Of a stretch of 64,000 nucleotides of DNA, positions 1-64,000 are shown one piece after another (position 1 is the stretch's first letter; every line of letters starts with the position of its first letter). A model generated the notes under the pieces. That model made no database searches, was not told the DNA's origin, and saw only the letters and a list, made by a program, of their open reading frames with translations. The DNA is taken from positions 124,001-188,000 of the forward strand of contig NZ_JQMJ01000003.1 of the NCBI RefSeq assembly GCF_000744655.1, read 5' to 3'. Made by a program: the position numbers and the translations under genes. The DNA comes from Streptacidiphilus rugosus AM-16 (GTDB taxonomy: Bacteria > Actinomycetota > Actinomycetes > Streptomycetales > Streptomycetaceae).

Positions 1-1
1 G

Positions 2-1036
2 GCCCGCTACATGGGCGACGACATCCAAACCGCTCTCTTCAAGCGGCGACCATGGTCGAAGCTGCCCCGCCGCACCGGCACGGCCTACGGAACGCTCAAC
101 ACCGCGGAGCTCACCTCCCGTGTGGCCAGTGCCGACATCACCACCACGCTGGACCAGATGGCAGTGCCGTTCGACCCGGCCTTCGACTCCGTCTCCGGTA
201 AGCGGGAGTTGCGCGCGCTGCGCGAGGCGGGCAAGCCGATGCCTACCCGCGAGGTAAGCCCGTACGACGCGATCCTGGCCACCTCGATGCTGCAGGTGGG
301 CGTGGACGTGACCCGGCTCGGGCTGATGCTCGTGGTCGGACAGCCGAAGAACACGGCGGAGTACATCCAGGCGTCCTCGCGCGTGGGACGTTCCGGAGAC
401 AAGCCGGGGCTTGTGGTTACGCTGGGCAACTGGGCCCGGCCGCGCGATCTCGCGCACTTCGAGCAGTTCCGGCACTACCACGAGACCTTCTACGCCCGGG
501 TGGAGGCGCTGTCGGTCACACCGTTCTCGGTCACCTCACTGGAGCGCGGACTGGACGGCGTTCTGGTCAGTGCGGCCCGGGTCCTCGACGCCGTCCGACC
601 TGACGGCTTGTCGCCCGAGCAACACGCGGGCCGGATCGCGGCCGAGCGCGACTTCGCGGAGGCGCTGATCGACGCGCTGGTGGCGCGGGTGCAGCGCGCA
701 TCCGACGAGAACGCAGCCGAACGGGCGCGTCAGCGTCTGCGCAACCGGCTCGACCAGTGGGAAAACCGGCGCACGCAGCTGGCGCGCTTGCGCAAGGGCC
801 TGGTCTACGAGCGGACTTCGGACGAAGCCCACTTCGGACCACTCATGATCAGTGCCGAGAACGCCCGCTCCGGGGCGGACAAGAAGGACGCTCCACCATT
901 CGTCGTGGCCAACTCGATGCGCGAGGTGCAGCCGGAGATCAACCTCTTGGTGAGCCCGATCAAGGAGAACCTGATCTTCGTGGAACCGCCCGGCAGCCCA
1001 AGCTGGAACTTCGCTCCGCCCAAGGAGGACTCGTGA
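2..1036 (+). CDS. drmA: DISARM helicase DrmA, C-terminal part (5' end outside window)
   Basis: The reading frame is open from the window edge, so only about the last 345 residues are present. They contain the C-terminal half of a superfamily 2 helicase: a motif V-like segment ILATSMLQVGVDVTRLG, followed by the motif VI arginine-finger block QASSRVGR. A long helical tail rich in Arg and Glu comes next. Alone this would only be a helicase, but the coupled DUF1998 gene and the single-HKD phospholipase D gene downstream give the drmA-drmB-drmC order of DISARM anti-phage systems. The stop overlaps the next start (GTGA), so translation is coupled. The class (I or II) cannot be told because the genes that distinguish them would lie upstream of the window. 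Confidence 0.85.
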   Translation, partial: ARYMGDDIQTALFKRRPWSKLPRRTGTAYGTLNTAELTSRVASADITTTLDQMAVPFDPAFDSVSGKRELRALREAGKPMPTREVSPYDAILATSMLQVGVDVTRLGLMLVVGQPKNTAEYIQASSRVGRSGDKPGLVVTLGNWARPRDLAHFEQFRHYHETFYARVEALSVTPFSVTSLERGLDGVLVSAARVLDAVRPDGLSPEQHAGRIAAERDFAEALIDALVARVQRASDENAAERARQRLRNRLDQWENRRTQLARLRKGLVYERTSDEAHFGPLMISAENARSGADKKDAPPFVVANSMREVQPEINLLVSPIKENLIFVEPPGSPSWNFAPPKEDS

Positions 1037-3069
1037 CCACCGCACCCCTTGCCGAGACACGGTTCCTCTACGACGCGTCCAACGCCGTCGATCCGCTGGG
1101 CGACGCCGAGCGGGAGTCGGACGAGGGCCGCAAGCACAACAGGGCCAAGGTCGGCTCGGGCCGCCCGTCCTCCCTGCTGTACACGTACGGTCCGGGCGCG
1201 ATCATGGACCTTCCCCAGTTCACGGTCATGCCTTCCGGACTCGACGACTGGGACCGGATCTGGCGTCGCCGCGACGGCGTCCCGCAGATCCGTGCACCTC
1301 GGCTGCGTCAGGCCGTGGCGATGCTGTTGCGCTCACGGGATATCCAGCTGCGGCCCTTCCCCTGGCAGGCGAAGAAGATGAGCCTGTCCACCGAGGGCAA
1401 CGACCTGGGTGTGCCAGCCCGCGTGTTCCCGCAGTGGCTGCGATGCACCGGCTGCGACATGCTCGGCAGCCTCGCGCAGTTCGACTACCGCAACACCCAC
1501 CCCTACCGCACCGACCTGGCCTGCTTCGAGCACACCCGGTGCACCGGCCGAGCTGGTGACCGCATGCGCAGGCCGACCCGGCGCCCGGCGGTGCCGGCCC
1601 GCTACCTGCTTGCCTGCGTCGACGGTCATCTCGACGAGTTCCCCTACGAGCGTTGGGTCCATCAGGGCCAGCAATGCGACAAGGCAGAGTTCCCGGCGCT
1701 GAAGATGGTAGACCACACGGCCGGCAAGGGTGCCTCGGCCGTGATCCACTGCGAGTCCTGTGGCGCACGGCGGCCGATGAACGAGGCCCAGGGCGAAGCC
1801 GGACGGTCCAAGCTGCCGCGCTGCCGCGGGCGCCACCCGCACCTGGACGCGTTCGAGCCGAGCGGATGCGGAAACGACACCCGGCTGATGCTCGTCGGTG
1901 CCTCCAACCTGTGGTTCCCGGCGACGCACTCGATCATCGTGATGCCGGAGTCCTCGGAAGAGCGTAAGAGCGACCTCGCCGACCAGGTCCGCACTGCTCT
2001 GGGCGAGAAGCTCGCGAAGTACCGCGACGACCTGGAGACCCTGCGGGACGTGCTGGACGGCAAGGTCGACGTCACCGACCTGTCGGACGCCGAACTGGCG
2101 GAGGCGGTGGCGGCGGCTGACGCGCCGGCGGCCTCCGAGGCGGAGCAGGAAGAGCGCATCCGCAGCTGGGATCCCGTAGACCTCCTCGTTCCCGAATGGC
2201 TCTACCTGCAAAAGGACGTGCTCGGACCCGGGGTTGAGGACCCGGCCAGCGGGCTGACGCTCTCGAAACGAGAGTGCGATCCCAGCCTGCCGCCGCAGAT
2301 CGCCCGCGTGCTCGCGGTCGAAAAGCTGCGCAAGGTCAACGCCCTGATCGGCTTCACCCGGATCGACGCCATGGACCGGGTCGGGGACCTGCCGCGTCGG
2401 CTCGTCCCATTGACCCGTAGTGCCCATCCGGCCTGGACCGTCGCCACCGAGGACCGCGGGGAGGGCATCTTCCTGCAGTTGGACGACCAAGCGGTCGCTG
2501 CGTGGGAGGAGCGGATCGCGACCAGCGATATCTGGCGGGCGCACCGTGACGCCCATCGGCGCAACTTCCACCGTCGTTTCTCCGAGACGGCCGTCGAGGT
2601 CGACCCCGACACCCGGCTGAGGCCGCCGCGCTACTGGCTCGTCCACACCCTCGCCCACGTGCTGATCCGCGAACTGGCCATGACCTGCGGTTACTCCGCA
2701 GCCAGCCTGAGCGAGCGCCTGTACGCCTGGCCGGCATCCGAGGGACGGGCTGCCGCCGCTGGCCTGCTGATCTGCACCACCGCCTCGGACAGCGACGGCA
2801 CGCTCGGCGGCTTGGTGCAGCTGAGCGAGCCCATGCGCCTGCAGGGGGTCGTCTCCCGCGCCCTTTATCGAGCCACCCGGTGCTCCTCCGACCCGATCTG
2901 CGCCACGCGCACGCCGCAGGACCCCGAGGACTTCCTCCACGGCGCCGCTTGCCACTGCTGCGGCATGGCCTCCGAGACCTCCTGCGAACGGGCCAACCGC
3001 TTTCTTGATCGGCGCTTCCTCGTCGACCTACCTGGGAGCAACCTTGGCTTCTTCGACCACGCCGATTGA
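1033..3069 (+). CDS. drmB: DISARM protein DrmB (DUF1998 domain)
   Basis: This 678-residue protein starts at a GTG that overlaps the drmA stop and has a strong AAGGAGG site 5 bases upstream; an in-frame start 276 bases earlier would lie inside drmA and is rejected. The N-terminal half has paired-cysteine motifs (CTGC, CESC) that look zinc-binding. The C-terminal DUF1998 region shows YWLVHTLAHVLIRELA, then GLLICTTASDSDGTLGGL, and ends with a cysteine cluster (CSSDPIC, CHCCG, ETSCE). DUF1998 proteins partner the DISARM helicase; DISARM blocks incoming phage DNA. The precise biochemical role of DrmB is not established. Confidence 0.88.
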   Translation: MTTAPLAETRFLYDASNAVDPLGDAERESDEGRKHNRAKVGSGRPSSLLYTYGPGAIMDLPQFTVMPSGLDDWDRIWRRRDGVPQIRAPRLRQAVAMLLRSRDIQLRPFPWQAKKMSLSTEGNDLGVPARVFPQWLRCTGCDMLGSLAQFDYRNTHPYRTDLACFEHTRCTGRAGDRMRRPTRRPAVPARYLLACVDGHLDEFPYERWVHQGQQCDKAEFPALKMVDHTAGKGASAVIHCESCGARRPMNEAQGEAGRSKLPRCRGRHPHLDAFEPSGCGNDTRLMLVGASNLWFPATHSIIVMPESSEERKSDLADQVRTALGEKLAKYRDDLETLRDVLDGKVDVTDLSDAELAEAVAAADAPAASEAEQEERIRSWDPVDLLVPEWLYLQKDVLGPGVEDPASGLTLSKRECDPSLPPQIARVLAVEKLRKVNALIGFTRIDAMDRVGDLPRRLVPLTRSAHPAWTVATEDRGEGIFLQLDDQAVAAWEERIATSDIWRAHRDAHRRNFHRRFSETAVEVDPDTRLRPPRYWLVHTLAHVLIRELAMTCGYSAASLSERLYAWPASEGRAAAAGLLICTTASDSDGTLGGLVQLSEPMRLQGVVSRALYRATRCSSDPICATRTPQDPEDFLHGAACHCCGMASETSCERANRFLDRRFLVDLPGSNLGFFDHAD

Positions 3070-3796
3070 CCCGGCAGCAGCAAGGCAGCTCGGGCGGCTC
3101 CTAACCGGCACCGAAGCCCGGGAGCTCGCCGACCGGCTCACCGACGGCGACACCCTGACGGCGGCCCTCAAGGTGATCGCCGCCGGACGCCGGCCCGAGA
3201 TACGAGCGCTGCTGGAACGGGGTTCTGGACCAAGATCGCTCGGCACAGGCCAGGTCGTGGCCGTGCTCCGAGCCGTGGAGGGAGCGCGGTCGATCACTAC
3301 CGCCCTCGACCCGCTCTGGACCATGCCCGGCCATCTCGCGCAGTCCGGTCCGCTGACCAGTTCCGTCGCACACCTCGTCGACAGCGCCCGCCAATCCGTC
3401 ACCTGTTCGACCTTCAACTTCCAACGGTCCTCAGAGCTCTGGGGAGCACTACGCCGAGCGGCCACCCGTCCAGAGATCGATGTGCGGGTCTATCTCGATT
3501 CCCAAGCAGCCGACCGGCACTCCAAACCCGGGTCCCCGACCACAGCAGAGGTGGCCGCGCACCTTCGCCCAGGGATCGTCCTACGCACGAGGGAGTTCGA
3601 TGGAGGACCAGTGCGCAACCACGCTAAGTTCCTCGCTATCGACCACCGGTTCCTCCTGGTCACCAGCGCCAACTTCTCCTGGAGCGCGGAGTACGGCAAC
3701 GTCGAGTTCGGAGTCCTCATCGACAACCCCAATCTGACCGAGTCCGTCGAGCGAGCGATTTATCGGGTCGAAGACCAGCTCTACGAGCGCGTTTGA
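3044..3796 (+). CDS. drmC: DISARM protein DrmC (phospholipase D-like)
   Basis: This is a phospholipase D-like protein of about 250 residues with one clear HKD motif near the C terminus: NHAKFLAIDHRFLLVTSANF, with H, K and D in the usual HxKx4D spacing. I chose the TTG at 3044, which has GGGAG six bases upstream and gives a 26-bp overlap with drmB. An ATG at 3005 would overlap by 65 bp and has no clear ribosome binding site. DrmC is the third core DISARM gene; PLD folds act as nucleases or phosphodiesterases, usually as dimers when only one HKD is present. The gene ends 48 bp before a convergent gene, so the defence operon stops here. Confidence 0.85.
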   Translation: MASSTTPIDPAAARQLGRLLTGTEARELADRLTDGDTLTAALKVIAAGRRPEIRALLERGSGPRSLGTGQVVAVLRAVEGARSITTALDPLWTMPGHLAQSGPLTSSVAHLVDSARQSVTCSTFNFQRSSELWGALRRAATRPEIDVRVYLDSQAADRHSKPGSPTTAEVAAHLRPGIVLRTREFDGGPVRNHAKFLAIDHRFLLVTSANFSWSAEYGNVEFGVLIDNPNLTESVERAIYRVEDQLYERV

Positions 3797-3844
3797 TCCG
3801 CCGGTCTCGCCGAATCGTGCACGTCACTAGTGCTTAGGCTTGAG

Positions 3845-4324
3845 TTACACAGGGACCGGGGTACCCAAAACGCCCTGCAGGACAGCCCCTGCGGCAGACG
3901 ATGCTTCCACCATCTGCCGGAGCGACTCACCGTGGAGGTAGCGGTAGCTCTGCGGCGGGTGGAACGGTCCGGCAGCCCGAAGCGCGCTGAGCGGAACCGG
4001 TTCCTCGAAAGTAACCGGTTCCGTAAGTGTGAGACCGCTTGCCTGCGAAGCACCGCTCATGTATTCGTCAAACTCGCGCCTGCTGATGCCCGTTTGCGCC
4101 CGGTGTGCCGCCCAGACCTCCCGAGGAGAGCCGACATGGACGGCAGCGACCAGAGCCGCTCCGACCAGGGCCATTGTGGGAGCAGTGGCGTAGAGCACGA
4201 CGGGCGTGCCCGGCGGGACGGCGACGCGCTGTCGACGCACCTCCACGGTCTTACTGCCGGCGAGAATCGCGGTGGCGAAACGGGGGTGGACGGACAGCAG
4301 CATCGCGCGCTCCGGCTCGTTCAC
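3845..4324 (-). CDS. ASCH domain protein (PUA-like fold)
   Basis: The 159-residue protein begins at a GTG overlapping the stop of the upstream gene (GTGA), so the two are translationally coupled. Nearly the whole length reads as an ASCH domain: SVHPRFATAILAGSKTVEVRR at the start, VVLYATAP in the middle, and a C-terminal FEEPVPLSALRAAG ... PPQSYRYL block. ASCH proteins have a PUA-like fold and are predicted to bind RNA or modified nucleotides. Its partner carries PIN and acetyltransferase domains, suggesting a two-gene RNA-targeting or toxin-antitoxin-like module in the same island as DISARM. That function is inferred from domains and coupling only. Confidence 0.75.
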   Translation of the reverse strand: MNEPERAMLLSVHPRFATAILAGSKTVEVRRQRVAVPPGTPVVLYATAPTMALVGAALVAAVHVGSPREVWAAHRAQTGISRREFDEYMSGASQASGLTLTEPVTFEEPVPLSALRAAGPFHPPQSYRYLHGESLRQMVEASSAAGAVLQGVLGTPVPV

Positions 4325-6378
4325 GTCCTTCGATGCCCTTCTTCGTAGATCGCTTGGAACAGCCTGTTGTCGATCTTCGTCAGCGAGATCAGGGACAACG
4401 GTAGGCCCAGGTCACCGGCAAACGACTTCAGCTGTCGCAGCGTCACCGGTTTGGGGAAGATCTCAGTGTCCGAGAATCGCAAGGCCATCGCTCGACCTGA
4501 GCCCTCGTGGGCGATCTCGCGGACCTCGGCTCGACCATATACGCCCAGGTGTTCGAATCTAGCGAACAGGGTGTCAGCTGTGTCGATCACCACCTCGTCC
4601 AAGCGCGAACAACCGATCACCATCTGCCCGTCCTGGCCGGGCAATCCCTCGCTGACGTACCAGAGCAGGCGGCCCGGGACGCTCTCGTTCCGGTGCCCGG
4701 GTGACCGGTAGTAGACGTGCTCGCGACTGATTCCCAGCTCGCTGCTCCGCGGCAGCAGCATCGCGGGAACGTTGAACAGCTCCGTGGACCAACGCGGTTT
4801 GATGGGCGCCATGAAGGAGGGCATCAGAGAGTCCATGACCTTGGCCGGCCACCAGGCCCGCTCCACGGCTCCCGTCACCTCGGCTGGCAGTCCTGTATGG
4901 AGGACTGTCGCCGTACACCCCAGGCCACGAGCGGCCTCCGCAGCGGACTGCGTGACTGCATCGGCCGTCCCAATCACGTCGACAAGCAAGGCCGCTTGAC
5001 CGCCTTGATGCTCGAAGAATCCATCACTGCCAGCAGCTGCCCTTGCGACGGGCGAGATGAATGCGTCCGAGATATGTACCGCTCGAGCGCCCCGCTCACG
5101 ACCCAGGCGCTTCAACCCGAAGAGCAACTGCCGGGCCAGGGTCTGCTCCAACCGGTGTGTAGCCGTACGCAGGAGGGGCACAGTCAACGTCCGGCCGTCC
5201 ATCGCCCATACGTACAGAGCGACCGGTCGGCCGTCCCCGTCACGGAGGAGCTCCCGACGCCACACGACGGCGTCCTCCGCAAGCCCCCGGAGTCGTCGTG
5301 CGAAGGCCGAGCCGTTGTCGCTGCTCGACTGGTCGAAGAAGGCGACGAGTTCGCCCTCGGTGCCCGGAGCGACCTCCCCGACCCGAAACTCGGTGCCCAT
5401 AAGATCGGCCGGCCTGTAGACCTGGGCCTGGTGCAGTTCGTCCACGTGAAGGGTGACGACCGACGGATGGACGACCCGTACTCCGGCGATGTCCCATGCT
5501 ACGTCCGCCAACCCGGCGAGCAGCGGATCACGTGTGACGAGTACCTGGAGCCCCGCACACGAGGTCTCGGCCACGTACCTTACGCGCCGCTCCAGTTCGG
5601 ACCCTTCGGACAGGTCGACCCCGACGCCACGGGCCGCCTCGAGCAACTCGCGGCTTCTGGCAGCCACGGGTTCCGAAGCAGGAGTGATCTGGCGCAGTCC
5701 AGAGAGGGCAGCCCGCTGATGCTTGCGCTCCGCCGCATCAGCGATCTCACGGACGTCACGGAACAGTTGAGGGGTGAAGGCCAACTCCACGAGATCGGCC
5801 AGCCAGCCGGCCTCCAGTGCCTCCGACTCCAGCGCTCCGGGTGAAGGAGTCAGCCCGCGCAGGTCCGCGAACACTCCGTGGTCGACGACGATGGTCAGCG
5901 CATCGCTCTCGACGTCGGTGAAGAGGTCTGGATGACTGTGATCATGCCACCAGCCGTCCAGGTCGTCGCCATTCTTGCTACGGCCCCGCACCTCACCACG
6001 CGGGACGAAACCGAGACTCGTCCACATTTCCGTGAGCCCATAGTCACGCCGACACTTGACCTTGATCCCGAGCCGCTGCGAGTACCTGGTCCGGATGGTC
6101 TCCACCAGCAGGCGAGCAACGCCTTCACCCCGGCGTTCCTCGGCGACACAAAGGTGAGTCAAGCGGACATGTGGGCTCCGCTTGGGAAGTCCGCAGAGCG
6201 CGTAGCCGATCACCTCATCACCGTCGACTGCGATCAGCAGGCCGCCCTCGTCCGCGGCGTTCTGGTAGACGGGTGGAGTCAACAGGCCCAGCGTCTTGGT
6301 GTAACGATTTCCTAGCGCGATCGCCGCTTCGATCATGTCCGCCTGCGTACCGGACGCCGGCACGATCTTGATCCCCAT
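4321..6378 (-). CDS. GNAT acetyltransferase - PIN-like - PUA-like multidomain protein
   Basis: I start this 685-residue protein at the ATG at 6378, which has GGGAGGGGA just upstream; an earlier in-frame start adds 33 residues of unconvincing sequence. Residues 1 to about 150 form a GNAT domain (VRLTHLCVAEERRGEGVARLLVE is the acetyl-CoA loop). Residues about 155-330 look like a PIN nuclease fold, starting TIVVDHGVFADL and with LVTRDPLLAGLADV near its end. A second acyltransferase-like middle section follows (ALYVWAMDGR ... RLGRERGARAVHISD). The last 170 residues resemble a PUA/ASCH/EVE-type RNA-binding module (GRLLWYVSEG ... ALRFSDTEIFPKPVTLRQLKSF). It is coupled to the ASCH gene. I do not know a named family with this architecture. 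A host-defence or toxin role is inference from the island context. Confidence 0.7.
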   Translation of the reverse strand: MGIKIVPASGTQADMIEAAIALGNRYTKTLGLLTPPVYQNAADEGGLLIAVDGDEVIGYALCGLPKRSPHVRLTHLCVAEERRGEGVARLLVETIRTRYSQRLGIKVKCRRDYGLTEMWTSLGFVPRGEVRGRSKNGDDLDGWWHDHSHPDLFTDVESDALTIVVDHGVFADLRGLTPSPGALESEALEAGWLADLVELAFTPQLFRDVREIADAAERKHQRAALSGLRQITPASEPVAARSRELLEAARGVGVDLSEGSELERRVRYVAETSCAGLQVLVTRDPLLAGLADVAWDIAGVRVVHPSVVTLHVDELHQAQVYRPADLMGTEFRVGEVAPGTEGELVAFFDQSSSDNGSAFARRLRGLAEDAVVWRRELLRDGDGRPVALYVWAMDGRTLTVPLLRTATHRLEQTLARQLLFGLKRLGRERGARAVHISDAFISPVARAAAGSDGFFEHQGGQAALLVDVIGTADAVTQSAAEAARGLGCTATVLHTGLPAEVTGAVERAWWPAKVMDSLMPSFMAPIKPRWSTELFNVPAMLLPRSSELGISREHVYYRSPGHRNESVPGRLLWYVSEGLPGQDGQMVIGCSRLDEVVIDTADTLFARFEHLGVYGRAEVREIAHEGSGRAMALRFSDTEIFPKPVTLRQLKSFAGDLGLPLSLISLTKIDNRLFQAIYEEGHRRT

Positions 6379-6494
6379 CAGTCCCCTCCCGAGAGATGCA
6401 GGCTCAGTCTCGCCTCTTCGGCGGAACCGGCACGGAGAATCGTGTGAATCAAGGAGCAGTCTGTTACCTGGTGACACTTCCAGCCCGCCCCGGT

Positions 6495-6516
6495 TGACGC
6501 CAACGCTGACGCCAAC
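6495..6516 (+). repeat. Arm-type repeat pair of a left-hand integrated element
   Basis: Two copies of TGACGCCAAC lie at 6495-6504 and 6507-6516, a 12-bp period. They resemble the TACACCAAC pairs (also 12-bp period) at 6705 and 24170, which flank the joined core of the AICE. The distance from this pair to the att core (82 bp) is identical to that at the AICE right end. I read it as the integrase arm site of a separate element ending at 6598. Confidence 0.65.
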
Positions 6517-6597
6517 CGACCCAAACGACGGCGTCCGATGGCAGCCTTCTACGGACGGCAGAATCGCCCAAACCAGGGCATCCCACCGCCCCGGCTT

Positions 6598-6647
6598 GGC
6601 CTGAAAAGCGGAAGGTCGCCGGTTCGACCCCGGCCCTGGCCACCTTG
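6598..6647 (+). repeat. Left attachment site: 3' half of tRNA-Phe(GAA)
   Basis: This 50-bp sequence is identical to 24272-24321. It contains a tRNA from the anticodon loop (CTGAAAA, anticodon GAA) through the T arm (GCCGG TTCGACC CCGGC) to the 3' acceptor strand CCTGGCC and discriminator A. The bases to the left do not supply the matching anticodon stem, D arm or GGCCAGG 5' acceptor strand, so no complete tRNA is encoded here. It is therefore a junction between two elements rather than the tRNA-bearing end. Confidence 0.88.
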
Positions 6648-6659
6648 ATTGACCAGCAG

Positions 6660-6695
6660 AAAGCCCCTAGCGGAGTAGTCCGCCAGGGGCTTTTT
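6660..6695 (+). terminator. Rho-independent terminator downstream of the tRNA-Phe fragment
   Basis: A nested hairpin has outer arms AAAGCCCC / GGGGCTTT and inner arms GCGGA / TCCGC, ending in a T run. It suits a tRNA terminator carried along with the att core. A degenerate relative follows the right-hand repeat. Confidence 0.8.
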
Positions 6696-6704
6696 CGTTC
6701 TGAC

Positions 6705-6725
6705 TACACCAACCGGTACACCAAC
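6705..6725 (+). repeat. Integrase arm-site pair, left end of the AICE
   Basis: TACACCAAC occurs at 6705-6713 and 6717-6725, a 12-bp period, between the core and the end of int. The pattern matches the pair at 24170-24190, so a circular form would have one arm pair on each side of the core, as expected for attP of a tyrosine integrase. It overlaps the region just before the int stop codon. Confidence 0.65.
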
Positions 6726-6729
6726 CGGG

Positions 6730-7965
6730 TCAGCCGAGCCGCTCTCCGAGCGCGTTCAGGGCCCTCCGCTGCTCGTCCAGCGACGCGTGGGCGTAGACCT
6801 TCATGGTCACCCCGATGTCGCTGTGCCCGGCGATCTGGCGAACGATGTGCGGCGGCACCCCCTCGTCCAGCAGCAGGGTGACGCACGTGTGCCGGAGGTC
6901 GTGGAACCGGAGGTCCAGGCCGAGCCGCCGGCGCAGCGGGTACCAGCTCCGACGCAGGTTGTCCGGCTCGATCGGCGTGCCCTCGCGGGTCGTGAACACC
7001 AGGCCGCGGGAGTTCCACGCGGGGGCCTCCGCGCCCTCTTCTCGCGGGCGCCCGTCGAACGCCTCGCGCTCGACGTCCTGGCGCTGCTGGTGGGCCTTCA
7101 GCGCGCGCAGGACCAGGGGCGGGAGGGGGAGGGACCGGATGGAGTGCTCAGTCTTGGGCAGCACGAGCGCCAGCGCACCCCCGACACGCTGAAGGCTCGC
7201 CTCCACCATGAGCGCGCCGCGGTCCAGGTCAATCGACTCCCAGCGCAGCCCGAGCAGCTCTCCGCACCGCAGCCCCATCACGAGCGCCAGGGCGTAGAGC
7301 GCGTACAGGCGGTCCTTCTCGGCTTCAGCCAGGAGCAACCGGGCCTGCGGGACCGTCAGGCCCTTCCCGATGCCGTAGGCGGGCGTCGGGACCTGTACGA
7401 GCTGGGCGACGTTACGCACGATCAGCTCCTCTCGGACGGCGTTCTGGAGGGCGTTGCGGAGAACCGCGTGGATCGACTGCACCATGCGGCGGGAGAGCAC
7501 GGTTCGACAGCACTCCCCCGCCGCACAGCACTTCGGCTCCTGGCGGGCGGAGTCCCAACCGTGCTTGCAGCACTGGCACTCGGCGGCGACCCGCTGAAGC
7601 CAGGTGCGGACCTCTGCCGCCCGGAGCGTGCGGATCTTCTTCTTCCCGAGTCCAGGGATCAGGTGGACGCGCACGACGCTCTCGTAGCCCTGGACGGTCT
7701 TCGGCCGACGGTGGAGCCGGACCACGGTGGCGAGCCAGTAGGTCAAGTACTCCTCCAGCCTCATGTTCGTGTCGGGCGTCGGGATGCCCTTGGAGTCCTG
7801 TGCCTGAAGTTCGACGATCTTTTCCCGCACGTCGTCTCGGGTCTTGCCATAGACCGTGACGCGCTTCCGGATGCCGGAGGTCGTGGTCACGTAGGCCCGG
7901 CCCATGAAGAGGCCGCTCTTGGGGTGTCGGGTGATGCTGCCTTCTCCGTTGGCGCGCTTGGCCAT
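6730..7965 (-). CDS. int: Tyrosine recombinase integrase
   Basis: The protein has 411 residues. The N-terminal third is the SAM-like core-binding domain with a cysteine-rich insertion (CQCCKHG ... KCCAAGECC) that I have seen in other AICE integrases. The catalytic domain shows the first Arg in GLRCGELLGLRWESIDLD, HDLRH at residues 355-359, GH at 380-381 and the nucleophilic Tyr at about 391 in MKVYAHAS. It performs site-specific recombination between attP and the tRNA-Phe attB. It sits directly beside the left att repeat, and its start overlaps the excisionase stop (ATGA). Confidence 0.96.
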   Translation of the reverse strand: MAKRANGEGSITRHPKSGLFMGRAYVTTTSGIRKRVTVYGKTRDDVREKIVELQAQDSKGIPTPDTNMRLEEYLTYWLATVVRLHRRPKTVQGYESVVRVHLIPGLGKKKIRTLRAAEVRTWLQRVAAECQCCKHGWDSARQEPKCCAAGECCRTVLSRRMVQSIHAVLRNALQNAVREELIVRNVAQLVQVPTPAYGIGKGLTVPQARLLLAEAEKDRLYALYALALVMGLRCGELLGLRWESIDLDRGALMVEASLQRVGGALALVLPKTEHSIRSLPLPPLVLRALKAHQQRQDVEREAFDGRPREEGAEAPAWNSRGLVFTTREGTPIEPDNLRRSWYPLRRRLGLDLRFHDLRHTCVTLLLDEGVPPHIVRQIAGHSDIGVTMKVYAHASLDEQRRALNALGERLG

Positions 7966-8150
7966 CAGTCACTCTCCTCGGTCTGCTTGCGGATGTAGGT
8001 GGCGAGGCTCTCGACGGCGATCCGGCGGGACCGGCCGACGGTGAAGCTGGGCAGCTCACGGGCGCGCAACAGGTCGTAGACCTTGCTTCGGCTGAGTCGG
8101 AGCGCGCTCATGACCTCGGGCACGGTCAGAGCCTCGGGAACGGTGGTCAT
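7965..8150 (-). CDS. xis: Excisionase, MerR-like winged helix
   Basis: This 61-residue DNA-binding protein is coupled to int by an ATGA overlap. Residues 8-30 read as a helix-turn-helix (LTVPEVMSALRLSRSKVYDLL), and RELPSFTVGRSRRIAVESL forms the wing. This is the usual Xis/MerR-like fold of the AICE xis gene upstream of int. It would bend DNA at the arm sites and direct excision. Confidence 0.9.
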   Translation of the reverse strand: MTTVPEALTVPEVMSALRLSRSKVYDLLRARELPSFTVGRSRRIAVESLATYIRKQTEESD

Positions 8151-8194
8151 CGCTGGCTTCTCCCCAGGTGTGAAGCGGTGCGGTGGCGGGCGGC

Positions 8195-8272
8195 TGTCCC
8201 CGGTGTCCCCGTGCTGTCCCCGTGGGTTCGCGCTGGTGGCGGCGCTTTCGGGGACACGGGGACATGAGGGAC
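8195..8272. repeat. Cluster of GTCCCC / GGGGAC sites between xis and repA (possible origin)
   Basis: GTCCCC occurs at 8196, 8205 and 8216, and the opposite orientation GGGGAC or AGGGAC at 8250, 8258 and 8267. This makes a large inverted array about 78 bp long with 8-11 bp spacing. It lies in the only sizeable gap of the replication module, immediately 3' of repA. A similar array is found at 23239-23321. Iteron origin or regulatory operator are both possible; I cannot distinguish them. Confidence 0.5.
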
Positions 8273-8273
8273 A

Positions 8274-9332
8274 TCACGTGATGAGTTCGGCGCTGTCCCC
8301 TTGGTCGGGCGCCGCGAGGGGCAGGGCGTAGGTGCCTCCCGCGCCGCGACGGAGGTCGCCGGAGTCGGCGATGCGGGGGCAGGCGCGCTTGACGGTCTCG
8401 TAGGCGAGGCCAGTGGCTTCGGCGATCTGCTTGGGGGTGCTGTAGGGGTTGTCGCGGACGTAGGCGATCACGGTGGAACGGGTATCGCTGACGGCGTGTT
8501 CGCTGGCGGGTCCGGGCAGCAGGGCCCAGTTGCCGGTGTCCTTGTCGAACTGCATGGCGTGCTCGGCTTCGTCCACGTCGCGGCCGGTGACGTGGAGGAA
8601 GCCGTCTGCCTTGCCGCGGGCGCGCTTGAGGACGATGGTCGTGTCGGCGGCGCCCGCGAGGCCGTTGGTGCCGGACACTTCGGCGAGGAAGTCGTCACTG
8701 GCCTGCTTGCGGACATGGTGGACCAGGACGATGGCCACGCCGAAGTGGTCGGCGATCTTCTTCGGCCGTCCGACGGCGGCGTAGTCGGCGTCGTAGGCGG
8801 ACACCCCGGGTGCAGCCTGACCGCGGACCTTGGCGAACACGTCGATGACGACCATGCGGGCGTCGGGGTGTTCGGTGAGCCAACCGGCGATCAGGTGGTC
8901 GCCGCCCTGGTTGAGCGGCGGGCAGGTGGTCTCCAGGTGTAGCGCGGCCGGGGCTTTGCGTCCGGCGAGCAGGTGCCCCATACGGGACTGGAGGCGGCGT
9001 GGGGTGTCCTCCAGGGCGAGGTAGAGCACGGGCCCGGCGTTGACGGCGATGGTGCCGAGGGCGGTTCCGCCGGCGGCGACCTGGAGGCCGAGGCCGAGGG
9101 AGAGCCAGGACTTGCCGACCTTCGGCGGTCCAGCGAGGACGGTGACGCCTTCGGCGAGGATGCCGGGGACAGCCCATTTCGGCTCGGGGAAGGTGGCTTC
9201 CATGAGCCGGTCAGCCGTCCACAGGCTGTGGAAGCCGGGCCGTGGCTGCTCGGGGGTGTCGTCCGGTTCCACGATGGGCGGTTCGGCGTCGCCTGGCGGG
9301 ACGACGCGCAGGCGGGGCGGGGGCTGGGTCAC
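8274..9332 (-). CDS. RepA-like AAA/RecA-fold ATPase
   Basis: The 352-residue protein starts at GTG. It has a Walker A motif GPPKVGKS at residues 68-75, a Walker B strand ARMVVIDVF, and a sensor-like IVLVHHVRKQ, the layout of RepA/KaiC-type hexameric helicases of mobile elements. The C-terminal 70 residues look like a winged helix (TPKQIAEATGLAYETVKRAC). With the adjacent primase-polymerase it should form the replication module that lets the excised AICE amplify before transfer. The repeat array just downstream of its stop may be the origin. Confidence 0.85.
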   Translation of the reverse strand: MTQPPPRLRVVPPGDAEPPIVEPDDTPEQPRPGFHSLWTADRLMEATFPEPKWAVPGILAEGVTVLAGPPKVGKSWLSLGLGLQVAAGGTALGTIAVNAGPVLYLALEDTPRRLQSRMGHLLAGRKAPAALHLETTCPPLNQGGDHLIAGWLTEHPDARMVVIDVFAKVRGQAAPGVSAYDADYAAVGRPKKIADHFGVAIVLVHHVRKQASDDFLAEVSGTNGLAGAADTTIVLKRARGKADGFLHVTGRDVDEAEHAMQFDKDTGNWALLPGPASEHAVSDTRSTVIAYVRDNPYSTPKQIAEATGLAYETVKRACPRIADSGDLRRGAGGTYALPLAAPDQGDSAELIT

Positions 9333-9368
9333 CGGGGACTCCCTCTGATCACGAGTGGCGGGCTGGGA

Positions 9369-10238
9369 TCAGGCGGCGAAGGTGCGGGGGCGGCGGGCGC
9401 CCCAGCGCAGGCCGGACGCGATGGTGCGGGCGGCGGCACGTGGGTCGTGGTTGACCTGGGCGGCGGCCTGCATCAGGTCGGCGGTGACTTCCTGCTCGCC
9501 GAGTTCGCCGCCGGCCACGAGCTGTCCGAGGGCGCAGGCGGCGGCGTAGAGGGCATCGTTGTGGTGGTCCGGCGCGCTGGTGACCGTGGCCAACTCTCGC
9601 TTGATGGCCGTGTGCAGGTAGCGGGAGCGGCGGTCGGTGCCACGCAGCGCGACCGTGAGCGGTCTGGCGGGCGGTTGCGGGGCGGGCTGGTGAAGGTCCG
9701 CGATCCAGGCCGGAAGCGGGGCAACCGGAGCCTTGCTGAGGACCTCGTAGCGGCCGCTTGGGGTGCTGCTGCCGGGGGCGACGACGTAGCCGCCATGGGC
9801 GCGGGTGTCGATCTTCCAGCCCAACCGCTTGCGGGTGGAGCGCAGTTCGGGCCCGTGCTCAGGGTGGGCGAAGTACAGGTGCGTGCCGCCGGAGGCAGTG
9901 CGGACGGTGAACGTGTGGGCGGGGTACGGCTGTCCGGCGCGCTCGGCGAGCACGGCGAGCACGTCGGTGCCGTCGGCCACCCCGGGTAGTGCCCACGCGG
10001 AGGGGCGGGCGTCGGCAGGCTTGGGGATGTCCAGGTCCACCACGACCAGCCGGGACGGGCCGGTGGCGAGGCCGATGTTGAATCCCTGCTGCCGCCACCA
10101 GGCGGCGAGGCTCTCGGGGTCGGTGGTGGCCTGGTGCTCCCAGTCGCGGACGGCGGGGGTCTTGTCGCCGGGGACCAGGGGGAAGACGTGCCAGCCGCGG
10201 CGGGCGGCGGCGAGGGCGTAGGCGAGCAAGTCGGGCAC
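9369..10238 (-). CDS. Bifunctional DNA primase/polymerase (Prim-Pol)
   Basis: The 289-residue protein starts at GTG. The N-terminal Prim-Pol domain shows GWHVFPLVPGDKTPAVRDW, then LATGPSRLVVVDLDIPK with the metal-binding DxD, and TASGGTHLYFAHP. This is an archaeo-eukaryotic primase fold that primes and extends DNA. It is one gene upstream of the RepA ATPase, 36 bp away, the typical replication pair of Prim-Pol AICEs. At 289 residues it lacks a helicase domain of its own, which fits RepA providing that activity. Confidence 0.92.
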   Translation of the reverse strand: MPDLLAYALAAARRGWHVFPLVPGDKTPAVRDWEHQATTDPESLAAWWRQQGFNIGLATGPSRLVVVDLDIPKPADARPSAWALPGVADGTDVLAVLAERAGQPYPAHTFTVRTASGGTHLYFAHPEHGPELRSTRKRLGWKIDTRAHGGYVVAPGSSTPSGRYEVLSKAPVAPLPAWIADLHQPAPQPPARPLTVALRGTDRRSRYLHTAIKRELATVTSAPDHHNDALYAAACALGQLVAGGELGEQEVTADLMQAAAQVNHDPRAAARTIASGLRWGARRPRTFAA

Positions 10239-10305
10239 GGCGGTCCTCTCGGGTGGTGCGACCGGGCGAGCGGAGGCGATGTCACGCCCGCCCGGTCGGC
10301 TCGGT

Positions 10306-10659
10306 TCAGAACAAGGCGTCGGTGCTGTCGGCTTGCAGCTCGGCGAGGGCCTTGCGGTGCTCGCGCTGGGCGCGGGCGCGGGCGTTGTCGTGGCAGGGCC
10401 GGCACCAGGCGGCGAGGTCGCAGGCGCTCAACTTCGCCTGCTGATGGGCGGGCAGTATCAGCGCGTGCGGGTCCTTCGGCGCTGCGAGCAGCCGGACCGG
10501 TCCGGTGTGCTTGCTGATGAAGCCGCCGTTCTCGTGCTCGCAGCGGCCCTGTCCGGCGGCGTGCTTGTTGCCGCACTGCCCGGCGCACTGGCACCGGCCG
10601 CCGGACAGGTGGATGAGCAGGTCCCACAGCGGGAGCGGGACCACCGAGGGCGCGGTCAT
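10306..10659 (-). CDS. HNH-like zinc-binding protein
   Basis: This 117-residue protein starts at an ATG overlapping the previous stop (ATGA). It has cysteine pairs RCQCAGQCG near residue 22, and a C-terminal LSACDLAAWCRPCHDNARAR segment that resembles the zinc-binding finger and last His/Asn of HNH nucleases. The first histidines of a full HNH are harder to place, so nuclease activity is uncertain. It is coupled to the PAPS-reductase-like gene, which in turn is coupled to the diguanylate cyclase. Confidence 0.65.
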   Translation of the reverse strand: MTAPSVVPLPLWDLLIHLSGGRCQCAGQCGNKHAAGQGRCEHENGGFISKHTGPVRLLAAPKDPHALILPAHQQAKLSACDLAAWCRPCHDNARARAQREHRKALAELQADSTDALF

Positions 10660-11594
10660 GCGGCCGTCTCCTGGTCGCCGTGGCAGGACCAGGGGGAGCA
10701 GCCGGGGGTGTCGGCTTCCTGGTCGGCGAGGGCGTCGAACAGGTCGCCTTGACGCTGGTGCCATTCGCCGCGGGTGACCTTGTCGATCGGGGCTTGGTCG
10801 AGTGGGAGCAGGCTGCGGTGCAGGTAGGGCTTCTGCTTGATGCCGCGCAGCTCGGTGGTGCGCAACTGGTGGTCGAACGCGACGGCGTCGCCCCATTCCT
10901 CGGGGTGGTGGTCGCGCAGCTCGCGCCAGGCGGCGTTGCCGTGGAACGGGCAGCCGATGCACGCGCTCTTGGGCGTGCTGCCCCACCCTTGGGCGGTGAG
11001 GTAGCGGGTGCAGTCGGTGCGACTCCATCCCTCCACCCCGCCCGGGGCGGGCAGGTGGAGCAGCGGGAAGACGTTGCGCAGGTACTGCACCGAGGCGTCC
11101 TTGGCGCGCTCGAACTCGTCCCGGCTGATCCCGATGGCCTGCTCGGCGAAGACGCCGGCCGGGACGGGGCGCGGGTGCGGGTAGCCGAGCAGGGCACGGA
11201 TGGCCTGCTTGATGGGCTTGACCTTGTATTCCTCTGTGCACTGGCGCCGGACCATGGCAGCGTGCTTGCCGGTGCGGTCGGCGACGAACGCGGGGATGCG
11301 GACCCAAGCGCCGGGGTTGAGCGAGTCCGCGCGCAGGTTGCCCGTCACCCGGCCCGCGGTGCCGGTGGTGGCCTTGACGCGGATCACGGGGATGCCGGCG
11401 GGCTCGGCGACCTCGCGCACGAGCCGCTCGAAGTGCTCGTAGACGTGCCGGGGTTCCCATCCGGTGTCGGCGAAGACCGCGGCGTCGAAGCGCGGGATGC
11501 GGCCGTCAGCGGCAAGCAGCAGCAGGGTGGTGGACTGCACTCCGGCGCCGAGCGAGAGCACTCGCACCGCGGGCGTGTTGGCGGTGCTGGTCAT
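10656..11594 (-). CDS. PAPS reductase / PP-loop ATPase family protein
   Basis: This 312-residue protein opens with a PP-loop variant, VRVLSLGAGVQSTTLLLLAADG, followed by DAAVFADTGWEPRHVYEHF. This is the adenine-nucleotide alpha-hydrolase fold of PAPS reductases. Cysteines in QCTEEYKVKP and SACIGCPFHG could hold a metal or Fe-S centre. Phages and plasmids carry many such enzymes away from sulfate assimilation; DndC is a related defence-linked example. Here it is coupled by ATGA overlaps to genes on both sides. Substrate unknown; nucleic-acid modification is a guess. Confidence 0.8.
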   Translation of the reverse strand: MTSTANTPAVRVLSLGAGVQSTTLLLLAADGRIPRFDAAVFADTGWEPRHVYEHFERLVREVAEPAGIPVIRVKATTGTAGRVTGNLRADSLNPGAWVRIPAFVADRTGKHAAMVRRQCTEEYKVKPIKQAIRALLGYPHPRPVPAGVFAEQAIGISRDEFERAKDASVQYLRNVFPLLHLPAPGGVEGWSRTDCTRYLTAQGWGSTPKSACIGCPFHGNAAWRELRDHHPEEWGDAVAFDHQLRTTELRGIKQKPYLHRSLLPLDQAPIDKVTRGEWHQRQGDLFDALADQEADTPGCSPWSCHGDQETAA

Positions 11595-12244
11595 GCTGCC
11601 CTCCGGGCTGTGGTGGCGGGGCGGTTGCGGTCCCAGCGGCGCTGGGCGGCGGGGTGCATGTGGTTGGCGTGGGCGAGGGCCCAGAGGTTGCCGCCGTGTT
11701 GCTTGGCCTCGTACATCGCTGCGTCGGCGGCGGCGAGCGCGGCCGAGAGCGACGGCACGGGCAGCTCTGCGGGGCGGACGGCGCCGACGCTGGCGGCGGT
11801 GTCCAGCGCGAGGCCCTCCCACGTGGGACCCGCGAGGGCGGCGGCGAGGGCGCCGAGTCGGTCGGCGATCCGCTCCGGCCGGACGGTTAAGGCGGCGGTG
11901 AACTCGTCGCCGCCGAACCGCCCGACGACGCCGCGGGGACCGGCCCACACAGTCAGGGCGGTGGCGGTGCGGGTCAGGATCGCGTCGCCGGCGGCGTGGC
12001 CGTGGGTGTCGTTGACCTGCTTGAAGCGGTCCAGGTCCACGAACACCAGCAGGCCGTTCGGGTGAGCGAGGGTGCGGGCGGCGGCGCGGGTGAAGCCATC
12101 GCGGGTCAGGACGCCGGTCAGGGGGTCGCGGCGCGCGGCGCGCAGGCGCGCCGTCAGTACGCCGGAGTGCACGGCCCATCCGGCAAGCGGGAGTGCCGCC
12201 GCGAGCACCGGGAGGTGCTGTGCGGCCATGGCGTTGCGGTGCAT
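11591..12244 (-). CDS. Diguanylate cyclase (GGDEF domain)
   Basis: The 217-residue protein has one predicted N-terminal membrane segment (residues about 10-28) and then a complete GGDEF domain: RDPLTGVLTRDGF, VDLDRFKQVNDTHGHAAGD and the signature RFGGDEF, ending with AADAAMYEAKQHGGN. All catalytic residues are present, so it should make cyclic di-GMP from two GTP. The position of the usual RxxD inhibitory site upstream of GGDEF reads differently (PRGVVGRF), so product inhibition may be absent. There is no sensor domain. In streptomycetes c-di-GMP restrains sporulation through BldD, so the element may influence host development. The start has GGAGG nine bases upstream. Confidence 0.93.
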   Translation of the reverse strand: MHRNAMAAQHLPVLAAALPLAGWAVHSGVLTARLRAARRDPLTGVLTRDGFTRAAARTLAHPNGLLVFVDLDRFKQVNDTHGHAAGDAILTRTATALTVWAGPRGVVGRFGGDEFTAALTVRPERIADRLGALAAALAGPTWEGLALDTAASVGAVRPAELPVPSLSAALAAADAAMYEAKQHGGNLWALAHANHMHPAAQRRWDRNRPATTARRAA

Positions 12245-12341
12245 TCTGGAGTCCTCCAGCCGAATCGTTGGGATTGCTGCTGGGGGCGGCGGCCGGGGCT
12301 TCTTGGCAGGATCACCGGCCGCCGCGTGCTGCTTGGCGGGT

Positions 12342-12821
12342 CTAGAACGGGGGCTCCTCGCCCCCGCCGCTGTAGCCCGAGGTGACCCCGGCCGGGGCGG
12401 GGCGCGAGGTGTGCCACGGGTCGTCGGCCGCCGACGGCGCGGCGCTGCCGGGGCGCTGGGTCTTGGTGACCTTGGCGGTGGCGAAGCGCAATGAGGGGCC
12501 GATCTCGTCCACCTCGACGGCGAGCATGGCGCGGTTCTCGCCCTGGTCGTTCTTCCAGTTGTGCTGCCGCAGGCGGCCGGTGACGATCACGCGCATGCCC
12601 TTGGTCAGCGTCTCGGCGGCGTGGTCGGCGAGCTCGCGCCACGCGGTGCAGCGCAGGAACATGCCCACGCCGTCCTGCCACTGGCCGGTGTTCTTGTCGT
12701 AGGTGCGCGGGGTGCTCGCGACGGTGAACTTGGCCATCGCCGCGCCGGACGGGGTGAACTTCAGCTCGGGCTCATCGGTGAGGTTGCCGACGACGGTGAT
12801 CGGGGTTTCTCCGACGGACAC
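12342..12821 (-). CDS. ssb: Single-stranded DNA-binding protein
   Basis: The protein has 159 residues. The N-terminal OB fold is clear: ITVVGNLTDEPELKFTPSGAAMAKFTVAST, then FLRCTAWRELADHAAETLTKGMRVIVTGRLRQ. A flexible tail ends in GGGEEPPF, the acidic tip that recruits partner proteins. It is an element-encoded SSB, probably used during replication of the excised AICE or during establishment after transfer. Confidence 0.95.
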   Translation of the reverse strand: MSVGETPITVVGNLTDEPELKFTPSGAAMAKFTVASTPRTYDKNTGQWQDGVGMFLRCTAWRELADHAAETLTKGMRVIVTGRLRQHNWKNDQGENRAMLAVEVDEIGPSLRFATAKVTKTQRPGSAAPSAADDPWHTSRPAPAGVTSGYSGGGEEPPF

Positions 12822-12893
12822 GGTTCCTCCGGTTGCTGCTGGCGGCAGGGTTGCCGTCGTTCTCGGGACACGGGGTCTGTCCGGTCCCCCGCA

Positions 12894-12918
12894 CCGCCCC
12901 GGCAGGAAGCCGGGGCGG
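12894..12918 (-). terminator. Hairpin between the 105-residue gene and ssb
   Basis: Perfect 10-bp arms CCGCCCCGGC and GCCGGGGCGG enclose a 5-base loop. There is no T run, so it may be an attenuator or mRNA-stabilising stem inside the leftward operon rather than a full terminator. Confidence 0.5.
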
Positions 12919-12950
12919 CACGGCCGGTTGGGCAGGCCGGGGGCGGCCCT

Positions 12951-13268
12951 TCAGCAGACGAGTTCGTCGGAGGCGAACTCCAGACCCTCCAGGTGCTTCG
13001 CGGCCTTGCCGAGCAGCACCGCACGGGCGGCCGGGTCCGAGTCCTCCTCGGCGTCGGCCAGGTAGGACAGGGCGGTGTCGATGTCCTCGGCGGCGTCGGC
13101 CAGGGAGCCGCCGAGCCGGGCCAGGCAGTCGCGGGCGTCGGCGAGCCGGTCGCCGAAGGTGTCCGGCGTGAGCGTCGTCGGGTCCAAGTCGTCCACCTCG
13201 CCCAGCACGTCGGCGAGCGTCTCGGAGTACCGGGCGTACAGGGACTCGAACGTGATGGGGCTGGTCAT
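12951..13268 (-). CDS. Hypothetical acidic helical protein of the AICE
   Basis: The 105-residue product is very acidic and mostly helical by composition (ETLADVLGEVDDLD, SLADAAEDIDTALSYLADAEEDSD). I see no catalytic motif or membrane segment. It begins with MTSPITFESLYARYSE behind a purine-rich site. It lies in the operon between a Spd-like membrane protein gene and ssb, 12 bp from the former, so transfer or replication support is possible but unproven. Confidence 0.6.
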   Translation of the reverse strand: MTSPITFESLYARYSETLADVLGEVDDLDPTTLTPDTFGDRLADARDCLARLGGSLADAAEDIDTALSYLADAEEDSDPAARAVLLGKAAKHLEGLEFASDELVC

Positions 13269-13280
13269 GGTGGTGCCTCC

Positions 13281-13694
13281 TCAGCGGTTGCGGTTGGTGA
13301 AGCGGTTGTCCACGCGGACGTTGACCCCGCCCCTGCTTCCGCCGGAGTGGGCGAGCAGGAAGACCAGGGCGAGGACGCCGAGCAGCAGGCCGATCGCGGT
13401 GGTGGCGGCGGCCAGGGCGGTGAACAGGAAACTCAGGCCCACGCCGGTCGCACCGAGCCCGATGCCGCCGGCCAGCAGCCGGGCGACGATCGGGTCCCGC
13501 AGCGGGCTGTAACCGCCGCTGGTCGGCTGCGCCGGCAGCGGGGCGGGCTGGTAGACCACGGCGGGCTGCGCGGGCTGGTGGTAGGGCACCAGCGGCGCTG
13601 CCGGGGTCTGCGGGAAGGCGTAGTGGGGGCGGCCGTCGGCGTCGTAGACGACGGTGGGAATCGGGGCCGGTATGTAGGGCTGCGGGCTGGTCAT
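13281..13694 (-). CDS. Spd-like membrane protein of the transfer module
   Basis: The 137-residue protein has a Pro/Tyr/Gln-rich N-terminal half (PAQPAVVYQPAPLPAQP). Two closely spaced membrane helices follow at about residues 72-92 and 95-115, and a basic Asn-rich tail RVDNRFTNRNR ends it. Small two-helix proteins of this kind accompany spd genes in Streptomyces conjugative elements and help plasmid spread across mycelial septa. Assignment rests on topology and position. Confidence 0.6.
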   Translation of the reverse strand: MTSPQPYIPAPIPTVVYDADGRPHYAFPQTPAAPLVPYHQPAQPAVVYQPAPLPAQPTSGGYSPLRDPIVARLLAGGIGLGATGVGLSFLFTALAAATTAIGLLLGVLALVFLLAHSGGSRGGVNVRVDNRFTNRNR

Positions 13695-13715
13695 GGCTGG
13701 CCTCCTGACGGCTGG

Positions 13716-13907
13716 TCAGTGGATGGAGAGCGCGGCGTGGGCGACGGCGGCCAGGGCGTGGTTCACGTAGGGGGCCAGGCCCGTGGAGGCGACGGTGAAG
13801 CCGGACAGCCACAGCACGGCGGCGGAACCGGCGCCGACGCGGCCGTAGCGGACGGTGGCGACGGCGGCGATGCCGAGCAGCAGGGCGAGGGAGACGGTGA
13901 GGAGCAC
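13716..13907 (-). CDS. Small membrane protein, Spd-like
   Basis: This 63-residue protein starts at a GTG preceded by GAAGGGA. It contains two hydrophobic segments (residues 2-17 and 27-45) and no soluble domain. It sits between two other small membrane-associated genes of the transfer cluster. Function beyond probable intramycelial spreading cannot be read from the sequence. Confidence 0.55.
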   Translation of the reverse strand: MLLTVSLALLLGIAAVATVRYGRVGAGSAAVLWLSGFTVASTGLAPYVNHALAAVAHAALSIH

Positions 13908-13924
13908 GGGTCTGGTCCCTTCGG

Positions 13925-14212
13925 TCAGGCGCGGGGCGTGCGGCGGGCGGGGGTGCGGTCGGCGCGTATCGCCGCGTTGCGGCGGGTGCGGGCGAGGTTG
14001 AGGAGGTGGCGTCCGTAGCGGATGCGCAGGCCGGTGGTGTCGCAGTGGCGGCACGGTTTGCCCCGGGTGGGGCGCCCCTTGCGGTCGGTCTTGAGCTGGT
14101 GGCCGATGCCGTTGCAGCGCGGGCAGCGTTTGAACGGGCTGGCCAGGCAGAGCGCGAGGTAACCGACGGTGAGCAGGAGTAGGAGCGGCATAGCGGCGGC
14201 GAGGATGCGCAC
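13925..14212 (-). CDS. Membrane-anchored zinc-ribbon small protein
   Basis: The 95-residue product has one N-terminal membrane segment (residues 7-25). A DnaJ-like pair of cysteine knuckles follows, CPRCNGIGHQ and CRHCDTTGLR, and the tail is strongly basic. The four cysteines suggest one zinc site. It is the first gene after the CTAG-rich gap downstream of tra and probably belongs to the spreading functions. I have seen similar short proteins in other Streptomyces elements, but no function is known. Confidence 0.6.
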   Translation of the reverse strand: MRILAAAMPLLLLLTVGYLALCLASPFKRCPRCNGIGHQLKTDRKGRPTRGKPCRHCDTTGLRIRYGRHLLNLARTRRNAAIRADRTPARRTPRA

Positions 14213-14256
14213 TTCGGGCCTCCCAGGGCGGTTTTGGGGTGTGCCGGGGGAAGGGC

Positions 14257-14340
14257 GCTAGCTACTAGCGTCCTGATCAGGCGTGTTATGGGGTGCTAGC
14301 GGGGGTGCTAGGTCTAGCGGGTGCGGGTGCTAGACCTAGC
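14257..14340. repeat. CTAG-rich repeat cluster 3' of tra (candidate clt or operator)
   Basis: CTAG, a rare tetramer in such genomes, occurs seven times in 84 bp (14258, 14265, 14296, 14308, 14314, 14330, 14336). GCTAGGTCTAGC (14307-14318) and GCTAGACCTAGC (14329-14340) are perfect inverted copies separated by 10 bp. The block fills the gap between the tra stop and the next gene. In Streptomyces conjugative plasmids the clt site recognised by the translocase lies next to tra. The block could instead be a hairpin terminator or an operator. Confidence 0.5.
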
Positions 14341-14354
14341 GCCGGATCGGATCG

Positions 14355-16520
14355 CTACTTGCCCCGCTCCTTGTCGCGCAGCGTGACCGCGCCGGCGATG
14401 TCGGCGCGGATGATGCCGCGCCGGTTGGCGCCCTTGCCGCCCTCGGGGGTCAGCCACACCTGCCCGGTGTTGATCCCGTGCGGCTTGAGCGCGGCGGCGA
14501 GCTGGTCGGGCGCCCATCCGCCGTAGACGTCGGGCCGCAGCACGGCCAGGCGCGCGGTCACGGTCTCCGACCACGCCTTGGCTTCGCTGTCTGGGACCAC
14601 CGCGAGGACGTCGGCGAGCAGGTCGTAGGCGGGTGCCGTCTCGGTGACGGTGTCGATGCCGGCGGCGTAGCCGGCCAGGGTGCCTGCCCGCAGCCGGGCG
14701 GCCCGGCCGCGGGCCGCGATGGCCCTGGCCTTGGGCACGTCGACCTCGACCGTGCGCACGATCCGGGCGTCCGCGCCCTCGCCGACGAAGTAGCAGATGC
14801 CCTTGTCAGCCCACGCGAACGTAGTGGCGCGGATGCCGTTCTTGTGCGCGGAGGTGCCCAGCACCATGTCATTGGCGGTGTGGTCGAGCACCTTCATGCA
14901 CCAGCGGGCCACCGCGTTCGCGCCGATGCCGGTGGGCAGGGACTTGGCGTCCGGGCGCTGGGTGGCCAGCAGCAGCACGATGCCGGTCGCCGGTCCCCGC
15001 TTGACCAGGTCGGTGCAGATCTCCTCCAGCTCAGCGCCGTGCTTGGGGTGCTCGAACCACTTCTGGCACTCGTCCACCCCGATCACGATCGGGTGCAGGC
15101 CCAGCGTCGGGTTCGACGCGAGCGCGCTGGTCACCTTCGACTCGGGGCACAGGTCATCCGGCAGGGCGCGGATCACCTTGGCCCGGCGCCGCAACTCCTG
15201 CTGCACCGCGCGCATGTCGGCCACCGCGTGCTCGATGTCCTCCTCTTCCTCGCCGGCGCGGTGGCGCACCGACACGGCATCCCCGACCGCGTCGAGGTCG
15301 CCGGTGCCCTTCAGGTCGTAGGTGTGCAGCTCGGCGCGGGGGTCGAGGGCGGCGATGAGCAGCAGCAGGCGCAGCAGGAACGTCTTGCCCATGCGCGGGA
15401 TCGCTCCGATCACCCCGGCGATGTACATGAGCGTGATGGAGACCCAGCGTCCGCGCTGGTCGGTGGAGAACGCGGCGGGCTTGAACAGGTCCACCGTGCC
15501 CGAGGTCATGAGCGGCCAGGTGGGCTGCTTGGCCTTGTTCATGTCCTGGTCGCCGACCCACAGCAGCATGTGGCCGGGGTGCTCGCCGGGCATCGGCTCG
15601 GGCCACACGCACCCGAGCGGGCGGCGCAGACCGGACGCGAGCTTGTCGCGCTTGTCCATGACCTCGGTCACCGTGACGCCGTGCGGCAGCTCCACGTCCG
15701 CGCGCCAGCCGGGGCCGTCGCGGGTGATCGGGGCGGTGAACACGATCCGCCCGCCCTTGCCCAGAGCGCGGCCGATCTCCGCGATCCCCAGCACCGCGAG
15801 GGCCTTTTCGACCACCTCGGAGGTGAGCCGCTGCACCGTGGGGCGGGTGACCGCACGGGAGATCAGCGGCTTGTCGGCAGGTGCCCCGATCACCCCGAAC
15901 ACGGTGACCAGCGCGCCGGCCACGGCCAGGTGGACCAGGCCCGGGGTCAGACCCCAGACGACCAGCGCGGCAACCAGAGCGAGCACGGCGGCCACACCCA
16001 GGGTCCAGCGGCGCCACACCACCCGCCCGTCACGACGGCGCAGCAGGTCCAGGTACAGGCGCGCGTCCTCGTCGTGCACCGCCGACAGCCGCAACGGCTG
16101 CGCCTCGGCGTCGGTCACCCACCGGCCCACCCAGCGCGCCGCACGAGCCATGCCGCGCGGCGAGCGCCCGGCGAGCACCGCCGCGTACAGCGGGGCGCGG
16201 ACGGCGTGGAACCCGGCGGTGTGGCCCACGTGCCGTGCCAGCCACCCGGCGGCAGTCTTGAACTCCGCAGCCGAGCGCAGCCACCCGGGGATGATCGGCC
16301 GCAGCCGCTCCGCCTTGACCTTCTCCAGCAGCGACGGATCAGCCGGAGCAGGAGCGTCCACGTACACAGACGGGCCGTCCTCGTCCGTCTCGGTGACGAC
16401 GTCGAGCGGCGTCGTGTACCGCGTAGGTGCGCTGGTCGGAGTGTCGGTGCTGGTCAGGTCGGCTTCGAGTCGGGCGAACAGCTCGCGCTCGCCCTCGTTG
16501 TCGATGGGGTCGTGATTCAC
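14355..16520 (-). CDS. tra: FtsK/SpoIIIE-type DNA translocase (TraSA/TraB-like)
   Basis: The protein has 721 residues. Two membrane segments lie at about residues 172-190 and 193-212. The motor domain has Walker A GAIPRMGKT at 372-380 and Walker B HPIVIGVDECQKWF, followed by the ATQRPDAKSLPTGIGANAVARWC segment typical of FtsK motors. The C-terminal 80 residues look like a winged helix (WAPDQLAAALKPHG ... GKGANRRGIIRADI) that would recognise the clt repeats. This single protein moves double-stranded element DNA between mycelia. It is the largest gene of the operon and is followed by the CTAG cluster. Confidence 0.94.
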   Translation of the reverse strand: MNHDPIDNEGERELFARLEADLTSTDTPTSAPTRYTTPLDVVTETDEDGPSVYVDAPAPADPSLLEKVKAERLRPIIPGWLRSAAEFKTAAGWLARHVGHTAGFHAVRAPLYAAVLAGRSPRGMARAARWVGRWVTDAEAQPLRLSAVHDEDARLYLDLLRRRDGRVVWRRWTLGVAAVLALVAALVVWGLTPGLVHLAVAGALVTVFGVIGAPADKPLISRAVTRPTVQRLTSEVVEKALAVLGIAEIGRALGKGGRIVFTAPITRDGPGWRADVELPHGVTVTEVMDKRDKLASGLRRPLGCVWPEPMPGEHPGHMLLWVGDQDMNKAKQPTWPLMTSGTVDLFKPAAFSTDQRGRWVSITLMYIAGVIGAIPRMGKTFLLRLLLLIAALDPRAELHTYDLKGTGDLDAVGDAVSVRHRAGEEEEDIEHAVADMRAVQQELRRRAKVIRALPDDLCPESKVTSALASNPTLGLHPIVIGVDECQKWFEHPKHGAELEEICTDLVKRGPATGIVLLLATQRPDAKSLPTGIGANAVARWCMKVLDHTANDMVLGTSAHKNGIRATTFAWADKGICYFVGEGADARIVRTVEVDVPKARAIAARGRAARLRAGTLAGYAAGIDTVTETAPAYDLLADVLAVVPDSEAKAWSETVTARLAVLRPDVYGGWAPDQLAAALKPHGINTGQVWLTPEGGKGANRRGIIRADIAGAVTLRDKERGK

Positions 16521-16616
16521 TGAACTGTCCTTCTCTCAAGGAGTGATCCGGATGGAGAGGGGTGCAGTCGCCGGGGCACGGCAGCTTGGTAGGCAGGGCG
16601 TGCCCCGGCGGTGGAG

Positions 16617-16874
16617 CTAGGCCGCAAGCGAGTCCGGGCCGGAGCCGGGGTCCAGGTGGGCGATGGCGAACTGTTCGGTGAGGGCGAGGAATTCGCCGGT
16701 GGCCTCGTAGAAGGCTCGGACGAACGGCAGGGCGTCGGCCGGGGTGTCGGTGACCGGCAGCATGATCCGCAGGACCACATCGCCGCAGGTCATCGCGAGC
16801 AGCGGGCCGAACTGGTCGCACTCGACGTCGACCGAGCCGACCTCGGACGGGTACAGGTTGAAAGTCGCGTACAC
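16617..16874 (-). CDS. Hypothetical AICE protein
   Basis: The 85-residue product starts at GTG (MYATFNLYPSEVGSVDVECDQFG). It is acidic with alternating strands and helices and no recognisable motif. It lies just upstream of tra in the leftward operon. The pattern of two short acidic proteins ahead of tra suggests accessory transfer or regulatory roles, but no function can be assigned. Confidence 0.55.
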   Translation of the reverse strand: MYATFNLYPSEVGSVDVECDQFGPLLAMTCGDVVLRIMLPVTDTPADALPFVRAFYEATGEFLALTEQFAIAHLDPGSGPDSLAA

Positions 16875-16902
16875 GGTGGTGCTCCCTTCGGTGGTTGGCG
16901 GG

Positions 16903-17235
16903 TCAGGCTGCGGCGGCCGGGGCGGCGTCGAGGACGGGCGGCAGGTAGCCGATCAGCCGGACGCGGATACCGTCGGTCTGGCCGAAGACCTTGACCGCGG
17001 CGAAGTCGGAGAACGCGACCAGTTCCGAGTTCTCCGGGTTCAGGCCCAGGGCCTCGCGCCACATCTCGAAGCCGGCCGGGTCGTTGTGGACGTTGATGGT
17101 CAGTCGCTCCCCGACCGGCGAGGACGACACGTCGAAATCGGCGGCGGGCAGGTTGGGGTACTGGTCGATCAGTGCCAGCAGGGTGCGAACGGTGCTCGCC
17201 TGGCGGTGCAGCGGGGTACGGGTCGGGCTGGTCAT
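16903..17235 (-). CDS. Hypothetical AICE protein
   Basis: The 110-residue product opens with MTSPTRTPLHRQASTVRTLLALIDQYP and contains GERLTINVHNDPAGFEMWREALGL, a pattern of an alpha/beta fold without catalytic residues that I can name. It ends in an Ala/Pro-rich tail. It is co-directional with spd and tra and separated from its neighbours by 20-30 bp. Function unknown. Confidence 0.6.
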   Translation of the reverse strand: MTSPTRTPLHRQASTVRTLLALIDQYPNLPAADFDVSSSPVGERLTINVHNDPAGFEMWREALGLNPENSELVAFSDFAAVKVFGQTDGIRVRLIGYLPPVLDAAPAAAA

Positions 17236-17255
17236 GATCGTGGCTCCTCTGCTGG

Positions 17256-17456
17256 TCAGCGGGTGAAGAGATCGAAGTCGGTGACCTGCGGGCCGCGCAG
17301 GCCGCTGCCGTGGCGGACGTCGGCCAAGACCCGAGCCTGAACGGCGGCGTGGTCCTCGCCGGGCCGGACCGCGACGGTGCCGGAGAAGAAGTGCTGTTCG
17401 CCGGTGGTGTTGTCGAAGACGGTCAGGTTGTAGTGGTGGCGCTCGGTGCTGGCCAT
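17256..17456 (-). CDS. Hypothetical small AICE protein
   Basis: I start this 66-residue protein at the ATG at 17456 (MASTERHHYNLTVF), which has GGAAGGA upstream. A GTG at 17480 overlapping the spd stop is possible but has no ribosome binding site. The product contains NTTGEQHFFSGTVAVRPGED and no known motif. It is the gene following the DUF2637 spd gene. Confidence 0.55.
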   Translation of the reverse strand: MASTERHHYNLTVFDNTTGEQHFFSGTVAVRPGEDHAAVQARVLADVRHGSGLRGPQVTDFDLFTR

Positions 17457-17476
17457 GGCGTGGGAGTCCTTCCGGG

Positions 17477-18298
17477 TCACGGGGCGGCGGGGACGGCGTG
17501 AAGCGCGGGGGCAGTGCCGGTGCGCTCGTTCAGGAGCAGGTCCCGCAGCATGCGCCCGTTGGCGGCGGAGGTGCGCAGGGCCTTACGGATGCGCTCACCG
17601 GTCAGCTCGGAGTCGGGCCAGGCGGCTGTCTCGGTCCGGGCCTGGTCGAGCAGTTGGGTCCGCGTGCGAGTCGGGACGACTGTGCGGGCGGCGGCGGGGA
17701 CCTGGCCGGTAGCCGGTCGGGGCTGACGGACCGGCTTCACCACCGCAGCAGGGGACGGTGCAGGCTGTGCGGGCGGGGTGCTGACGGGGGCAGCCGGGGC
17801 GGGAATCAGCTGGTCAGGTATCGACTGGTCTGCGGTAGAAGATCCTGATTTGCCGGAGTCGGGGCGGTGGTGCAGGACCTTAGCCACCAGGTCGGAGCCG
17901 AAGAAGATGGAGCCGACCGGCAGCGAGGTGCCGAGCAGGACCAGGGCCCAGTTCGCAGGGCCCCAGTCGGCCAGTCGGATCCGCGAACCGTCGGGGGCGG
18001 TCAGCCCGTGGACGTAGTTCAGGACCAGCGAAGCCAGGGTGTAGGCAGCGAGCACCCGCAGCGCGAACCGGCGCGGCGAACCCTTACGGCCCTCGCCGAT
18101 CTCGTCCGGCAGGACCAGCGTCGCCACCAGGGCGAGCGCCATCAGCCCGTCCACCACCAGCGGGTAGACCACGGCGGCCGTGTGGTCCGCGCCGATCGTG
18201 TGGGCCACGTCCCGCAGCGCGTTCCAGGAGACGCGGAACGCGAGCAGGACCACGGCCAGTAGACCGGCGACCAGGAAGCCCTTGCCGGTGCGGCTCAT
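17477..18298 (-). CDS. DUF2637 membrane protein, SpdB-like mobile element transfer protein
   Basis: The protein has 273 residues. Four membrane helices fill residues about 8-150 in the DUF2637 pattern (VSWNALRDVAHTIGADHTAAVVYPLVVDGLMALALVATLVL). A Pro/Ala linker and a C-terminal helix-turn-helix-like region follow (WPDSELTGERIRKALRTSAANGRMLRDLL). This combination is typical of SpdB proteins, which spread conjugative DNA within the recipient mycelium. It is coupled to the upstream small membrane gene by an ATGA overlap. Confidence 0.88.
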   Translation of the reverse strand: MSRTGKGFLVAGLLAVVLLAFRVSWNALRDVAHTIGADHTAAVVYPLVVDGLMALALVATLVLPDEIGEGRKGSPRRFALRVLAAYTLASLVLNYVHGLTAPDGSRIRLADWGPANWALVLLGTSLPVGSIFFGSDLVAKVLHHRPDSGKSGSSTADQSIPDQLIPAPAAPVSTPPAQPAPSPAAVVKPVRQPRPATGQVPAAARTVVPTRTRTQLLDQARTETAAWPDSELTGERIRKALRTSAANGRMLRDLLLNERTGTAPALHAVPAAP

Positions 18299-18504
18299 CG
18301 CGCACCCCCGAACCAGGACTTCAGCACGACCAGGACCACCAGGTAGGTCGCGGCCGTGGCCACGAACCCCCACATCCCGAAGTGCCAGCAGTTCCACAGC
18401 ACCACGCCGGCCGCGATCCCGGCCGTCCACTTGGCGCCCTCGCGGTCGCCCGAGCCGCCGCGGCGTCCGCGTCCGCTCTCGACGTAGATGACCTGACGCT
18501 TCAT
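18295..18504 (-). CDS. Small membrane protein, Spd cluster
   Basis: The 69-residue protein has a basic, Gly-rich N terminus (MKRQVIYVESGRGRRGG). Two membrane segments then cover about residues 27-45 and 47-63 (VVLWNCWHFGMWGFVATAATYLVVL given in part). ATGA overlaps link it to the WhiB gene upstream and spdB downstream, so it is made stoichiometrically with them. It is likely part of the spreading complex, by position only. Confidence 0.6.
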   Translation of the reverse strand: MKRQVIYVESGRGRRGGSGDREGAKWTAGIAAGVVLWNCWHFGMWGFVATAATYLVVLVVLKSWFGGAR

Positions 18505-18875
18505 GCTGCTGCTCCCTTCTTGGCGTATCGGGTGGTGCCGCTGACGAACGGCGCGGTTGCCGCGAGGATCTCGACGCGCCCTGCCGGGCTGAACCCGCCC
18601 CGGATGCCCTGCCGCTCCTCCGAAGCGAGCGCCTCGCGCAGGCAGGCCATCCGCACCGGGCAGCGCGAACACAGCCCGAACGCGATGTCCGCCGACCTGC
18701 TGTCGCCCGGGTCCGGGAAGAACACGTCCGGGTCGACCTCCGGCGAGGCACAGAGCGCGCCGCGCAGCGGATTGGCGAAGGCCGACGGAAGCGCGCGGGT
18801 CTCGAAGCGGGCCTGACGCTCCGACAGGCGGCTGATGGAACCGAGAATCGGCAGGTGCGTGCGCGGGATGGCCAT
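18501..18875 (-). CDS. WhiB-family iron-sulfur transcription factor
   Basis: The 124-residue protein has the four WhiB cysteines (ALCASPEVDPDVFFPDP, then GLCSRCPVRMACLREAL) that hold a 4Fe-4S cluster. The turn GIRGGFSP corresponds to the G[I/V]WGG motif. WhiB-like proteins act with the principal sigma factor to control development and stress responses. Here the gene is inside the mobile-element operon, with ATGA overlaps at both ends. It may tune element genes or intrude on host developmental circuits. Confidence 0.92.
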   Translation of the reverse strand: MAIPRTHLPILGSISRLSERQARFETRALPSAFANPLRGALCASPEVDPDVFFPDPGDSRSADIAFGLCSRCPVRMACLREALASEERQGIRGGFSPAGRVEILAATAPFVSGTTRYAKKGAAA

Positions 18876-19219
18876 CACGCCACCTCCGCGAACTGCGCCA
18901 CCGAGCGAACTCGATTGGCCGGGCGTCGAAGCGGCATGCGCGCCGTCCGCATCAGTTCCACGGCCACCAGAGCCGCGGTCGGGTCGTCCTGCTTCAGGTC
19001 CGCCAGAACATCGGCGGCGGCGTCCAGCCGTGCCGAACGCTCGGCGGCCGACTCGCCGGGCACCCCGGCGAACAGCTCGAAGTCCACACCGAGAGCCGCG
19101 CCGAGGCCGGGCATGTCGGCCCCCAGGGGCGCACGGTCGATCGCGGTACTCGTTTCGCGCTCCCGGACGACCACCGCATTGGGCGGTACGTCGGGGCAGG
19201 ACGCGAGATATCCAGGCAT
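18875..19219 (-). CDS. Hypothetical protein, first gene of the leftward AICE operon
   Basis: I start this 114-residue protein at the ATG at 19219 (MPGYLASCPDVPPNAVVV), with AGGGAG eight bases upstream. An in-frame ATG 21 codons earlier would reach into the promoter. The middle is acidic and helical (ESAAERSARLDAAADVLADLKQDD). It ends in an overlap with whiB. As the first gene downstream of the regulated promoter it may be regulatory, but no DNA-binding motif is visible. Confidence 0.65.
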   Translation of the reverse strand: MPGYLASCPDVPPNAVVVRERETSTAIDRAPLGADMPGLGAALGVDFELFAGVPGESAAERSARLDAAADVLADLKQDDPTAALVAVELMRTARMPLRRPANRVRSVAQFAEVA

Positions 19220-19311
19220 GATGAAACTCCCTGAAATGGGCGATGAGCGGCGTACTGACTTGGCGGTTGGGCGCCGCTTCATCGCGTTGACGTGGGATTC
19301 CGTCTCGCATG

Positions 19312-19344
19312 ACCTAGATTGCTCTAGGTGTATTAGGGTGTCAA
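19312..19344 (-). promoter_or_regulatory. Leftward operon promoter with overlapping palindromic operator
   Basis: On the minus strand a perfect -35 TTGACA (19344-19339) is followed after 17 bp by CAATCT (19321-19316). A perfect inverted repeat ACCTAG-N6-CTAGGT (19312-19329) covers this -10. The adjacent divergent GntR gene is the natural candidate repressor. A further CCTAG lies nearer its own start. Confidence 0.6.
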
Positions 19345-19394
19345 CCCCTTCGGCCTAGATGTCTTGGGACACCCGAGGGCCTACGCTGGGGCAC

Positions 19395-19751
19395 ATGACT
19401 CTCGCCGAGGACAGCCGCCCGCCGTACGTGCAGGTGGCGGACACCATCCGGGCCCAGATCGTGTCAGCGGAGTACGGGCCAGGAGCCAAGCTGCCGTCTG
19501 TCCGCGATCTCGCGAAGCAGTTCGGCATTGCCGAGATGACGGTGAACGCCGGCCTGCGCGTGCTTCGCGAAGAGGGGCTGATCACTGCCACGCCGGGGCG
19601 TGGGACGTTCGTCCGCAAGGACGCCAAGGTGCCTGCGCCTGAGCGGGATGTACGCGAGTTGGTTGACCATCTCGCCTCCCAAGTCAAGGAACTGACGGAT
19701 CGTGTAGCCGCGCTGGAGGGAAAGTCCCCCTCCTCACCGGCTGTTGACTAA
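19395..19751 (+). CDS. GntR-family repressor, KorSA-like
   Basis: I start this 118-residue protein at the ATG at 19395. The winged helix is clear: YVQVADTIRAQIVSAEYGPGAKLPSVRDLAKQFGIAEMTVNAGLRVLREEGLI in part, with the wing TPGRGTFVRK. A C-terminal coiled coil (LVDHLASQVKELTDRVAALEG) replaces a full ligand domain, so it is a short GntR repressor. It is transcribed away from the integrated operon and should repress it, as KorSA does in pSAM2-type elements. Confidence 0.88.
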   Translation: MTLAEDSRPPYVQVADTIRAQIVSAEYGPGAKLPSVRDLAKQFGIAEMTVNAGLRVLREEGLITATPGRGTFVRKDAKVPAPERDVRELVDHLASQVKELTDRVAALEGKSPSSPAVD

Positions 19752-19965
19752 CCATCAGGCATGACTAGGCCCTGACATCAGTGACACCGGCGGTGTCAGC
19801 TGGGGGTAGTTCGCCTGTCACCAACCTGTCCCCCACTTGAACAGGGCCGTAAGGGCTACGACGGGGCGCCGGACAAACCGGGTGTCACCTGCCTGTCACC
19901 TCTCCTGTCCGAGCAGTCCTTGCTGAAAGACTCAGGTTGAAGCACCACCCACCAGGGAGGGCACC
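19752..19965 (+). promoter_or_regulatory. Regulatory gap upstream of the XRE regulator
   Basis: This 214-bp gap has a perfect inverted repeat TGACACC-GGC-GGTGTCA at 19782-19798. It also has two imperfect 18-19 bp direct repeats at 19814-19831 and 19892-19910, each a CCTGTCACC followed by CCTGTCC, 78 bp apart. They look like protein-binding half sites rather than coding sequence. The downstream regulator or the GntR protein could bind here. Confidence 0.5.
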
Positions 19966-21201
19966 ATGAGCAACGACAGGCCCGCTTGGGCGCAGCGCAT
20001 CGCCAACGAGCGCACTGCCCGCGGCTGGTCGCAGCAGCAGGCGATCGCAGCGCTTCGCGCGCACGCGCCGAGTGAGCTGGTAGCCGATGCCTCACTGCTC
20101 CGCCAGTGGAAGCGCTGGGAGGCCGGGGAGATCAAGCCCAGTGACTTCTATCAGCCGATCATCGCTTCCATGTTCGGCACCGTGACTCACGCCATTTTCC
20201 CTGTTGCCGGTCGCCGGGAGGGCGATGCCGAGATCGTGGCCGTGAGCGGTATGGAAACGCTGGACATCATCAGCCGACTCCAGGCGTCTGACGTGGACAA
20301 CGCGACCATGGAAGCCCTGCGGATCACCACCGACCGTCTGTGCTCCGAGTACGCCCTTCTCCCGGCGCCGCAGCTCCTGATCGAGGGGCGCAACTGGCTT
20401 CAGCGCGTGCTCGCACTCCGCGCCCAGCGGCTGACGCTCTCCCAGCACCGTGAGGTTCTGTCCATGGCCGGGTGGCTCGCCCTGTTGGTCGGGTGCGTGG
20501 AATACGACCTGGGGGACAGGCGCGGAGCCGAAGCGACCCGCCGAGCTGCTCTGTCGATCGGGAGTGAAGCGGAGCACGCAGGCATCCAGGGGTGGGCCAG
20601 TGAAATGCGCGCCTGGTTTGCCCTGACTACCGGCGACTACCGCGGCGTCATCGCCGCGGCGCAGGCCGGCGGCGAGGTCGCCGCCCATCAGGGCGTGGCG
20701 GTCCAGCTTGCAGCCCAGGAAGCGAAAGCATGGGCCCGACTCGGCGACCGGAGGCAGACTGAGGTCGCCTTGGATAAGGGCCGACGCCTCCTCGAAGGCA
20801 TGCCCTACCCGGAGAACCTCGATAACCACTTTGTGGTTGACCCCGCGAAGTACGACTTCTACGCCATGGACTGCTACCGCATGCTGGGCGAGAACCGCAT
20901 GGCTGAGGTCCTCGCCGGTGAGGTGATCCGCGCAAGCACAGACTTCGATGGCGCGGAGCGCTCCCCGATGAGGATCGCAGAGGCCCGGCTGACGCTCGGT
21001 GTCGTCGCTGCGCGGGATGGCGACCTTGATGGTGCTCTGAACTACGGCGAATGGGCCCTGCGGGGGGATCGGCAGTCGCTCCCCTCGCTGCTCATGGTGA
21101 GCCGTGAGCTAGCAACGATCGTAAATCGCGACTACGCCGACGCTCCGCAAGGTCGGGCCTACCTCGATCACCTCACAGAGCTGAGCCAAGCGCCCCACTA
21201 A
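19966..21201 (+). CDS. XRE-type regulator with TPR-like helical domain
   Basis: The protein has 411 residues. The N-terminal 70 residues are an XRE-like helix-turn-helix (RIANERTARGWSQQQAIAALRAHAP ... LLRQWKRWEAGEIKPSDFY, in part). The rest is a helical repeat region with an Ala-rich TPR flavour (AALSIGSEAEHAGIQGWASEMRAWFALTTGDY). This architecture is common for regulators on Streptomyces genomes and elements that respond to peptides or partner proteins. AICEs such as pSAM2 have an activator (Pra) at this place, but I see no basis to equate them. Confidence 0.8.
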   Translation: MSNDRPAWAQRIANERTARGWSQQQAIAALRAHAPSELVADASLLRQWKRWEAGEIKPSDFYQPIIASMFGTVTHAIFPVAGRREGDAEIVAVSGMETLDIISRLQASDVDNATMEALRITTDRLCSEYALLPAPQLLIEGRNWLQRVLALRAQRLTLSQHREVLSMAGWLALLVGCVEYDLGDRRGAEATRRAALSIGSEAEHAGIQGWASEMRAWFALTTGDYRGVIAAAQAGGEVAAHQGVAVQLAAQEAKAWARLGDRRQTEVALDKGRRLLEGMPYPENLDNHFVVDPAKYDFYAMDCYRMLGENRMAEVLAGEVIRASTDFDGAERSPMRIAEARLTLGVVAARDGDLDGALNYGEWALRGDRQSLPSLLMVSRELATIVNRDYADAPQGRAYLDHLTELSQAPH

Positions 21202-21208
21202 AGCCCCT

Positions 21209-21273
21209 GGGCACCCGACCCCGTTTGATCACCTGCTTGCCCCCCCGGAGGCGAGCAGGAACGTCGGGTGCCA
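21209..21273 (+). terminator. Nested hairpin after the XRE regulator
   Basis: Outer arms GGCACCCGAC (21210-21219) and GTCGGGTGCC (21263-21272) enclose a second stem CCTGCTTGCC / GGCGAGCAGG (21232-21259). There is no long T run. It probably ends the rightward transcript and marks the border to the lower-GC cargo. Confidence 0.6.
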
Positions 21274-21368
21274 AGCATTTCTCGTGGCTTGAGACCTAGG
21301 GATGGCTGGTTTTAGGGAGTATCAGCAGTGGCCGGAATGAGTGATGGATAAAAATTGTTAGTACCTCA

Positions 21369-21893
21369 TCATTGCTTCACGGAATTTTGTGCTTTTTCTC
21401 CGAAGCGCTCCATGAGCCACTCAATTATCTCTTCGGCAAGCTCGTAATACTCCCAAGCTTGCTGCCGCGACATGCCCTGCTGCTTGCCGTGTGCCACATC
21501 ATTGCGAATGCCGATCAATGCATTCAGGCTTGCTCGCCGCTCCTCTTGAGCCAACAATCCATCCAGCTCATTTGCCCAGGTCGCATTGAAACGCTTAACG
21601 AGCTTCACGAAGGCATCTGAGCTAAGGTTTGGCATTCGATCCAACCACGAGTGGGCGAACGATTGCACCTCACCCCAAGCATTTCGGGTACAGTACTCCC
21701 GTAGAATTACCTGCGTAGCCTGCTCCAGGAAACCGGAAACTCGGACGCAGAGGTATCTGCCCAGGTCGCTCGCGATTTCCGGGTCATCAATTGATCGCGG
21801 ATCGGCACGGATATAGAGATCCTCGAGCGACTTCTTCAGTCGGTCCACCTGGGCCCGGGCCGCAGCAGAGTGATTCGCCTTCTTCCGAGTCAT
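21369..21893 (-). CDS. HEPN-domain protein (MAE_28990/MAE_18760-like), predicted RNase
   Basis: The 174-residue helical protein carries the HEPN RNase signature RNDVAH (Rx4H) in LIGIRNDVAHGKQQG. It is preceded by helices including YLCVRVSGFLEQATQVILREYC, as in the MAE_28990/MAE_18760 subgroup of HEPN proteins. Its ATG overlaps the stop of the DUF262 gene (ATGA), so it is made with that protein. HEPN RNases are common toxins and effectors of phage defence. The DNA is noticeably less GC-rich than the neighbours, a sign of separate acquisition. I infer it is the effector of the pair. Confidence 0.8.
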   Translation of the reverse strand: MTRKKANHSAAARAQVDRLKKSLEDLYIRADPRSIDDPEIASDLGRYLCVRVSGFLEQATQVILREYCTRNAWGEVQSFAHSWLDRMPNLSSDAFVKLVKRFNATWANELDGLLAQEERRASLNALIGIRNDVAHGKQQGMSRQQAWEYYELAEEIIEWLMERFGEKAQNSVKQ

Positions 21894-23032
21894 CGGATAC
21901 TTCCGAAGGCTTCCTTTGCCAACGTCAGGCGACGCGTAACGCGATCTTCATCTGCTGTGGCGCGGGCAATGGCGCTCGTGAAGTCCGCATTTCCAAGCAG
22001 CGACTCACGAGCCTCCACCAATTTCTGCGGCTCTTCAACCGGCCCGGCCTTGAGTCGATGCGCCAAACCGACGAGGACTGCGTCTGCGAAGGCCGCGTTC
22101 ACCTGGCTCTCTGCCCGGAGCGCGCGCCTGCCGAGTGTGGAACTGGCGAGGTCGCAAGTCTCGTGGAAGGCCTTGCGGAGGCCATCCTTGGACAGCCCCT
22201 CTAGATCTCTGTGAGCAGACAAGAAGTCATTCAGGAAGGCCTTCAGAGGCCTCTTATATTTTTCTTCTTCTTCAAAGAAAGCCAGGAAGCGAAGGATTAG
22301 TTCCTGATCCTTCAGTCGCTCCGACGGAGGCCCATAGATCTCCCTCCACTTGGGATAGCTATTGAGCTCTCGAAGTAGTTCGACGAGTTCGCCGTGATAC
22401 AGAGCAACCCTAATCTCTTGCGGGTAGAGATTAGTGCCGCCAGTATTCAGGCGCTCAAACAGCGAGTACACACTCTCATCTCCCCCAAGAGAGCGGTTGT
22501 ACTTGACGATCGTGGCATGGATGAAAGTATTGTCCAACAACCTTCGCTGCTCGTCATCCAGCGTTTCGTACGTAAGCCCCTTGAAATCCTCGCCGACATT
22601 CTCCAGTCGGAACTCAACTTCTGGAGCATACCATCCGCTAAAGAATTTCTGGAGAGTGCGCAAGCGCTGCTGGCCATCGAGTACGAGCAGCTGCTTGTTA
22701 GATTGCTGGACGAGAAAGATCCCAGGGATCGGGAATCCGAGAAGCAGCGATTCGATAAATCGGTCCATCTGGGTTTTCTTCCAGACGAACTTTCGCTGAA
22801 AGCCCGATAGGTCCGATTCCGGATCTGCCAACGGGTCAAAATTTGGTACAACGATGTCCTCTTGATTTAGCCTGCGCACTAGGCCGTGAACATCGAAGTC
22901 GGTTCCAAAGTAGGAGAGGGGCTCCAGGCCAGAGATCGCCAGGTCGCGATCTTCCTCGTCAAGGTCCACCCCGCCGGCCTGCAACTCGACATCGTCGGGG
23001 CCTTCCTCGGTCTCGCTAGCGCCCGCTGCCAT
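21890..23032 (-). CDS. DUF262 protein (GmrS-like ParB-fold NTPase)
   Basis: I start this 380-residue protein at the ATG at 23032, which has AAGGAGG just upstream. The DUF262 core shows FQRKFVWKKTQMDRFIESLLLGFPIPGIFL, in part, then LLVLDGQQRLRTLQKFF with the DGQQR nucleotide-binding motif and SLFERLNTGGTNLYPQEIR. In GmrSD nucleases a DUF262 domain is the NTP-hydrolysing regulatory half and a DUF1524 HNH domain is the nuclease. Here no DUF1524 is present and a HEPN gene follows instead. The acidic first 45 residues are probably disordered. Confidence 0.85.
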   Translation of the reverse strand: MAAGASETEEGPDDVELQAGGVDLDEEDRDLAISGLEPLSYFGTDFDVHGLVRRLNQEDIVVPNFDPLADPESDLSGFQRKFVWKKTQMDRFIESLLLGFPIPGIFLVQQSNKQLLVLDGQQRLRTLQKFFSGWYAPEVEFRLENVGEDFKGLTYETLDDEQRRLLDNTFIHATIVKYNRSLGGDESVYSLFERLNTGGTNLYPQEIRVALYHGELVELLRELNSYPKWREIYGPPSERLKDQELILRFLAFFEEEEKYKRPLKAFLNDFLSAHRDLEGLSKDGLRKAFHETCDLASSTLGRRALRAESQVNAAFADAVLVGLAHRLKAGPVEEPQKLVEARESLLGNADFTSAIARATADEDRVTRRLTLAKEAFGSIR

Positions 23033-23504
23033 GGTGCCTCCTTGCGCCCCCACCAGGGGAGTACTCAGTCGTGTATCTCGAGCCGCCTCAGCGCTAACTT
23101 ACCTGTAGGGGGACGCAGTCGAGGCGGATCCGGCCTTCCAGGTCCCCCGCGCGAAGGCCACAGTGTTGGGCACACGCTCCTCCACTCGGGACGCTGGAGC
23201 CCGGGGCAGCGCACAGCTATGGGCGACAGCTCACCCGCGGGGACATCCGAAGTCTGTCCCCCATGTCCCTGTGTCCCCGATGTGGCTCTGAGCTGGAAAG
23301 ACCGTCGGGGACACAGGGGACGGCATTGACGGGGCGCGGCCGGACTCTGCTTGACCACTTACTGATCAGTTGGTGGTCAAGCCGGAACCTTGGGTGCGGC
23401 ACACCTTCCCGGGCTCTGAACATCCGATCAAGATCACCAAGGCCTGAACGAACCGAGTTCCCGAAACGGCCGCCGAGCAGTTCCGGCGCTGCGATCATCG
23501 AGAG
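23033..23504. other. Gene-free gap with a GGGGAC / GTCCCC array (23239-23321)
   Basis: I see no gene here. GGGGAC or GTCCC(C/T) occurs at 23239, 23256, 23265, 23273, 23307 and 23316, in both orientations and with 8-9 bp steps inside each half. The half at 23256-23280 read on the minus strand closely resembles 8248-8273 between xis and repA (shared pattern CGGGGACAC-GGGACATG). The two arrays could be the ends of a replication origin system, transfer sites, or operators of one regulator. Confidence 0.5.
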
Positions 23505-24143
23505 GTGAGTTCTATTCCGCTCTGGGTGCCCCTCTTGGTCGCCGGCATCGGCGTGGCGGGCACGCTGGCCGCTGGGATCATGGGTGCGCTGATCACGCAT
23601 CGTTGGTCGGAGCGCCGTGAAATTGCCGCCTGGGCCCGCGAGCGAGAGCGCGAGCACGAGCGATGGGCTCGCGAAGACGAAGCCCGAACGTTCGAGCAGC
23701 GGAGGCACGCCTACCTGGAGTTCTATGAGGCCGTGAAGTTGCTCGCCAGGACTGCCTATGACCACTGCTACGGCTTCACGGAGGAGCCAGAGCTGCTCGA
23801 AGGATGGCAGTCCGATGCGTTCGCGAAGCTTTCACGTCTGCAGTTCTACGCCGACCGGCCCGTGTCAACAGCCGCATCGGCTGCTTACGGCGCCGCTTGG
23901 TCCTGGGGCACTTACGGCAAGCACAACGATCCCGATGACCCTGGCTTCTACGAGCGACAGCAGAAGTACGAGGACGCCGAGCTGGCCATGGTCCTGTTGA
24001 TGCGGCAGAGCCTGTCAATCCCAGAATCTGACCTGACGCTCCCGCCTCCGGGCTACAGCTACGGCGATCAAGACCCCGCGCAGGAGCAACTCCCCGAAGC
24101 CTCCGAGGCTCGACAGTTGAATCACCGGCCTGAGCAGCCTTGA
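23505..24143 (+). CDS. Single-pass membrane protein with coiled coil
   Basis: The 212-residue product starts at GTG. Residues 6-32 are a membrane helix (VPLLVAGIGVAGTLAAGIMG in part). A charged coiled coil full of Arg/Glu follows (WAREREREHERWAREDEAR), and then an aromatic-rich cytoplasmic domain. No enzyme motif is visible. Similar small membrane proteins are frequent on streptomycete mobile DNA. It is the last gene before the right att site and may be cargo. Confidence 0.7.
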   Translation: MSSIPLWVPLLVAGIGVAGTLAAGIMGALITHRWSERREIAAWAREREREHERWAREDEARTFEQRRHAYLEFYEAVKLLARTAYDHCYGFTEEPELLEGWQSDAFAKLSRLQFYADRPVSTAASAAYGAAWSWGTYGKHNDPDDPGFYERQQKYEDAELAMVLLMRQSLSIPESDLTLPPPGYSYGDQDPAQEQLPEASEARQLNHRPEQP

Positions 24144-24169
24144 GCACTCTGCACCGAGGGACACGGTCT

Positions 24170-24190
24170 TACACCAACGCGTACACCAAC
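24170..24190 (+). repeat. Integrase arm-site pair, right end of the AICE
   Basis: TACACCAAC occurs at 24170-24178 and 24182-24190, a 12-bp period, ending 82 bp before the right att core. It is the partner of the pair at 6705-6725. Confidence 0.65.
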
Positions 24191-24271
24191 AGCGACAGAC
24201 AGCCACCGACTCCGACGACCGGTGACGCAACCCGCTTCCATCACGTTCTCGCAGTTCAGAGGCCATATCGC

Positions 24272-24321
24272 GGCCTGAAAAGCGGAAGGTCGCCGGTTCG
24301 ACCCCGGCCCTGGCCACCTTG
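24272..24321 (+). repeat. Right attachment site: 3' half of tRNA-Phe(GAA)
   Basis: This is the second 50-bp copy of the core at 6598-6647. Upstream bases do not complete a tRNA. The sequence to its right should be the original chromosome downstream of the tRNA-Phe gene. Confidence 0.88.
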
Positions 24322-24330
24322 TTCGACCAG

Positions 24331-24368
24331 CAGAAGCCCCGAGCGGAGTAGTCCGGCCGTGGCTTTTT
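24331..24368 (+). terminator. Degenerate tRNA-Phe terminator, chromosomal copy
   Basis: The sequence resembles the hairpin at 6660-6695 (shared GCGGAGTAGTCCG and GGCTTTTTCG) but its outer arms pair imperfectly. This fits an element-carried copy and a host copy that have diverged. Confidence 0.5.
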
Positions 24369-24442
24369 CGTTTCTGCTGACGGCAACACGACGGCGGACG
24401 CGTGGGGGTGGATCGCCGGGCTCTCGATTGATCCGAGCGACG

Positions 24443-25300
24443 TCAGTGGGTGCCGAGCGCTGACAACCGGTCGGGGAGGTTGGCAGCCGTGTATTCGGCG
24501 GCCACGTTGAACCGGCAGGCGCAGCCTGGGCATTCGGCGTCGCCGAAGACGTAGGCGATCCCGTCCGCAAGCGTGTCCTGTCCGTCGCGAACCGCCGTCT
24601 CGTGCATCCATCGCCCGATGCCTTCGAGGGCCCGGGGGACCGCCGGCCGCAGGTCCCGCCGGTCCACATCCCCGAGGTTCCAGTCTCTGATCGCCGAATA
24701 ATGTCCGTAGTTCCCCACGGCGATCGTCACTTCCACGGCGCAGTTGGGGCAGCCCAGCTGGAAGAAATCATCCGTGAAGTCCCCCAGGACAGCGCTCCAG
24801 TGGTACTGCCCTCTGACCGCGAGCAGGTGCAGGAAGGTCGGAAGGTAGTCGTCCGGCCGCGCCTGCAGGTGCCGGTCCAGAAGCGGTCCGAACTCGGCGA
24901 TCACGTCAGCGCAGTCCGCCAGCAGGTCATCGCAGCCATGGGGACCCGCCACGCGGGCGATGATCGTCCCAGCAAGCCCACGAGCACGCGCACTCGTCGG
25001 CGCGAGACGCACCAGGGTTGGCAGAGCGGCGAAGCCGGCCGGGAAGACAAGATCGCCCTCCAGGCACAGCCGGTAACCGAGCTCGTCCCACGCTTCGAGG
25101 TCATCGCGGTGCTCCACCCGTGCCAGCAGCTCAGGGACGCGATCCACCTCCCCGAAGCAGTCGCGCATCCTTGCCCGGTCCACCACGCAGCCATTCAACA
25201 AGATTCGGACGGTCGCGGCCCAGGCCCGGTGCCGCAAGGGTGTGCTCCCGGGCAGCTCAACACCCGATTCGCTCTGAGGGAGACCCGGGCAGCTGCCCAC
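24443..25300 (-). CDS. Conserved hypothetical cysteine-containing protein
   Basis: The reading frame is open well upstream, but the next gene's end at 25312 and composition suggest a start near the GTG at 25300; this start is uncertain. The product (about 285 residues) reads as helical repeats (LEAWDELGYRLCLEGDLVFPAGFAALPTLVRLA, in part) with a zinc-like pair LGCPNC and later ECPGCAC. I do not recognise a characterised family. It is the first chromosomal gene after the AICE. Confidence 0.6.
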   Translation of the reverse strand: MGSCPGLPQSESGVELPGSTPLRHRAWAATVRILLNGCVVDRARMRDCFGEVDRVPELLARVEHRDDLEAWDELGYRLCLEGDLVFPAGFAALPTLVRLAPTSARARGLAGTIIARVAGPHGCDDLLADCADVIAEFGPLLDRHLQARPDDYLPTFLHLLAVRGQYHWSAVLGDFTDDFFQLGCPNCAVEVTIAVGNYGHYSAIRDWNLGDVDRRDLRPAVPRALEGIGRWMHETAVRDGQDTLADGIAYVFGDAECPGCACRFNVAAEYTAANLPDRLSALGTH

Positions 25301-25311
25301 CGGCAGACGGT

Positions 25312-25524
25312 TCAGCTTTTCCGCGGCCTTCGGAACACCAGGCTGAGCAACGTGAAGACGGCCGCACCGAACAGCAGCCCGCCCCACTGCGCTCCGACAC
25401 CGGTCGAACCCACGCGATGGGCCGCCATCCGGTACGCCACGGAGCCGAGAGCGCCGGAGATCAGGAAGATCGGCAGGCCGCGCAGCACGGACCGGCGTAG
25501 CGGGCGGGCATCGTCTGACGTCAT
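25312..25524 (-). CDS. Small membrane protein
   Basis: The 70-residue product has a basic N terminus (MTSDDARPLRRSVLRG) and two membrane helices (about 16-34 and 44-63), ending VFRRPRKS. It ends 12 bp before the next gene on the same strand. No function can be assigned. Confidence 0.55.
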   Translation of the reverse strand: MTSDDARPLRRSVLRGLPIFLISGALGSVAYRMAAHRVGSTGVGAQWGGLLFGAAVFTLLSLVFRRPRKS

Positions 25525-25619
25525 GCGAGGGATTATCCACACGTGCCCGCCGGTATTCAGTGGCCGGGCTCCGTACGGGTGTGAGAACGTGCCGGGCATG
25601 ACGATCTCGCTCTGGAGCG

Positions 25620-26051
25620 ATGCCGCGTAAGCGGCCTGCGGCGGTGCGCGCCGCGATGACTCTGCGCGTGCCAGCGGATGTGCGGCTGTCGGTGGTTGAC
25701 GGAGTGTCCGCTCGTACCGTCGCCGAGATTCAGCGTTGGGAGCGGGCGACGGGGTGTCCCGGCAAGGTCGCGACGGACCTGCGCTTCTGGAAGCGGGAGG
25801 CCGCCCGGATGTGCGGGCGCGGCTGGCGTGGGCTGCACGTCAGTGCGTACGACGCCGGCTATCTGGGCTGTCCCTGTTGTGACTACGAGTCCCCGGAGGG
25901 GCGCGCCGGCCTGGAGCGGGTGATGCGGGCGCTGTCCCGGCGTGGGCGCAGGGAGCTGGCCGCCGTCGTGGGCGCCGTCGACGCGCGGGTGCTGGCCCGG
26001 ACTTACGGCGAGGAACCCACCCAGCCCGGCTGGTGGGACCGTCGCATGTGA
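25620..26051 (+). CDS. Hypothetical basic protein
   Basis: The 143-residue product is Arg-rich with one CPCC motif (AGYLGCPCCDYESPEGRAGLE) and a helical C terminus. It may start at 25620 or at the ATG 12 codons later. No domain is recognisable and no neighbour explains it. Confidence 0.5.
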   Translation: MPRKRPAAVRAAMTLRVPADVRLSVVDGVSARTVAEIQRWERATGCPGKVATDLRFWKREAARMCGRGWRGLHVSAYDAGYLGCPCCDYESPEGRAGLERVMRALSRRGRRELAAVVGAVDARVLARTYGEEPTQPGWWDRRM

Positions 26052-26075
26052 CCACGGGGCCTCGCGAACCGGGCG

Positions 26076-26600
26076 TCAGGGCTGACGCGCGGGGGCCCAG
26101 CGGGCGAAGTGGTCGAGGAAGTCGGGGAACTCGGCCCGGGCCGCCGTCTGGGCCTCCGTCCAGGTCCGGCGCCCGGTCGGCGCGAAGCGCCGGGCGACGC
26201 GGACGAGGTCGTGGTTGCTGTCGGTCTCCAGCGAGGCGTCGATCCCGTCCGGGCTGAGGACGTCGGCGATGCCCCAGAGGAAGCCGGCCAGATCGGAAGC
26301 CAGCAACTCGGGCATCGACCAGGGGCCGAGGGCGACGACCGGCTGTTCCTCGATGCGGACACCGGGGCGGGCGAGCCAGAAGGTCACGCATTCCTCTTCT
26401 TCCTCTCCCGTCAGGGCGAAGGCGAGGAAGTCCTGGGCCGCGATGCCGGCGCGGGGCCGGAGCTCGGCGAACCAGGCGTCCATCCATGCCGTCGGCAGGA
26501 AGTCGGGGAGAAACCGCAGGCCCACGCCGTCGGCTTCGATCGGGATGTCCGCCAGGGCTCGCAGAGCCTCGGGCAGCGAAGGAATCTGTGGCTGCGTCAC
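26076..26600 (-). CDS. Hypothetical acidic protein, possibly SUKH/SMI1-like
   Basis: I start this 174-residue protein at the GTG at 26600 (MTQPQIPSLPEALRALADIP); the upstream in-frame extension is unconvincing. It is acidic, with LPDFLPTAWMDAWFAELRPRAGIAAQDFLAFA, in part, and a hydrophobic VVALGPWSMPELLASDLAGFLWGI. The pattern recalls SMI1/KNR4 (SUKH) immunity-type proteins, but no signature residue makes this firm. It is divergent from the secreted propeller gene. Confidence 0.5.
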   Translation of the reverse strand: MTQPQIPSLPEALRALADIPIEADGVGLRFLPDFLPTAWMDAWFAELRPRAGIAAQDFLAFALTGEEEEECVTFWLARPGVRIEEQPVVALGPWSMPELLASDLAGFLWGIADVLSPDGIDASLETDSNHDLVRVARRFAPTGRRTWTEAQTAARAEFPDFLDHFARWAPARQP

Positions 26601-26760
26601 CCGCAGGAGGGTACGCCTCCGCTTCGGGCGCTGTTGCGAGGCGGTGACATCAGCCCCATAGATCCACGATCTTCCGTTGACAGGCTTCTCGTATCGCACC
26701 GAGCGGCACTCCAGCGGCTCCGGCACTCGCGACCACCACCGACCAGGAAGAGGCTTTGCC

Positions 26761-27687
26761 ATGTCCGTCCGTCACCGCCGCACTGCCGCCGCCGTCGTGA
26801 TCGCCGCCGCTGCCGTGGCCGGAGCCTTCGCTCCCGCGATCGCCAACGCCGCCCCGCAGGCCACCTTCCTGAACGGCACCGCGGGCAACCACCTGACCAT
26901 CAGCAACGGCACGCCGTGGGTGGTCATGAACGGCACCCGCGTGAACTTCGGCACCGATGTCCGGGACCTCGCCTGGAACCCGAGCGGGACCAAGGCTGCG
27001 TTCGTCGACAGCCAGGGCAATCTCGACGTCGCCAACCCGAACGGCACCGGCCGCGTCGTGGTCGCCAAGAACCCCGGCGGGCAGACCTGGTCCCACCCGA
27101 CCTGGCAGGTGGCCAAGGCCTACCAGGGCGACGAGGTCCCGGCCAAGGACAACCTGATCTTCGTCGCCTCCAAGGCCGGCGTCACCCGCCTGGAGACGGT
27201 CCCCGCGACGGCCCGCAACGGCAAGCCCGCCCAGCTGTCGCTGAACGCCTACTTCGGCGAGGGCAGCACCCCGCTGCCGACCACGGCCAACAACTGGCCC
27301 AACTCGGGCGGCGACGTGGGCACCATCGTGTACGACAACGCGAAGACCGGCGAGGTCTACATCCGCGACGACTACCTGCGTCAGCAGGGCGGCTCCTTCG
27401 TCAAGGGCTCCGAGCCGGCACTCTCCCCGAGCGGTGAGGAGATCGTCTTCGTCCGGTCCGTCGCCGGGCACGACCACATCTTCGAGACGAGCCTCACGGA
27501 CTCGAAGCACGTGGCCCACGACCTCACGCCGCACGCCACGACCAACTACACCGAGCCGACCTTCTCCCCCGACGGCCGCACCATCGCCTTCCGCACCCCG
27601 ACCGGGATCGACACCATCGGTGACAACGGACGCGGCGCGCCGGTCCAGGTCTCCAGCTACACCGGGCTTGCCGCCTACCGCGGCTGA
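26761..27687 (+). CDS. Secreted TolB-like beta-propeller protein
   Basis: The protein has 308 residues, with a ribosome binding site AGGAAGAGG before the ATG at 26761. A Sec signal peptide covers residues 1 to about 32, with cleavage after the ANA motif. The mature part contains WD40-like/PD40 repeats (WNPSGTKAAFVD, ALSPSGEEIVFVRS, TFSPDGRTIAFRTPTG), the TolB propeller pattern. It would act outside the cell; ligand unknown. A strong hairpin follows it. Confidence 0.82.
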   Translation: MSVRHRRTAAAVVIAAAAVAGAFAPAIANAAPQATFLNGTAGNHLTISNGTPWVVMNGTRVNFGTDVRDLAWNPSGTKAAFVDSQGNLDVANPNGTGRVVVAKNPGGQTWSHPTWQVAKAYQGDEVPAKDNLIFVASKAGVTRLETVPATARNGKPAQLSLNAYFGEGSTPLPTTANNWPNSGGDVGTIVYDNAKTGEVYIRDDYLRQQGGSFVKGSEPALSPSGEEIVFVRSVAGHDHIFETSLTDSKHVAHDLTPHATTNYTEPTFSPDGRTIAFRTPTGIDTIGDNGRGAPVQVSSYTGLAAYRG

Positions 27688-27720
27688 CACTCCAACACTT
27701 CCGCCGCACGCCCACGACGC

Positions 27721-27760
27721 CCGAGGGCCCGGAACCGCCGTACCGGTTCCGGGCCCTCGG
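27721..27760 (+). terminator. Strong bidirectional hairpin
   Basis: Perfect 16-bp arms (27721-27736 and 27745-27760, CCGAGGGCCCGGAACC and its complement) enclose an 8-base loop between two convergent genes. Confidence 0.85.
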
Positions 27761-27812
27761 CCTCGTCCTGTCCCACCCCGCGCCCCCGTCGCCGACCGGC
27801 GGTCATCGGCGG

Positions 27813-28214
27813 TCACCGGGCCCGCAGCGCGAGCCGGGCGCACAGCCCCGCGATCGGCAGTTCGAGCAGCAGCGCCAGGAACCAGGCCTGGGTGAGCTCC
27901 GCACCATGGGAGGTCATCACGTCGAACCAGGCGTCCATCAGCAGCAGCGCCGCCGTCGCGCTCGCGGTCAGTGCGGCGCGGCCGTCGCCGCGGCGGAGCA
28001 GCAGGCCGGTGGAGATCAGACCGGCCGCCTCCAGGACGTCCAGCCCGACCCAGGGCCACTCCCCCGACGCGGCCAGCACGCCCATCCACGGGACCAGGGC
28101 GACCCCCATCAGCACCAGCAGCGTGGGCAGCGAAGGCAGCTTGGGCAGGGCGGGAAGCGCCGCCGTCCGCGCCGAGAAACCCGCACCGTCGTGTATCGCG
28201 ACCGAGCTCGCCAT
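27813..28214 (-). CDS. Four-helix membrane protein
   Basis: The 133-residue product has about four membrane helices (TLLVLMGVALVPWMGVLA, VGLDVLEAAGLISTGLLL, AALTASATAALLLMDAWF, WFLALLLELPIAGLCARL). The N-terminal 30 residues are cytoplasmic or disordered. No conserved catalytic residues are visible; function unknown. Confidence 0.7.
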   Translation of the reverse strand: MASSVAIHDGAGFSARTAALPALPKLPSLPTLLVLMGVALVPWMGVLAASGEWPWVGLDVLEAAGLISTGLLLRRGDGRAALTASATAALLLMDAWFDVMTSHGAELTQAWFLALLLELPIAGLCARLALRAR

Positions 28215-28377
28215 GACTCCCCCACCAGAGCTTTCACACCGTCAACCCGCTTGTCGGGCACAGTGATCAGCCTGCTCTGACGGAGGCGCGAAGTCGGTGG
28301 CTCCTACCGCCGAATCGTGGGTGGTGCCAGGTACACCCCACTGCGGGAGCGAGCTCCAGCCGGGGGTGGTCCGGGCC

Positions 28378-28923
28378 TCAGTCGAGGCGTGCCAACAGAG
28401 CCGGACGCAGGCCCTCGGCGTCGACTCCGAGGGCGGCGAGGACGTCGACGGCCGCCGGTTCCGACTCGCTGGGACCGACCGCGAGCAGGGCGAGCAGCAT
28501 GTGTTCGGTGCCGAAGCGCTCATGACCGAGGGCCTTCGCCTCGCGCAGAGTCTGCGTCAGCGCCTCCTTGGCGTGGGCGGTGTAGGCGGGACGCGGGAAC
28601 TGGAACGCGCCGGCGCCGAAGCTGTCGTCCGCGCGCCGCTGGATCTCGGCGACGTCGATGCCGAGGGAGGCGAGCGCATCCCTCGCCTGCTGACCGCCGC
28701 CGGCCGCGATGCCGGCCTCGTCGAGCAGCCGGACCGTCGCCGCGCGGGCGCGGTCGAGCTCGACGCCGCTTTCGGCCAGCAGCGTGCCTGCGGTGGCCTC
28801 GGGCACGGCGATGAGGCCGAGCAGCAGGTGCTCGGTGCCCATGAAGTCGTAGCCGGCCGCGACCGCCTCGTCCTGGGCCGCGACGATGGACCGCTTGGCC
28901 CGGTCGGTGAAGTACTCGAACAC
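28378..28923 (-). CDS. Clp N-terminal domain protein (ClpC-N-like, no ATPase)
   Basis: The 181-residue protein has two Clp-N repeats: YDFMGTEHLLLGLIAVPEATA at residues 25-45 (given to 20 residues plus the next) and RFGTEHMLLALLAVGPSE in the second. It lacks the AAA+ modules of ClpC, so it may be an adaptor or decoy that binds Clp substrates or antibiotics such as cyclomarin-type ligands. It follows the HTH gene with a 1-bp gap, clearly an operon, and starts at GTG. Confidence 0.85.
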   Translation of the reverse strand: MFEYFTDRAKRSIVAAQDEAVAAGYDFMGTEHLLLGLIAVPEATAGTLLAESGVELDRARAATVRLLDEAGIAAGGGQQARDALASLGIDVAEIQRRADDSFGAGAFQFPRPAYTAHAKEALTQTLREAKALGHERFGTEHMLLALLAVGPSESEPAAVDVLAALGVDAEGLRPALLARLD

Positions 28924-28924
28924 G

Positions 28925-29176
28925 TCAGTTCTCCTTGCCCGTCGCCTTGCGCCTGCTTGCGTGCTTCTCGTGCACCGACTGTCGGCTGACCTGCAACGCG
29001 GTCGCGATGCTCTGCCAGGTCCAGCCCTGCTCCCGCGCGTTGTCCACGTGCAGGCGTTCCAGCTCCTCCAGCAGTCGGCGCAGCGCGACGACGGCGCTGA
29101 GCCCGACGGCCGGATCCTTGCCCGTGACCTGGCCGATGAGATCGGCGGCCGGACGCTCCTGCTCCGAAGGCTCCAT
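28925..29176 (-). CDS. Helix-turn-helix protein paired with the Clp-N gene
   Basis: I start this 83-residue protein at the ATG at 29176 (MEPSEQERPAADLIGQVTG). The C-terminal half is a helix-turn-helix (NAREQGWTWQSIATALQVSRQSVHEKH, in part) of the type found with Clp-N proteins in actinomycetes. A 10-bp perfect inverted repeat starts one base upstream of its start codon, so autoregulation is likely. Confidence 0.82.
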   Translation of the reverse strand: MEPSEQERPAADLIGQVTGKDPAVGLSAVVALRRLLEELERLHVDNAREQGWTWQSIATALQVSRQSVHEKHASRRKATGKEN

Positions 29177-29200
29177 GTCTGTCAGGGTAACCTGACAGAC
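29177..29200 (-). promoter_or_regulatory. Palindromic operator of the HTH/Clp-N operon
   Basis: Arms GTCTGTCAGG and CCTGACAGAC, perfectly complementary, are separated by GTAA and touch the start codon of the HTH gene. The core TGTCAGG-N4-CCTGACA looks like a dimer-binding repressor site. Confidence 0.65.
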
Positions 29201-29314
29201 ATGGCAGCTGTCAAGGAATCCTGACACGAAGGATGCGCCGACGCCCTCCGGACGGACGAGTCAGGTGAAGTCGGGCGGAGTCAGACGGAGGGCCCGCGGA
29301 AAGCCCGCGGAAGG

Positions 29315-30405
29315 TCAGCCGAGTCGGCCGGAGAGCCAGAGGAGCGCGTCGGGGAGCATGGTGCGCCAGACGTCGGTGGTGTGGCCGCCACGGGCCACGG
29401 TGAGCAGTTGGTTGGGCCGGGCGTGTGGAGCACGGAGAGCAGGGCCTTCGCCGCCGGGACGGTGCCGGGGTCCTGGGCGCTGCCGGCCATCAGCAGGGCG
29501 ATGTCGGGCTGCTTCTTCTCGTGCCGCAGCAGCTCGTAGGGGTTGTTCGCGCGTGCCAGCACCGGATCCCTGAGCACCAGCGGCGCCTCGGGGGCGTTGT
29601 AGCCGGAGAGGCTCACCGCCGCATGGAAGACGCCGGGGTGCTGGACGGCGAGGTTGACCGCGCAGTACGCCCCGGCCGAGTAGCCCATCAGCGCCCAGTT
29701 GTGCGGGCCGCGCGCGGTACGGAAGTTGGCGGCGATCAGCCGGGGCACGTCCTGGCTGAGCCAGGTCGCGGTCCTGGCCGCGCCCGGCACGTCCGCGCAG
29801 CCAGGGTCGACGCCGCCGGGCAGCACGTTGAGCTTCGCCGCGACCAGGATCATCGGCTTGACCTTGCCGGCGGCCACGAGCGGCGCCATCGCGTCCTGGA
29901 TCTTCATGGAGCCGAACCAGGCCTGCGGCGTTCCCGGCGTCCCCGGCAGCAACTCGACGACGGGGAAGTCGGTGTGCGCGTAGGCCGGGTCGTCGTACTG
30001 CGGCGGGAGCCAGACGTAGAGGCTGCCCACGACACCCGACGCCGCGCCCCGGGCGGAGGTCTGCAGCACGCCCGGCAGATAGGTGCGGAAGCGCAGCTTC
30101 TCGGCGCCGTGCCCGTCGGAGACGCCGGACACGCCGCCGCCGACGTTGGTGGCGGTCGCGGACTGGTCCGCGTCGCCGCCGAACAGGTCCTCCCAGTTGT
30201 CGTAGAAGGGCCCCATGGAGTTGTTCACGTAGACCAGGACCACGACCACGGCGGCGATCTGGCTGAACATCGTCGCGCCCAGCCGTCCGGCGTAGCGGAC
30301 CGGGCGCGGTCCGGGTATCCGGTTCCAGACGAAGGCCAGCAGGGCCATCGTCGCCACCAGCACCAGAAGGGTGACGGCGAAGAACGGCGTCCCGGTCAGA
30401 CTCAT
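29315..30405 (-). pseudogene. Membrane-anchored esterase (esterase D/mycolyltransferase-like) with a C-terminal frameshift
   Basis: Two N-terminal membrane helices are followed by an alpha/beta hydrolase domain with the nucleophile elbow GYSAGAYCAVNLA. The reading frame that starts at 30405 degenerates after LLSVLHTP into a Pro/Ser-rich nonsense tail ending at 29281. The expected ending, RPNQLLTVARGGHTTDVWR ... LLWLSGRLG with the catalytic His, is in another frame and stops at 29315. A single-base change near 29415-29425 explains this. It is either a recent mutation that removes the catalytic His or a sequencing error. Confidence 0.8.
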
Positions 30406-30558
30406 GTGGGCCCTCTAGCTCGTGCGCGTGCTCGCGTGGCGGCATGTCCACGCCGCGCGCAGCGTATCTGGGAGAACCCTGGGAACCGGGGACCGCACGG
30501 CAAACTCTTGCCGAACCCTCACTGGACCACTCGGGGGCTCTGACCAGGCCGTCGTCGG

Positions 30559-31428
30559 TCAGAAACGGCAGCCGTGCGCCCGCAGGTAGGTGAGCGGGTC
30601 GATCACCGCTCCGTACGCGTTGCGAGTGCGGATCTCGAAGTGCAGATGGGGTCCACGGGTGTGCCCGCTGTCTCCCGAGAGACCGATCGGCTGACCCGCC
30701 ACCACCCGCTGACCGGCCTTCACGTCCAGCCGGGACATGTGGGCGTAGAGCGCGAAATGCCCGTCGGGCAGCCGCAGCACCACCCGGTTCCCGTACGCGC
30801 CGCCCCATCCGGCGACCTCGACGGTGGAGGCCGCGACGGCGAGCAGCGGCGTGCCGGTGAGGACCGCGAAGTCGACGCCCGTGTGATAACCGGCGGCGTA
30901 CTCGGTGTCGGGCACTCCGAAGACCTGGCTGATCCGTGCCCCCGGCGCCGGACTGAACCAGTCGGGCGCGGCGTCGGGTGCCGGGACCGGCCAGGCGGGC
31001 ACGGGCGGCTGGTCGTCCAACGGCCCCTCGGTGAAGCGGGGTCGGCCCCAGCCGCCCCCGAGGGCCTCGGCGCGCAGCACCGCGTCCTGGGCGAGTGCCG
31101 CGGTGGCCCGGCCGGACGGGGCGGCCGCGCGGGACGCCGTCGATGTGGCGGATCCGAGCGGGATCCGCGACGCCGCCTGTGCGAGCCGCTCCGCGCCGGG
31201 CGCCAGGGCGGCGGGCAGCAGGGCGCCGATCCCGACCGTCAGCGCCGCCCGCCACCCACTGCGCGCGAACCCGACCGCATGCGGCGGGCGCGCCGTCCCG
31301 GCCGGTTCGGTCAGGCCGGGCGGGCCGACCGGGCCGACCGGGCCGACCGGGCCGACCGGGCCGACCGGGCCCGGGAGGTTCCGCTGCGAACCCGTGGGCT
31401 GCGGGCGGGTGAGGAGAGGCACAGCCAA
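30559..31428 (-). CDS. Secreted or membrane-anchored M23 metallopeptidase
   Basis: The protein has 289 residues. The LytM/M23 domain near the C terminus has AGYHTGVDFAVLTGTP (HxxxD), YAHMSRLDV and GPHLHFEIRT (HxH), all zinc ligands. It would cut peptidoglycan cross-bridges. A hydrophobic stretch lies at about residues 58-80 (RAALTVGIGALLPAALAPGA). Before it is a GPV tripeptide repeat encoded by a 9-bp tandem repeat, so the first 50 residues vary in register and may be a linker in the cytoplasm. Confidence 0.88.
   Translation of the reverse strand: MAVPLLTRPQPTGSQRNLPGPVGPVGPVGPVGPVGPPGLTEPAGTARPPHAVGFARSGWRAALTVGIGALLPAALAPGAERLAQAASRIPLGSATSTASRAAAPSGRATAALAQDAVLRAEALGGGWGRPRFTEGPLDDQPPVPAWPVPAPDAAPDWFSPAPGARISQVFGVPDTEYAAGYHTGVDFAVLTGTPLLAVAASTVEVAGWGGAYGNRVVLRLPDGHFALYAHMSRLDVKAGQRVVAGQPIGLSGDSGHTRGPHLHFEIRTRNAYGAVIDPLTYLRAHGCRF
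31322..31366 (+). repeat. Five perfect 9-bp tandem repeats inside the M23 gene
   Basis: GGGCCGACC is repeated five times without error and encodes (GPV)n on the minus strand. Copy number changes would stay in frame. Confidence 0.85.
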
Positions 31429-31550
31429 CGTCTACCGGGCCCGGACCGACGCGACCAAAGTCCCCGTCAGCCGTTCGGACCAGCGATCGACGCGACCGGT
31501 TTCGGCGGGTTGGCCACGCACCCGCCGCCCCGCGGGTCAGACTGCGGGGT

Positions 31551-32312
31551 GTGAGCAGCGACGATCGGTCCAGCCCGCCCCCCGACCCGCCGTCGGGCGG
31601 GCCCGACGGCGGTCACCCGGACGAGCCGCACCACGGCCCCGGGCTCGGCAGCCGCCTCAACTGGTTGCGTGCCGGGGTGCTGGGGGCCAACGACGGGGTG
31701 GTCTCGACGGCCGGACTGGTCGTGGGCGTGGCCGGGGCTGCGGGCTCCTCCAGCGAGCTGCTGACGGCCGGACTCGCGGGTCTGCTCGCCGGCTCGATGT
31801 CGATGGCGGCCGGGGAGTACGTCTCGGTGAGCACGCAGCGCGACTCCGAGCGGGCCGCCCTGGACCAGGAGCGCCGGGAGTTGGACCGGACCCCGGCGGC
31901 CGAGCTGGAGGAGCTGACGGGCCTCTACGTGGCCAAGGGGCTCTCCGAGGAGCTGGCCCGCCAGGTCGCCGTCGAGCTCACCGCTCACGACGCGCTGGCC
32001 GCGCACGCCGAGACCGAGCTGGGCATCGACCCGAACGAGCTCACCAATCCCTGGCACGCCGCCTGGGCCAGCTTCATCGCCTTCACCGTCGGCGCGCTGC
32101 TGCCGCTGCTGGCGATCGTGCTCCCGCCGGCGTCGGTGCGGGTGCCGGTCACCGTGGCCGCGGTGATCGCGGCGCTGGTGGTCTGCGGCTGGATCAGCGC
32201 CACGCTCGGCGGGGCCAGGATCGCCCCCGCGGTGGTGCGCAACGTGGCGGGCGGTGCGCTGGCCATGGCGATCACCTACGTGGCCGGACTGCTGCTCAAC
32301 GCCTCCACCTGA
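31551..32312 (+). CDS. VIT1/CCC1-family transporter
   Basis: The 253-residue protein starts at GTG. After a Pro/Asp/His-rich N terminus it shows the family signature NWLRAGVLGANDGVVSTAGLVVGVAGA, in part, then AGSMSMAAGEYVSVSTQRDSE. A long cytoplasmic helical domain and three more membrane helices follow. The family moves Fe2+ or Mn2+ across membranes. The N-terminal His/Asp run might bind metal. Confidence 0.92.
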   Translation: MSSDDRSSPPPDPPSGGPDGGHPDEPHHGPGLGSRLNWLRAGVLGANDGVVSTAGLVVGVAGAAGSSSELLTAGLAGLLAGSMSMAAGEYVSVSTQRDSERAALDQERRELDRTPAAELEELTGLYVAKGLSEELARQVAVELTAHDALAAHAETELGIDPNELTNPWHAAWASFIAFTVGALLPLLAIVLPPASVRVPVTVAAVIAALVVCGWISATLGGARIAPAVVRNVAGGALAMAITYVAGLLLNAST

Positions 32313-32376
32313 GTCGGGGCCCGGGACGCTGATTCGACCGGGGTGGGCGGGATGCAGTACAGTCACACTTGTTCCT

Positions 32377-32450
32377 GGCTCCGTGGAGCAGTTGGTTAGC
32401 TCGCCACCCTGTCAAGGTGGAGGTCGCGGGTTCAAGTCCCGTCGGAGTCG
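32377..32450 (+). tRNA. tRNA-Asp (GTC)
   Basis: All four stems pair: acceptor GGCTCCG/CGGAGTC, D arm, anticodon stem CCACC/GGTGG with loop CTGTCAA (anticodon GTC), and T arm CGGG TTCAAGT CCCG. No CCA is encoded. A hairpin terminator follows seven bases later. Confidence 0.96.
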
Positions 32451-32456
32451 CAGTAA

Positions 32457-32492
32457 AGATCAGCCCGGATCCATTCGGATCCGGGCTGATCT
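32457..32492 (+). terminator. Terminator of tRNA-Asp
   Basis: Perfect 16-bp arms (32457-32472 and 32477-32492) around an ATTC loop. Confidence 0.85.
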
Positions 32493-32620
32493 GTTGTCCG
32501 GGTCGTTTTCTGTGACGGTCGGGCACGCCTGGAACACCTGGAAGGGGTGTGACAGGCATCACGCCACTCATCCTGACGACTGCTCACGTTCGGCCCGTCA
32601 CGAGGGCCACCCATTTTATA

Positions 32621-32634
32621 TGTGCAATTGCACA
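32621..32634. promoter_or_regulatory. 14-bp perfect palindrome
   Basis: TGTGCAATTGCACA is a perfect palindrome in a short AT-rich stretch between the tRNA-Asp terminator and the bldC terminator. It looks like a dimer-binding site but no gene starts nearby; role unknown. Confidence 0.4.
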
Positions 32635-32654
32635 GTGGGAACAGCTAATTCCGG

Positions 32655-32701
32655 ACACAAAAAAGCGGCTGCACCGGACCCGGCGGAGTCCGGTGCAGCC
32701 G
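32655..32701 (-). terminator. Rho-independent terminator of bldC
   Basis: Arms CGGCTGCACCGGA (32666-32678) and TCCGGTGCAGCCG (32689-32701). On the minus strand the stem is followed by a run of six T. Confidence 0.9.
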
Positions 32702-32726
32702 AAAAGCGTCTACTCGATCAGCCCTT

Positions 32727-32933
32727 TCAGGCCTCCGTGCGCTGCTGCGGAATGCCCGCAAGCAGTGCACGCACCTCCGCCTCGCGGTAGCGGCGGTGCC
32801 CACCAAGCGTCCGGATCGACGTGAGCTTGCCGGCCTTGGCCCAGCGAGTGACCGTCTTCGGGTCAACGCGGAACATGGTGGCAACCTCAGCCGGCGTCAG
32901 CAGGGGTTCGGCATCAGGGGTACGAGCGGTCAT
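32727..32933 (-). CDS. bldC: Developmental regulator BldC (MerR-like)
   Basis: The product has 68 residues, exactly the usual length of BldC. It is a single MerR-like winged helix: LLTPAEVATMFRVDPKTVTRWAKAGKL, in part, then RTLGGHRRYREAEVRALL. BldC binds DNA as asymmetric head-to-tail oligomers and holds back entry into development. I start at the ATG at 32933; in-frame codons upstream are not conserved-looking. Neighbouring genes in the order hypothetical and vdh match the Streptomyces bldC locus. Confidence 0.95.
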   Translation of the reverse strand: MTARTPDAEPLLTPAEVATMFRVDPKTVTRWAKAGKLTSIRTLGGHRRYREAEVRALLAGIPQQRTEA

Positions 32934-33598
32934 GAGCGGCCTCCTCGGGAGAACCGAACCAACACGGTTCTTTCCTAGAAATTCTGCACCTTGGCATGCG
33001 ATGCCCGAAATGGCCACCGCCTACCAAGTCGGTAATAGGACGAACGGCTTGTCCTTGGCACTACAACTACACCATCCGTCCAGTCCAATCAGCCAAACCG
33101 GCGGAATTGACCCCTGGGGGGCCAAGCTCGACGGATGACGATGGACCATGCCATAACGGACAGTCGCCGCAAAGCGACCCTCTGTCACGACACTCCAGAC
33201 CCCCCGCTTCCCCCGCGAAGGCCCTCAATCTCTGCAGAACCACTCCAATGTGGGCACAGTGGTCTGCAGTGAGGCTGGTTGTCCTATTTTGACACCCAGT
33301 GCGGCCTTCGAGTCAACGGTGAGTCACGTCACGTTGGTGTGGGATTGACCCGATCCGGGACGTAGGTCCTATGTGGAGAGGGGATAAGCACCCGTGTGAC
33401 GTCTGAGGAGATGGTGCCACGCATGTCCGACAGGTCCGGTGGCCGCCTGCTGGCGTGATCGGTCGTGGCGGAAGTCCGCCATCCGCTACGCGCGTGGACT
33501 CGGCTTCGATGCGGAAACGGTGCCCGCACCCGGGGATCTCCGAGATCCGTCGAGATCCCTTCTATGCCCGACCGTTGCGCAATCGAAGCGGAACGGGC
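32934..33598. other. Long bldC upstream region without genes
   Basis: No convincing coding region is seen in these 665 bp. One large imperfect inverted repeat has arms CTGCAGAACCACT (33232-33244) and AGTGGTCTGCAG (33258-33269), pairing with a single bulged base. Long regulatory leaders are expected for bldC; promoter positions cannot be fixed by eye. Confidence 0.5.
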
Positions 33599-34567
33599 TC
33601 AGTTCGCGAACTGCAGTTCCTGCACCCGGCGCCAACGCTCGGTCAGTCGGCGGTAGCAACGTCCGGCACGAACCGGGTCGCCGGCGCGCAGCGCGGCGAC
33701 GCCCTCCGCCACCTCCTCCGCGGAGCGGTCGCCCGCCAGCCCCTGCTCGGGGATCGCGTGGACCAGGCCGCCGTAGTCGAGCTCGACCAGCGAACGCGGG
33801 TGGAACTCCTCCAGCCAGCGGCCGACCTCCTCCACGCCGTCGACCAGCGGGCCGTCGTCCAGGGTCTCCCGCAGCACCCGGAAGCCGCGTGCCACCCGCC
33901 GCCTGGCCTGGGCCATCGGTGTGCGGTAGCGCAGCACCGGCGCCGTCCGCCGCTTCGCGCCCACCTCCTCCTCCCGTGCGCCCGCCGAACGGGGCTCGGC
34001 CTGCTCGCCCGCGGCCTGCTCCGAGCCCTGCTCGGCGGGCGGCAGCTCCGAGGCGGGGAGTTCCGAGGCGGAGAACTCTGAGGGGATGTACTCGCGCTCG
34101 TCGTCGCCGAAGAGCAGGAACCAGCGCACCGGGATGTTCCAGGTGCTGGTGAGGATCCACGGCCGTCCGTCGGGGTGCTGCGCCCGCCAGCGGTCCCAGT
34201 CGGACTCCGCCTGCGCCCGCACCACCGGGGGCACCACCGCGTCCAGCAGCGACGGCGGCAGTTCGTCGGCCAGCTCGGCCAGGGCCAGCCAGCTGCGCAG
34301 CCGGGTCCGCCACGGGCAGAGGTAGAGGACGCCGTCCGCCTCGTGCACGAAGGCGTCCCTGCTCTCCTGCTCCGGCACCGCCAGCGGCGGGGTGCCGACC
34401 AGGTCGGCCAGCCGGCCCCGGTGCTCGTCGATCGCCGCTGGTCGTGGGCGCTGCGCCGCGTAGCCCTGCCAGTACGAACGCTCCGGCTCCGCGAAGGCCG
34501 CCAGTGGCTCGTAGACGCGCAGATAGGCCGCGTAGGGGGGATGCACCGAGGTCCGCAGCGTAGGCAC
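33599..34567 (-). CDS. Conserved hypothetical protein next to bldC
   Basis: The 322-residue protein begins [25 protein letters not shown]. It has a low-complexity Ser/Glu-rich middle (about 165-205) and ends in an Arg-rich helical region. The ordered parts contain [26 protein letters not shown], in part, and [19 protein letters not shown] protein of this type lies between bldC and vdh in Streptomyces genomes. No biochemical function is known to me. Confidence 0.75.
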
Positions 34568-34737
34568 CCTGGCATCGTCGCACGCCGAGGCCCCCTGGTG
34601 GCCCGGAAGGCCACGGTCCGTTCCTGACCGTCCGGCCCGTGGGCGGGCGTACCGCCGGAGCCGGAGGCGGATCTAGGCTTCAGGCAGAACGTCCGCACCA
34701 CAGCAAGCGGACGCGAGTCGACAATGGAGTCACCACC

Positions 34738-35871
34738 GTGACCGATGTCAGTGAGCGTTCCGGCGTACTCAGCCGGATCTTCTCGAGCGACGCCACCGCG
34801 GCGCCCGGCGACAGCCATGAGCAGGTCGTCCTGTGCCATGACCGCGACACCGGCCTGAAGGCCGTCATCGCGATCCACTCCACCGCCCTGGGCCCCGCCC
34901 TCGGCGGCACCCGGTTCCACCCCTACGCGACCGAGGAGGAGGCCGTCCAGGACGCCCTCAACCTCTCCCGCGGCATGTCCTACAAGAACGCCCTGGCCGG
35001 GCTCGACCTCGGCGGCGGCAAGGCCGTCATCATCGGCGACCCGACCAAGATCAAGACTGAGGCGCTGCTCCGCGCCTACGGCCGTTTCGTGCAGTCCCTG
35101 AACGGCCGCTACGTCACCGCCTGCGACGTCGGCACCTACGTCGCCGACATGGACGTCATCGCCCGCGAGTGCGACTTCGTCACCGGCCGCTCCCCCGAGT
35201 ACGGCGGCGCGGGCGACTCGTCCGTACTGACCTCCTTCGGCGTCTTCCAGGGCATGCGCGCCGCGGCCCAGCACCGCTGGGGCACCCCGAGCCTGACGGG
35301 CCGCCGGGTCGGCGTGGCCGGCATCGGCAAGGTCGGCCACTACCTGGTCGAGCACCTGGTCGCCGACGGCGCGCAGGTCGTGGTGACCGACGTCCGCGAG
35401 GACGCGGTGAACCGCGTCAAGGCCGCCCACCCGGGCGTCGAGGTCGTCGCCGACACCCAGGCCCTGATCCGGGCGAACCTGGACGTCTACGCCCCCTGTG
35501 CCCTCGGCGGCGCGCTGAACGACGAGACGGTGCCGGCCCTGACCGCGACGATCGTCTGCGGCGCGGCCAACAACCAGCTGGCGCACCCCGGCGTGGAGAA
35601 GGACCTGGCCGACCGGGGCATCCTCTACGCCCCCGACTACGTGGTGAACGCCGGTGGCGTGATCCAGGTCGCGGACGAGATCGAGGGCTTCGTCTTCGAG
35701 CGGGCCAAGGCCAAGGCTTCGAAGATCTTCGACACCACCCTGGAGATCTTCGCCCTCGCCGACTCGGATGGCGTTCCCCCGGCCGTCGCGGCGGACCGGC
35801 TCGCCGAGCGGCGGATGGCCGAGGTCGGCCGCCTCCGCACGATCCTGCTCCCCGGCTCCCGCCGGGCGTGA
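34738..35871 (+). CDS. vdh: Valine/leucine/phenylalanine dehydrogenase
   Basis: The 377-residue protein starts at a GTG with GGAGT eight bases upstream. It shows the dehydrogenase signature [18 protein letters not shown] with the catalytic Lys, and the NAD-binding [16 protein letters not shown]. It oxidatively deaminates branched-chain amino acids to oxo acids and ammonium using NAD, feeding acyl-CoA precursors. The genomic place beside bldC and purM matches vdh of Streptomyces. Confidence 0.92.
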
Positions 35872-35877
35872 CGGATA

Positions 35878-35923
35878 CCCCCGGACGGGAACGCGGTTCT
35901 CACCTGACGCCCCCGTCCGGGGG
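35878..35923 (+). terminator. Terminator of vdh
   Basis: Arms CCCCCGGACGGG (35878-35889) and CCCGTCCGGGGG (35912-35923) around a 22-base loop, directly after the vdh stop codon. Confidence 0.75.
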
Positions 35924-36208
35924 ATACCCCTTGCCCGTACGGGGGATAATCGTGTCGGATCGGTCACCGCGGACGCGCGGCGCCTGCTCCCGCGCATGCC
36001 CCGTTTTGCGGCCCTGACCTGCATCAATATGGTTACAACCCGGGGTGGCGTGCGCCACGTCGCACAGGCGGCGTACCGTACGGCGCTGTAAGCAGGTACC
36101 GTTGTTGCTCTAAGGACCGGCTCTCTCACTTCAGCGAGGGGCCGTTCCGAATCATGAACGCGTGACAAGACTCGGAGCCAGGAGCTCCGTCGTTGAGGGG
36201 GTCGAGCC

Positions 36209-36463
36209 ATGGGGCGCGGCCGGGCCAAGGCCAAGCAGACAAAGGTCGCCCGCCAGCTGAAGTACAACAGCGGCGGCTTCGACGCGTCGCGCTTGGCCAA
36301 TGAGCTGGGCGTTGCGTCAACGGACGAAACGGTCAATCCGGAGCCGTTCGATGACGACGAGGAAGAGGACGACGATCCTTACGCCTCGTACGCACAGCTG
36401 TACAACGACGTGGACGACGAAGAAGAGGACGTGAACGAGAGTCCCTCTCGCAAACGAGCCTGA
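36209..36463 (+). CDS. DUF3073 protein
   Basis: This 84-residue protein has a basic start MGRGRAKAKQTKVARQLKY and a very acidic second half (FDDDEEEDDDPYASYAQLYNDVDDEEED in part), the DUF3073 pattern found only in actinobacteria, usually beside purM. Charge separation suggests nucleic acid or ribosome contact, but no function is established. A long, AT-richer leader lies upstream. Confidence 0.9.
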   Translation: MGRGRAKAKQTKVARQLKYNSGGFDASRLANELGVASTDETVNPEPFDDDEEEDDDPYASYAQLYNDVDDEEEDVNESPSRKRA

Positions 36464-36481
36464 CGTCACCACCGCCTGAAA

Positions 36482-36524
36482 ACGACGAAGCCGACCTGGT
36501 CCAACCAGGTCGGCCCTTCGTCGT
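36482..36524 (+). terminator. Terminator of the DUF3073 gene
   Basis: Outer arms ACGACGAAG / CTTCGTCGT and inner arms CCGACCTGGT / ACCAGGTCGG with a 3-base loop. Confidence 0.85.
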
Positions 36525-36564
36525 CCCCGGAAGCCTGTGGCAGGCGAGGACCATGCAGAGACCT

Positions 36565-36693
36565 CAGGGGCGCGGGGAACTGCGCGAGCAACCACCCTGT
36601 GCGGATGGCCCTGCGCGAGGAGGACCACCCGCGCGCCAGTGGCTTGTCGCGCCCGCGCGCCGGAGGCGCATGTCAGCGGAGCCCCGCGCCCCT
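36565..36693. repeat. Palindromic intergenic element, copy A
   Basis: Left arm CAGGGGCGCGGGGAACTGCG and right arm GGAGCCCCGCGCCCCTGG, with the internal GTGCGGATGGCCCTGCGCGA shared with copies B and C. The right half carries an extra ~30 bp, so the outer palindrome is disrupted. Confidence 0.75.
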
Positions 36694-36703
36694 GGCGGTG
36701 CGA

Positions 36704-37795
36704 CTACTGCGCGTAGCTCCCGTACAGCGCCGCGCCGCCCGCCGCGTAGTCGCCCGACGCGTCGACGATGTCGCCCAGGAGCCAGGCCTCGACGTCGCGG
36801 TCCTCCAGGACCGCGAGAACCGTGTCCACGGACTCCTGCGGGACCACGGCGACCATGCCGATGCCCATGTTCAGCGTCTTCTCGATCTCCAGCGTCTCCA
36901 TCCGGCCGACCTCGGCCACCGTCCGGAAGACCGGCATCGGCGTCCACGTGCCGCGGTCGAGCCGTGCGTGCAGGCCCTCCGGGATGACGCGGGCCAGGTT
37001 CGCCGCCAGGCCGCCGCCGGTGACGTGGGAGAAGGCGTGGATCTCGGTCGCCCGCGCCAGCGCCAGGCAGTCCAGGGAGTAGATCCTGGTCGGCTCCAGC
37101 AGCTCCTCGCCCAGGGTCCGGCCGAACTCCTCGACCTTGCGGTCGAGCTTCCAGCCGGCCTCGCTCAGCAGCACGTGGCGGACCAGCGAGTAGCCGTTCG
37201 AGTGGAGGCCGGAGGCCGCCATCGCGATGACCACGTCGCCCGCGCGCACCCGGTGCGCGCCCAGCAGGGCGTCCGCCTCGACCACGCCCGTGCCCGCGCC
37301 GGCCACGTCGTACTCGTCCGGGCCGAGCAGACCCGGGTGCTCGGCGGTCTCGCCGCCGACCAGCGCGCAGCCGGCCAGGACGCAGCCCTCGGCGATGCCC
37401 TTGACGATCTGCGCGACCCGCTCCGGGTGGACCTTGCCGACGCAGATGTAGTCCGTCATGAACAGCGGCTCGGCGCCGCAGACGACCAGGTCGTCCACGA
37501 CCATGCCGACCAGGTCGTGGCCGATGGTGTCGTGCTTGTCCATCGCCGCGGCCAGTGCGACCTTGGTGCCGACGCCGTCCGTCGCGGTGGCCAGCAGCGG
37601 ACGCTCGTAGCGCTTGAACGCGCTCGCGTCGAAGAGCCCGGCGAAACCGCCCAGGCCGCCGACGACCTCGGGGCGGGTGGTCTTGCCGACCCACTCCTTC
37701 ATCAGCTCGACGGCCAGGTCTCCGGCCTCGATCGACACTCCGGCGGCGGCGTAGGTGGCGCCGGCGCCCTCGGCAGGCATGGACTGGTCAGACAC
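36704..37795 (-). CDS. purM: Phosphoribosylformylglycinamidine cyclo-ligase (AIR synthetase)
   Basis: The 363-residue protein has the PurM/SelD-type ATP fold with LLATATDGVGTKVALA, GCALVGGETAEHPGLLG and ASGLHSNGYSLVRHVL. It closes the imidazole ring of 5-aminoimidazole ribotide, step five of purine synthesis. It lies 60 bp downstream of purF on the same strand, so purF-purM form an operon. No riboswitch-like leader is visible between them. Confidence 0.97.
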   Translation of the reverse strand: MSDQSMPAEGAGATYAAAGVSIEAGDLAVELMKEWVGKTTRPEVVGGLGGFAGLFDASAFKRYERPLLATATDGVGTKVALAAAMDKHDTIGHDLVGMVVDDLVVCGAEPLFMTDYICVGKVHPERVAQIVKGIAEGCVLAGCALVGGETAEHPGLLGPDEYDVAGAGTGVVEADALLGAHRVRAGDVVIAMAASGLHSNGYSLVRHVLLSEAGWKLDRKVEEFGRTLGEELLEPTRIYSLDCLALARATEIHAFSHVTGGGLAANLARVIPEGLHARLDRGTWTPMPVFRTVAEVGRMETLEIEKTLNMGIGMVAVVPQESVDTVLAVLEDRDVEAWLLGDIVDASGDYAAGGAALYGSYAQ

Positions 37796-37855
37796 GGGAC
37801 GGCCCTTTCGGGTCAGTTGCTGGGGAGCAGGAAAATCTTGGAGCCCGGGTGCGGC

Positions 37856-39433
37856 TCAGGGGCGCCGCAGGGCGTCCGCCGCGCCGGGGCCGCCGAGCAG
37901 CGACTGCACGCCGTCGACGTCCGAGCGGTTGCCGCCGCGCACGGCCGGGGGCTGCTTCGCGGCGGTGATCTCCGCCTCGAGCAGGTGCTTGCCGAGCAGC
38001 TCGGGGTCGGGCAGCTCGACCGGGTAGGTGCCGTCGAAGCAGGCCCGGCAGAGCCGGTCCTTGGGCTGGTCGGTGGCGGCGATCATGCCGTCGATGGAGA
38101 TGTAGGCCAGCGAGTCCGCGCCCAGCGAGGCGGCGATCTCGTCGACCGACAGTCCGTTGGCGATCAGCTCCGCGCGGGTGGCGAAGTCGATGCCGTAGAA
38201 GCAGGGCCACTTGACCGGCGGGGAGGAGATCCGGATGTGGACCTCGGCCGCGCCCGCCTCGCGCAGCATCCGCACCAGCGCGCGCTGGGTGTTGCCGCGG
38301 ACGATCGAGTCGTCCACGACGACCAGCCGCTTGCCGCGGATGACGTCCTTGAGCGGGTTCAGCTTGAGCCGGATGCCCAGCTGGCGGATGGTCTGGTTGG
38401 GCTGGATGAAGGTCCGGCCGACGTAGGCGTTCTTCACCAGACCGGAGCCGAAGGGGATCCCGCTCTGCTCGGCGTAGCCGATGGCGGCCGGGGTGCCGGA
38501 CTCCGGGGTCGCTATCACCAGGTCGGCCTCGACCGGCGCCTCGACGGCCAGCTTGCGGCCCATCTCCACACGGGAGAGGTGCACGTTGCGGCCGGCGATG
38601 GTGGTGTCCGGACGGGCCAGGTAGACGTACTCGAAGACGCAGCCCTTGGGGGCGGCCTCGGCGAAGCGGGAGGTGCGCAGGCCGTTCTCGTCGACGGCGA
38701 TCAGCTCACCGGGCTCGACCTCCCGGATGAACGACGCGCCGACGATGTCGAGCGCGGCGGTCTCGGAGGCGACGACCCAGCCGCGCTCCAGCCGGCCCAG
38801 CACCAGCGGGCGGATGCCCTGCGGGTCGCGGGCGGCGTAGAGGGTCTGCTCGTCCATGAAGACCAGCGAGAAGGCGCCCTTGACCTGAGGCAGGACCTGG
38901 CGGGCGGTCTCCTCGACGGTGAGGTCCGGCTGGCCCGCGAGAAGCGCGGTCAGCAGGTCGGTGTCGTTGGTGACGGCGGCCCGGCCGGAGCGGGAGACGT
39001 GCTCCTCGCCCGGCAGCTCGGCGACCAGCTTGGCCAGTTCGGCGGTGTTGACCAGGTTGCCGTTGTGGCCGAGCGCGAGGCTGCCCTGCGCCGTGGCGCG
39101 GAAGGTCGGCTGGGCGTTCTCCCACACCGAGGACCCGGTGGTGGAGTAACGGCAGTGGCCGACGGCGATGTGGCCCTGCAGGGAGTTGAGGGAGGTCTCG
39201 TCGAAGACCTGGGAGACGAGCCCCATGTCCTTGTAGACGAGGATCTGCGAGCCGTTACTCACTGCGATGCCCGCGGACTCCTGTCCGCGGTGCTGCAGGG
39301 CGTAGAGCCCGAAATAGCTGAGCTTGGCGACCTCTTCGCCGGGGGCCCAGACACCGAAGACGCCGCAGGCGTCCTGCGGGCCCTTCTCGCCGGGGAGGAG
39401 GTCATGACTGAGTCGTCCGTCACCACGTGGCAC
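37856..39433 (-). CDS. purF: Amidophosphoribosyltransferase
   Basis: I start at the GTG at 39433 (MPRGDGRLSHDLLPGEKG), giving 525 residues. The usual Streptomyces propeptide of about 22 residues precedes the catalytic Cys in DACGVFGVW. The glutaminase domain shows YALQHRGQESAGIAV; the PRPP loop is RLVVVDDSIVRGNTQRALV. It makes phosphoribosylamine from PRPP and glutamine, the first step of purine synthesis. Two Cys near the end (LCRACFDG) fit the Fe-S cluster of this subtype. Confidence 0.97.
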   Translation of the reverse strand: MPRGDGRLSHDLLPGEKGPQDACGVFGVWAPGEEVAKLSYFGLYALQHRGQESAGIAVSNGSQILVYKDMGLVSQVFDETSLNSLQGHIAVGHCRYSTTGSSVWENAQPTFRATAQGSLALGHNGNLVNTAELAKLVAELPGEEHVSRSGRAAVTNDTDLLTALLAGQPDLTVEETARQVLPQVKGAFSLVFMDEQTLYAARDPQGIRPLVLGRLERGWVVASETAALDIVGASFIREVEPGELIAVDENGLRTSRFAEAAPKGCVFEYVYLARPDTTIAGRNVHLSRVEMGRKLAVEAPVEADLVIATPESGTPAAIGYAEQSGIPFGSGLVKNAYVGRTFIQPNQTIRQLGIRLKLNPLKDVIRGKRLVVVDDSIVRGNTQRALVRMLREAGAAEVHIRISSPPVKWPCFYGIDFATRAELIANGLSVDEIAASLGADSLAYISIDGMIAATDQPKDRLCRACFDGTYPVELPDPELLGKHLLEAEITAAKQPPAVRGGNRSDVDGVQSLLGGPGAADALRRP

Positions 39434-39523
39434 AACACCGAGTCTAGGGCAGGGCGACCCACCGGGCGGACGGACCAAGATCCGCCCGCCGCCGCGATCG
39501 CTTCGGACGCGCGTAGACCGGCC

Positions 39524-40324
39524 TCAGCCCATCACAGGCAGTAGCGACGACAGATCACTGCGCTCACCACTCGCCGTGAGTTCCGCCACGTCCAGCGCCT
39601 GCGCCCAGGTGGTCCTGCCGGTCGCCAGCCGGATCCACGGCAGCGGGGAGGTCTCCACGACGTTGGGCGGCGTGCCGCGGGTGTGCCGGGGACCCTCGAC
39701 GCACTGCACCACCGCGAAGGGCGGGATCCGCAGCTCCACGGCCCCTCCGGGGGCCTGCGCGGCGAAGGCGTCGGCGAGCAGCCGGCAGACGGAGGCGAGG
39801 GCGTGCCGGTCGTGCGGGAAGTCGTTGATCTTCAGCGCGTCGGCGAGGTCGTCGGCGTGGACGACGGCCTCGACCAGGCGGGTGACCAGGTAGTCGTCGA
39901 GCAGCATGGCGCCCCGGCGGTGGACGATCCGCGTCTCCGGCCCGAGGTCCGCGTCCAGGACCGCGACGGCGCGGTCGACGGCCGCGTTCAGGGCCTCCCT
40001 GAGGTCCCCTGCGGCGGCGCGCTCCTCGGCGTCCTCGGCGATGGCCGCGGCGGCGCCGCGGGTGCCTGCGGCCCAGTCCGAGACGGTCATGGCTGGCTGC
40101 CCGTCGTCGGGCGCGGCAAGGAAGGTCGGCAACGCGTCGAAGGCGGTGGCCAGATGGGCGACCAACTCGGCCACGCGCCACGCTCCGAGCCGCGTGGGCA
40201 GCGCGAGCTGCTCGTCCCCGAGGGAGCGGGCGAGCCCCCTGATCGCCTCCGCCTGCGCGCGCAGCGCGGCACGGGACTTGAGCCGGTCATAGGTACGGGC
40301 ACGTGATCGCGAAGCGGGCGGCAT
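39524..40324 (-). CDS. Maleylpyruvate isomerase/DinB-like mycothiol-dependent protein
   Basis: I start at the ATG at 40324, giving 266 residues. The N-terminal four-helix bundle reads LPTRLGAWRVAELVAHLATAFDAL, in part, and includes the metal-binding His of MDMPI_N (VAHLA). HADDLADAL supplies the second metal histidine, and a C-terminal SCP2/MDMPI_C-like half follows. The family uses mycothiol or metals in detoxification. It sits beside purF in Streptomyces; no link with purine synthesis is evident. Confidence 0.75.
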   Translation of the reverse strand: MPPASRSRARTYDRLKSRAALRAQAEAIRGLARSLGDEQLALPTRLGAWRVAELVAHLATAFDALPTFLAAPDDGQPAMTVSDWAAGTRGAAAAIAEDAEERAAAGDLREALNAAVDRAVAVLDADLGPETRIVHRRGAMLLDDYLVTRLVEAVVHADDLADALKINDFPHDRHALASVCRLLADAFAAQAPGGAVELRIPPFAVVQCVEGPRHTRGTPPNVVETSPLPWIRLATGRTTWAQALDVAELTASGERSDLSSLLPVMG

Positions 40325-40410
40325 GCGACGCACTCTAGCCATCCGGCACCGAGCAACCCGGCAGGGCCCCCGGGGAGCGTTCCGCCGCCGAGCAACCAGG
40401 CAGGGTCCTC

Positions 40411-40513
40411 AGGGGCGCGAGGAACTGCGCGAGAAACCACCCAGTGCGGACGGCCCTGCGCGATGAGGGACCATCCGCTCATCAGTGGCTTGTCGCGCAG
40501 TTCCTCGCGCCCC
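40411..40513. repeat. Palindromic intergenic element, copy B
   Basis: A 103-bp element with arms AGGGGCGCGAGGAACTGCGC and GCGCAGTTCCTCGCGCCCC, and an inner stem around GCGGACGGCCCTGCGCGATG. It has the same length and layout as copy C. It lies between the divergent genes at 40324 and 40695. Confidence 0.8.
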
Positions 40514-40694
40514 CAAGCGGTTGCAACGGGCCCTCTGCTGGGAAGTGCCGCGCCCTGCGCCGGGGGCGGGGACTTCCTCGCGCTGCTGGGGTGGTGCAAC
40601 GGACTCTCGGTGAGAGGGGGTGTGGCGGGATGTAAGTACTGTCATGGCGTTTTACCGCTTGCCTGGGGCCCGGTCGCGCCGGAACCCTGGAGGG

Positions 40695-41663
40695 GTGACC
40701 ACCGAGCGCATCGAGACCCGTGTCAGTCCCTCCTCCGACTCCCCCTCCTCCGCGCGTTCCGCGCGCCTCGCGGCCGGCGCGGCCGGGCTCACGGTCGTGC
40801 TGTGGGCCTCCGCCTTCGTCGGCATCAGGTCGGCCGGACACGATCTCTCCCCCGGCGCGCTCGCGCTCCTGCGGTTGGCCGTCGCCACCCTGCTGCTCGG
40901 CGGCATGGTCGTGGCCCGGCGTGAGCCCCTGCCCTCGCGGCGCGATCTGCCGCGCATCATCGCGGTCGGCCTGCTCTGGTTCGGGGCCTACAACGTGATG
41001 CTCAACGCCGCCGAGCAGCGGGTCGACGCCGGGACGGCGTCGATGCTGGTCAACATCAGCCCGATCCTCATCGCGCTGATCGCCGCCGCGGTCCTGCGCG
41101 AGGGACTGACGAAGGCGCTGGTCCTCGGCATGCTGGTGTCCTTCTCCGGCGTTCTCGTGATCGGCTTCGGCTCCTCGCGCCACGGCGGCACCGACTACCT
41201 CGGCGTCCTGCTCTGCTTCGCCTCGGCCGTCGTCTACGCCGTGGCCGTCGTGGTCCAGAAACCGGTGCTCACCCAGGTCTCCGCGCTGCAGACGACCTTC
41301 CTCGCCTGCGCTGTCGGCACCGTCGCCTGCCTCCCGTTCGCACCCCAGCTGCTGCACGAGATCCCGAGGGCGCACAGCTCCGCGATCGCCTGGGCGGTCT
41401 ACCTCGGAGCGGCGCCGACCGCCGTCGCCTTCACCACCTGGGCCTACGCGCTCGCCCGTACCAGCGCGGGCAAGCTCGGCGTCACCACCTACCTGGTGCC
41501 GCCGATCTCCATCCTGCTGGGCTGGCTGATGCTGAGCGAGACCCCGAGCTGGGTCTCCGTCGGCGGCGGTCTGCTCTGCCTGGGCGGCGTGGCCGTGGCC
41601 CGCTTCACGCGGAAGCCGGACGCCGCCCGCCCGGCTCAGTCCGGCAGCTCGCTCGGGAGGTAG
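40695..41663 (+). CDS. EamA/DMT-family transporter
   Basis: I start at the GTG at 40695, with GGAGG close upstream; 322 residues. Ten membrane helices in two EamA repeats are visible (LTVVLWASAFVGIRSAGHDL ... ALLRLAVATLLLGG; then AYALARTSAGKLGVTTYLVPPISILLGWLML in part). The family exports metabolites or amino acids. The last 28 bp overlap the convergent transglutaminase-like gene. Confidence 0.9.
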   Translation: MTTERIETRVSPSSDSPSSARSARLAAGAAGLTVVLWASAFVGIRSAGHDLSPGALALLRLAVATLLLGGMVVARREPLPSRRDLPRIIAVGLLWFGAYNVMLNAAEQRVDAGTASMLVNISPILIALIAAAVLREGLTKALVLGMLVSFSGVLVIGFGSSRHGGTDYLGVLLCFASAVVYAVAVVVQKPVLTQVSALQTTFLACAVGTVACLPFAPQLLHEIPRAHSSAIAWAVYLGAAPTAVAFTTWAYALARTSAGKLGVTTYLVPPISILLGWLMLSETPSWVSVGGGLLCLGGVAVARFTRKPDAARPAQSGSSLGR

Positions 41664-42211
41664 TAGCCGTAGCCGTCGCGGCCGGGCTCGGCCTCCGCCA
41701 GCGCGCGGACGAGGCCGGCCGGAGGGGTCGCGTGCACACCGGGGTAGTCCAGCTCGCCGGGCTCCGCCACCGGCCAGGCCAGCCGCTCGTGTTCGAGGTC
41801 GTAACGGGCGTCCACGCCTTCCTTGTTGCCCCGGGCGTCGAGCCGTGACCAGCGGCCGCCGAGCCGAACGGCGATCAGCCCGTGCACCATGAAGCCGCCC
41901 TCCCCGTCGCCGAGTCGCTGGTAGCAGAGCCCTGCGGGCACGCCCTGCGCCCGCAGGAGTGCGACCAGCAGGTGCGACTTGCCGTGGCAGATCGCGTTGC
42001 GCGCCGCCAGCACCTCGGAGGCGCGGTAGGCACCGCTGTACACGCCGGCGTCGGCCGAGTGGCGGACCTCGTCCCGCACGAACAGGTAGGCCGCCTCCGG
42101 GGTGGCCAGCTCGGCCGCGAGCCGTCGGAGATCCGGATCCTGGTGGTCGATGGTCGCGTCCGCCGCCAGGTAGGCGGCCGGATCGTCGGTCACGGGGGCA
42201 AGGATCGTCAT
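41636..42211 (-). CDS. Transglutaminase-like protein
   Basis: I start at the ATG at 42211 (MTILAPVTDDPAAYLAAD); 191 residues. The triad of the transglutaminase-like fold is visible: Cys in NAICHGKSHLLVALLRAQGVPAGLCY (in part), His in FMVHGLIAVRL and Asp in WSRLDARGN. Such proteins are mostly cysteine proteases or peptide hydrolases. It overlaps the transporter gene tail to tail. Confidence 0.82.
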   Translation of the reverse strand: MTILAPVTDDPAAYLAADATIDHQDPDLRRLAAELATPEAAYLFVRDEVRHSADAGVYSGAYRASEVLAARNAICHGKSHLLVALLRAQGVPAGLCYQRLGDGEGGFMVHGLIAVRLGGRWSRLDARGNKEGVDARYDLEHERLAWPVAEPGELDYPGVHATPPAGLVRALAEAEPGRDGYGYYLPSELPD

Positions 42212-42273
42212 GCCGGGACTCTCGCAGTGCCCCCGCCCCGCCCGTGCGGGATTCCGGTGGCCGAGACGCGGGC

Positions 42274-43149
42274 TCAGGGGACGACCACGTGGGTCAGCTT
42301 GTCGGGGTTGCGGACGAGCCTGATCCCGACGATCGCGCCGTGCTCGTCCAGGTCGAGCACGGCGACGCTGTCCGCGACCGCGCCCGACATGAACAGCAGG
42401 CCGGGCTCGCCGTTGATCCGGACCTGGTGCACCGACAGGTCCGGAATGGGCCGCTGGAGCACGCCCAGGATCCAGCGGGCGGACTTCTCCGCGCCCGTGA
42501 TCGGCCGGAGCGCGGCGCGGACCTTGCCGCCCCCGTCCGACCAGACGGTGACCTCGGGCGCGAGCAGCTCCATCATCCGGTTCAGGTCGCCGCCGACGCA
42601 GGCCGCGAGGAACTCGTCGGTGACGGCGCGGCGGGTCTCGCTGGGCGCGTCGTAGCGGGGACGGCGGGCCTGGACGTGGCTGCGGGCGCGGCTGCCGACC
42701 TGGCGGACGGAGGCCTCGCTGCGGTCGAGCATCTCGGCGATCTCGCCGAAGGAGAAGCCGAAGACCTCCTTGAGCAGGAAGACGGCCCGCTCCAGCGGGG
42801 ACAGCGTCTCCAGGACCACGAGCATCGCGAGCGAGATCGCCTCCGCCTGCTCGACCTCGCCGCTGGCGTCCGGCGCGGTCACCAACGGCTCCGGCAGCCA
42901 CGGGCCGACGTAGGACTCGCGCTGCACGGCCGCCGACTGGAGCCGGTTGAGCGAGAGGTTGGTGACGGTCCGCGCGAGATAGGCGCGGGGTTGACTGATG
43001 CTGTCGGCATCCACGGTGCTCCACTTCAGCCAGGCGTCCTGGACGATGTCCTCGGCATCGGCGGAGCAGCTGAGCATCCGGTAGGCGATGCCGAAGAGCG
43101 TCCCGCGGTGCTCCTCGAAGGTCCTGAGTGCGTCGGTGTCCGTGGTCAC
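42274..43149 (-). CDS. ECF sigma factor with C-terminal SnoaL-like domain (SigJ/ECF41-like)
   Basis: I start at the GTG at 43149 (MTTDTDALRTFEEHRGTLFG), giving 291 residues. Region 2 is GIAYRMLSCSADAEDIVQDAWLKW, in part; region 4 is GEIAEMLDRSEASVRQVGSRARSH. The last 110 residues look like a SnoaL/NTF2 domain, which in ECF41 sigma factors controls activity in place of an anti-sigma factor. No partner oxidoreductase gene is adjacent, which is unusual for ECF41. Confidence 0.88.
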   Translation of the reverse strand: MTTDTDALRTFEEHRGTLFGIAYRMLSCSADAEDIVQDAWLKWSTVDADSISQPRAYLARTVTNLSLNRLQSAAVQRESYVGPWLPEPLVTAPDASGEVEQAEAISLAMLVVLETLSPLERAVFLLKEVFGFSFGEIAEMLDRSEASVRQVGSRARSHVQARRPRYDAPSETRRAVTDEFLAACVGGDLNRMMELLAPEVTVWSDGGGKVRAALRPITGAEKSARWILGVLQRPIPDLSVHQVRINGEPGLLFMSGAVADSVAVLDLDEHGAIVGIRLVRNPDKLTHVVVP

Positions 43150-43359
43150 GTCTCCGACGGTAGCGCGCACCGGTCGGGGAAACGCCGACCCCTCGGCCCG
43201 CAGGCGCAGTTGACGCGCGATCGGGGCCGCCGGCGAAGAGGACCACGAGCGGCCGCCCGTGCGCCGTCACCCGGTGCGCGGCGCGACATGCCGTCGGCCC
43301 CCGGCGATGTCACATCACCGGGGGCCGACGGCAGGCGGTACGCCTCAAGGGCGGGCGGC

Positions 43360-45614
<2,255 letters not shown>

Positions 45615-45615
<1 letters not shown>

Positions 45616-46295
45616 TACGCGTTCACCAGCCGCTTGAGGATCGAGGTGAAGAAGCCGGTACCGTCCGTGCCGCCGGTGCCGACGGTCGGCTCGACCGCGT
45701 GCTCCGGGTGCGGCATCAGGCCGACGACGTTGCCCGCGGCGTTCGTGATGCCGGCGATGTCGTTGATCGAGCCGTTCGGGTTGCCGTCCAGGTAACGGAA
45801 GACGACCCGGCCCTCGGCCTCCAGCTCGTCGACCGTGCGGCGGTCGGCGGTGAAGCGGCCGTCCATGTTCTTGAGCGGGATCATGATCTCCTGGCCGGCG
45901 GCGTAGTCGCTCGTCCAGGCGGTCCCGTTGTTCTCCACCCGCAGCTTCTGGTCCTTGCAGATGAAGTGCAGGTGGTTGTTGCGCAGCATGGCGCCGGGCA
46001 GCAGGTGCGACTCGGTCAGCACCTGGAAGCCGTTGCAGATGCCGAGGACCGGCATGCCCGCCTTGGCCTGCTCGATGATCGACGTCATCACCGGCGAGAA
46101 GCGCGAGATCGCCCCGGCCCGCAGGTAGTCACCGAAGGAGAAGCCGCCGGGCAGGACCACGGCGTCGACCTGGTGCAGATCGGTGTCGCGGTGCCAGAGG
46201 GCGACCGGCTCGGCACCCGCCAGCCGCACCGCGCGCTGGGCGTCGCGGTCGTCGAGGCTGCCGGGGAAGGTGACGACGCCGACCCTGGCGGTCAC
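45615..46295 (-). CDS. purQ: Phosphoribosylformylglycinamidine synthase, glutaminase subunit PurQ
   Basis: The protein has 226 residues, with a GTG start inside the purS stop (GTGA). It is a class I glutaminase: nucleophile Cys in [15 protein letters not shown], and HPEH near the C terminus supplies the His/Glu. It releases ammonia from glutamine for PurL. Confidence 0.97.
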
Positions 46296-46543
46296 TGGCC
46301 CTCCTCGACACGGACCGTGAAGTCCTCGATGACGGTGTTGGCCAGGAAGGTCTCGGCGGCCTGGTGGATGCGGGCGAGCGCGGCGTCGTCGACGGGGCCC
46401 TCCACCTCCAGCTCGAAGCGCTTGCCCTGACGAACGTCGGCGATCCCCTCGAAGCCCAGGCGCGGCAGCGCGCGCTGCACCGCCTGGCCCTGCGGGTCGA
46501 GGATCTCCGGCTTGAGCATGACGTCGACCACGACGCGTGCCAC
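46292..46543 (-). CDS. purS: Phosphoribosylformylglycinamidine synthase subunit PurS
   Basis: The 83-residue protein starts at a GTG ([20 protein letters not shown]) with GGGAG upstream. The pattern [20 protein letters not shown] is typical of PurS, the small bridging subunit that joins PurQ to PurL. It is the first gene of the purS-purQ-purL operon. Confidence 0.97.
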
Positions 46544-46908
46544 GGGTACTCCCGGTGATGAGTGGTGCGGGGGGAGTTCCCAGCCTACCGGGGCCAAAAT
46601 GCGATCTTGGAGACTCCTCCAGCGCGACGCGCGTAGATCGGCGAATCGTGCGGAGGTTCACACAAACGCCTACCCCCGGGTAGCGGCCGCCGGGCCCGAC
46701 GGGCCATGCCGGGACTCTCGCGACACACCTACCAAAAATGCACGATTCCGAGGTTTCGCACCGGTATCGGAGCGGTACCGAAACGACACGAAAATAGCGA
46801 CGTAAAAACTTGCCTCTTCGATTTCGGGGGTTCCGGGGGGCAGAATGGCAACGCCGGTTGCGACCAGCACCTGCGGTCGCACGGCAATGCCCGAGAGGAT
46901 TGGCTCCC
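46544..46908. other. Divergent promoter region of purS and the lsr2-like gene
   Basis: This 365-bp gap has no gene. The half nearest the lsr2-like gene is clearly AT-richer (46725-46830), as expected for an Lsr2-regulated promoter. It contains a short palindrome CTACCCCCGGGTAG near 46671 and an imperfect inverted repeat GTTTCG ... GGTA / TACCGAAAC around 46757-46790. Confidence 0.5.
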
Positions 46909-47235
46909 ATGGCTCAGCGCGTTGTGGTCACGCTCTCCGACGATCTGGACGGAGGCGTCGCCGAGGAAACGGTTCAGTTCGGACTCGACGGAAAGTCGTA
47001 CGAGATCGACCTGTCCACCACCAATGCGGAAAAACTCCGCGCCGCGCTCGCGCCCTATGTGCAGGCAGGCCGCAAGCAGGGGCGTGGCGCAGCGGTGAAG
47101 GCGGCGCCCCGCCGCACCGAGATCGCCCCCGACCCGGCGACGGTCCGCGCCTGGGCGCAGTCCCGCGGCATCGACCTGCCGGCCCGCGGCCGTCTGCCGA
47201 AGCACGTCTACGAGGCCTTCGCCCAGGCGAGCTGA
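46909..47235 (+). CDS. Lsr2-family nucleoid-associated silencer
   Basis: The 108-residue protein has the N-terminal dimerisation sheet [16 protein letters not shown] ... [15 protein letters not shown] and a C-terminal AT-hook-like helix domain ([21 protein letters not shown], in part, containing the RGR that enters the minor groove). It bridges AT-rich DNA and silences horizontally acquired genes. Position near purS and the tRNA-Gly genes matches the second Lsr2 paralogue (LsrL) of Streptomyces. Its own leader is AT-rich, so self-binding is likely. Confidence 0.94.
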
Positions 47236-47387
47236 CCGGACGTGAGGGCCGGATTGGCTGTGACTTTTGCAGCAATTCGGACATACCGCCCCGCCGTGGT
47301 GATCACGGCCCGCGGGATGGGCTAATGTTCTTCTCAGCGGAACGCACCGCGGACAGACCGAAAGGCCTGCTCAGCGGGGCGGATCTC

Positions 47388-47459
47388 GCAGGTGTAGCTC
47401 AGTAGTAGAGCGTCCCTCTTCCAGAGGGAAGGCACAGTGTGCAATCCCTGTCACCTGCT
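47388..47459 (+). tRNA. tRNA-Gly (TCC) with atypical D and T loops
   Basis: Acceptor (GCAGGTG/CACCTGC), D stem (GCTC/GAGC) and anticodon stem (TCCCT/AGGGA) pair perfectly around loop CTTCCAG, anticodon TCC. The D loop AGTAGTA lacks the GG pair (G18-G19), and the T arm reads ACAGTGTGCAATCCCTGT with no TTC. The elbow contact of normal tRNAs and part of the EF-Tu surface are therefore missing. The neighbouring tRNA-Gly(GCC) genes have normal loops. No CCA is encoded. Confidence 0.85.
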
Positions 47460-47553
47460 CGGTCCACACACCAGCGCGACGGTCGGCGAAAGCAGTCCGG
47501 CGGGTAGGGTAGAGTGGAGCGCACCGGAGCCCCAGGGCGACGGTGAGCAGCAT

Positions 47554-47629
47554 GCGGACGTGGCTCAGTTGGTAGAGCATCACCTTGCCAAGGTGAGGGT
47601 CGCGAGTTCGAATCTCGTCGTCCGCTCCA
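47554..47629 (+). tRNA. tRNA-Gly (GCC), copy 1
   Basis: Acceptor GCGGACG/CGTCCGC, D loop AGTTGGTA, anticodon stem TCACC/GGTGA with loop TTGCCAA (anticodon GCC), T arm GCGAG TTCGAAT CTCGT, and an encoded CCA at the end. Confidence 0.96.
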
Positions 47630-47634
47630 GCATG

Positions 47635-47660
47635 AAAGAGCGCCCCTCGGGGCGCTCTTT
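47635..47660 (+). terminator. Terminator after tRNA-Gly copy 1
   Basis: Arms AAAGAGCGCCCC and GGGGCGCTCTTT. Confidence 0.85.
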
Positions 47661-47739
47661 CGGCTTTCCTGGCCTGCTCGTAAGGTGTTTGGAGCACCCT
47701 CCGAGTCGTTGTAGAGTAGGTCTCGCCGGAAACGGCAGT

Positions 47740-47815
47740 GCGGACGTGGCTCAGTTGGTAGAGCATCACCTTGCCAAGGTGAGGGTCGCGAGTTCGAATC
47801 TCGTCGTCCGCTCCA
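47740..47815 (+). tRNA. tRNA-Gly (GCC), copy 2
   Basis: The sequence is identical to the copy at 47554-47629, including the encoded CCA. The two are separated by unrelated spacer and each has its own terminator, so they are independent transcription ends. Confidence 0.96.
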
Positions 47816-47840
47816 AGGGCGCCCTACGGGGCGCCTTTTT
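47816..47840 (+). terminator. Terminator after tRNA-Gly copy 2
   Basis: Stem AGGGCGCCC / GGGCGCCTT with a TACG tetraloop and a T run. Confidence 0.85.
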
Positions 47841-47903
47841 CATGCCCTCGTGCAGCGGCAACGCCCGAAGGGGCGCGAGGCAGCCTCGCGCCCCCGGAGG
47901 GCG

Positions 47904-48809
47904 CTACGCCCAGGTGGTTCCGGTGAGGCGCTCGAAGGCCTCGATGTAGCGGGCGCGGCTCTGGGCGACGATGTCGTCCGGCAGCGCGGGCGGCGGCTCC
48001 TCCGACGCGGGGTCCCAGCCGGACGCCGGGGAAGCCAGCCAGTCGCGGATGAACTGCTTGTCGAAGGACGGCTGCGCGCGGCCCGGCTCCCAGCCGTCCG
48101 CCGGCCAGAAGCGGGAGGAGTCCGGGGTCAGCACCTCGTCGCCGAGGACCAGGGTCTCGCCGTCCTCGGCGAGGCCGAACTCGAACTTGGTGTCCGCCAG
48201 GATGATCCCGCGCTCGCGGGCGATGTCCCTGGCCCGGCCGTAGACCGCGATGGTCGTCTGCCGCAGCTGGGTGGCGATCTCCGCGCCCACCCTGCGCGCG
48301 ACCTCCTCGTACGGCACGTTCTCGTCGTGCTCGCCGACCTCGGCCTTCAGCGCCGGGGTGAAGATCGGCGCGGGCAGCTCGGAGCCGTCGACCAGGCCCT
48401 CGGGCAGGGTGATCCCGGTGACCGTGCGCTGCTGGTTGTACTCCTTGAGGCCGGAGCCGGTCAGATAGCCACGGGCGACGCACTCCACCGGCAGCATGGT
48501 GAGGTTGCGGCAGACCAGCGTGCGGCCCTCCCAGTCGGCCGGGGCCCCGGCCGGGACCTCTGTCGAGACGACGTGGTGCGGGACGATGTCCGTCAGGCGC
48601 TCGAACCACCAGAGCGAGAGCTGGGTCAGGATCCGGCCCTTGTCCGGGATGTCCGTCGGCAGGACCCAGTCGAACGCGGAGGTGCGGTCGCTGGCGACCA
48701 TGACCAGACGGCCCGCCTCGTCGCGGTAGAGGTCGCGCACCTTTCCGGTGTGCAGGTGGATCAGGCCGGGCACCTGCACCGGCTCGGGCTTCTCGACAAA
48801 TCCGCTCAA
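47904..48809 (-). CDS. purC: SAICAR synthetase
   Basis: I choose the TTG at 48809 (MSGFVEKPEPVQVPGLIHLH), which has GAGGG seven bases upstream and gives the usual 301 residues. Motifs are HTGKVRDLYRDE, VASDRTSAFDWVLPTDIPDKG and GIILADTKFEFGLAEDG. It joins aspartate to CAIR in purine synthesis. It ends about 60 bp beyond the tRNA-Gly terminator on the opposite strand. Confidence 0.97.
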   Translation of the reverse strand: MSGFVEKPEPVQVPGLIHLHTGKVRDLYRDEAGRLVMVASDRTSAFDWVLPTDIPDKGRILTQLSLWWFERLTDIVPHHVVSTEVPAGAPADWEGRTLVCRNLTMLPVECVARGYLTGSGLKEYNQQRTVTGITLPEGLVDGSELPAPIFTPALKAEVGEHDENVPYEEVARRVGAEIATQLRQTTIAVYGRARDIARERGIILADTKFEFGLAEDGETLVLGDEVLTPDSSRFWPADGWEPGRAQPSFDKQFIRDWLASPASGWDPASEEPPPALPDDIVAQSRARYIEAFERLTGTTWA

Positions 48810-48903
48810 GGTGGTTCCCTCGGGGCTTCGGGACGGGAGTCTTGTGGGTGGGTGGCCGTCCCCGAGTCTTTCATGCGCAGGCTCCGGCGCTCTCAGGGCA
48901 CCG

Positions 48904-50400
48904 TCAGTGCACCTTGCAGATACGATCCAGCAGATTCGCGGTCGCCCGCTGGATCCTCTCGTCCGTATGGCCCGGACGGTCCAGCGCGGGCGACCACGCG
49001 AAGGTGCCGCTGGCGAAGACATGGGCCCCGCTGGGCGCGCGGTAGAGCGAGGTCTCCTGGTGCCGCGGCACGCCCTTGGCGTCCTGGTACCGGGAGTGCG
49101 CCAGCAGCACGCGCTCGGTCGAGACCGGCAGCGGGACGCGGGGGAAGTAGCGGTCGGACTCCCCCGCGACCAGGCCTGGCAGCTCGTCCCCGTCCTGGAG
49201 GCCGGTTCCCTCCCAGAGCCAGTGGTCGGTGTTGTGCACGACCAGCGGCACCGGCTCGGGCACCCGGCCCGCGTACTGGATGCCCATCACCTGCTGCTCC
49301 GGCTCGCCCAGCTCGCGCCAGAGCACGCTCGGCGGGGTGTCGGCCTGGCGCTTGCTGCAGGTCAGCAGCCGGTCCTGGTCGCCGGACGGCCCGGGGTGGA
49401 GCTGGACCTGCCAGTACATGGTGTTGGCGGAGAGGAAGACGAGCGAGGTGCCGCCGTCCCTGGCCTCCTCGACCGCGCGGCGCATCGGTACCGACCAGTA
49501 CTCGTCGTGGCCGGGGAAGACGAGCCCCCGGTAGCGGTTCGGGTCGATCCGGCCGGCGTGCAGGTCGGTGGCGTTGGCGTAGGCGAGGTCGTAGCCGTAG
49601 CGCTCGGCCCAGCGGATGAAGTCGTAGGCGTGGCCGATGTGCAGCGGCAGCCCGGCGCCGGCGTAGGGGCGGTCGAAGGAGACCGTGGTCGCCGCCTCCT
49701 GCTCGCCGAGCAACTCCCCCTTCCCGTTCCAGGCGTGGTAGAGGCTGGCGCCGGTCCGGCCGTCCTCGGGGAAGAGGTTGTAGGCCTGCCAGGTGACGTC
49801 GGGCAGCAGGAGCAGCAGGTCGGCGTCGCGGCCGGTGCGGACGGTGAAGGGGATGTGGCTGCGGTGACGGTGGTCGGCCGTGGTCAGCACGGCGACGTGC
49901 GCCCCGGGCGCCCAGTGGGTCGGGATCTGCAGGCGCCAGGACATCCACCAGTGGTGGCAGGAGACCGTGCGCCCGGCGACCAGCGGGGGTGGTTGCACCA
50001 GGCCGGAGACGCGGGGGCTCGCGGCGACGTGCCGCGCACCCGCACCGCCGTAATGGCCGATCCGGTAGACGTCGACGGTGAACTCCTGCGGCGGGTTGAC
50101 GCTGACCCGCAGGTCGAGCGAGCCGCCGAGGTCGGTGGCCCCCGCCGCGAAGCCCTTGATCTGACCGCCGACGTCGTCCGAGGTGCGCGGCCGGCCGAGG
50201 GCCGGGCGCGGGTCGTAGTCGGGCGCCCGTCGGGCGGCGGGCAGCAACGCAGGGTCGACGTACCAGGGCACCATCAGGCCGGTGTCGTCGAAGTACTGGT
50301 CGGCGCCGCGGAGCCAGGGCAGCGGCCCCTGGCCGAACGGGTCGGTCACCCCGTGCGCGAGCGCGCCGGACTCCCAGCGGCGGGTCTGTTCTGCACCCAC
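48904..50400 (-). CDS. N,N-dimethylformamidase beta-subunit-like protein
   Basis: I prefer the GTG at 50400, with GGAGGGGAG eight bases upstream; a GTG at 50481 is possible. The ~498-residue product resembles the large subunit C-terminal domain of N,N-dimethylformamidase: an N-terminal immunoglobulin-like part (GGSLDLRVSVNPPQEFTVDVYRIGHYGG in part), then LVFPGHDEYWSVPMRRAVEEARDGG and SANTMYWQVQL of a glutamine-amidotransferase-like fold. It lies between purC and purD in Streptomyces too. The true substrate is unknown. Confidence 0.82.
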   Translation of the reverse strand: MGAEQTRRWESGALAHGVTDPFGQGPLPWLRGADQYFDDTGLMVPWYVDPALLPAARRAPDYDPRPALGRPRTSDDVGGQIKGFAAGATDLGGSLDLRVSVNPPQEFTVDVYRIGHYGGAGARHVAASPRVSGLVQPPPLVAGRTVSCHHWWMSWRLQIPTHWAPGAHVAVLTTADHRHRSHIPFTVRTGRDADLLLLLPDVTWQAYNLFPEDGRTGASLYHAWNGKGELLGEQEAATTVSFDRPYAGAGLPLHIGHAYDFIRWAERYGYDLAYANATDLHAGRIDPNRYRGLVFPGHDEYWSVPMRRAVEEARDGGTSLVFLSANTMYWQVQLHPGPSGDQDRLLTCSKRQADTPPSVLWRELGEPEQQVMGIQYAGRVPEPVPLVVHNTDHWLWEGTGLQDGDELPGLVAGESDRYFPRVPLPVSTERVLLAHSRYQDAKGVPRHQETSLYRAPSGAHVFASGTFAWSPALDRPGHTDERIQRATANLLDRICKVH

Positions 50401-50586
50401 TGCCCCCGCTCCCCTCCTGGGACCTGGCCCTGCCCAACCTGACGAACTGTTATGCGAGGCTCCGTTACCGTGCGCTGCCACGAACTCACCGACAGTATGT
50501 CCATCGTAAGCACATCTGCGGCTTTACAGCAGTGGCCGAGGCGGAGGTTGACGCTCCGTCACCACGCTGCCCGGTGCACCCGGTGT

Positions 50587-52089
50587 TCACCGCAGTCGGG
50601 CGGGGTGGTCGGGGGTGATCCCGAGCTCCTCCAGCCAGGCCCGGAGCGGCTGCTCGTCCCCGTGCTCGACCGCGAGCGCGATCGGCGCGCCGAGATCGCC
50701 GCGACGGCGGCCGTCGACGAGCAGCACCGGCCCGTCCAGCCAGTCCAGGCCCGGCTCGGCCCGGCCCGCGTCGACGGCGGCGCGGCAGACCAGCGCCTGC
50801 AGCCCGTCGGCCACCCCGTCCCTTCCGCTGCGGGCGGCGGGCAGCCGTCCACGCTGCGCCTCCACCTTGGCGGTCAGCGCCTCGCCGTCCTCGCGCAGCG
50901 CCCGCAGGGCGGCGGCGAGAGCGGGCAGCGGCTCGGCCGTCTCCGCCGCCGGGCCGAGCGCGGCGAGCAGCGCGGCGGACTGGTTGCGCCACTGCCGCAG
51001 CACGATCTCCTGGGGGTACTCCGACCAGTCGAGCCCGCGGGCGCCCTCCGCAGGGAACCCGGCGTAGAAGAGCTCGGCGGCCAGGAAGGACGCGGCCTCG
51101 TCGATCCGGCCGGGCTCCTCCAGCAGGTCGCAGGCGGGACGCTCGCCGAGGCGGCTCTCGAAGCCCTCGGCCAGCCGATCGCGACGGGAGAGCTCGGTCA
51201 GCGCGGAGACGACACCGGCGTTGAGCCGGTTCGGGCAACGGCCCAGCCGCCAGGCGGGCAGGGCGACCCTGGTCAGCAGCCGGTCCCAGCCCGCGTAAGC
51301 GAGGCCGACCTGCTCCTGGGCGGCGATCCGCTGCCCGTAGTCGACCTGCCGGGCCCGCTCGGAGGCCCAGCCGGCGACGGCACGCTCCAGCTCGGCCGCG
51401 TGGACGCGCGAACGGCGCAGCAGCCAGCGCGCGGGTATGGACGCCCAGCCGCCGAGCCGCCCGGGGTGCGTGCCGAGGACCGCGTCCAGCCCGTGGGTGA
51501 AGCGCCGGGCGGCGGAGATCTCCGGGTGCAGCGAGCAGGCCGCGCCGGCGACCACCGGCGCGAGCAGCGCCCGCAGCTCGGCGACCCGCATCCACCACAG
51601 GAAGGGCGAGCCGACGACGAGCGTGGGCGGCGCGGGTGTGCGCCCGCCGGGCGCCGTCTCGTCCTCGAGCCAGCTGTCGCAGTCGGGTGTGAGGGCGATA
51701 GCCCCCGGCGCGGGCACGTCCATCCGGTCGGCGAGATCCCGCACCATCCGGTAGAACTCCGGCGCGTCGCGCTCGGTGAGCGGCACGGCGGGCGTGCGGG
51801 CGGGCCTGGCCCGGCGCAGGGCCGCGGCGAAGGCGGCGGCCCAGCCGAGGGTGAGCAGGGCGACCGCGGCCACGGCGTAGCGCGCGGCGTCCCAGACCCC
51901 GGCGTCGGCGCTGCCGGCCGCGCCGAGCCGGCCGGTGAGCCGCCCGGCGATCAGCACGGCCGCGACGGCCGCGGGCACGGCGGCGGCGGCGAGCGCGCGC
52001 CCGCGCCACCGCAGGATCGCTGCGGCGCGGGCGACGGCGGCGTCAGCGCCGGCCCCCATCGTGTTGCCGCTCATGCTTCGGCTACTGCC
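50587..52089 (-). CDS. M48-like membrane protein without the HEXXH motif
   Basis: The ~502-residue product has two N-terminal membrane helices (ALAAAAVPAAVAAVLIAGRL; YAVAAVALLTLGWAAAFAAAL). A region like M48 peptidases follows: APGAIALTPDCDSWLEDE, PTLVVGSPFLWWMRVAELRALLAPVVAGA. Where M48 enzymes have HEXXH after AELRA, this reads APVVAG, so zinc cannot bind and the protease is probably inactive. The start is uncertain between 52104 and 52089. Confidence 0.72.
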   Translation of the reverse strand, partial: GSSRSMSGNTMGAGADAAVARAAAILRWRGRALAAAAVPAAVAAVLIAGRLTGRLGAAGSADAGVWDAARYAVAAVALLTLGWAAAFAAALRRARPARTPAVPLTERDAPEFYRMVRDLADRMDVPAPGAIALTPDCDSWLEDETAPGGRTPAPPTLVVGSPFLWWMRVAELRALLAPVVAGAACSLHPEISAARRFTHGLDAVLGTHPGRLGGWASIPARWLLRRSRVHAAELERAVAGWASERARQVDYGQRIAAQEQVGLAYAGWDRLLTRVALPAWRLGRCPNRLNAGVVSALTELSRRDRLAEGFESRLGERPACDLLEEPGRIDEAASFLAAELFYAGFPAEGARGLDWSEYPQEIVLRQWRNQSAALLAALGPAAETAEPLPALAAALRALREDGEALTAKVEAQRGRLPAARSGRDGVADGLQALVCRAAVDAGRAEPGLDWLDGPVLLVDGRRRGDLGAPIALAVEHGDEQPLRAWLEELGITPDHPARLR

Positions 52090-52654
52090 CATGGCTCGGA
52101 TCACCCCCTACCGCCGACGAGAAATCCAGCCGTTGTGGCTTTCGCACGTGCTACGCCCCTGTCCGATCCGACGCACGAGCCCGGCCCGGTGTTCCTGCCT
52201 CGGTCCGGAACCACTCGGATCAGTGATTCCCTGTGGACCGCAGCTTCCCCCCTGGCGTGGTGGTGTACCCGCGCAGGCGACCCTGGCACTCCGGGGAGCG
52301 CGGCGGTCCTGGGCACCATACGGCGGCACGCCGGTACGCGTCAGCCGGATACGGTTCGGATCACCCGAAGGAATGTGCGGGTGGGCTATCCGCGGCGCTC
52401 CGCGGGTTTTTCTGCTTGCGTCGGAGTCAGTAGGCCGAAGCGGGGACGTCGGAGCCGTTCGCGACGGCGGCCCGATTGCCGCACGAAGAGGCCCGAGACT
52501 CTGCCGATCTGCGCCTCCGGCGCGTACGAAGGGGCGCGGGGAACAGCGCGAGAAACCACCCGGTGCGGATGGCCCTGCTCGATGAGGGCCATCCGCGTGT
52601 CAGTGGCTTGTCGCGCAGTTCCCCGCGCCCCTGGAGGTGCGACTGCGCCCCTGG
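52090..52654. other. Gap with a plus-strand hairpin (52390-52410) and repeat copy C
   Basis: No convincing gene is seen. CCGCGG-CGCT-CCGCGG followed by GTTTTT at 52390-52410 looks like a plus-strand terminator, although no plus-strand gene precedes it. Repeat copy C occupies 52530-52632. Confidence 0.5.
52530..52632. repeat. Palindromic intergenic element, copy C
   Basis: Outer 22-bp arms (52530-52551 and 52611-52632, AGGGGCGCGGGGAAC... with one mismatch) and a perfect inner stem GCGGATGGCCCT / AGGGCCATCCGC (52565-52596). At 103 bp it matches copy B in length. Confidence 0.85.
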
Positions 52655-53908
52655 CTAGACGCCGGCCGCCTTCGCGGCGATGTCGGAGCGGTGGTGGCTG
52701 CCCTTGAGGGTGATCCTGGCGACGGAGTCGTACGCGCGGCCGCGGGCCTCGGAGAGGTCCTTGCCGGTCGCCGTCACGGAGAGGACGCGGCCGCCCGCGC
52801 TGAGGACGGTCTCGCCGTCGTCGGCCAGACGCGTGCCCGCGTGCAGGACGTAGGCCGTGCCGTCGGCCGCCTCGGCCTCGGCGAGGCCGCCGATCGGGTC
52901 GCCGGAGCGCGGGGACGCCGGGTAGCCCTCGGAGGCCACGACCACCGTCACCGCCGCGCCGTCGCGCCAGCGCAGCTCGGGGAAGTCCGCCAGGTGGCCC
53001 GTCGCGGCCGAGTACAGCAGGCCGCAGAGGGGGGTCTTCAGGCGGGCCAGCACGACCTGGGTCTCCGGGTCGCCGAAGCGCGCGTTGAACTCGATCACGC
53101 GGACGCCCCGCGAGGTGATCGCCAGACCGGCGTACAGCAGGCCGGAGAACTCCGTGCCGCGACGCCGCAGCTCGTCGACGGTCGGCTGGAGAACCGACTC
53201 CTGGACCTCCTCGACCAGCTTGGGGTCGGCCCAGGGCAGCGGCGAGTACGCGCCCATGCCGCCGGTGTTCGGGCCGGCGTCGTCGTCGCCGACGCGCTTG
53301 AAGTCCTGGGCGGGCTGCAGCGGGACGACGGTGGTGCCGTCGGTGACCGCGAAGAGCGAGACCTCGGGGCCGTCGAGGAACTCCTCGATCACGACGCGCT
53401 CGCAGCTCGCCGCGTGGTCGACGGCCTCCTGGAGGTCGTCCGTCACGACGACGCCCTTGCCGGCGGCCAGGCCGTCGTCCTTGACCACGTAGGGCGGGCC
53501 GAAGGCGTCGAGTGCGGCGGCCGCCTCCTCGGCGGTGGTGCAGACGTAGGAGCGCGCGGTGGGAACGCCGGCCGCGGCCATCACGTCCTTCGCGAACGCC
53601 TTGCTGCCCTCCAGCTGAGCGGCCTCGCCGCTCGGGCCGAAGACGGGGATGCCGCGCTCGCGGACGGCGTCGGCGACGCCCGCGACGAGCGGGGCCTCCG
53701 GGCCGACGACGACGAACTCGGCGCCGAGCTCCACGGCGAGGTCGGCAACGGCCCGGCCGTCCAGCTGGTCCACGGCGTGGACCTGGGCGACCTGGGCGAT
53801 GCCGGCGTTGCCGGGCGCGCAGTGCAGGGAGGTGACTTCGGGATCGAGCGAGAGCGCGCGGCACAGGGCGTGTTCGCGGGCGCCGCCGCCGATGACAAGG
53901 ACCTTCAC
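52655..53908 (-). CDS. purD: Phosphoribosylamine-glycine ligase (GAR synthetase)
   Basis: The 417-residue protein begins [20 protein letters not shown] and shows [16 protein letters not shown], the ATP-grasp [17 protein letters not shown] and the metal-site [14 protein letters not shown]. It joins glycine to phosphoribosylamine, step two of purine synthesis. It ends 23 bp from repeat copy C. Confidence 0.97.
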
Positions 53909-54201
53909 AGCACAAGAGCCTAGTGCCTGCCGCGGGCGACACGGCCCGCGGCAGCCGCCATGTCACGACTAAAGCGACAATCAGCCACAATTCGGCAACT
54001 GGTCAGATCGACGCCACGAATACACCCACTCGTAGGGGTGAGATGTGAATCAGGCAAAGAAAGCGTGACCATCGCGCCGACCATGCAGAACCTCCACGGT
54101 TTCGCACAACAATCCGACCCGAACCGCCACCACGGTCAGCCATTTGGCGGTAAGAAGTATCTCTTGGAAGCCGAGCAGGCCGAAGGACAGGGAGTTCCAC
54201 G

Positions 54202-54996
54202 GTGAGCCAGCCGGAGATGCAGCCCGAGGAATCCTCCTGGGGCAAGGAGGCCGGGGCTGAGGACACGTCAGCCGCCCCCGCTCCCGCCGTGCCCGCCCCG
54301 CGCTCGGCAGGAAGCGGACGCGACCTGAGCGTCCGGCAGTTCCCCCTGGGTGACTGGGGCGAGCCGGCCGAGCGCCTGGAGGAGCTCTACCGCTGGTCCG
54401 AGGAGCGCGCCGTCGAGGCGATCGACTGGTACCACCGCGACCGCCGCTGGAAGCGCAGGGGCGCGCGGCTCCTCCGGGCGCTCGCGGCGATCCTGGGCGC
54501 GGGCGGCGCGGTGCTGCCGCTGGTCGCCCTGACGGGCGTCTGGAAGGCCGGTCACGACTGGGGTTACGTGCTGCTGCTGCTGGCGGCCTGCTGCCTGGTC
54601 GCGGACCGGGTCTTCGGCCTGACCAGCGGCTGGATGCGCGACATCAGCACGGCGCAGGCCCTGCAGCGGCGACTGGAGGCGTTCCAGTTCGACTGGGCCT
54701 CGGAGTGCGTGCGCGAGGTGCTCGGTCCCACCGAGGGCACCGCGGGCGAGGCGGCCGAGCGCTGCCTCGGCGTGCTGCGCCGCTTCTGCGAGGACGTGTC
54801 GGACATGGTCCGCACGGAGACCTCCGAGTGGATGCTGGAGTTCCGCGCGTCGATGACCCAGCTGCCGACGCAGGCCGCGGGCACCTGGGGCGGCCGCGTC
54901 GAGGGCTCGGGCGCGCAGGTCCGGGTCCTGCCCTCCCTCGGCACCAGCCGCCCGACCATGCCGCGGCAGCGCCCCCCGGAGTCCCCGCTGCGCTGA
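54202..54996 (+). CDS. SLATT-domain membrane protein
   Basis: The 264-residue protein starts at GTG with GGACAGGGAG upstream. The SLATT (DUF4231-like) pattern is visible: RLEELYRWSEERAVEAIDWYHRDRRWKRRGARLLRALA in part, then two membrane helices (AAILGAGGAVLPLVALTGVW; YVLLLLAACCLVADRVFG) and a long coiled coil. SLATT proteins are predicted pore formers, sometimes with nucleotide-signalling defence. The locus beside purD is the same in Streptomyces, so it looks like a core gene. Confidence 0.85.
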   Translation: MSQPEMQPEESSWGKEAGAEDTSAAPAPAVPAPRSAGSGRDLSVRQFPLGDWGEPAERLEELYRWSEERAVEAIDWYHRDRRWKRRGARLLRALAAILGAGGAVLPLVALTGVWKAGHDWGYVLLLLAACCLVADRVFGLTSGWMRDISTAQALQRRLEAFQFDWASECVREVLGPTEGTAGEAAERCLGVLRRFCEDVSDMVRTETSEWMLEFRASMTQLPTQAAGTWGGRVEGSGAQVRVLPSLGTSRPTMPRQRPPESPLR

Positions 54997-55048
54997 GCCG
55001 GCGTTCGCACCGGCCGGACGTGTCCGGACAATCCCTCCCAAGGCCTAG

Positions 55049-56489
55049 TAGGGCTTGGTCAGGTGTACGCGCTGGTGGCGTGTCCTGGTGGGGTTGCGCG
55101 CGTTGATGGTGTGTGACACCTGGGGAGTTGGATCAGGTCCGGGAGGACCTGGTGGCGTTCACGGCGGAGATGTTCGAGGCGTTCGCGCGCACCGATCAGC
55201 ACCGCTGGGGGCAGGCGTATGTGCGTGGGCTGCTGTTGGACGGGCGGCGCAAGTCAGTGGAGCCGATGGCCGCCCGGCTGGGAGAGGACGGAAACCGCCA
55301 GGCCCTGGCCCATTTCGTGACCTCCAGCCCGTGGGACTGGGCGCATGTGCGGGCGAGGCTGGCGTGGCGGATGCACGAGGCGATCGACCCGAGCGTGCTG
55401 GTCGTGGACGACACCGGGTTCCTCAAGGACGGCGACGCTTCCGCGGGCGTGTCGCGGCAGTACACCGGCACCGCGGGCAAGGTCACCAACTGCCAGGTCG
55501 GCGTGTCGGTGCACCTGGCCCGCGACCACGCCTCCGCGCCGGTCAACTGGCGCCTGTTCCTGCCCAAGTCCTGGGACCCGGGCTCGGATCAGGCCGACCC
55601 CGTCAAGGTCGCCCGCCGGGATCGCTGCGGCATCCCGGCCGACCTGGGCCACGTCGAGAAGTGGCAACTCGCGCTCGACATGATCGACGAGACCCGCTCG
55701 TGGGGCGTGGACGTGCCGCTGGTCCTGGCGGACGCGGGCTATGGCGACGCTGCCGCGTTCCGGCTGGGGCTGAACCAGCGCGGTCTGCACTACGTAGTCG
55801 GGATCTCGACCACACCCACTGCCCATCCGGCTTCGGCCCGCCCGGTCACGCCGCCGTACAGCGGCACCGGGCGGCCACCGGTGCCGAAGTACCCCGAGGC
55901 GGCCCGCTCGGTCAAAGCCCTGGTCATCGAGGCAGGGCGAAGTGCGGCACGTCCGGTGCAGTGGCGCGAGGGTTCACGTCCGGGCACGGGCCGCAGCGGC
56001 TACAAGCGCATGTACTCGCGTTTCGTGGCCCTGCGGATCCGCCCCGCCGGACGCGAGATCCGCGACGCCACCCAGGGCGTGGAACTCGCCGAGTGCTGGG
56101 TGCTGGCCGAATGGCCCGCGAAGGAAGCAGAACCGGTCCAGTTCTGGCTCTCCGACCTGCCTGCCGACACCCCACTGACCACCCTGGTCCGGCTGGCCAA
56201 ACTGCGCTGGCGGATCGAGCACGACTACCGCGAGATGAAACAGGCCCTCGGCCTGGCCCACTTCGAGGGCCGCACGTTCAACGGCTGGCACCACCACGTC
56301 ACCCTGGTCTCCCTCGCCCACGCGTTCTGCACGCTGCGCAGGCTGACCACCGCCCCAAAAGACGCGGCGCCGGCCTGAGCCTCTACCAAATCGTCCGGGA
56401 GTTGCAGTTACTCCTCGCCACCTGGGCCGGCGCCTGCCCTACCTGCCACCGCGACATCCCCACACCCATACGAACCTGACCAAGCCCTA
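55049..56489 (+). mobile_element. IS701-family insertion sequence
   Basis: The 1441-bp IS has perfect 16-bp terminal inverted repeats TAGGGCTTGGTCAGGT (55049-55064) and its complement (56474-56489). It is flanked by a 4-bp CTAG target duplication (55045-55048 and 56490-56493), as expected for IS701 elements. Confidence 0.92.
55113..56378 (+). CDS. IS701-family DDE transposase
   Basis: The 421-residue protein starts at GTG. It shows the N-terminal ARLGEDGNRQALAHFVTSSPWD motif, the first DDE Asp in VLVVDDTGFLKDGDASAGVSRQY, in part, VPLVLADAGYGDAAAFRLGL with the second Asp, and WRIEHDYREMKQALGLAHFEGR with the Glu. All three catalytic residues are intact, so the IS may be active. The ends of the element are perfect. 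Confidence 0.93.
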   Translation: MTPGELDQVREDLVAFTAEMFEAFARTDQHRWGQAYVRGLLLDGRRKSVEPMAARLGEDGNRQALAHFVTSSPWDWAHVRARLAWRMHEAIDPSVLVVDDTGFLKDGDASAGVSRQYTGTAGKVTNCQVGVSVHLARDHASAPVNWRLFLPKSWDPGSDQADPVKVARRDRCGIPADLGHVEKWQLALDMIDETRSWGVDVPLVLADAGYGDAAAFRLGLNQRGLHYVVGISTTPTAHPASARPVTPPYSGTGRPPVPKYPEAARSVKALVIEAGRSAARPVQWREGSRPGTGRSGYKRMYSRFVALRIRPAGREIRDATQGVELAECWVLAEWPAKEAEPVQFWLSDLPADTPLTTLVRLAKLRWRIEHDYREMKQALGLAHFEGRTFNGWHHHVTLVSLAHAFCTLRRLTTAPKDAAPA

Positions 56490-56642
56490 CTAGGGCCGGG
56501 AGGGATTTCTCTTGCCCCGGTGATCAACTCGGGACTACGATCCGCCCGCGCTTCGTGCACGCAGCCCGGCGCGCGGCCCTGGTCGGCCGCCCCGCTGCGA
56601 CAGGCGCAGACGACTTTCCGCTCCGTATACAGGGGTGCCGCG

Positions 56643-59600
56643 ATGGCAGCAGGACGACGACGGACAGCTGTGGCTCTGGCCTCGCTGGTGGTGACGGCAG
56701 CGATATCCGGGGTCACGCCCCTCGCGGCGCACGCCGCAGGGCCGACGGGGACGCCGAGCGAGGTGGCCACGATCCCGGCGCCGACGCTGGCCCCGCGCGC
56801 GGACTCGGTGTACGTCGCCGGGGCGACGGGCTTCCTTCACCAGGAGCAGGGCCGGCCCGGCTACACCTGGACCGACTACGCCGGCGGCACCGACACGCCA
56901 GTGCCGCAGCTGACCGGCAAGACCTTTCCGGTGCGCTCCCCCTACTACCAGCTGAACAGCGCCGGCGGCGACAAGGTCGCCTACTGGACCCCGAACGCCA
57001 CCGGGCCGGCGAGCCTCACCGTGGGCGACCCGGCCTCGGGTGTCTGGAACACCTACGCCCTGCCGACCAACGCGATCGCCGTCGCGGGGCTCGACGGCAC
57101 TCGCGCCCTCATGCGCACCTCCGACGGTGCCGATCACCTGCTCCAGCTCAACTCCGACAACACCACCGCGGAACTTCCGCTGACCGGGCTCCCCGACCCC
57201 ACGATCTACAACCTCGCCCCTTTCTCCGTCGACGTGCACTCCGGCACGGTGGCGGTGGTGACCGCCACCCCGAGGCCCGGACTCACCGGCGTCGCGCAGA
57301 GCTACCTGGTGAAGCTGGACACCGGCGAGGCCGTCCCGCTTCCGGCCGGCACGGGAATCGGCTGGAACATCTCGGACGGCTACCTCTACCGGGTGGCGGC
57401 GCAGGCGGGACAGGTCACCGTCCTGTCGATGAAGGTCTCCGACGTCCTGGCCGGGACGGTGACCACGCCGACCACGAGCGCCTTCACCCCGTCCGGAGCG
57501 CCCCAGTACCTCGGCGTCACGGGCGGCAGCCTGTTCTTCACGATCGCGGCCCAATCCCTCTACGCGCTCCCGCTGACCGGGAACGCCTCGCCGGTCCAGC
57601 TGGAGCAGCAGCTCGGCGTGACCCCGACGATCCCGGTCGCGTCAGGCCCGGGCGGCGTCGTCGCAGTGGGCGGGGCGAGTGGCGCGCCCGCCGTGACGCG
57701 CTTCGCCGAAGCCGCCGACGGCAGCCTGAACACCACCGTGATCCGGCAGTTGACGCCGCCGCCGGCCACGACGTCCACGCTGTCGATGGTCTACGGCGAG
57801 GTCCACCAGGTCCTCACCGTGCCCCAGCTCGACGGAACCGCCAAGTTCGGGTCAGCACCACCCCGCTCGCCGCCAAGGCGGCGGACAACACCACTCAGCT
57901 GGGCACCAGCCCGGCCGGGTTCGGGTTCATGGCCCGTCAGCTCGGTCCCTGCGCAGCGGACGCCGACTGCGTACGCCTGGTGGACGGGAGCTGGTACGGC
58001 GCCTCCTACGTGACGCCGGACGGTGTCGCTTATGCGGGCACGACGCAGAGCTTCGGCGCCGGCGCGGCGATCGTCGATGCCGACGACACCTTCGAGCTGG
58101 TGAACAGCGGCGGCTCGCAGTACGTCTGGGAGCCGGGACAGGGCGTCGTGAGCACCGCCGCGCCGATCACCGGTGCGGCACTGTGGGAGGGGACGCTCTG
58201 GCGGTCCGCCGGCGTGGGCCGGATCCAGGCCTTCAAGCTCCCGGAGCGGCTCACGTCGATGCCGCTGACCCGGACCGTCGACACCGGGGCGTCCTGCGCG
58301 CCCACCGAGGTCCAGGTCGCGCAGCACTGGCTGTACTGGAGCTGCGGCACTGCCGGTCCCGCGGGGGTCTACGACCTGACCACCAACGCCTCCTTCGGTG
58401 TCCCCGCCGGCCCGGTCCTGCTCGGCGACGGCTATCTGGTGCGCCATGACGCCGCCTCGGGCGACCTGCGGCTCACGGACGTCCACACCGACGCCGTCGG
58501 CGCGGACACCACGCTGGCGACCTTCGCCGCCCGGGGCTCCGGCGACGACCGGCACCTCACCTGGACCGTCGACCGGACCAGCGGGGACGTGGCCTACGCC
58601 GACGCCGACCACGTGGTCCACGTGCTCACCACCGGCGTCCCCTCGTCCCCGGAGACCGCCGTCTCCGCCCAGTACATGGACACCCTGGAGGCCGGCGGAA
58701 ACCAGTACCCGTGGACCGTGGGCGGTGTGCTGAGCCGCCCGGCTGCCTCCTGGCGCTTCGTGGTGGAGCGGACGTCCACCGGCGAGCAGGTCCACGTCGC
58801 AACCGGCGGCCCCACCCCCGCCGCCTTCTCGACCGCATGGAGCGGCCTGACGGACGCCGGCAAGAAGCCCTACAGCGGCGCATACACCTGGCAGATCTGG
58901 GCGACTCCGGCCGACGCCCCGGACGCCCCGGCCCAGCTCGCCGCGACGGGCTCCGTCGTGCTGCTGGACGGCCGCGCGCCCTTCCACTCGCTCAGCGACA
59001 ACGGCCAGCCGGAGGTGATCGGCATCCTCCGCGGCGACATGATGGGCTACACGGCCGGTGAGGGCCTCGTCTACGACGGCAACGGCCACGGCGGACTGTC
59101 AGGTCAGGGCGGCTACTTCTCACTCACCGACCTCACCGGCGTGAACCAGTCGAACGCGGTCGTGCTCTTCGGCGACCTGAACGGCGACGGGATCAACGAC
59201 ACCCTGGTCCGCACGGTCACCGGCGCGCTGCGGGTCTATCCCGGCCTGGCCGGCTACCCGAACCCGCTGGCGGGCAAGCCGGTCACCCTCGGCACCGGCT
59301 GGAACATCTACAACCAGCTGGTCTCGGTGGGCGACCTGAACGGTGACGGCCGCGACGATCTCGTCGCCAGGGACGGTGCGGGGGTGCTCTGGTTCTACGC
59401 CGCCAACGGCAAGGGCAGCTTCGTTCCCCGGGTGAGGATCGGCAGCGGCTGGAACGTCTACACCCGGATCGTCGGCATGGGCGATCTGAACGGTGACGGC
59501 GCGGGCGACCTGCTCGCCGTGGACGCCCACGGGTCCCTGTGGCGCTACCTGGGCAACGGCCACGGCAGCTTCGCCCCGCGGGTGCAGATCGGCTCGGGCT

Positions 59601-59776
59601 TCTCGATCTACAACGCCATCGTCGGCGTCGGCGACCTGACCGGGGACGGCAGGAACGACTACGTGGCCCGCGACAGCGCCGGCCTGCTCTGGCGCTACGA
59701 CGGCGACGGCAAGGGCCGCTTCTCCGCTCGGACCCGGATCGGCACCGGCTGGAACATCTTCTCCACGGTGCTCTGA
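56643..59776 (+). pseudogene. Large secreted FG-GAP/VCBS repeat protein, frameshifted
   Basis: The gene starts at 56643 with a Sec signal peptide (about 33 residues, ending AAHAAG) and a propeller-like N-terminal half. At about 57848 the frame changes: the first frame goes on QLDGTAKFGSAPPRS and stops at 58013. The continuation RVSTTPLAAKAADNTTQLG is in another frame and runs to 59776. One missing C (TTC-CGG-GTC expected, TTC-GGG-TC seen) explains it. The C-terminal half holds four FG-GAP repeats (VSVGDLNGDGRDDLVARDG and relatives) that bind calcium or partner molecules. About 1044 residues if repaired. Confidence 0.82.
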
Positions 59777-59838
59777 CCGCACCTCGCCCGGCCTCAGCAC
59801 CCCCGCTGGGGCCGGGCGGCCGGTCCCAGGGCCGGACC

Positions 59839-60489
59839 CTAGGCGAAAACGATCATGGAGCCCTGGGCCAGCGCACGCGTCGCGGCGGCGTAGAGGCCGA
59901 TCCAGGCGTGGCGTTCGCGGGCGTAGGGGCCGTCCTGGCCCGGCGGGGGGAAGGCGGGGCCTTCCAGGGTGGTCGGGGCGACCGGGCGGACCGGGACCGG
60001 GGGGAGCTGCGGGTCGATGCCGATGTGCGGGGCCACCGCTTCCAGCTCCTTCAGGAGCCGCTGCACCGATCCCAGCGGGCCGCCCGTCGCCAGCAGGGCG
60101 TCGTCGACCACCGGCATGTCGAAGTCGAGCGGGACGTACGCTCCCGCGTGGTCGAAGTGCCAGACCAGATGCGACTGCTCGGCCGTCGCCTCGAACATCT
60201 CCAGCAGCTGCTCGTAGTCGCCGCCGAGCTCGTCCACCGGCGTCACGTCCAGGCCGGTGAGCTGGAGCAGGTACGCGCGCCGCAGGAAGTGCAGCGACTC
60301 GTAGTCGAACGCGGCCACCGGTTCGACGTCCCCGCTCAGGCCGGGCATGTACTGGAAGACCGGAACCGCTGGGAGACCTGCCGCCGCGAGCGACGCGTTG
60401 TAGATCTCCAGGTCCTCGCCGAAGGGGTTGTCAGGGCTGAGCACCAGCAGGTCGACCAGGGGGACAAGCCAGATGTCGCAGGCCAACAC
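59839..60489 (-). CDS. Conserved hypothetical protein
   Basis: I start at the GTG at 60489 (MLACDIWLVPLVDLLVLSPDNP); 216 residues. It has no membrane segment or known catalytic motif; EQSHLVWHFDHAGAYVPLDFDMP and SLHFLRRAYLLQLTGLDVTPVD suggest an alpha/beta fold. It begins 37 bp after the GntR gene end, on the same strand, so the two are probably co-transcribed. The function is unknown. Confidence 0.7.
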   Translation of the reverse strand: MLACDIWLVPLVDLLVLSPDNPFGEDLEIYNASLAAAGLPAVPVFQYMPGLSGDVEPVAAFDYESLHFLRRAYLLQLTGLDVTPVDELGGDYEQLLEMFEATAEQSHLVWHFDHAGAYVPLDFDMPVVDDALLATGGPLGSVQRLLKELEAVAPHIGIDPQLPPVPVRPVAPTTLEGPAFPPPGQDGPYARERHAWIGLYAAATRALAQGSMIVFA

Positions 60490-60526
60490 GCTCTCCTGAC
60501 GATCTCGGGGCCGGGGCCCGTCCACC

Positions 60527-61279
60527 CTACTGCGTCGCCTGGGGTGACGTGCCAGGTTCGCGCGGGGAGGGGACCTGCGGCAGGGGGCGGTCGCACAGGA
60601 CCGCCATCTGCTCCAGCGACTCCTGGTTGTAGGCGTGGAGCATGGCGTGGATCGAGGCGACGTCGCGGGCCTCGATCAGGTCGACCAGCTCCAGGTGGCG
60701 CGACCAGCAGAAGGCGGCGATGTCCTCGCGGCCGCGGAGGTAGCCGGAGGCGAAGATCCAGTACTGGACCCTGAGCCAGTCCAGGTAGTCGCTGATCCTG
60801 CGGTTGCCGGTGAACGCGCCCAGCTCGCCCCAGAACCTTCGGTCGCAGCCGACCAGCACGTCCAGCTGACCCGCCCGGGCGGCGCGCACCGCGGCGTCCG
60901 CGCGGCGGCGCAGGGAGGGGACCGCGTCCCAGTGGAAGCCGGCCCAGCGGCGGTGCACCCGGCGGAAGACGCCGTCGATCACCAGCGCGCGGGCCTCGAC
61001 GATGTCCACGAAGTCGTCCCAGGTGAACCGGGGGACGGCGAAGCCGCGGCCGGGCTCGACCACCAGCATGCCCTGGGCGGCCAGGTCGACCAGGGCCTCG
61101 CGGACGGGGGTGGCGGAGACGCCGTAGAGGTCGGCGATCTCCTTGACGGTGAAGTGACGGCCGGCGCCCAGGCGCCCGGCCATGAGCTCGTCACGGAGTG
61201 CGCCGGCCACCTGCTCGCGCAGCGAGCTGCGCTGGACGACCGGGGCGAAGGGTCGGTCGGAGGCTCTGCCAGATGGCAT
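60527..61279 (-). CDS. GntR-family regulator, FadR type
   Basis: I start at the ATG at 61279, with GGAGGAG six bases upstream; 250 residues. The winged helix is EQVAGALRDELMAGRLGAGRHFTVKEIADLYGVSATPVREAL, in part, and the C-terminal helical FCD domain has the usual Asp/His ligands (YLRGREDIAAFCWSRHLELVDLIEARD in part). It may respond to a carboxylate or amino acid metabolite. It follows the aminotransferase gene on the same strand. Confidence 0.87.
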   Translation of the reverse strand: MPSGRASDRPFAPVVQRSSLREQVAGALRDELMAGRLGAGRHFTVKEIADLYGVSATPVREALVDLAAQGMLVVEPGRGFAVPRFTWDDFVDIVEARALVIDGVFRRVHRRWAGFHWDAVPSLRRRADAAVRAARAGQLDVLVGCDRRFWGELGAFTGNRRISDYLDWLRVQYWIFASGYLRGREDIAAFCWSRHLELVDLIEARDVASIHAMLHAYNQESLEQMAVLCDRPLPQVPSPREPGTSPQATQ

Positions 61280-61349
61280 GACCAACTCCTCCGCTTCGGG
61301 TCTTCGCAGAATTCATCCGCACACTGCCGGTCCGGGCCCCCCAATGGTA

Positions 61350-61387
61350 CGGCCCCGCACCCCCCGATCGGCGGGGTTGCGGGGCCG
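61350..61387 (-). terminator. Terminator of the aminotransferase gene
   Basis: Outer arms CGGCCCCGCA and TGCGGGGCCG with a second GC-rich stem inside. Confidence 0.75.
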
Positions 61388-61454
61388 AAATGGTGTAGAC
61401 CAAGTCACGAGCCGGTTAAGGCCGGCGCGTGCGTGTGACGGACAGGTCCGCAGG

Positions 61455-62810
61455 TCAGACCGTGTGCGCGTCGGTGAGGGTGAGCACCTCGTCGAGGATC
61501 GACAGGCCTTCCTTGACCTCGGCCTCGGAGACGTTGCACGGCGGCACGACATGGAAGCGGTTCATGTTCGTGAAGGGCCACAGACCGCGCTTCTTGCACT
61601 CGCCCGCCAGCTCCAGCATCGGCGCGTTGGCGGCGCCGGCCGCGTTGTACGGGGTGAGCGGCTCGCGGGTCTCGCGGTTCTTCACCAGCTCGACGGCCCA
61701 GAAGACGCCCAGGCCGCGGACCTCGCCGATGGACGGGTGGCGCTCGGCCATCGCCCGCAGCTCGGGGCCGATCACGTTCTCGCCGATGTGCTTGGCGTTC
61801 TCCACGATGCCCTCCTCGGCCATCGCGTTGATCGTCGCCACGGCGGAGGCGCAGGCCAGCGGGTGCCCCGAGTAGGTCAGGCCGCCGGGGAAGGGGCGCT
61901 CGGCGAAGGTGGCTGCGATCTCGCCGCTGATGGCGACGCCGCCCAGCGGGACGTAGCCGGAGTTGACGCCCTTGGCGAAGGTCAGCAGGTCGGGCGTGAC
62001 GCCCCAGTGGTCCGCGGCGAACCACTCGCCGGTGCGGCCGAAGCCGGCCATGACCTCGTCGAGGATGAAGACGATGCCGTAGCGGTCACAGATCTCGCGG
62101 ACCCCGGCGAGGTAGCCGGCCGGCGGGATCAGGATGCCCGCGGTGCCGACGACGGTCTCCAGGACGATCGCGGCGACGGTCTGCGGACCCTCGAAGGCGA
62201 TGGTCGCCTCCAGGTGGGCCAGCGCGCGCTCGCACTCCTGCGCCTCGTTCTCGGCGTGGAAGTTGGAGCGGTAGGTGTAGGGGCCCCAGAAGTGCACGAT
62301 CCCGGAGACGCCGGTCTCGTTCGGCCAGCGGCGCGGGTCGCCGGTCATGGCGATCGCGTTGGCGGTGGCGCCGTGGTACGAGCGGTAGGTGGAGAGCACC
62401 TTCTGACGGCCGGTGTGCAGGCGCGCCATGCGGATGGCGTTCTCGTTGGCCTCGGCGCCGCCGTTGGTGAAGAAGATCTTGTCCAGGTCGCCCGGCGTGC
62501 GCTCGGCGATCAGGCGCGCAGCCTCGGAGCGGGCCTCGACGGCGAAGGCCGGCGCGAAGGTGCAGAGCTTGGCGGCCTGCTCCTGGATCGCGGCGACGAC
62601 CTTCGGGTGCTGGTGACCGATGTTGGTGTTGACCAGCTGGGAGGAGAAGTCGAGGTAGCGCTTGCCCTCGAAGTCCCAGAAGTACGAGCCCTCGGCCCCG
62701 GCGACGGCGAGAGGGTCGATCAGGGACTGCGCGGACCACGAGTGGAAGACGTGGGCACGGTCGGCAGCCTTGACCGCCTGTCCGGCTGCGGGGTCTGGGG
62801 AGATCGTCAT
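61455..62810 (-). CDS. Class III aminotransferase
   Basis: I start at the ATG at 62810 (MTISPDPAAGQAVKAADRAH); 451 residues. The PLP lysine is in LLTFAKGVNSGYVPLGGVAI, and VFILDEVMAGFGRTGEWFA contains the Asp that holds PLP nitrogen. The family includes omega-amino acid, taurine and beta-alanine:pyruvate aminotransferases; the substrate cannot be told. The FadR-type regulator just downstream may control it. Confidence 0.92.
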   Translation of the reverse strand: MTISPDPAAGQAVKAADRAHVFHSWSAQSLIDPLAVAGAEGSYFWDFEGKRYLDFSSQLVNTNIGHQHPKVVAAIQEQAAKLCTFAPAFAVEARSEAARLIAERTPGDLDKIFFTNGGAEANENAIRMARLHTGRQKVLSTYRSYHGATANAIAMTGDPRRWPNETGVSGIVHFWGPYTYRSNFHAENEAQECERALAHLEATIAFEGPQTVAAIVLETVVGTAGILIPPAGYLAGVREICDRYGIVFILDEVMAGFGRTGEWFAADHWGVTPDLLTFAKGVNSGYVPLGGVAISGEIAATFAERPFPGGLTYSGHPLACASAVATINAMAEEGIVENAKHIGENVIGPELRAMAERHPSIGEVRGLGVFWAVELVKNRETREPLTPYNAAGAANAPMLELAGECKKRGLWPFTNMNRFHVVPPCNVSEAEVKEGLSILDEVLTLTDAHTV

Positions 62811-62889
62811 GCGCACCAGCGTATTTTCGGCCTGCCGGCCCCCGGTACCGACAGCCTGTCTGGCGATCCGAGGGCAGGGCGACAGCCTG

Positions 62890-63348
62890 TCAGCCCATTG
62901 TGTCGACGGACATGGCGTAGAGCAGGAACGGAGTCTTCTCGCCGTGGCGGTCGTAGACGGCGCGGGCCCGGTAGTTGTCCTCGGCCGTGTTCCAGCGGAT
63001 CTGGTACCAGCCGCGGTCGCGGCCGATCCGGCGGAGCTCCGCCAGGAGCGCGTCCACGGTGCCGCCGCCCCGGTGGGCCGGGTCGACGAAGAGGTCGTGC
63101 AGGAAACCGCGGGTACCGCGCAGCGGGGAGTGGTCGGGAGCGAAGTGGGCCAGCCCGATGGGCGTGCCGTCAGCGGCGCGTGCCAGCAGGCACTCGGTGG
63201 GGTGGTTTGCGTCGTGGATCCAGGCCCAGGACTCGGCGAGCCGCTCCTCGGTCAGTTCGACGTGGTAGAACTCGGCGTAGCCGATGAACAGCTCGCGCCA
63301 GCGCGGGCGGTCGGCCTCGGTGGGCGCGGAGATGACGATGTCCGACAT
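62890..63348 (-). CDS. GNAT-family N-acetyltransferase
   Basis: The 152-residue protein has the GNAT core FLHDLFVDPAHRGGGTVDALLAEL with the acetyl-CoA loop (RGGG) and a late YQIRWNTAEDNYRARAVYDRHG. Substrate unknown. It lies 15 bp downstream of the second GNAT gene and is probably in one operon with it and the aminotransferase. Confidence 0.88.
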   Translation of the reverse strand: MSDIVISAPTEADRPRWRELFIGYAEFYHVELTEERLAESWAWIHDANHPTECLLARAADGTPIGLAHFAPDHSPLRGTRGFLHDLFVDPAHRGGGTVDALLAELRRIGRDRGWYQIRWNTAEDNYRARAVYDRHGEKTPFLLYAMSVDTMG

Positions 63349-63363
63349 GGTGATGCCTCCCCC

Positions 63364-63960
63364 TCAGCCCTTGGCGAGTCGTTCGGTCAGCCGGGCCCTG
63401 GCGGCCGGCCACTCGTCGACGTTCATGCCGAAGTAGACGCTGTCGCGCCAGCTCCCGTCGCCGCGCTGCACCTGTCGCCGCAGCACGCCCTCGCGCCGGG
63501 CGCCCAGGCGGGCGATGGCGTTCTGCGAGCGCTCGTTGTTGATGTCCGTCTTCCACTGGACCCGCCCGTAGCCGAGGTCCTCGAAGGCGTGGGTCAGCAG
63601 CAGCAGCTTGGCCTCGGTGTTGGCCCCCGTGCGCCAGTGGGTGCGGGCGTACCAGGTCCAGCCGATCTCCAGACGCTCGTGCTCCTCCTGGATGTCGAGG
63701 TAGGTGGTCCAGCCGACGGGCTGCTCCGTGGCCAGATCCACCACCACGAAGGCGAGGTAGCGGTCCGGGCCGTTGAGCAGCGTGTCGGCGTACCCGGCCA
63801 GGTCCTCGACACTGCGCGGGTAGGGGCGGATCCAGCGGAAGACCTCCGCCGCGTCCGCGCCCAGCGCCGCGTAGAGCGCGGGGACGTGATCGAGAGTGAG
63901 CGGCTCCAGTCGGACGTGGCGTCCGGTGAGCACGACGGGCAGCGGGGGCTTCGCGGTCAT
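63364..63960 (-). CDS. RimJ/RimL-type GNAT N-acetyltransferase
   Basis: The 198-residue protein shows VRLEPLTLDHVPALYAALGA, the core RLEIGWTWYARTHWRTGANTEAKLLLLTHAFEDLG (in part) and VQWKTDINNERSQNAIARLGARREGVL, typical of ribosomal-protein-like N-acetyltransferases. An inverted repeat TTGC-N7-GCAA at 63981-63995 precedes it near the window edge and may be a regulator site. Confidence 0.88.
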   Translation of the reverse strand: MTAKPPLPVVLTGRHVRLEPLTLDHVPALYAALGADAAEVFRWIRPYPRSVEDLAGYADTLLNGPDRYLAFVVVDLATEQPVGWTTYLDIQEEHERLEIGWTWYARTHWRTGANTEAKLLLLTHAFEDLGYGRVQWKTDINNERSQNAIARLGARREGVLRRQVQRGDGSWRDSVYFGMNVDEWPAARARLTERLAKG

Positions 63961-64000
63961 GATCGAACGGTAGCCGCTTTTTGCACTAGCAGCAATCGAG

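Follow-up and report, generated by a model that had tools for sequence, protein, structure and literature searches.

A conserved tRNA-Gly(UCC) gene with an altered elbow and T arm in Streptomycetaceae, a candidate glycine donor outside translation

To our knowledge, it is chiefly in staphylococci that the division of Gly-tRNA between the ribosome and the cell wall has been elucidated. The non-proteinogenic tRNA-Gly species of Staphylococcus aureus are described as having altered D and T loops and as being used poorly by EF-Tu, and one of them is described as being charged and serving the cell wall (PMC4052509, PMC8007984, PMC9976931). The pairs A49-U65 and A51-U63 of these tRNAs are said to weaken the binding of EF-Tu (PMC4052509). 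Another described case is tRNA-Other of Bacillus cereus, a gene outside translation whose deletion is reported to have effects on the wall (PMC3399842). As described, it has a Trp anticodon, is poorly charged and adjoins a genomic island, whereas the tRNA analyzed here is a glycine tRNA located at one conserved site.

The window, by which we mean the whole 64-kb stretch of DNA that was analyzed, is part of a 9.0-Mb genome of Streptacidiphilus in which a search with the Rfam tRNA model (RF00005) yielded 74 matches. It contains an atypical glycine tRNA gene, below called the odd gene, and two other glycine tRNA genes.

47388..47459, + strand: odd tRNA-Gly(UCC) gene of 72 bases, without an encoded CCA and with U73 as discriminator
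47401..47407, + strand: its D loop AGTAGTA, with A18 at 47404 and G19 at 47405
47434..47451, + strand: its T arm of 18 nt, with the pairs A49-U65, C50-G64, A51-U63 and G52-C62, a bulged U at 47438, the pair G53-C61, and G55 at 47441
47554..47629, + strand: normal tRNA-Gly(GCC) gene
47740..47815, + strand: second normal tRNA-Gly(GCC) gene

The odd gene folds into a cloverleaf and scores 52.1 bits with RF00005 (cut-off 29); the score of each neighbouring GCC gene is 71.8 bits, these being the two normal genes named by an earlier reading made from the sequence only. The D loop and the T-arm motif GTGCAAT are present on the + strand as that reading quoted them. It had also reported the loss of G18-G19 and of the T-loop TTC, which is correct for G18 and for U55 but not for the other bases. 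Alignment to the normal TCC gene (D loop AATGGTA) showed that G18, replaced by A, is the only G lost from the D loop and that G19 is retained, and in the T loop U55 has become G while U54, C56 and A58 are retained. Since G18 pairs with Psi55 and G19 with C56 in the canonical elbow, as described in PMC7609411, exactly one elbow pair is altered in the odd tRNA, and in both partners. The elbow is thus dismantled only in part, because G19-C56 is retained.

The further claim of intact stems fails for the T arm, which has 18 nt rather than the normal 17 and contains the weak pair A51-U63. It is best read as ACAG/CTGT followed by a bulged U and G53-C61. A T loop of 8 nt containing a U-C mismatch was considered as an alternative to the bulge and is disfavoured, though not disproved. 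The bulge is preferred because in intermediate forms of the gene, described below, the same extra U precedes a loop of normal sequence, GTTCGAT or GTTCAAT, and because the extra base is shifted by one in genome G022. Beyond the two loops, the odd and the normal TCC gene differ at A51-U63, by the extra T-stem base and at the pair 32-38.

Scanning of the tRNA stretches around the 74 RF00005 matches with ARAGORN identified seven tRNA-Gly genes in the genome, namely two TCC genes (one odd, one normal), one CCC gene and four GCC genes. The sequence-only reading had suggested looking for another, normal TCC gene; one was found, and the odd gene is not the only TCC tRNA of this genome.

L038:295-365, own genome: normal tRNA-Gly(TCC) gene, with the second-best R1 score in the tRNA stretches after the odd gene

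R1 is a covariance model built from 19 distinct odd-tRNA sequences, and it scores the odd gene at 100.7 bits versus 68.6 bits for the normal TCC gene. Seven further genomes carrying the odd gene were examined (G016, G031, G041, G047, G022, G087 and G028), and each of them has a normal TCC gene as well. The normal tRNA-Gly(UCC) of the same genomes is like the odd one in anticodon, acceptor end and all arm lengths except that of the T arm, but differs in having G18, U55, G or C at position 51, C32-A38 and a 17-nt T arm. Position 51 is G or C, and 32-38 is C-A, in 27/27 normal TCC genes, and U32-A38 is found in 13/13 normal CCC genes.

Some other tRNA matches in this genome were also unusual. A second unusual, tRNA-Gly(GCC)-like gene at L067:80-230 (G000:C4:5339529-5339679) has a U1-A72 end unlike that of the other GCC genes; it adjoins another low-scoring tRNA match and is perhaps of mobile-element origin. 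Tight runs of low-scoring matches at G000:C4:6170687-6171110 (five) and G000:C4:2123687-2123838 (two) resemble the tRNA clusters borne by phages and other elements. ARAGORN also called a tRNA-Asp with the anticodon ATC, which is not expected in bacteria.

The sequence-only reading had further proposed a comparison of TCC genes across Streptomycetaceae. Using an R1 match at E 1e-17 as the measure of presence, the odd form was identified in 132 of 200 genomes of the family. Counts per genus were made by hand, with misses assigned from genus labels. The gene was present in Streptacidiphilus (g1, 14/14), Embleya (g4, 4/4), Yinghuangia (g2, 3/3), the largest genus g9, inferred to be Streptomyces (63/63), g6 (34/35, the sole miss being a genome that is 71% complete), g16 (1/2) and the remaining nine genera (13/13). 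It was absent by R1 from all 63 genomes of g14, which we take to be Kitasatospora, and from the three of g11. Two or three tandem copies were found in five genomes (L112, L113, L114, L115 and L118). The choice of method matters, as a BLAST search with the 72-mer undercounts (126 of 200 genomes, the covariance model adding the Embleya copies among others) and ARAGORN overlooks 59 of 100 odd copies when run on the 200 bases surrounding each.

In 394 genomes of the class, all R1 matches of at least 96 bits were within Streptomycetaceae (40 genomes) and the best outside the family had 75.7 bits, in a search that is blind to a strongly diverged or staphylococcal-type odd tRNA. Twenty of the R1 matches outside the family, from 12 genomes, were read; they represent 12 TCC genes and 8 CCC genes, and the loops of every one are normal. 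Matching records were also obtained from the phage (24) and plasmid (10) collections; among the matches listed (20 of the 24 phage and all 10 plasmid records) identities ranged from 75 to 86%, and none was 90% identical or more. Searches of an open-licence library revealed no paper whose title or abstract described such a tRNA in Streptomycetaceae.

We analyzed sequence conservation in 100 copies collected with a text pattern in which G19, the anticodon and a portion of the D arm are set, whereas position 55 and the T arm are free; 99 of these copies close well. The elbow was found in two states, A18 with G55 in 93 copies and G18 with U55 in six, and never in a mixed one. The six intermediates are those of Embleya and Yinghuangia, which have the extra T-stem base and A51-U63 but normal loops. 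Embleya scabrispora is reported to diverge before the clade of Streptomyces, Kitasatospora and Streptacidiphilus (PMC6113628), which suggests that the T stem changed first and the elbow second. This is the likely order, and it stands for a single event rather than many.

All 99 copies have A51-U63, G53-C61, U73, G1-C72/C2-G71, U8-A14, G15-C48, C56 and the anticodon TCC, the last being fixed by the pattern. The 32-38 pair is Watson-Crick throughout (C-G in 66 copies, U-A in 33). Position 49-65 is more variable, with G49-U65 in 85 copies and A49-U65 in 14, the window copy included. When the 19 distinct sequences were aligned, every one of the 399 cells was paired, and double changes were observed at seven pairs, including all five of the anticodon stem. 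The observed pairing and covariation score were reached in 0/500 shuffles each and the observed count of doubly changed pairs in 1/500, whereas the measure 'further pair types' was no higher than in the shuffles (500/500). Pairing of the T stem is beyond the reach of this test because that stem hardly varies. One copy (L105, genome G081) has 71 bases and an irregular anticodon stem, and is perhaps decaying.

The surroundings of the odd gene are also conserved.

46909..47235, + strand: Lsr2-like gene (PF11774, PF23359), the conserved upstream neighbour of the odd tRNA
47323..47328, + strand: promoter-like -10 hexamer TAATGT, 60 nt before the tRNA

In all 72 copies having 1000 nt of upstream sequence, the Lsr2-like gene precedes the odd gene on the same strand (tblastn), and a GCC gene lies downstream in all 71 copies having 600 nt of downstream sequence (ARAGORN). 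The neighbours are the same from Embleya to g9, so inheritance appears to be vertical. At 13/13 loci read in genomes without the gene, ten from g14 and three from g11, the loss is clean, with the Lsr2-like gene followed directly by the two GCC genes. The leader is conserved as judged by eye, and 88 of 100 copies carry TANNNT between -80 and -41, compared to a fraction of 0.186 in mononucleotide shuffles; a complete promoter was not detected in a sigma-70 scan.

In the non-proteinogenic staphylococcal tRNAs, U55 of the T loop is likewise replaced by G (GUGC), and a normal UCC gene occurs beside them. Both traits recur here, U55 being absent from the T loop of the window copy and from that of 93 of the 99 copies. 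Other features held in common with the S. aureus type are glycine, the UCC anticodon, the altered position 18 and T loop and, in the window copy, A49-U65 together with A51-U63, going by what PMC4052509 and PMC8007984 describe. The sequence-only reading had invoked this likeness, and it stands for these features but not for G19, which has not been replaced. The odd tRNA differs from the S. aureus type in keeping G19-C56, in its extra bulged U, in the G49-U65 pair of 85/99 copies and in serving, if it does, a bridge of one glycine rather than five. It is actinobacterial and its locus is common to the family, which argues for an origin separate from that of the staphylococcal tRNA; this origin and the retained G19 place it outside the staphylococcal set. 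The best reading, as far as the sequence tells, is that the odd tRNA is convergent with the wall tRNA of Staphylococcus. The Streptomyces setting assumed in the sequence-only reading needs adjusting, as the host itself is a Streptacidiphilus, although the genus inferred as Streptomyces has the gene as well.

We propose, with a probability of about 0.5, that the odd tRNA is expressed, charged with glycine, kept off the ribosome and used to supply glycine for non-ribosomal transfer, most probably via FemX. Charging by GlyRS would be retained, since the UCC anticodon, C2-G71 and U73 are kept. Glycine requires a strong T stem for EF-Tu, and the combination of A51-U63, a bulged U and a disrupted 18-55 elbow pair would make EF-Tu bind the tRNA poorly, by analogy with the staphylococcal case. 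FemX may then accept the unprotected Gly-tRNA and would attach the one glycine of the bridge to the peptidoglycan precursors of streptomycetes. The role of FemX is suggested by the staphylococcal analogy, by the same two T-stem pairs, by the FemAB-family protein of this genome and by FemX of S. coelicolor, which is described as adding one bridge glycine (PMC4790382). That FemAB match is the only one in the genome (PF02388, E 1e-20) and its best PDB match is 6snr, a lipid II:glycine glycyltransferase, so that the host probably has a FemX-type enzyme, in agreement with the Fem-type enzyme that the sequence-only reading had named. FemAB was found in 198 of 200 genomes of the family, several of which have two or three matches.

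The loss in Kitasatospora, the tandem copies in five genomes and the second, normal TCC genes were counted in favour of a donor role. Against it stands G49-U65 in 85/99 copies, which is a strong pair for EF-Tu. The odd tRNA and femX are unlinked, being about 284 kb apart in this genome. Strict co-occurrence of FemX and the odd tRNA was considered and fails, as FemAB is found without the odd tRNA in 62/63 genomes of g14 and 3/3 of g11; FemX thus does not need this tRNA. Wall chemistry fits as an explanation of the Kitasatospora loss but is a weak one, as it concerns a single event and the sources conflict: PMC8236941 gives Kitasatospora walls as containing LL- and meso-DAP, unlike those of Streptomyces and Streptacidiphilus, whereas PMC6113628 groups Streptacidiphilus with Kitasatospora, both with DL- and LL-A2pm.

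The alternative that survives best, although we consider it unlikely, is a translation tRNA with a relaxed elbow, decoding GGA/GGG at low efficiency or in a particular growth phase, its unusual T arm being tolerated since the normal TCC gene carries the load. The strict covariation of the anticodon stem agrees with this, as do the invariant U8-A14, G15-C48, C56 and TCC anticodon, with the reservation that the search pattern prescribed the anticodon, G19 and some of the D arm. However, instead of scattered decay the copies show one common pair of loop changes or a single intermediate form, and the invariant A51-U63 is found in S. aureus tRNAs described as poorly used by EF-Tu (PMC4052509, PMC8007984). 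The Watson-Crick 32-38 pair of all odd copies also contrasts with the C32-A38 of normal TCC genes, but normal CCC genes have U32-A38.

A second possibility, on which we place somewhat less weight, is a glycine carrier that has two states or a remodelled T arm and that EF-Tu is unable to hold. The change of U55 to G would allow the variable loop and the T arm's 5' half to form the hairpin GCRC-AGU-GUGC.

47432..47442, + strand: possible alternative hairpin GCAC-AGU-GUGC, competing with the T arm (prediction only)

The four pairs of this hairpin are possible in 92/93 derived copies and in none of the six intermediates. Nearest-neighbour energies place the predicted hairpin ahead of the cloverleaf T arm for 36 of the 37 distinct derived sequences; the margin is 1.4 to 2.9 kcal/mol, except in G022, whose cloverleaf was scored with a mismatch and where it is 5.7 kcal/mol. 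In the four distinct intermediate sequences the hairpin is disfavoured. In nearly every odd copy, derived or intermediate, the cloverleaf T arm contributes only about 2 to 3 kcal/mol, versus 8.1 in the normal TCC gene. RNAalifold also picks the hairpin for the 19 sequences, with two of its four pairs each broken in two sequences. The hairpin is kept as a hypothesis, since the 3' strand CCTGT of the T stem is conserved, tertiary contacts are ignored in the calculation and independent changes are few. We know of no such remodelled T arm described for bacteria.

It is less probable again that the odd tRNA supplies glycine mainly to an aminoacyl-tRNA enzyme other than FemX, such as VanK, a Fem-like enzyme of an antibiotic cluster or a lipid aminoacyltransferase. 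The genomes with two or three FemAB matches are in line with this, as is the glycine-adding VanK described for S. coelicolor (PMC4790382), but presence in 63/63 genomes of the largest genus is too regular for patchy genes of secondary metabolism or resistance, and many genomes of that genus have a single FemAB match at E 1e-20. Still more doubtful is a tRNA-like RNA with a regulatory function, as a decoy, a T-box ligand or a source of fragments, for which charging is not required; the non-canonical elbow and the precedent of tRNA-Other described in PMC3399842 are consistent with such a role. The conservation of U73, the anticodon and G1-C72/C2-G71 in every well-closed copy argues against it. 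T-box regulation by the odd tRNA was sought in the host genome, and the sole match, which scores 57 bits against a cut-off of 93 bits, is a leader preceding an ileS-type frame that we take to be ileS. A decaying pseudogene is highly improbable, since the failure of ARAGORN on 59/100 copies and the irregular L105 are outweighed by the complete pairing, the double changes at seven pairs and the shuffle results (except for 'further pair types'), the conserved -10-like hexamer and the clean loss at all loci read.

If the donor role is correct, Streptomyces and its kin, which are model organisms and a main source of antibiotics, would have an independent wall-tRNA solution. The family would also offer a natural series consisting of the normal gene, the intermediate of Embleya and Yinghuangia, the derived form and the clean loss in Kitasatospora, in a conserved tRNA that a common tRNA finder overlooks in many genomes.
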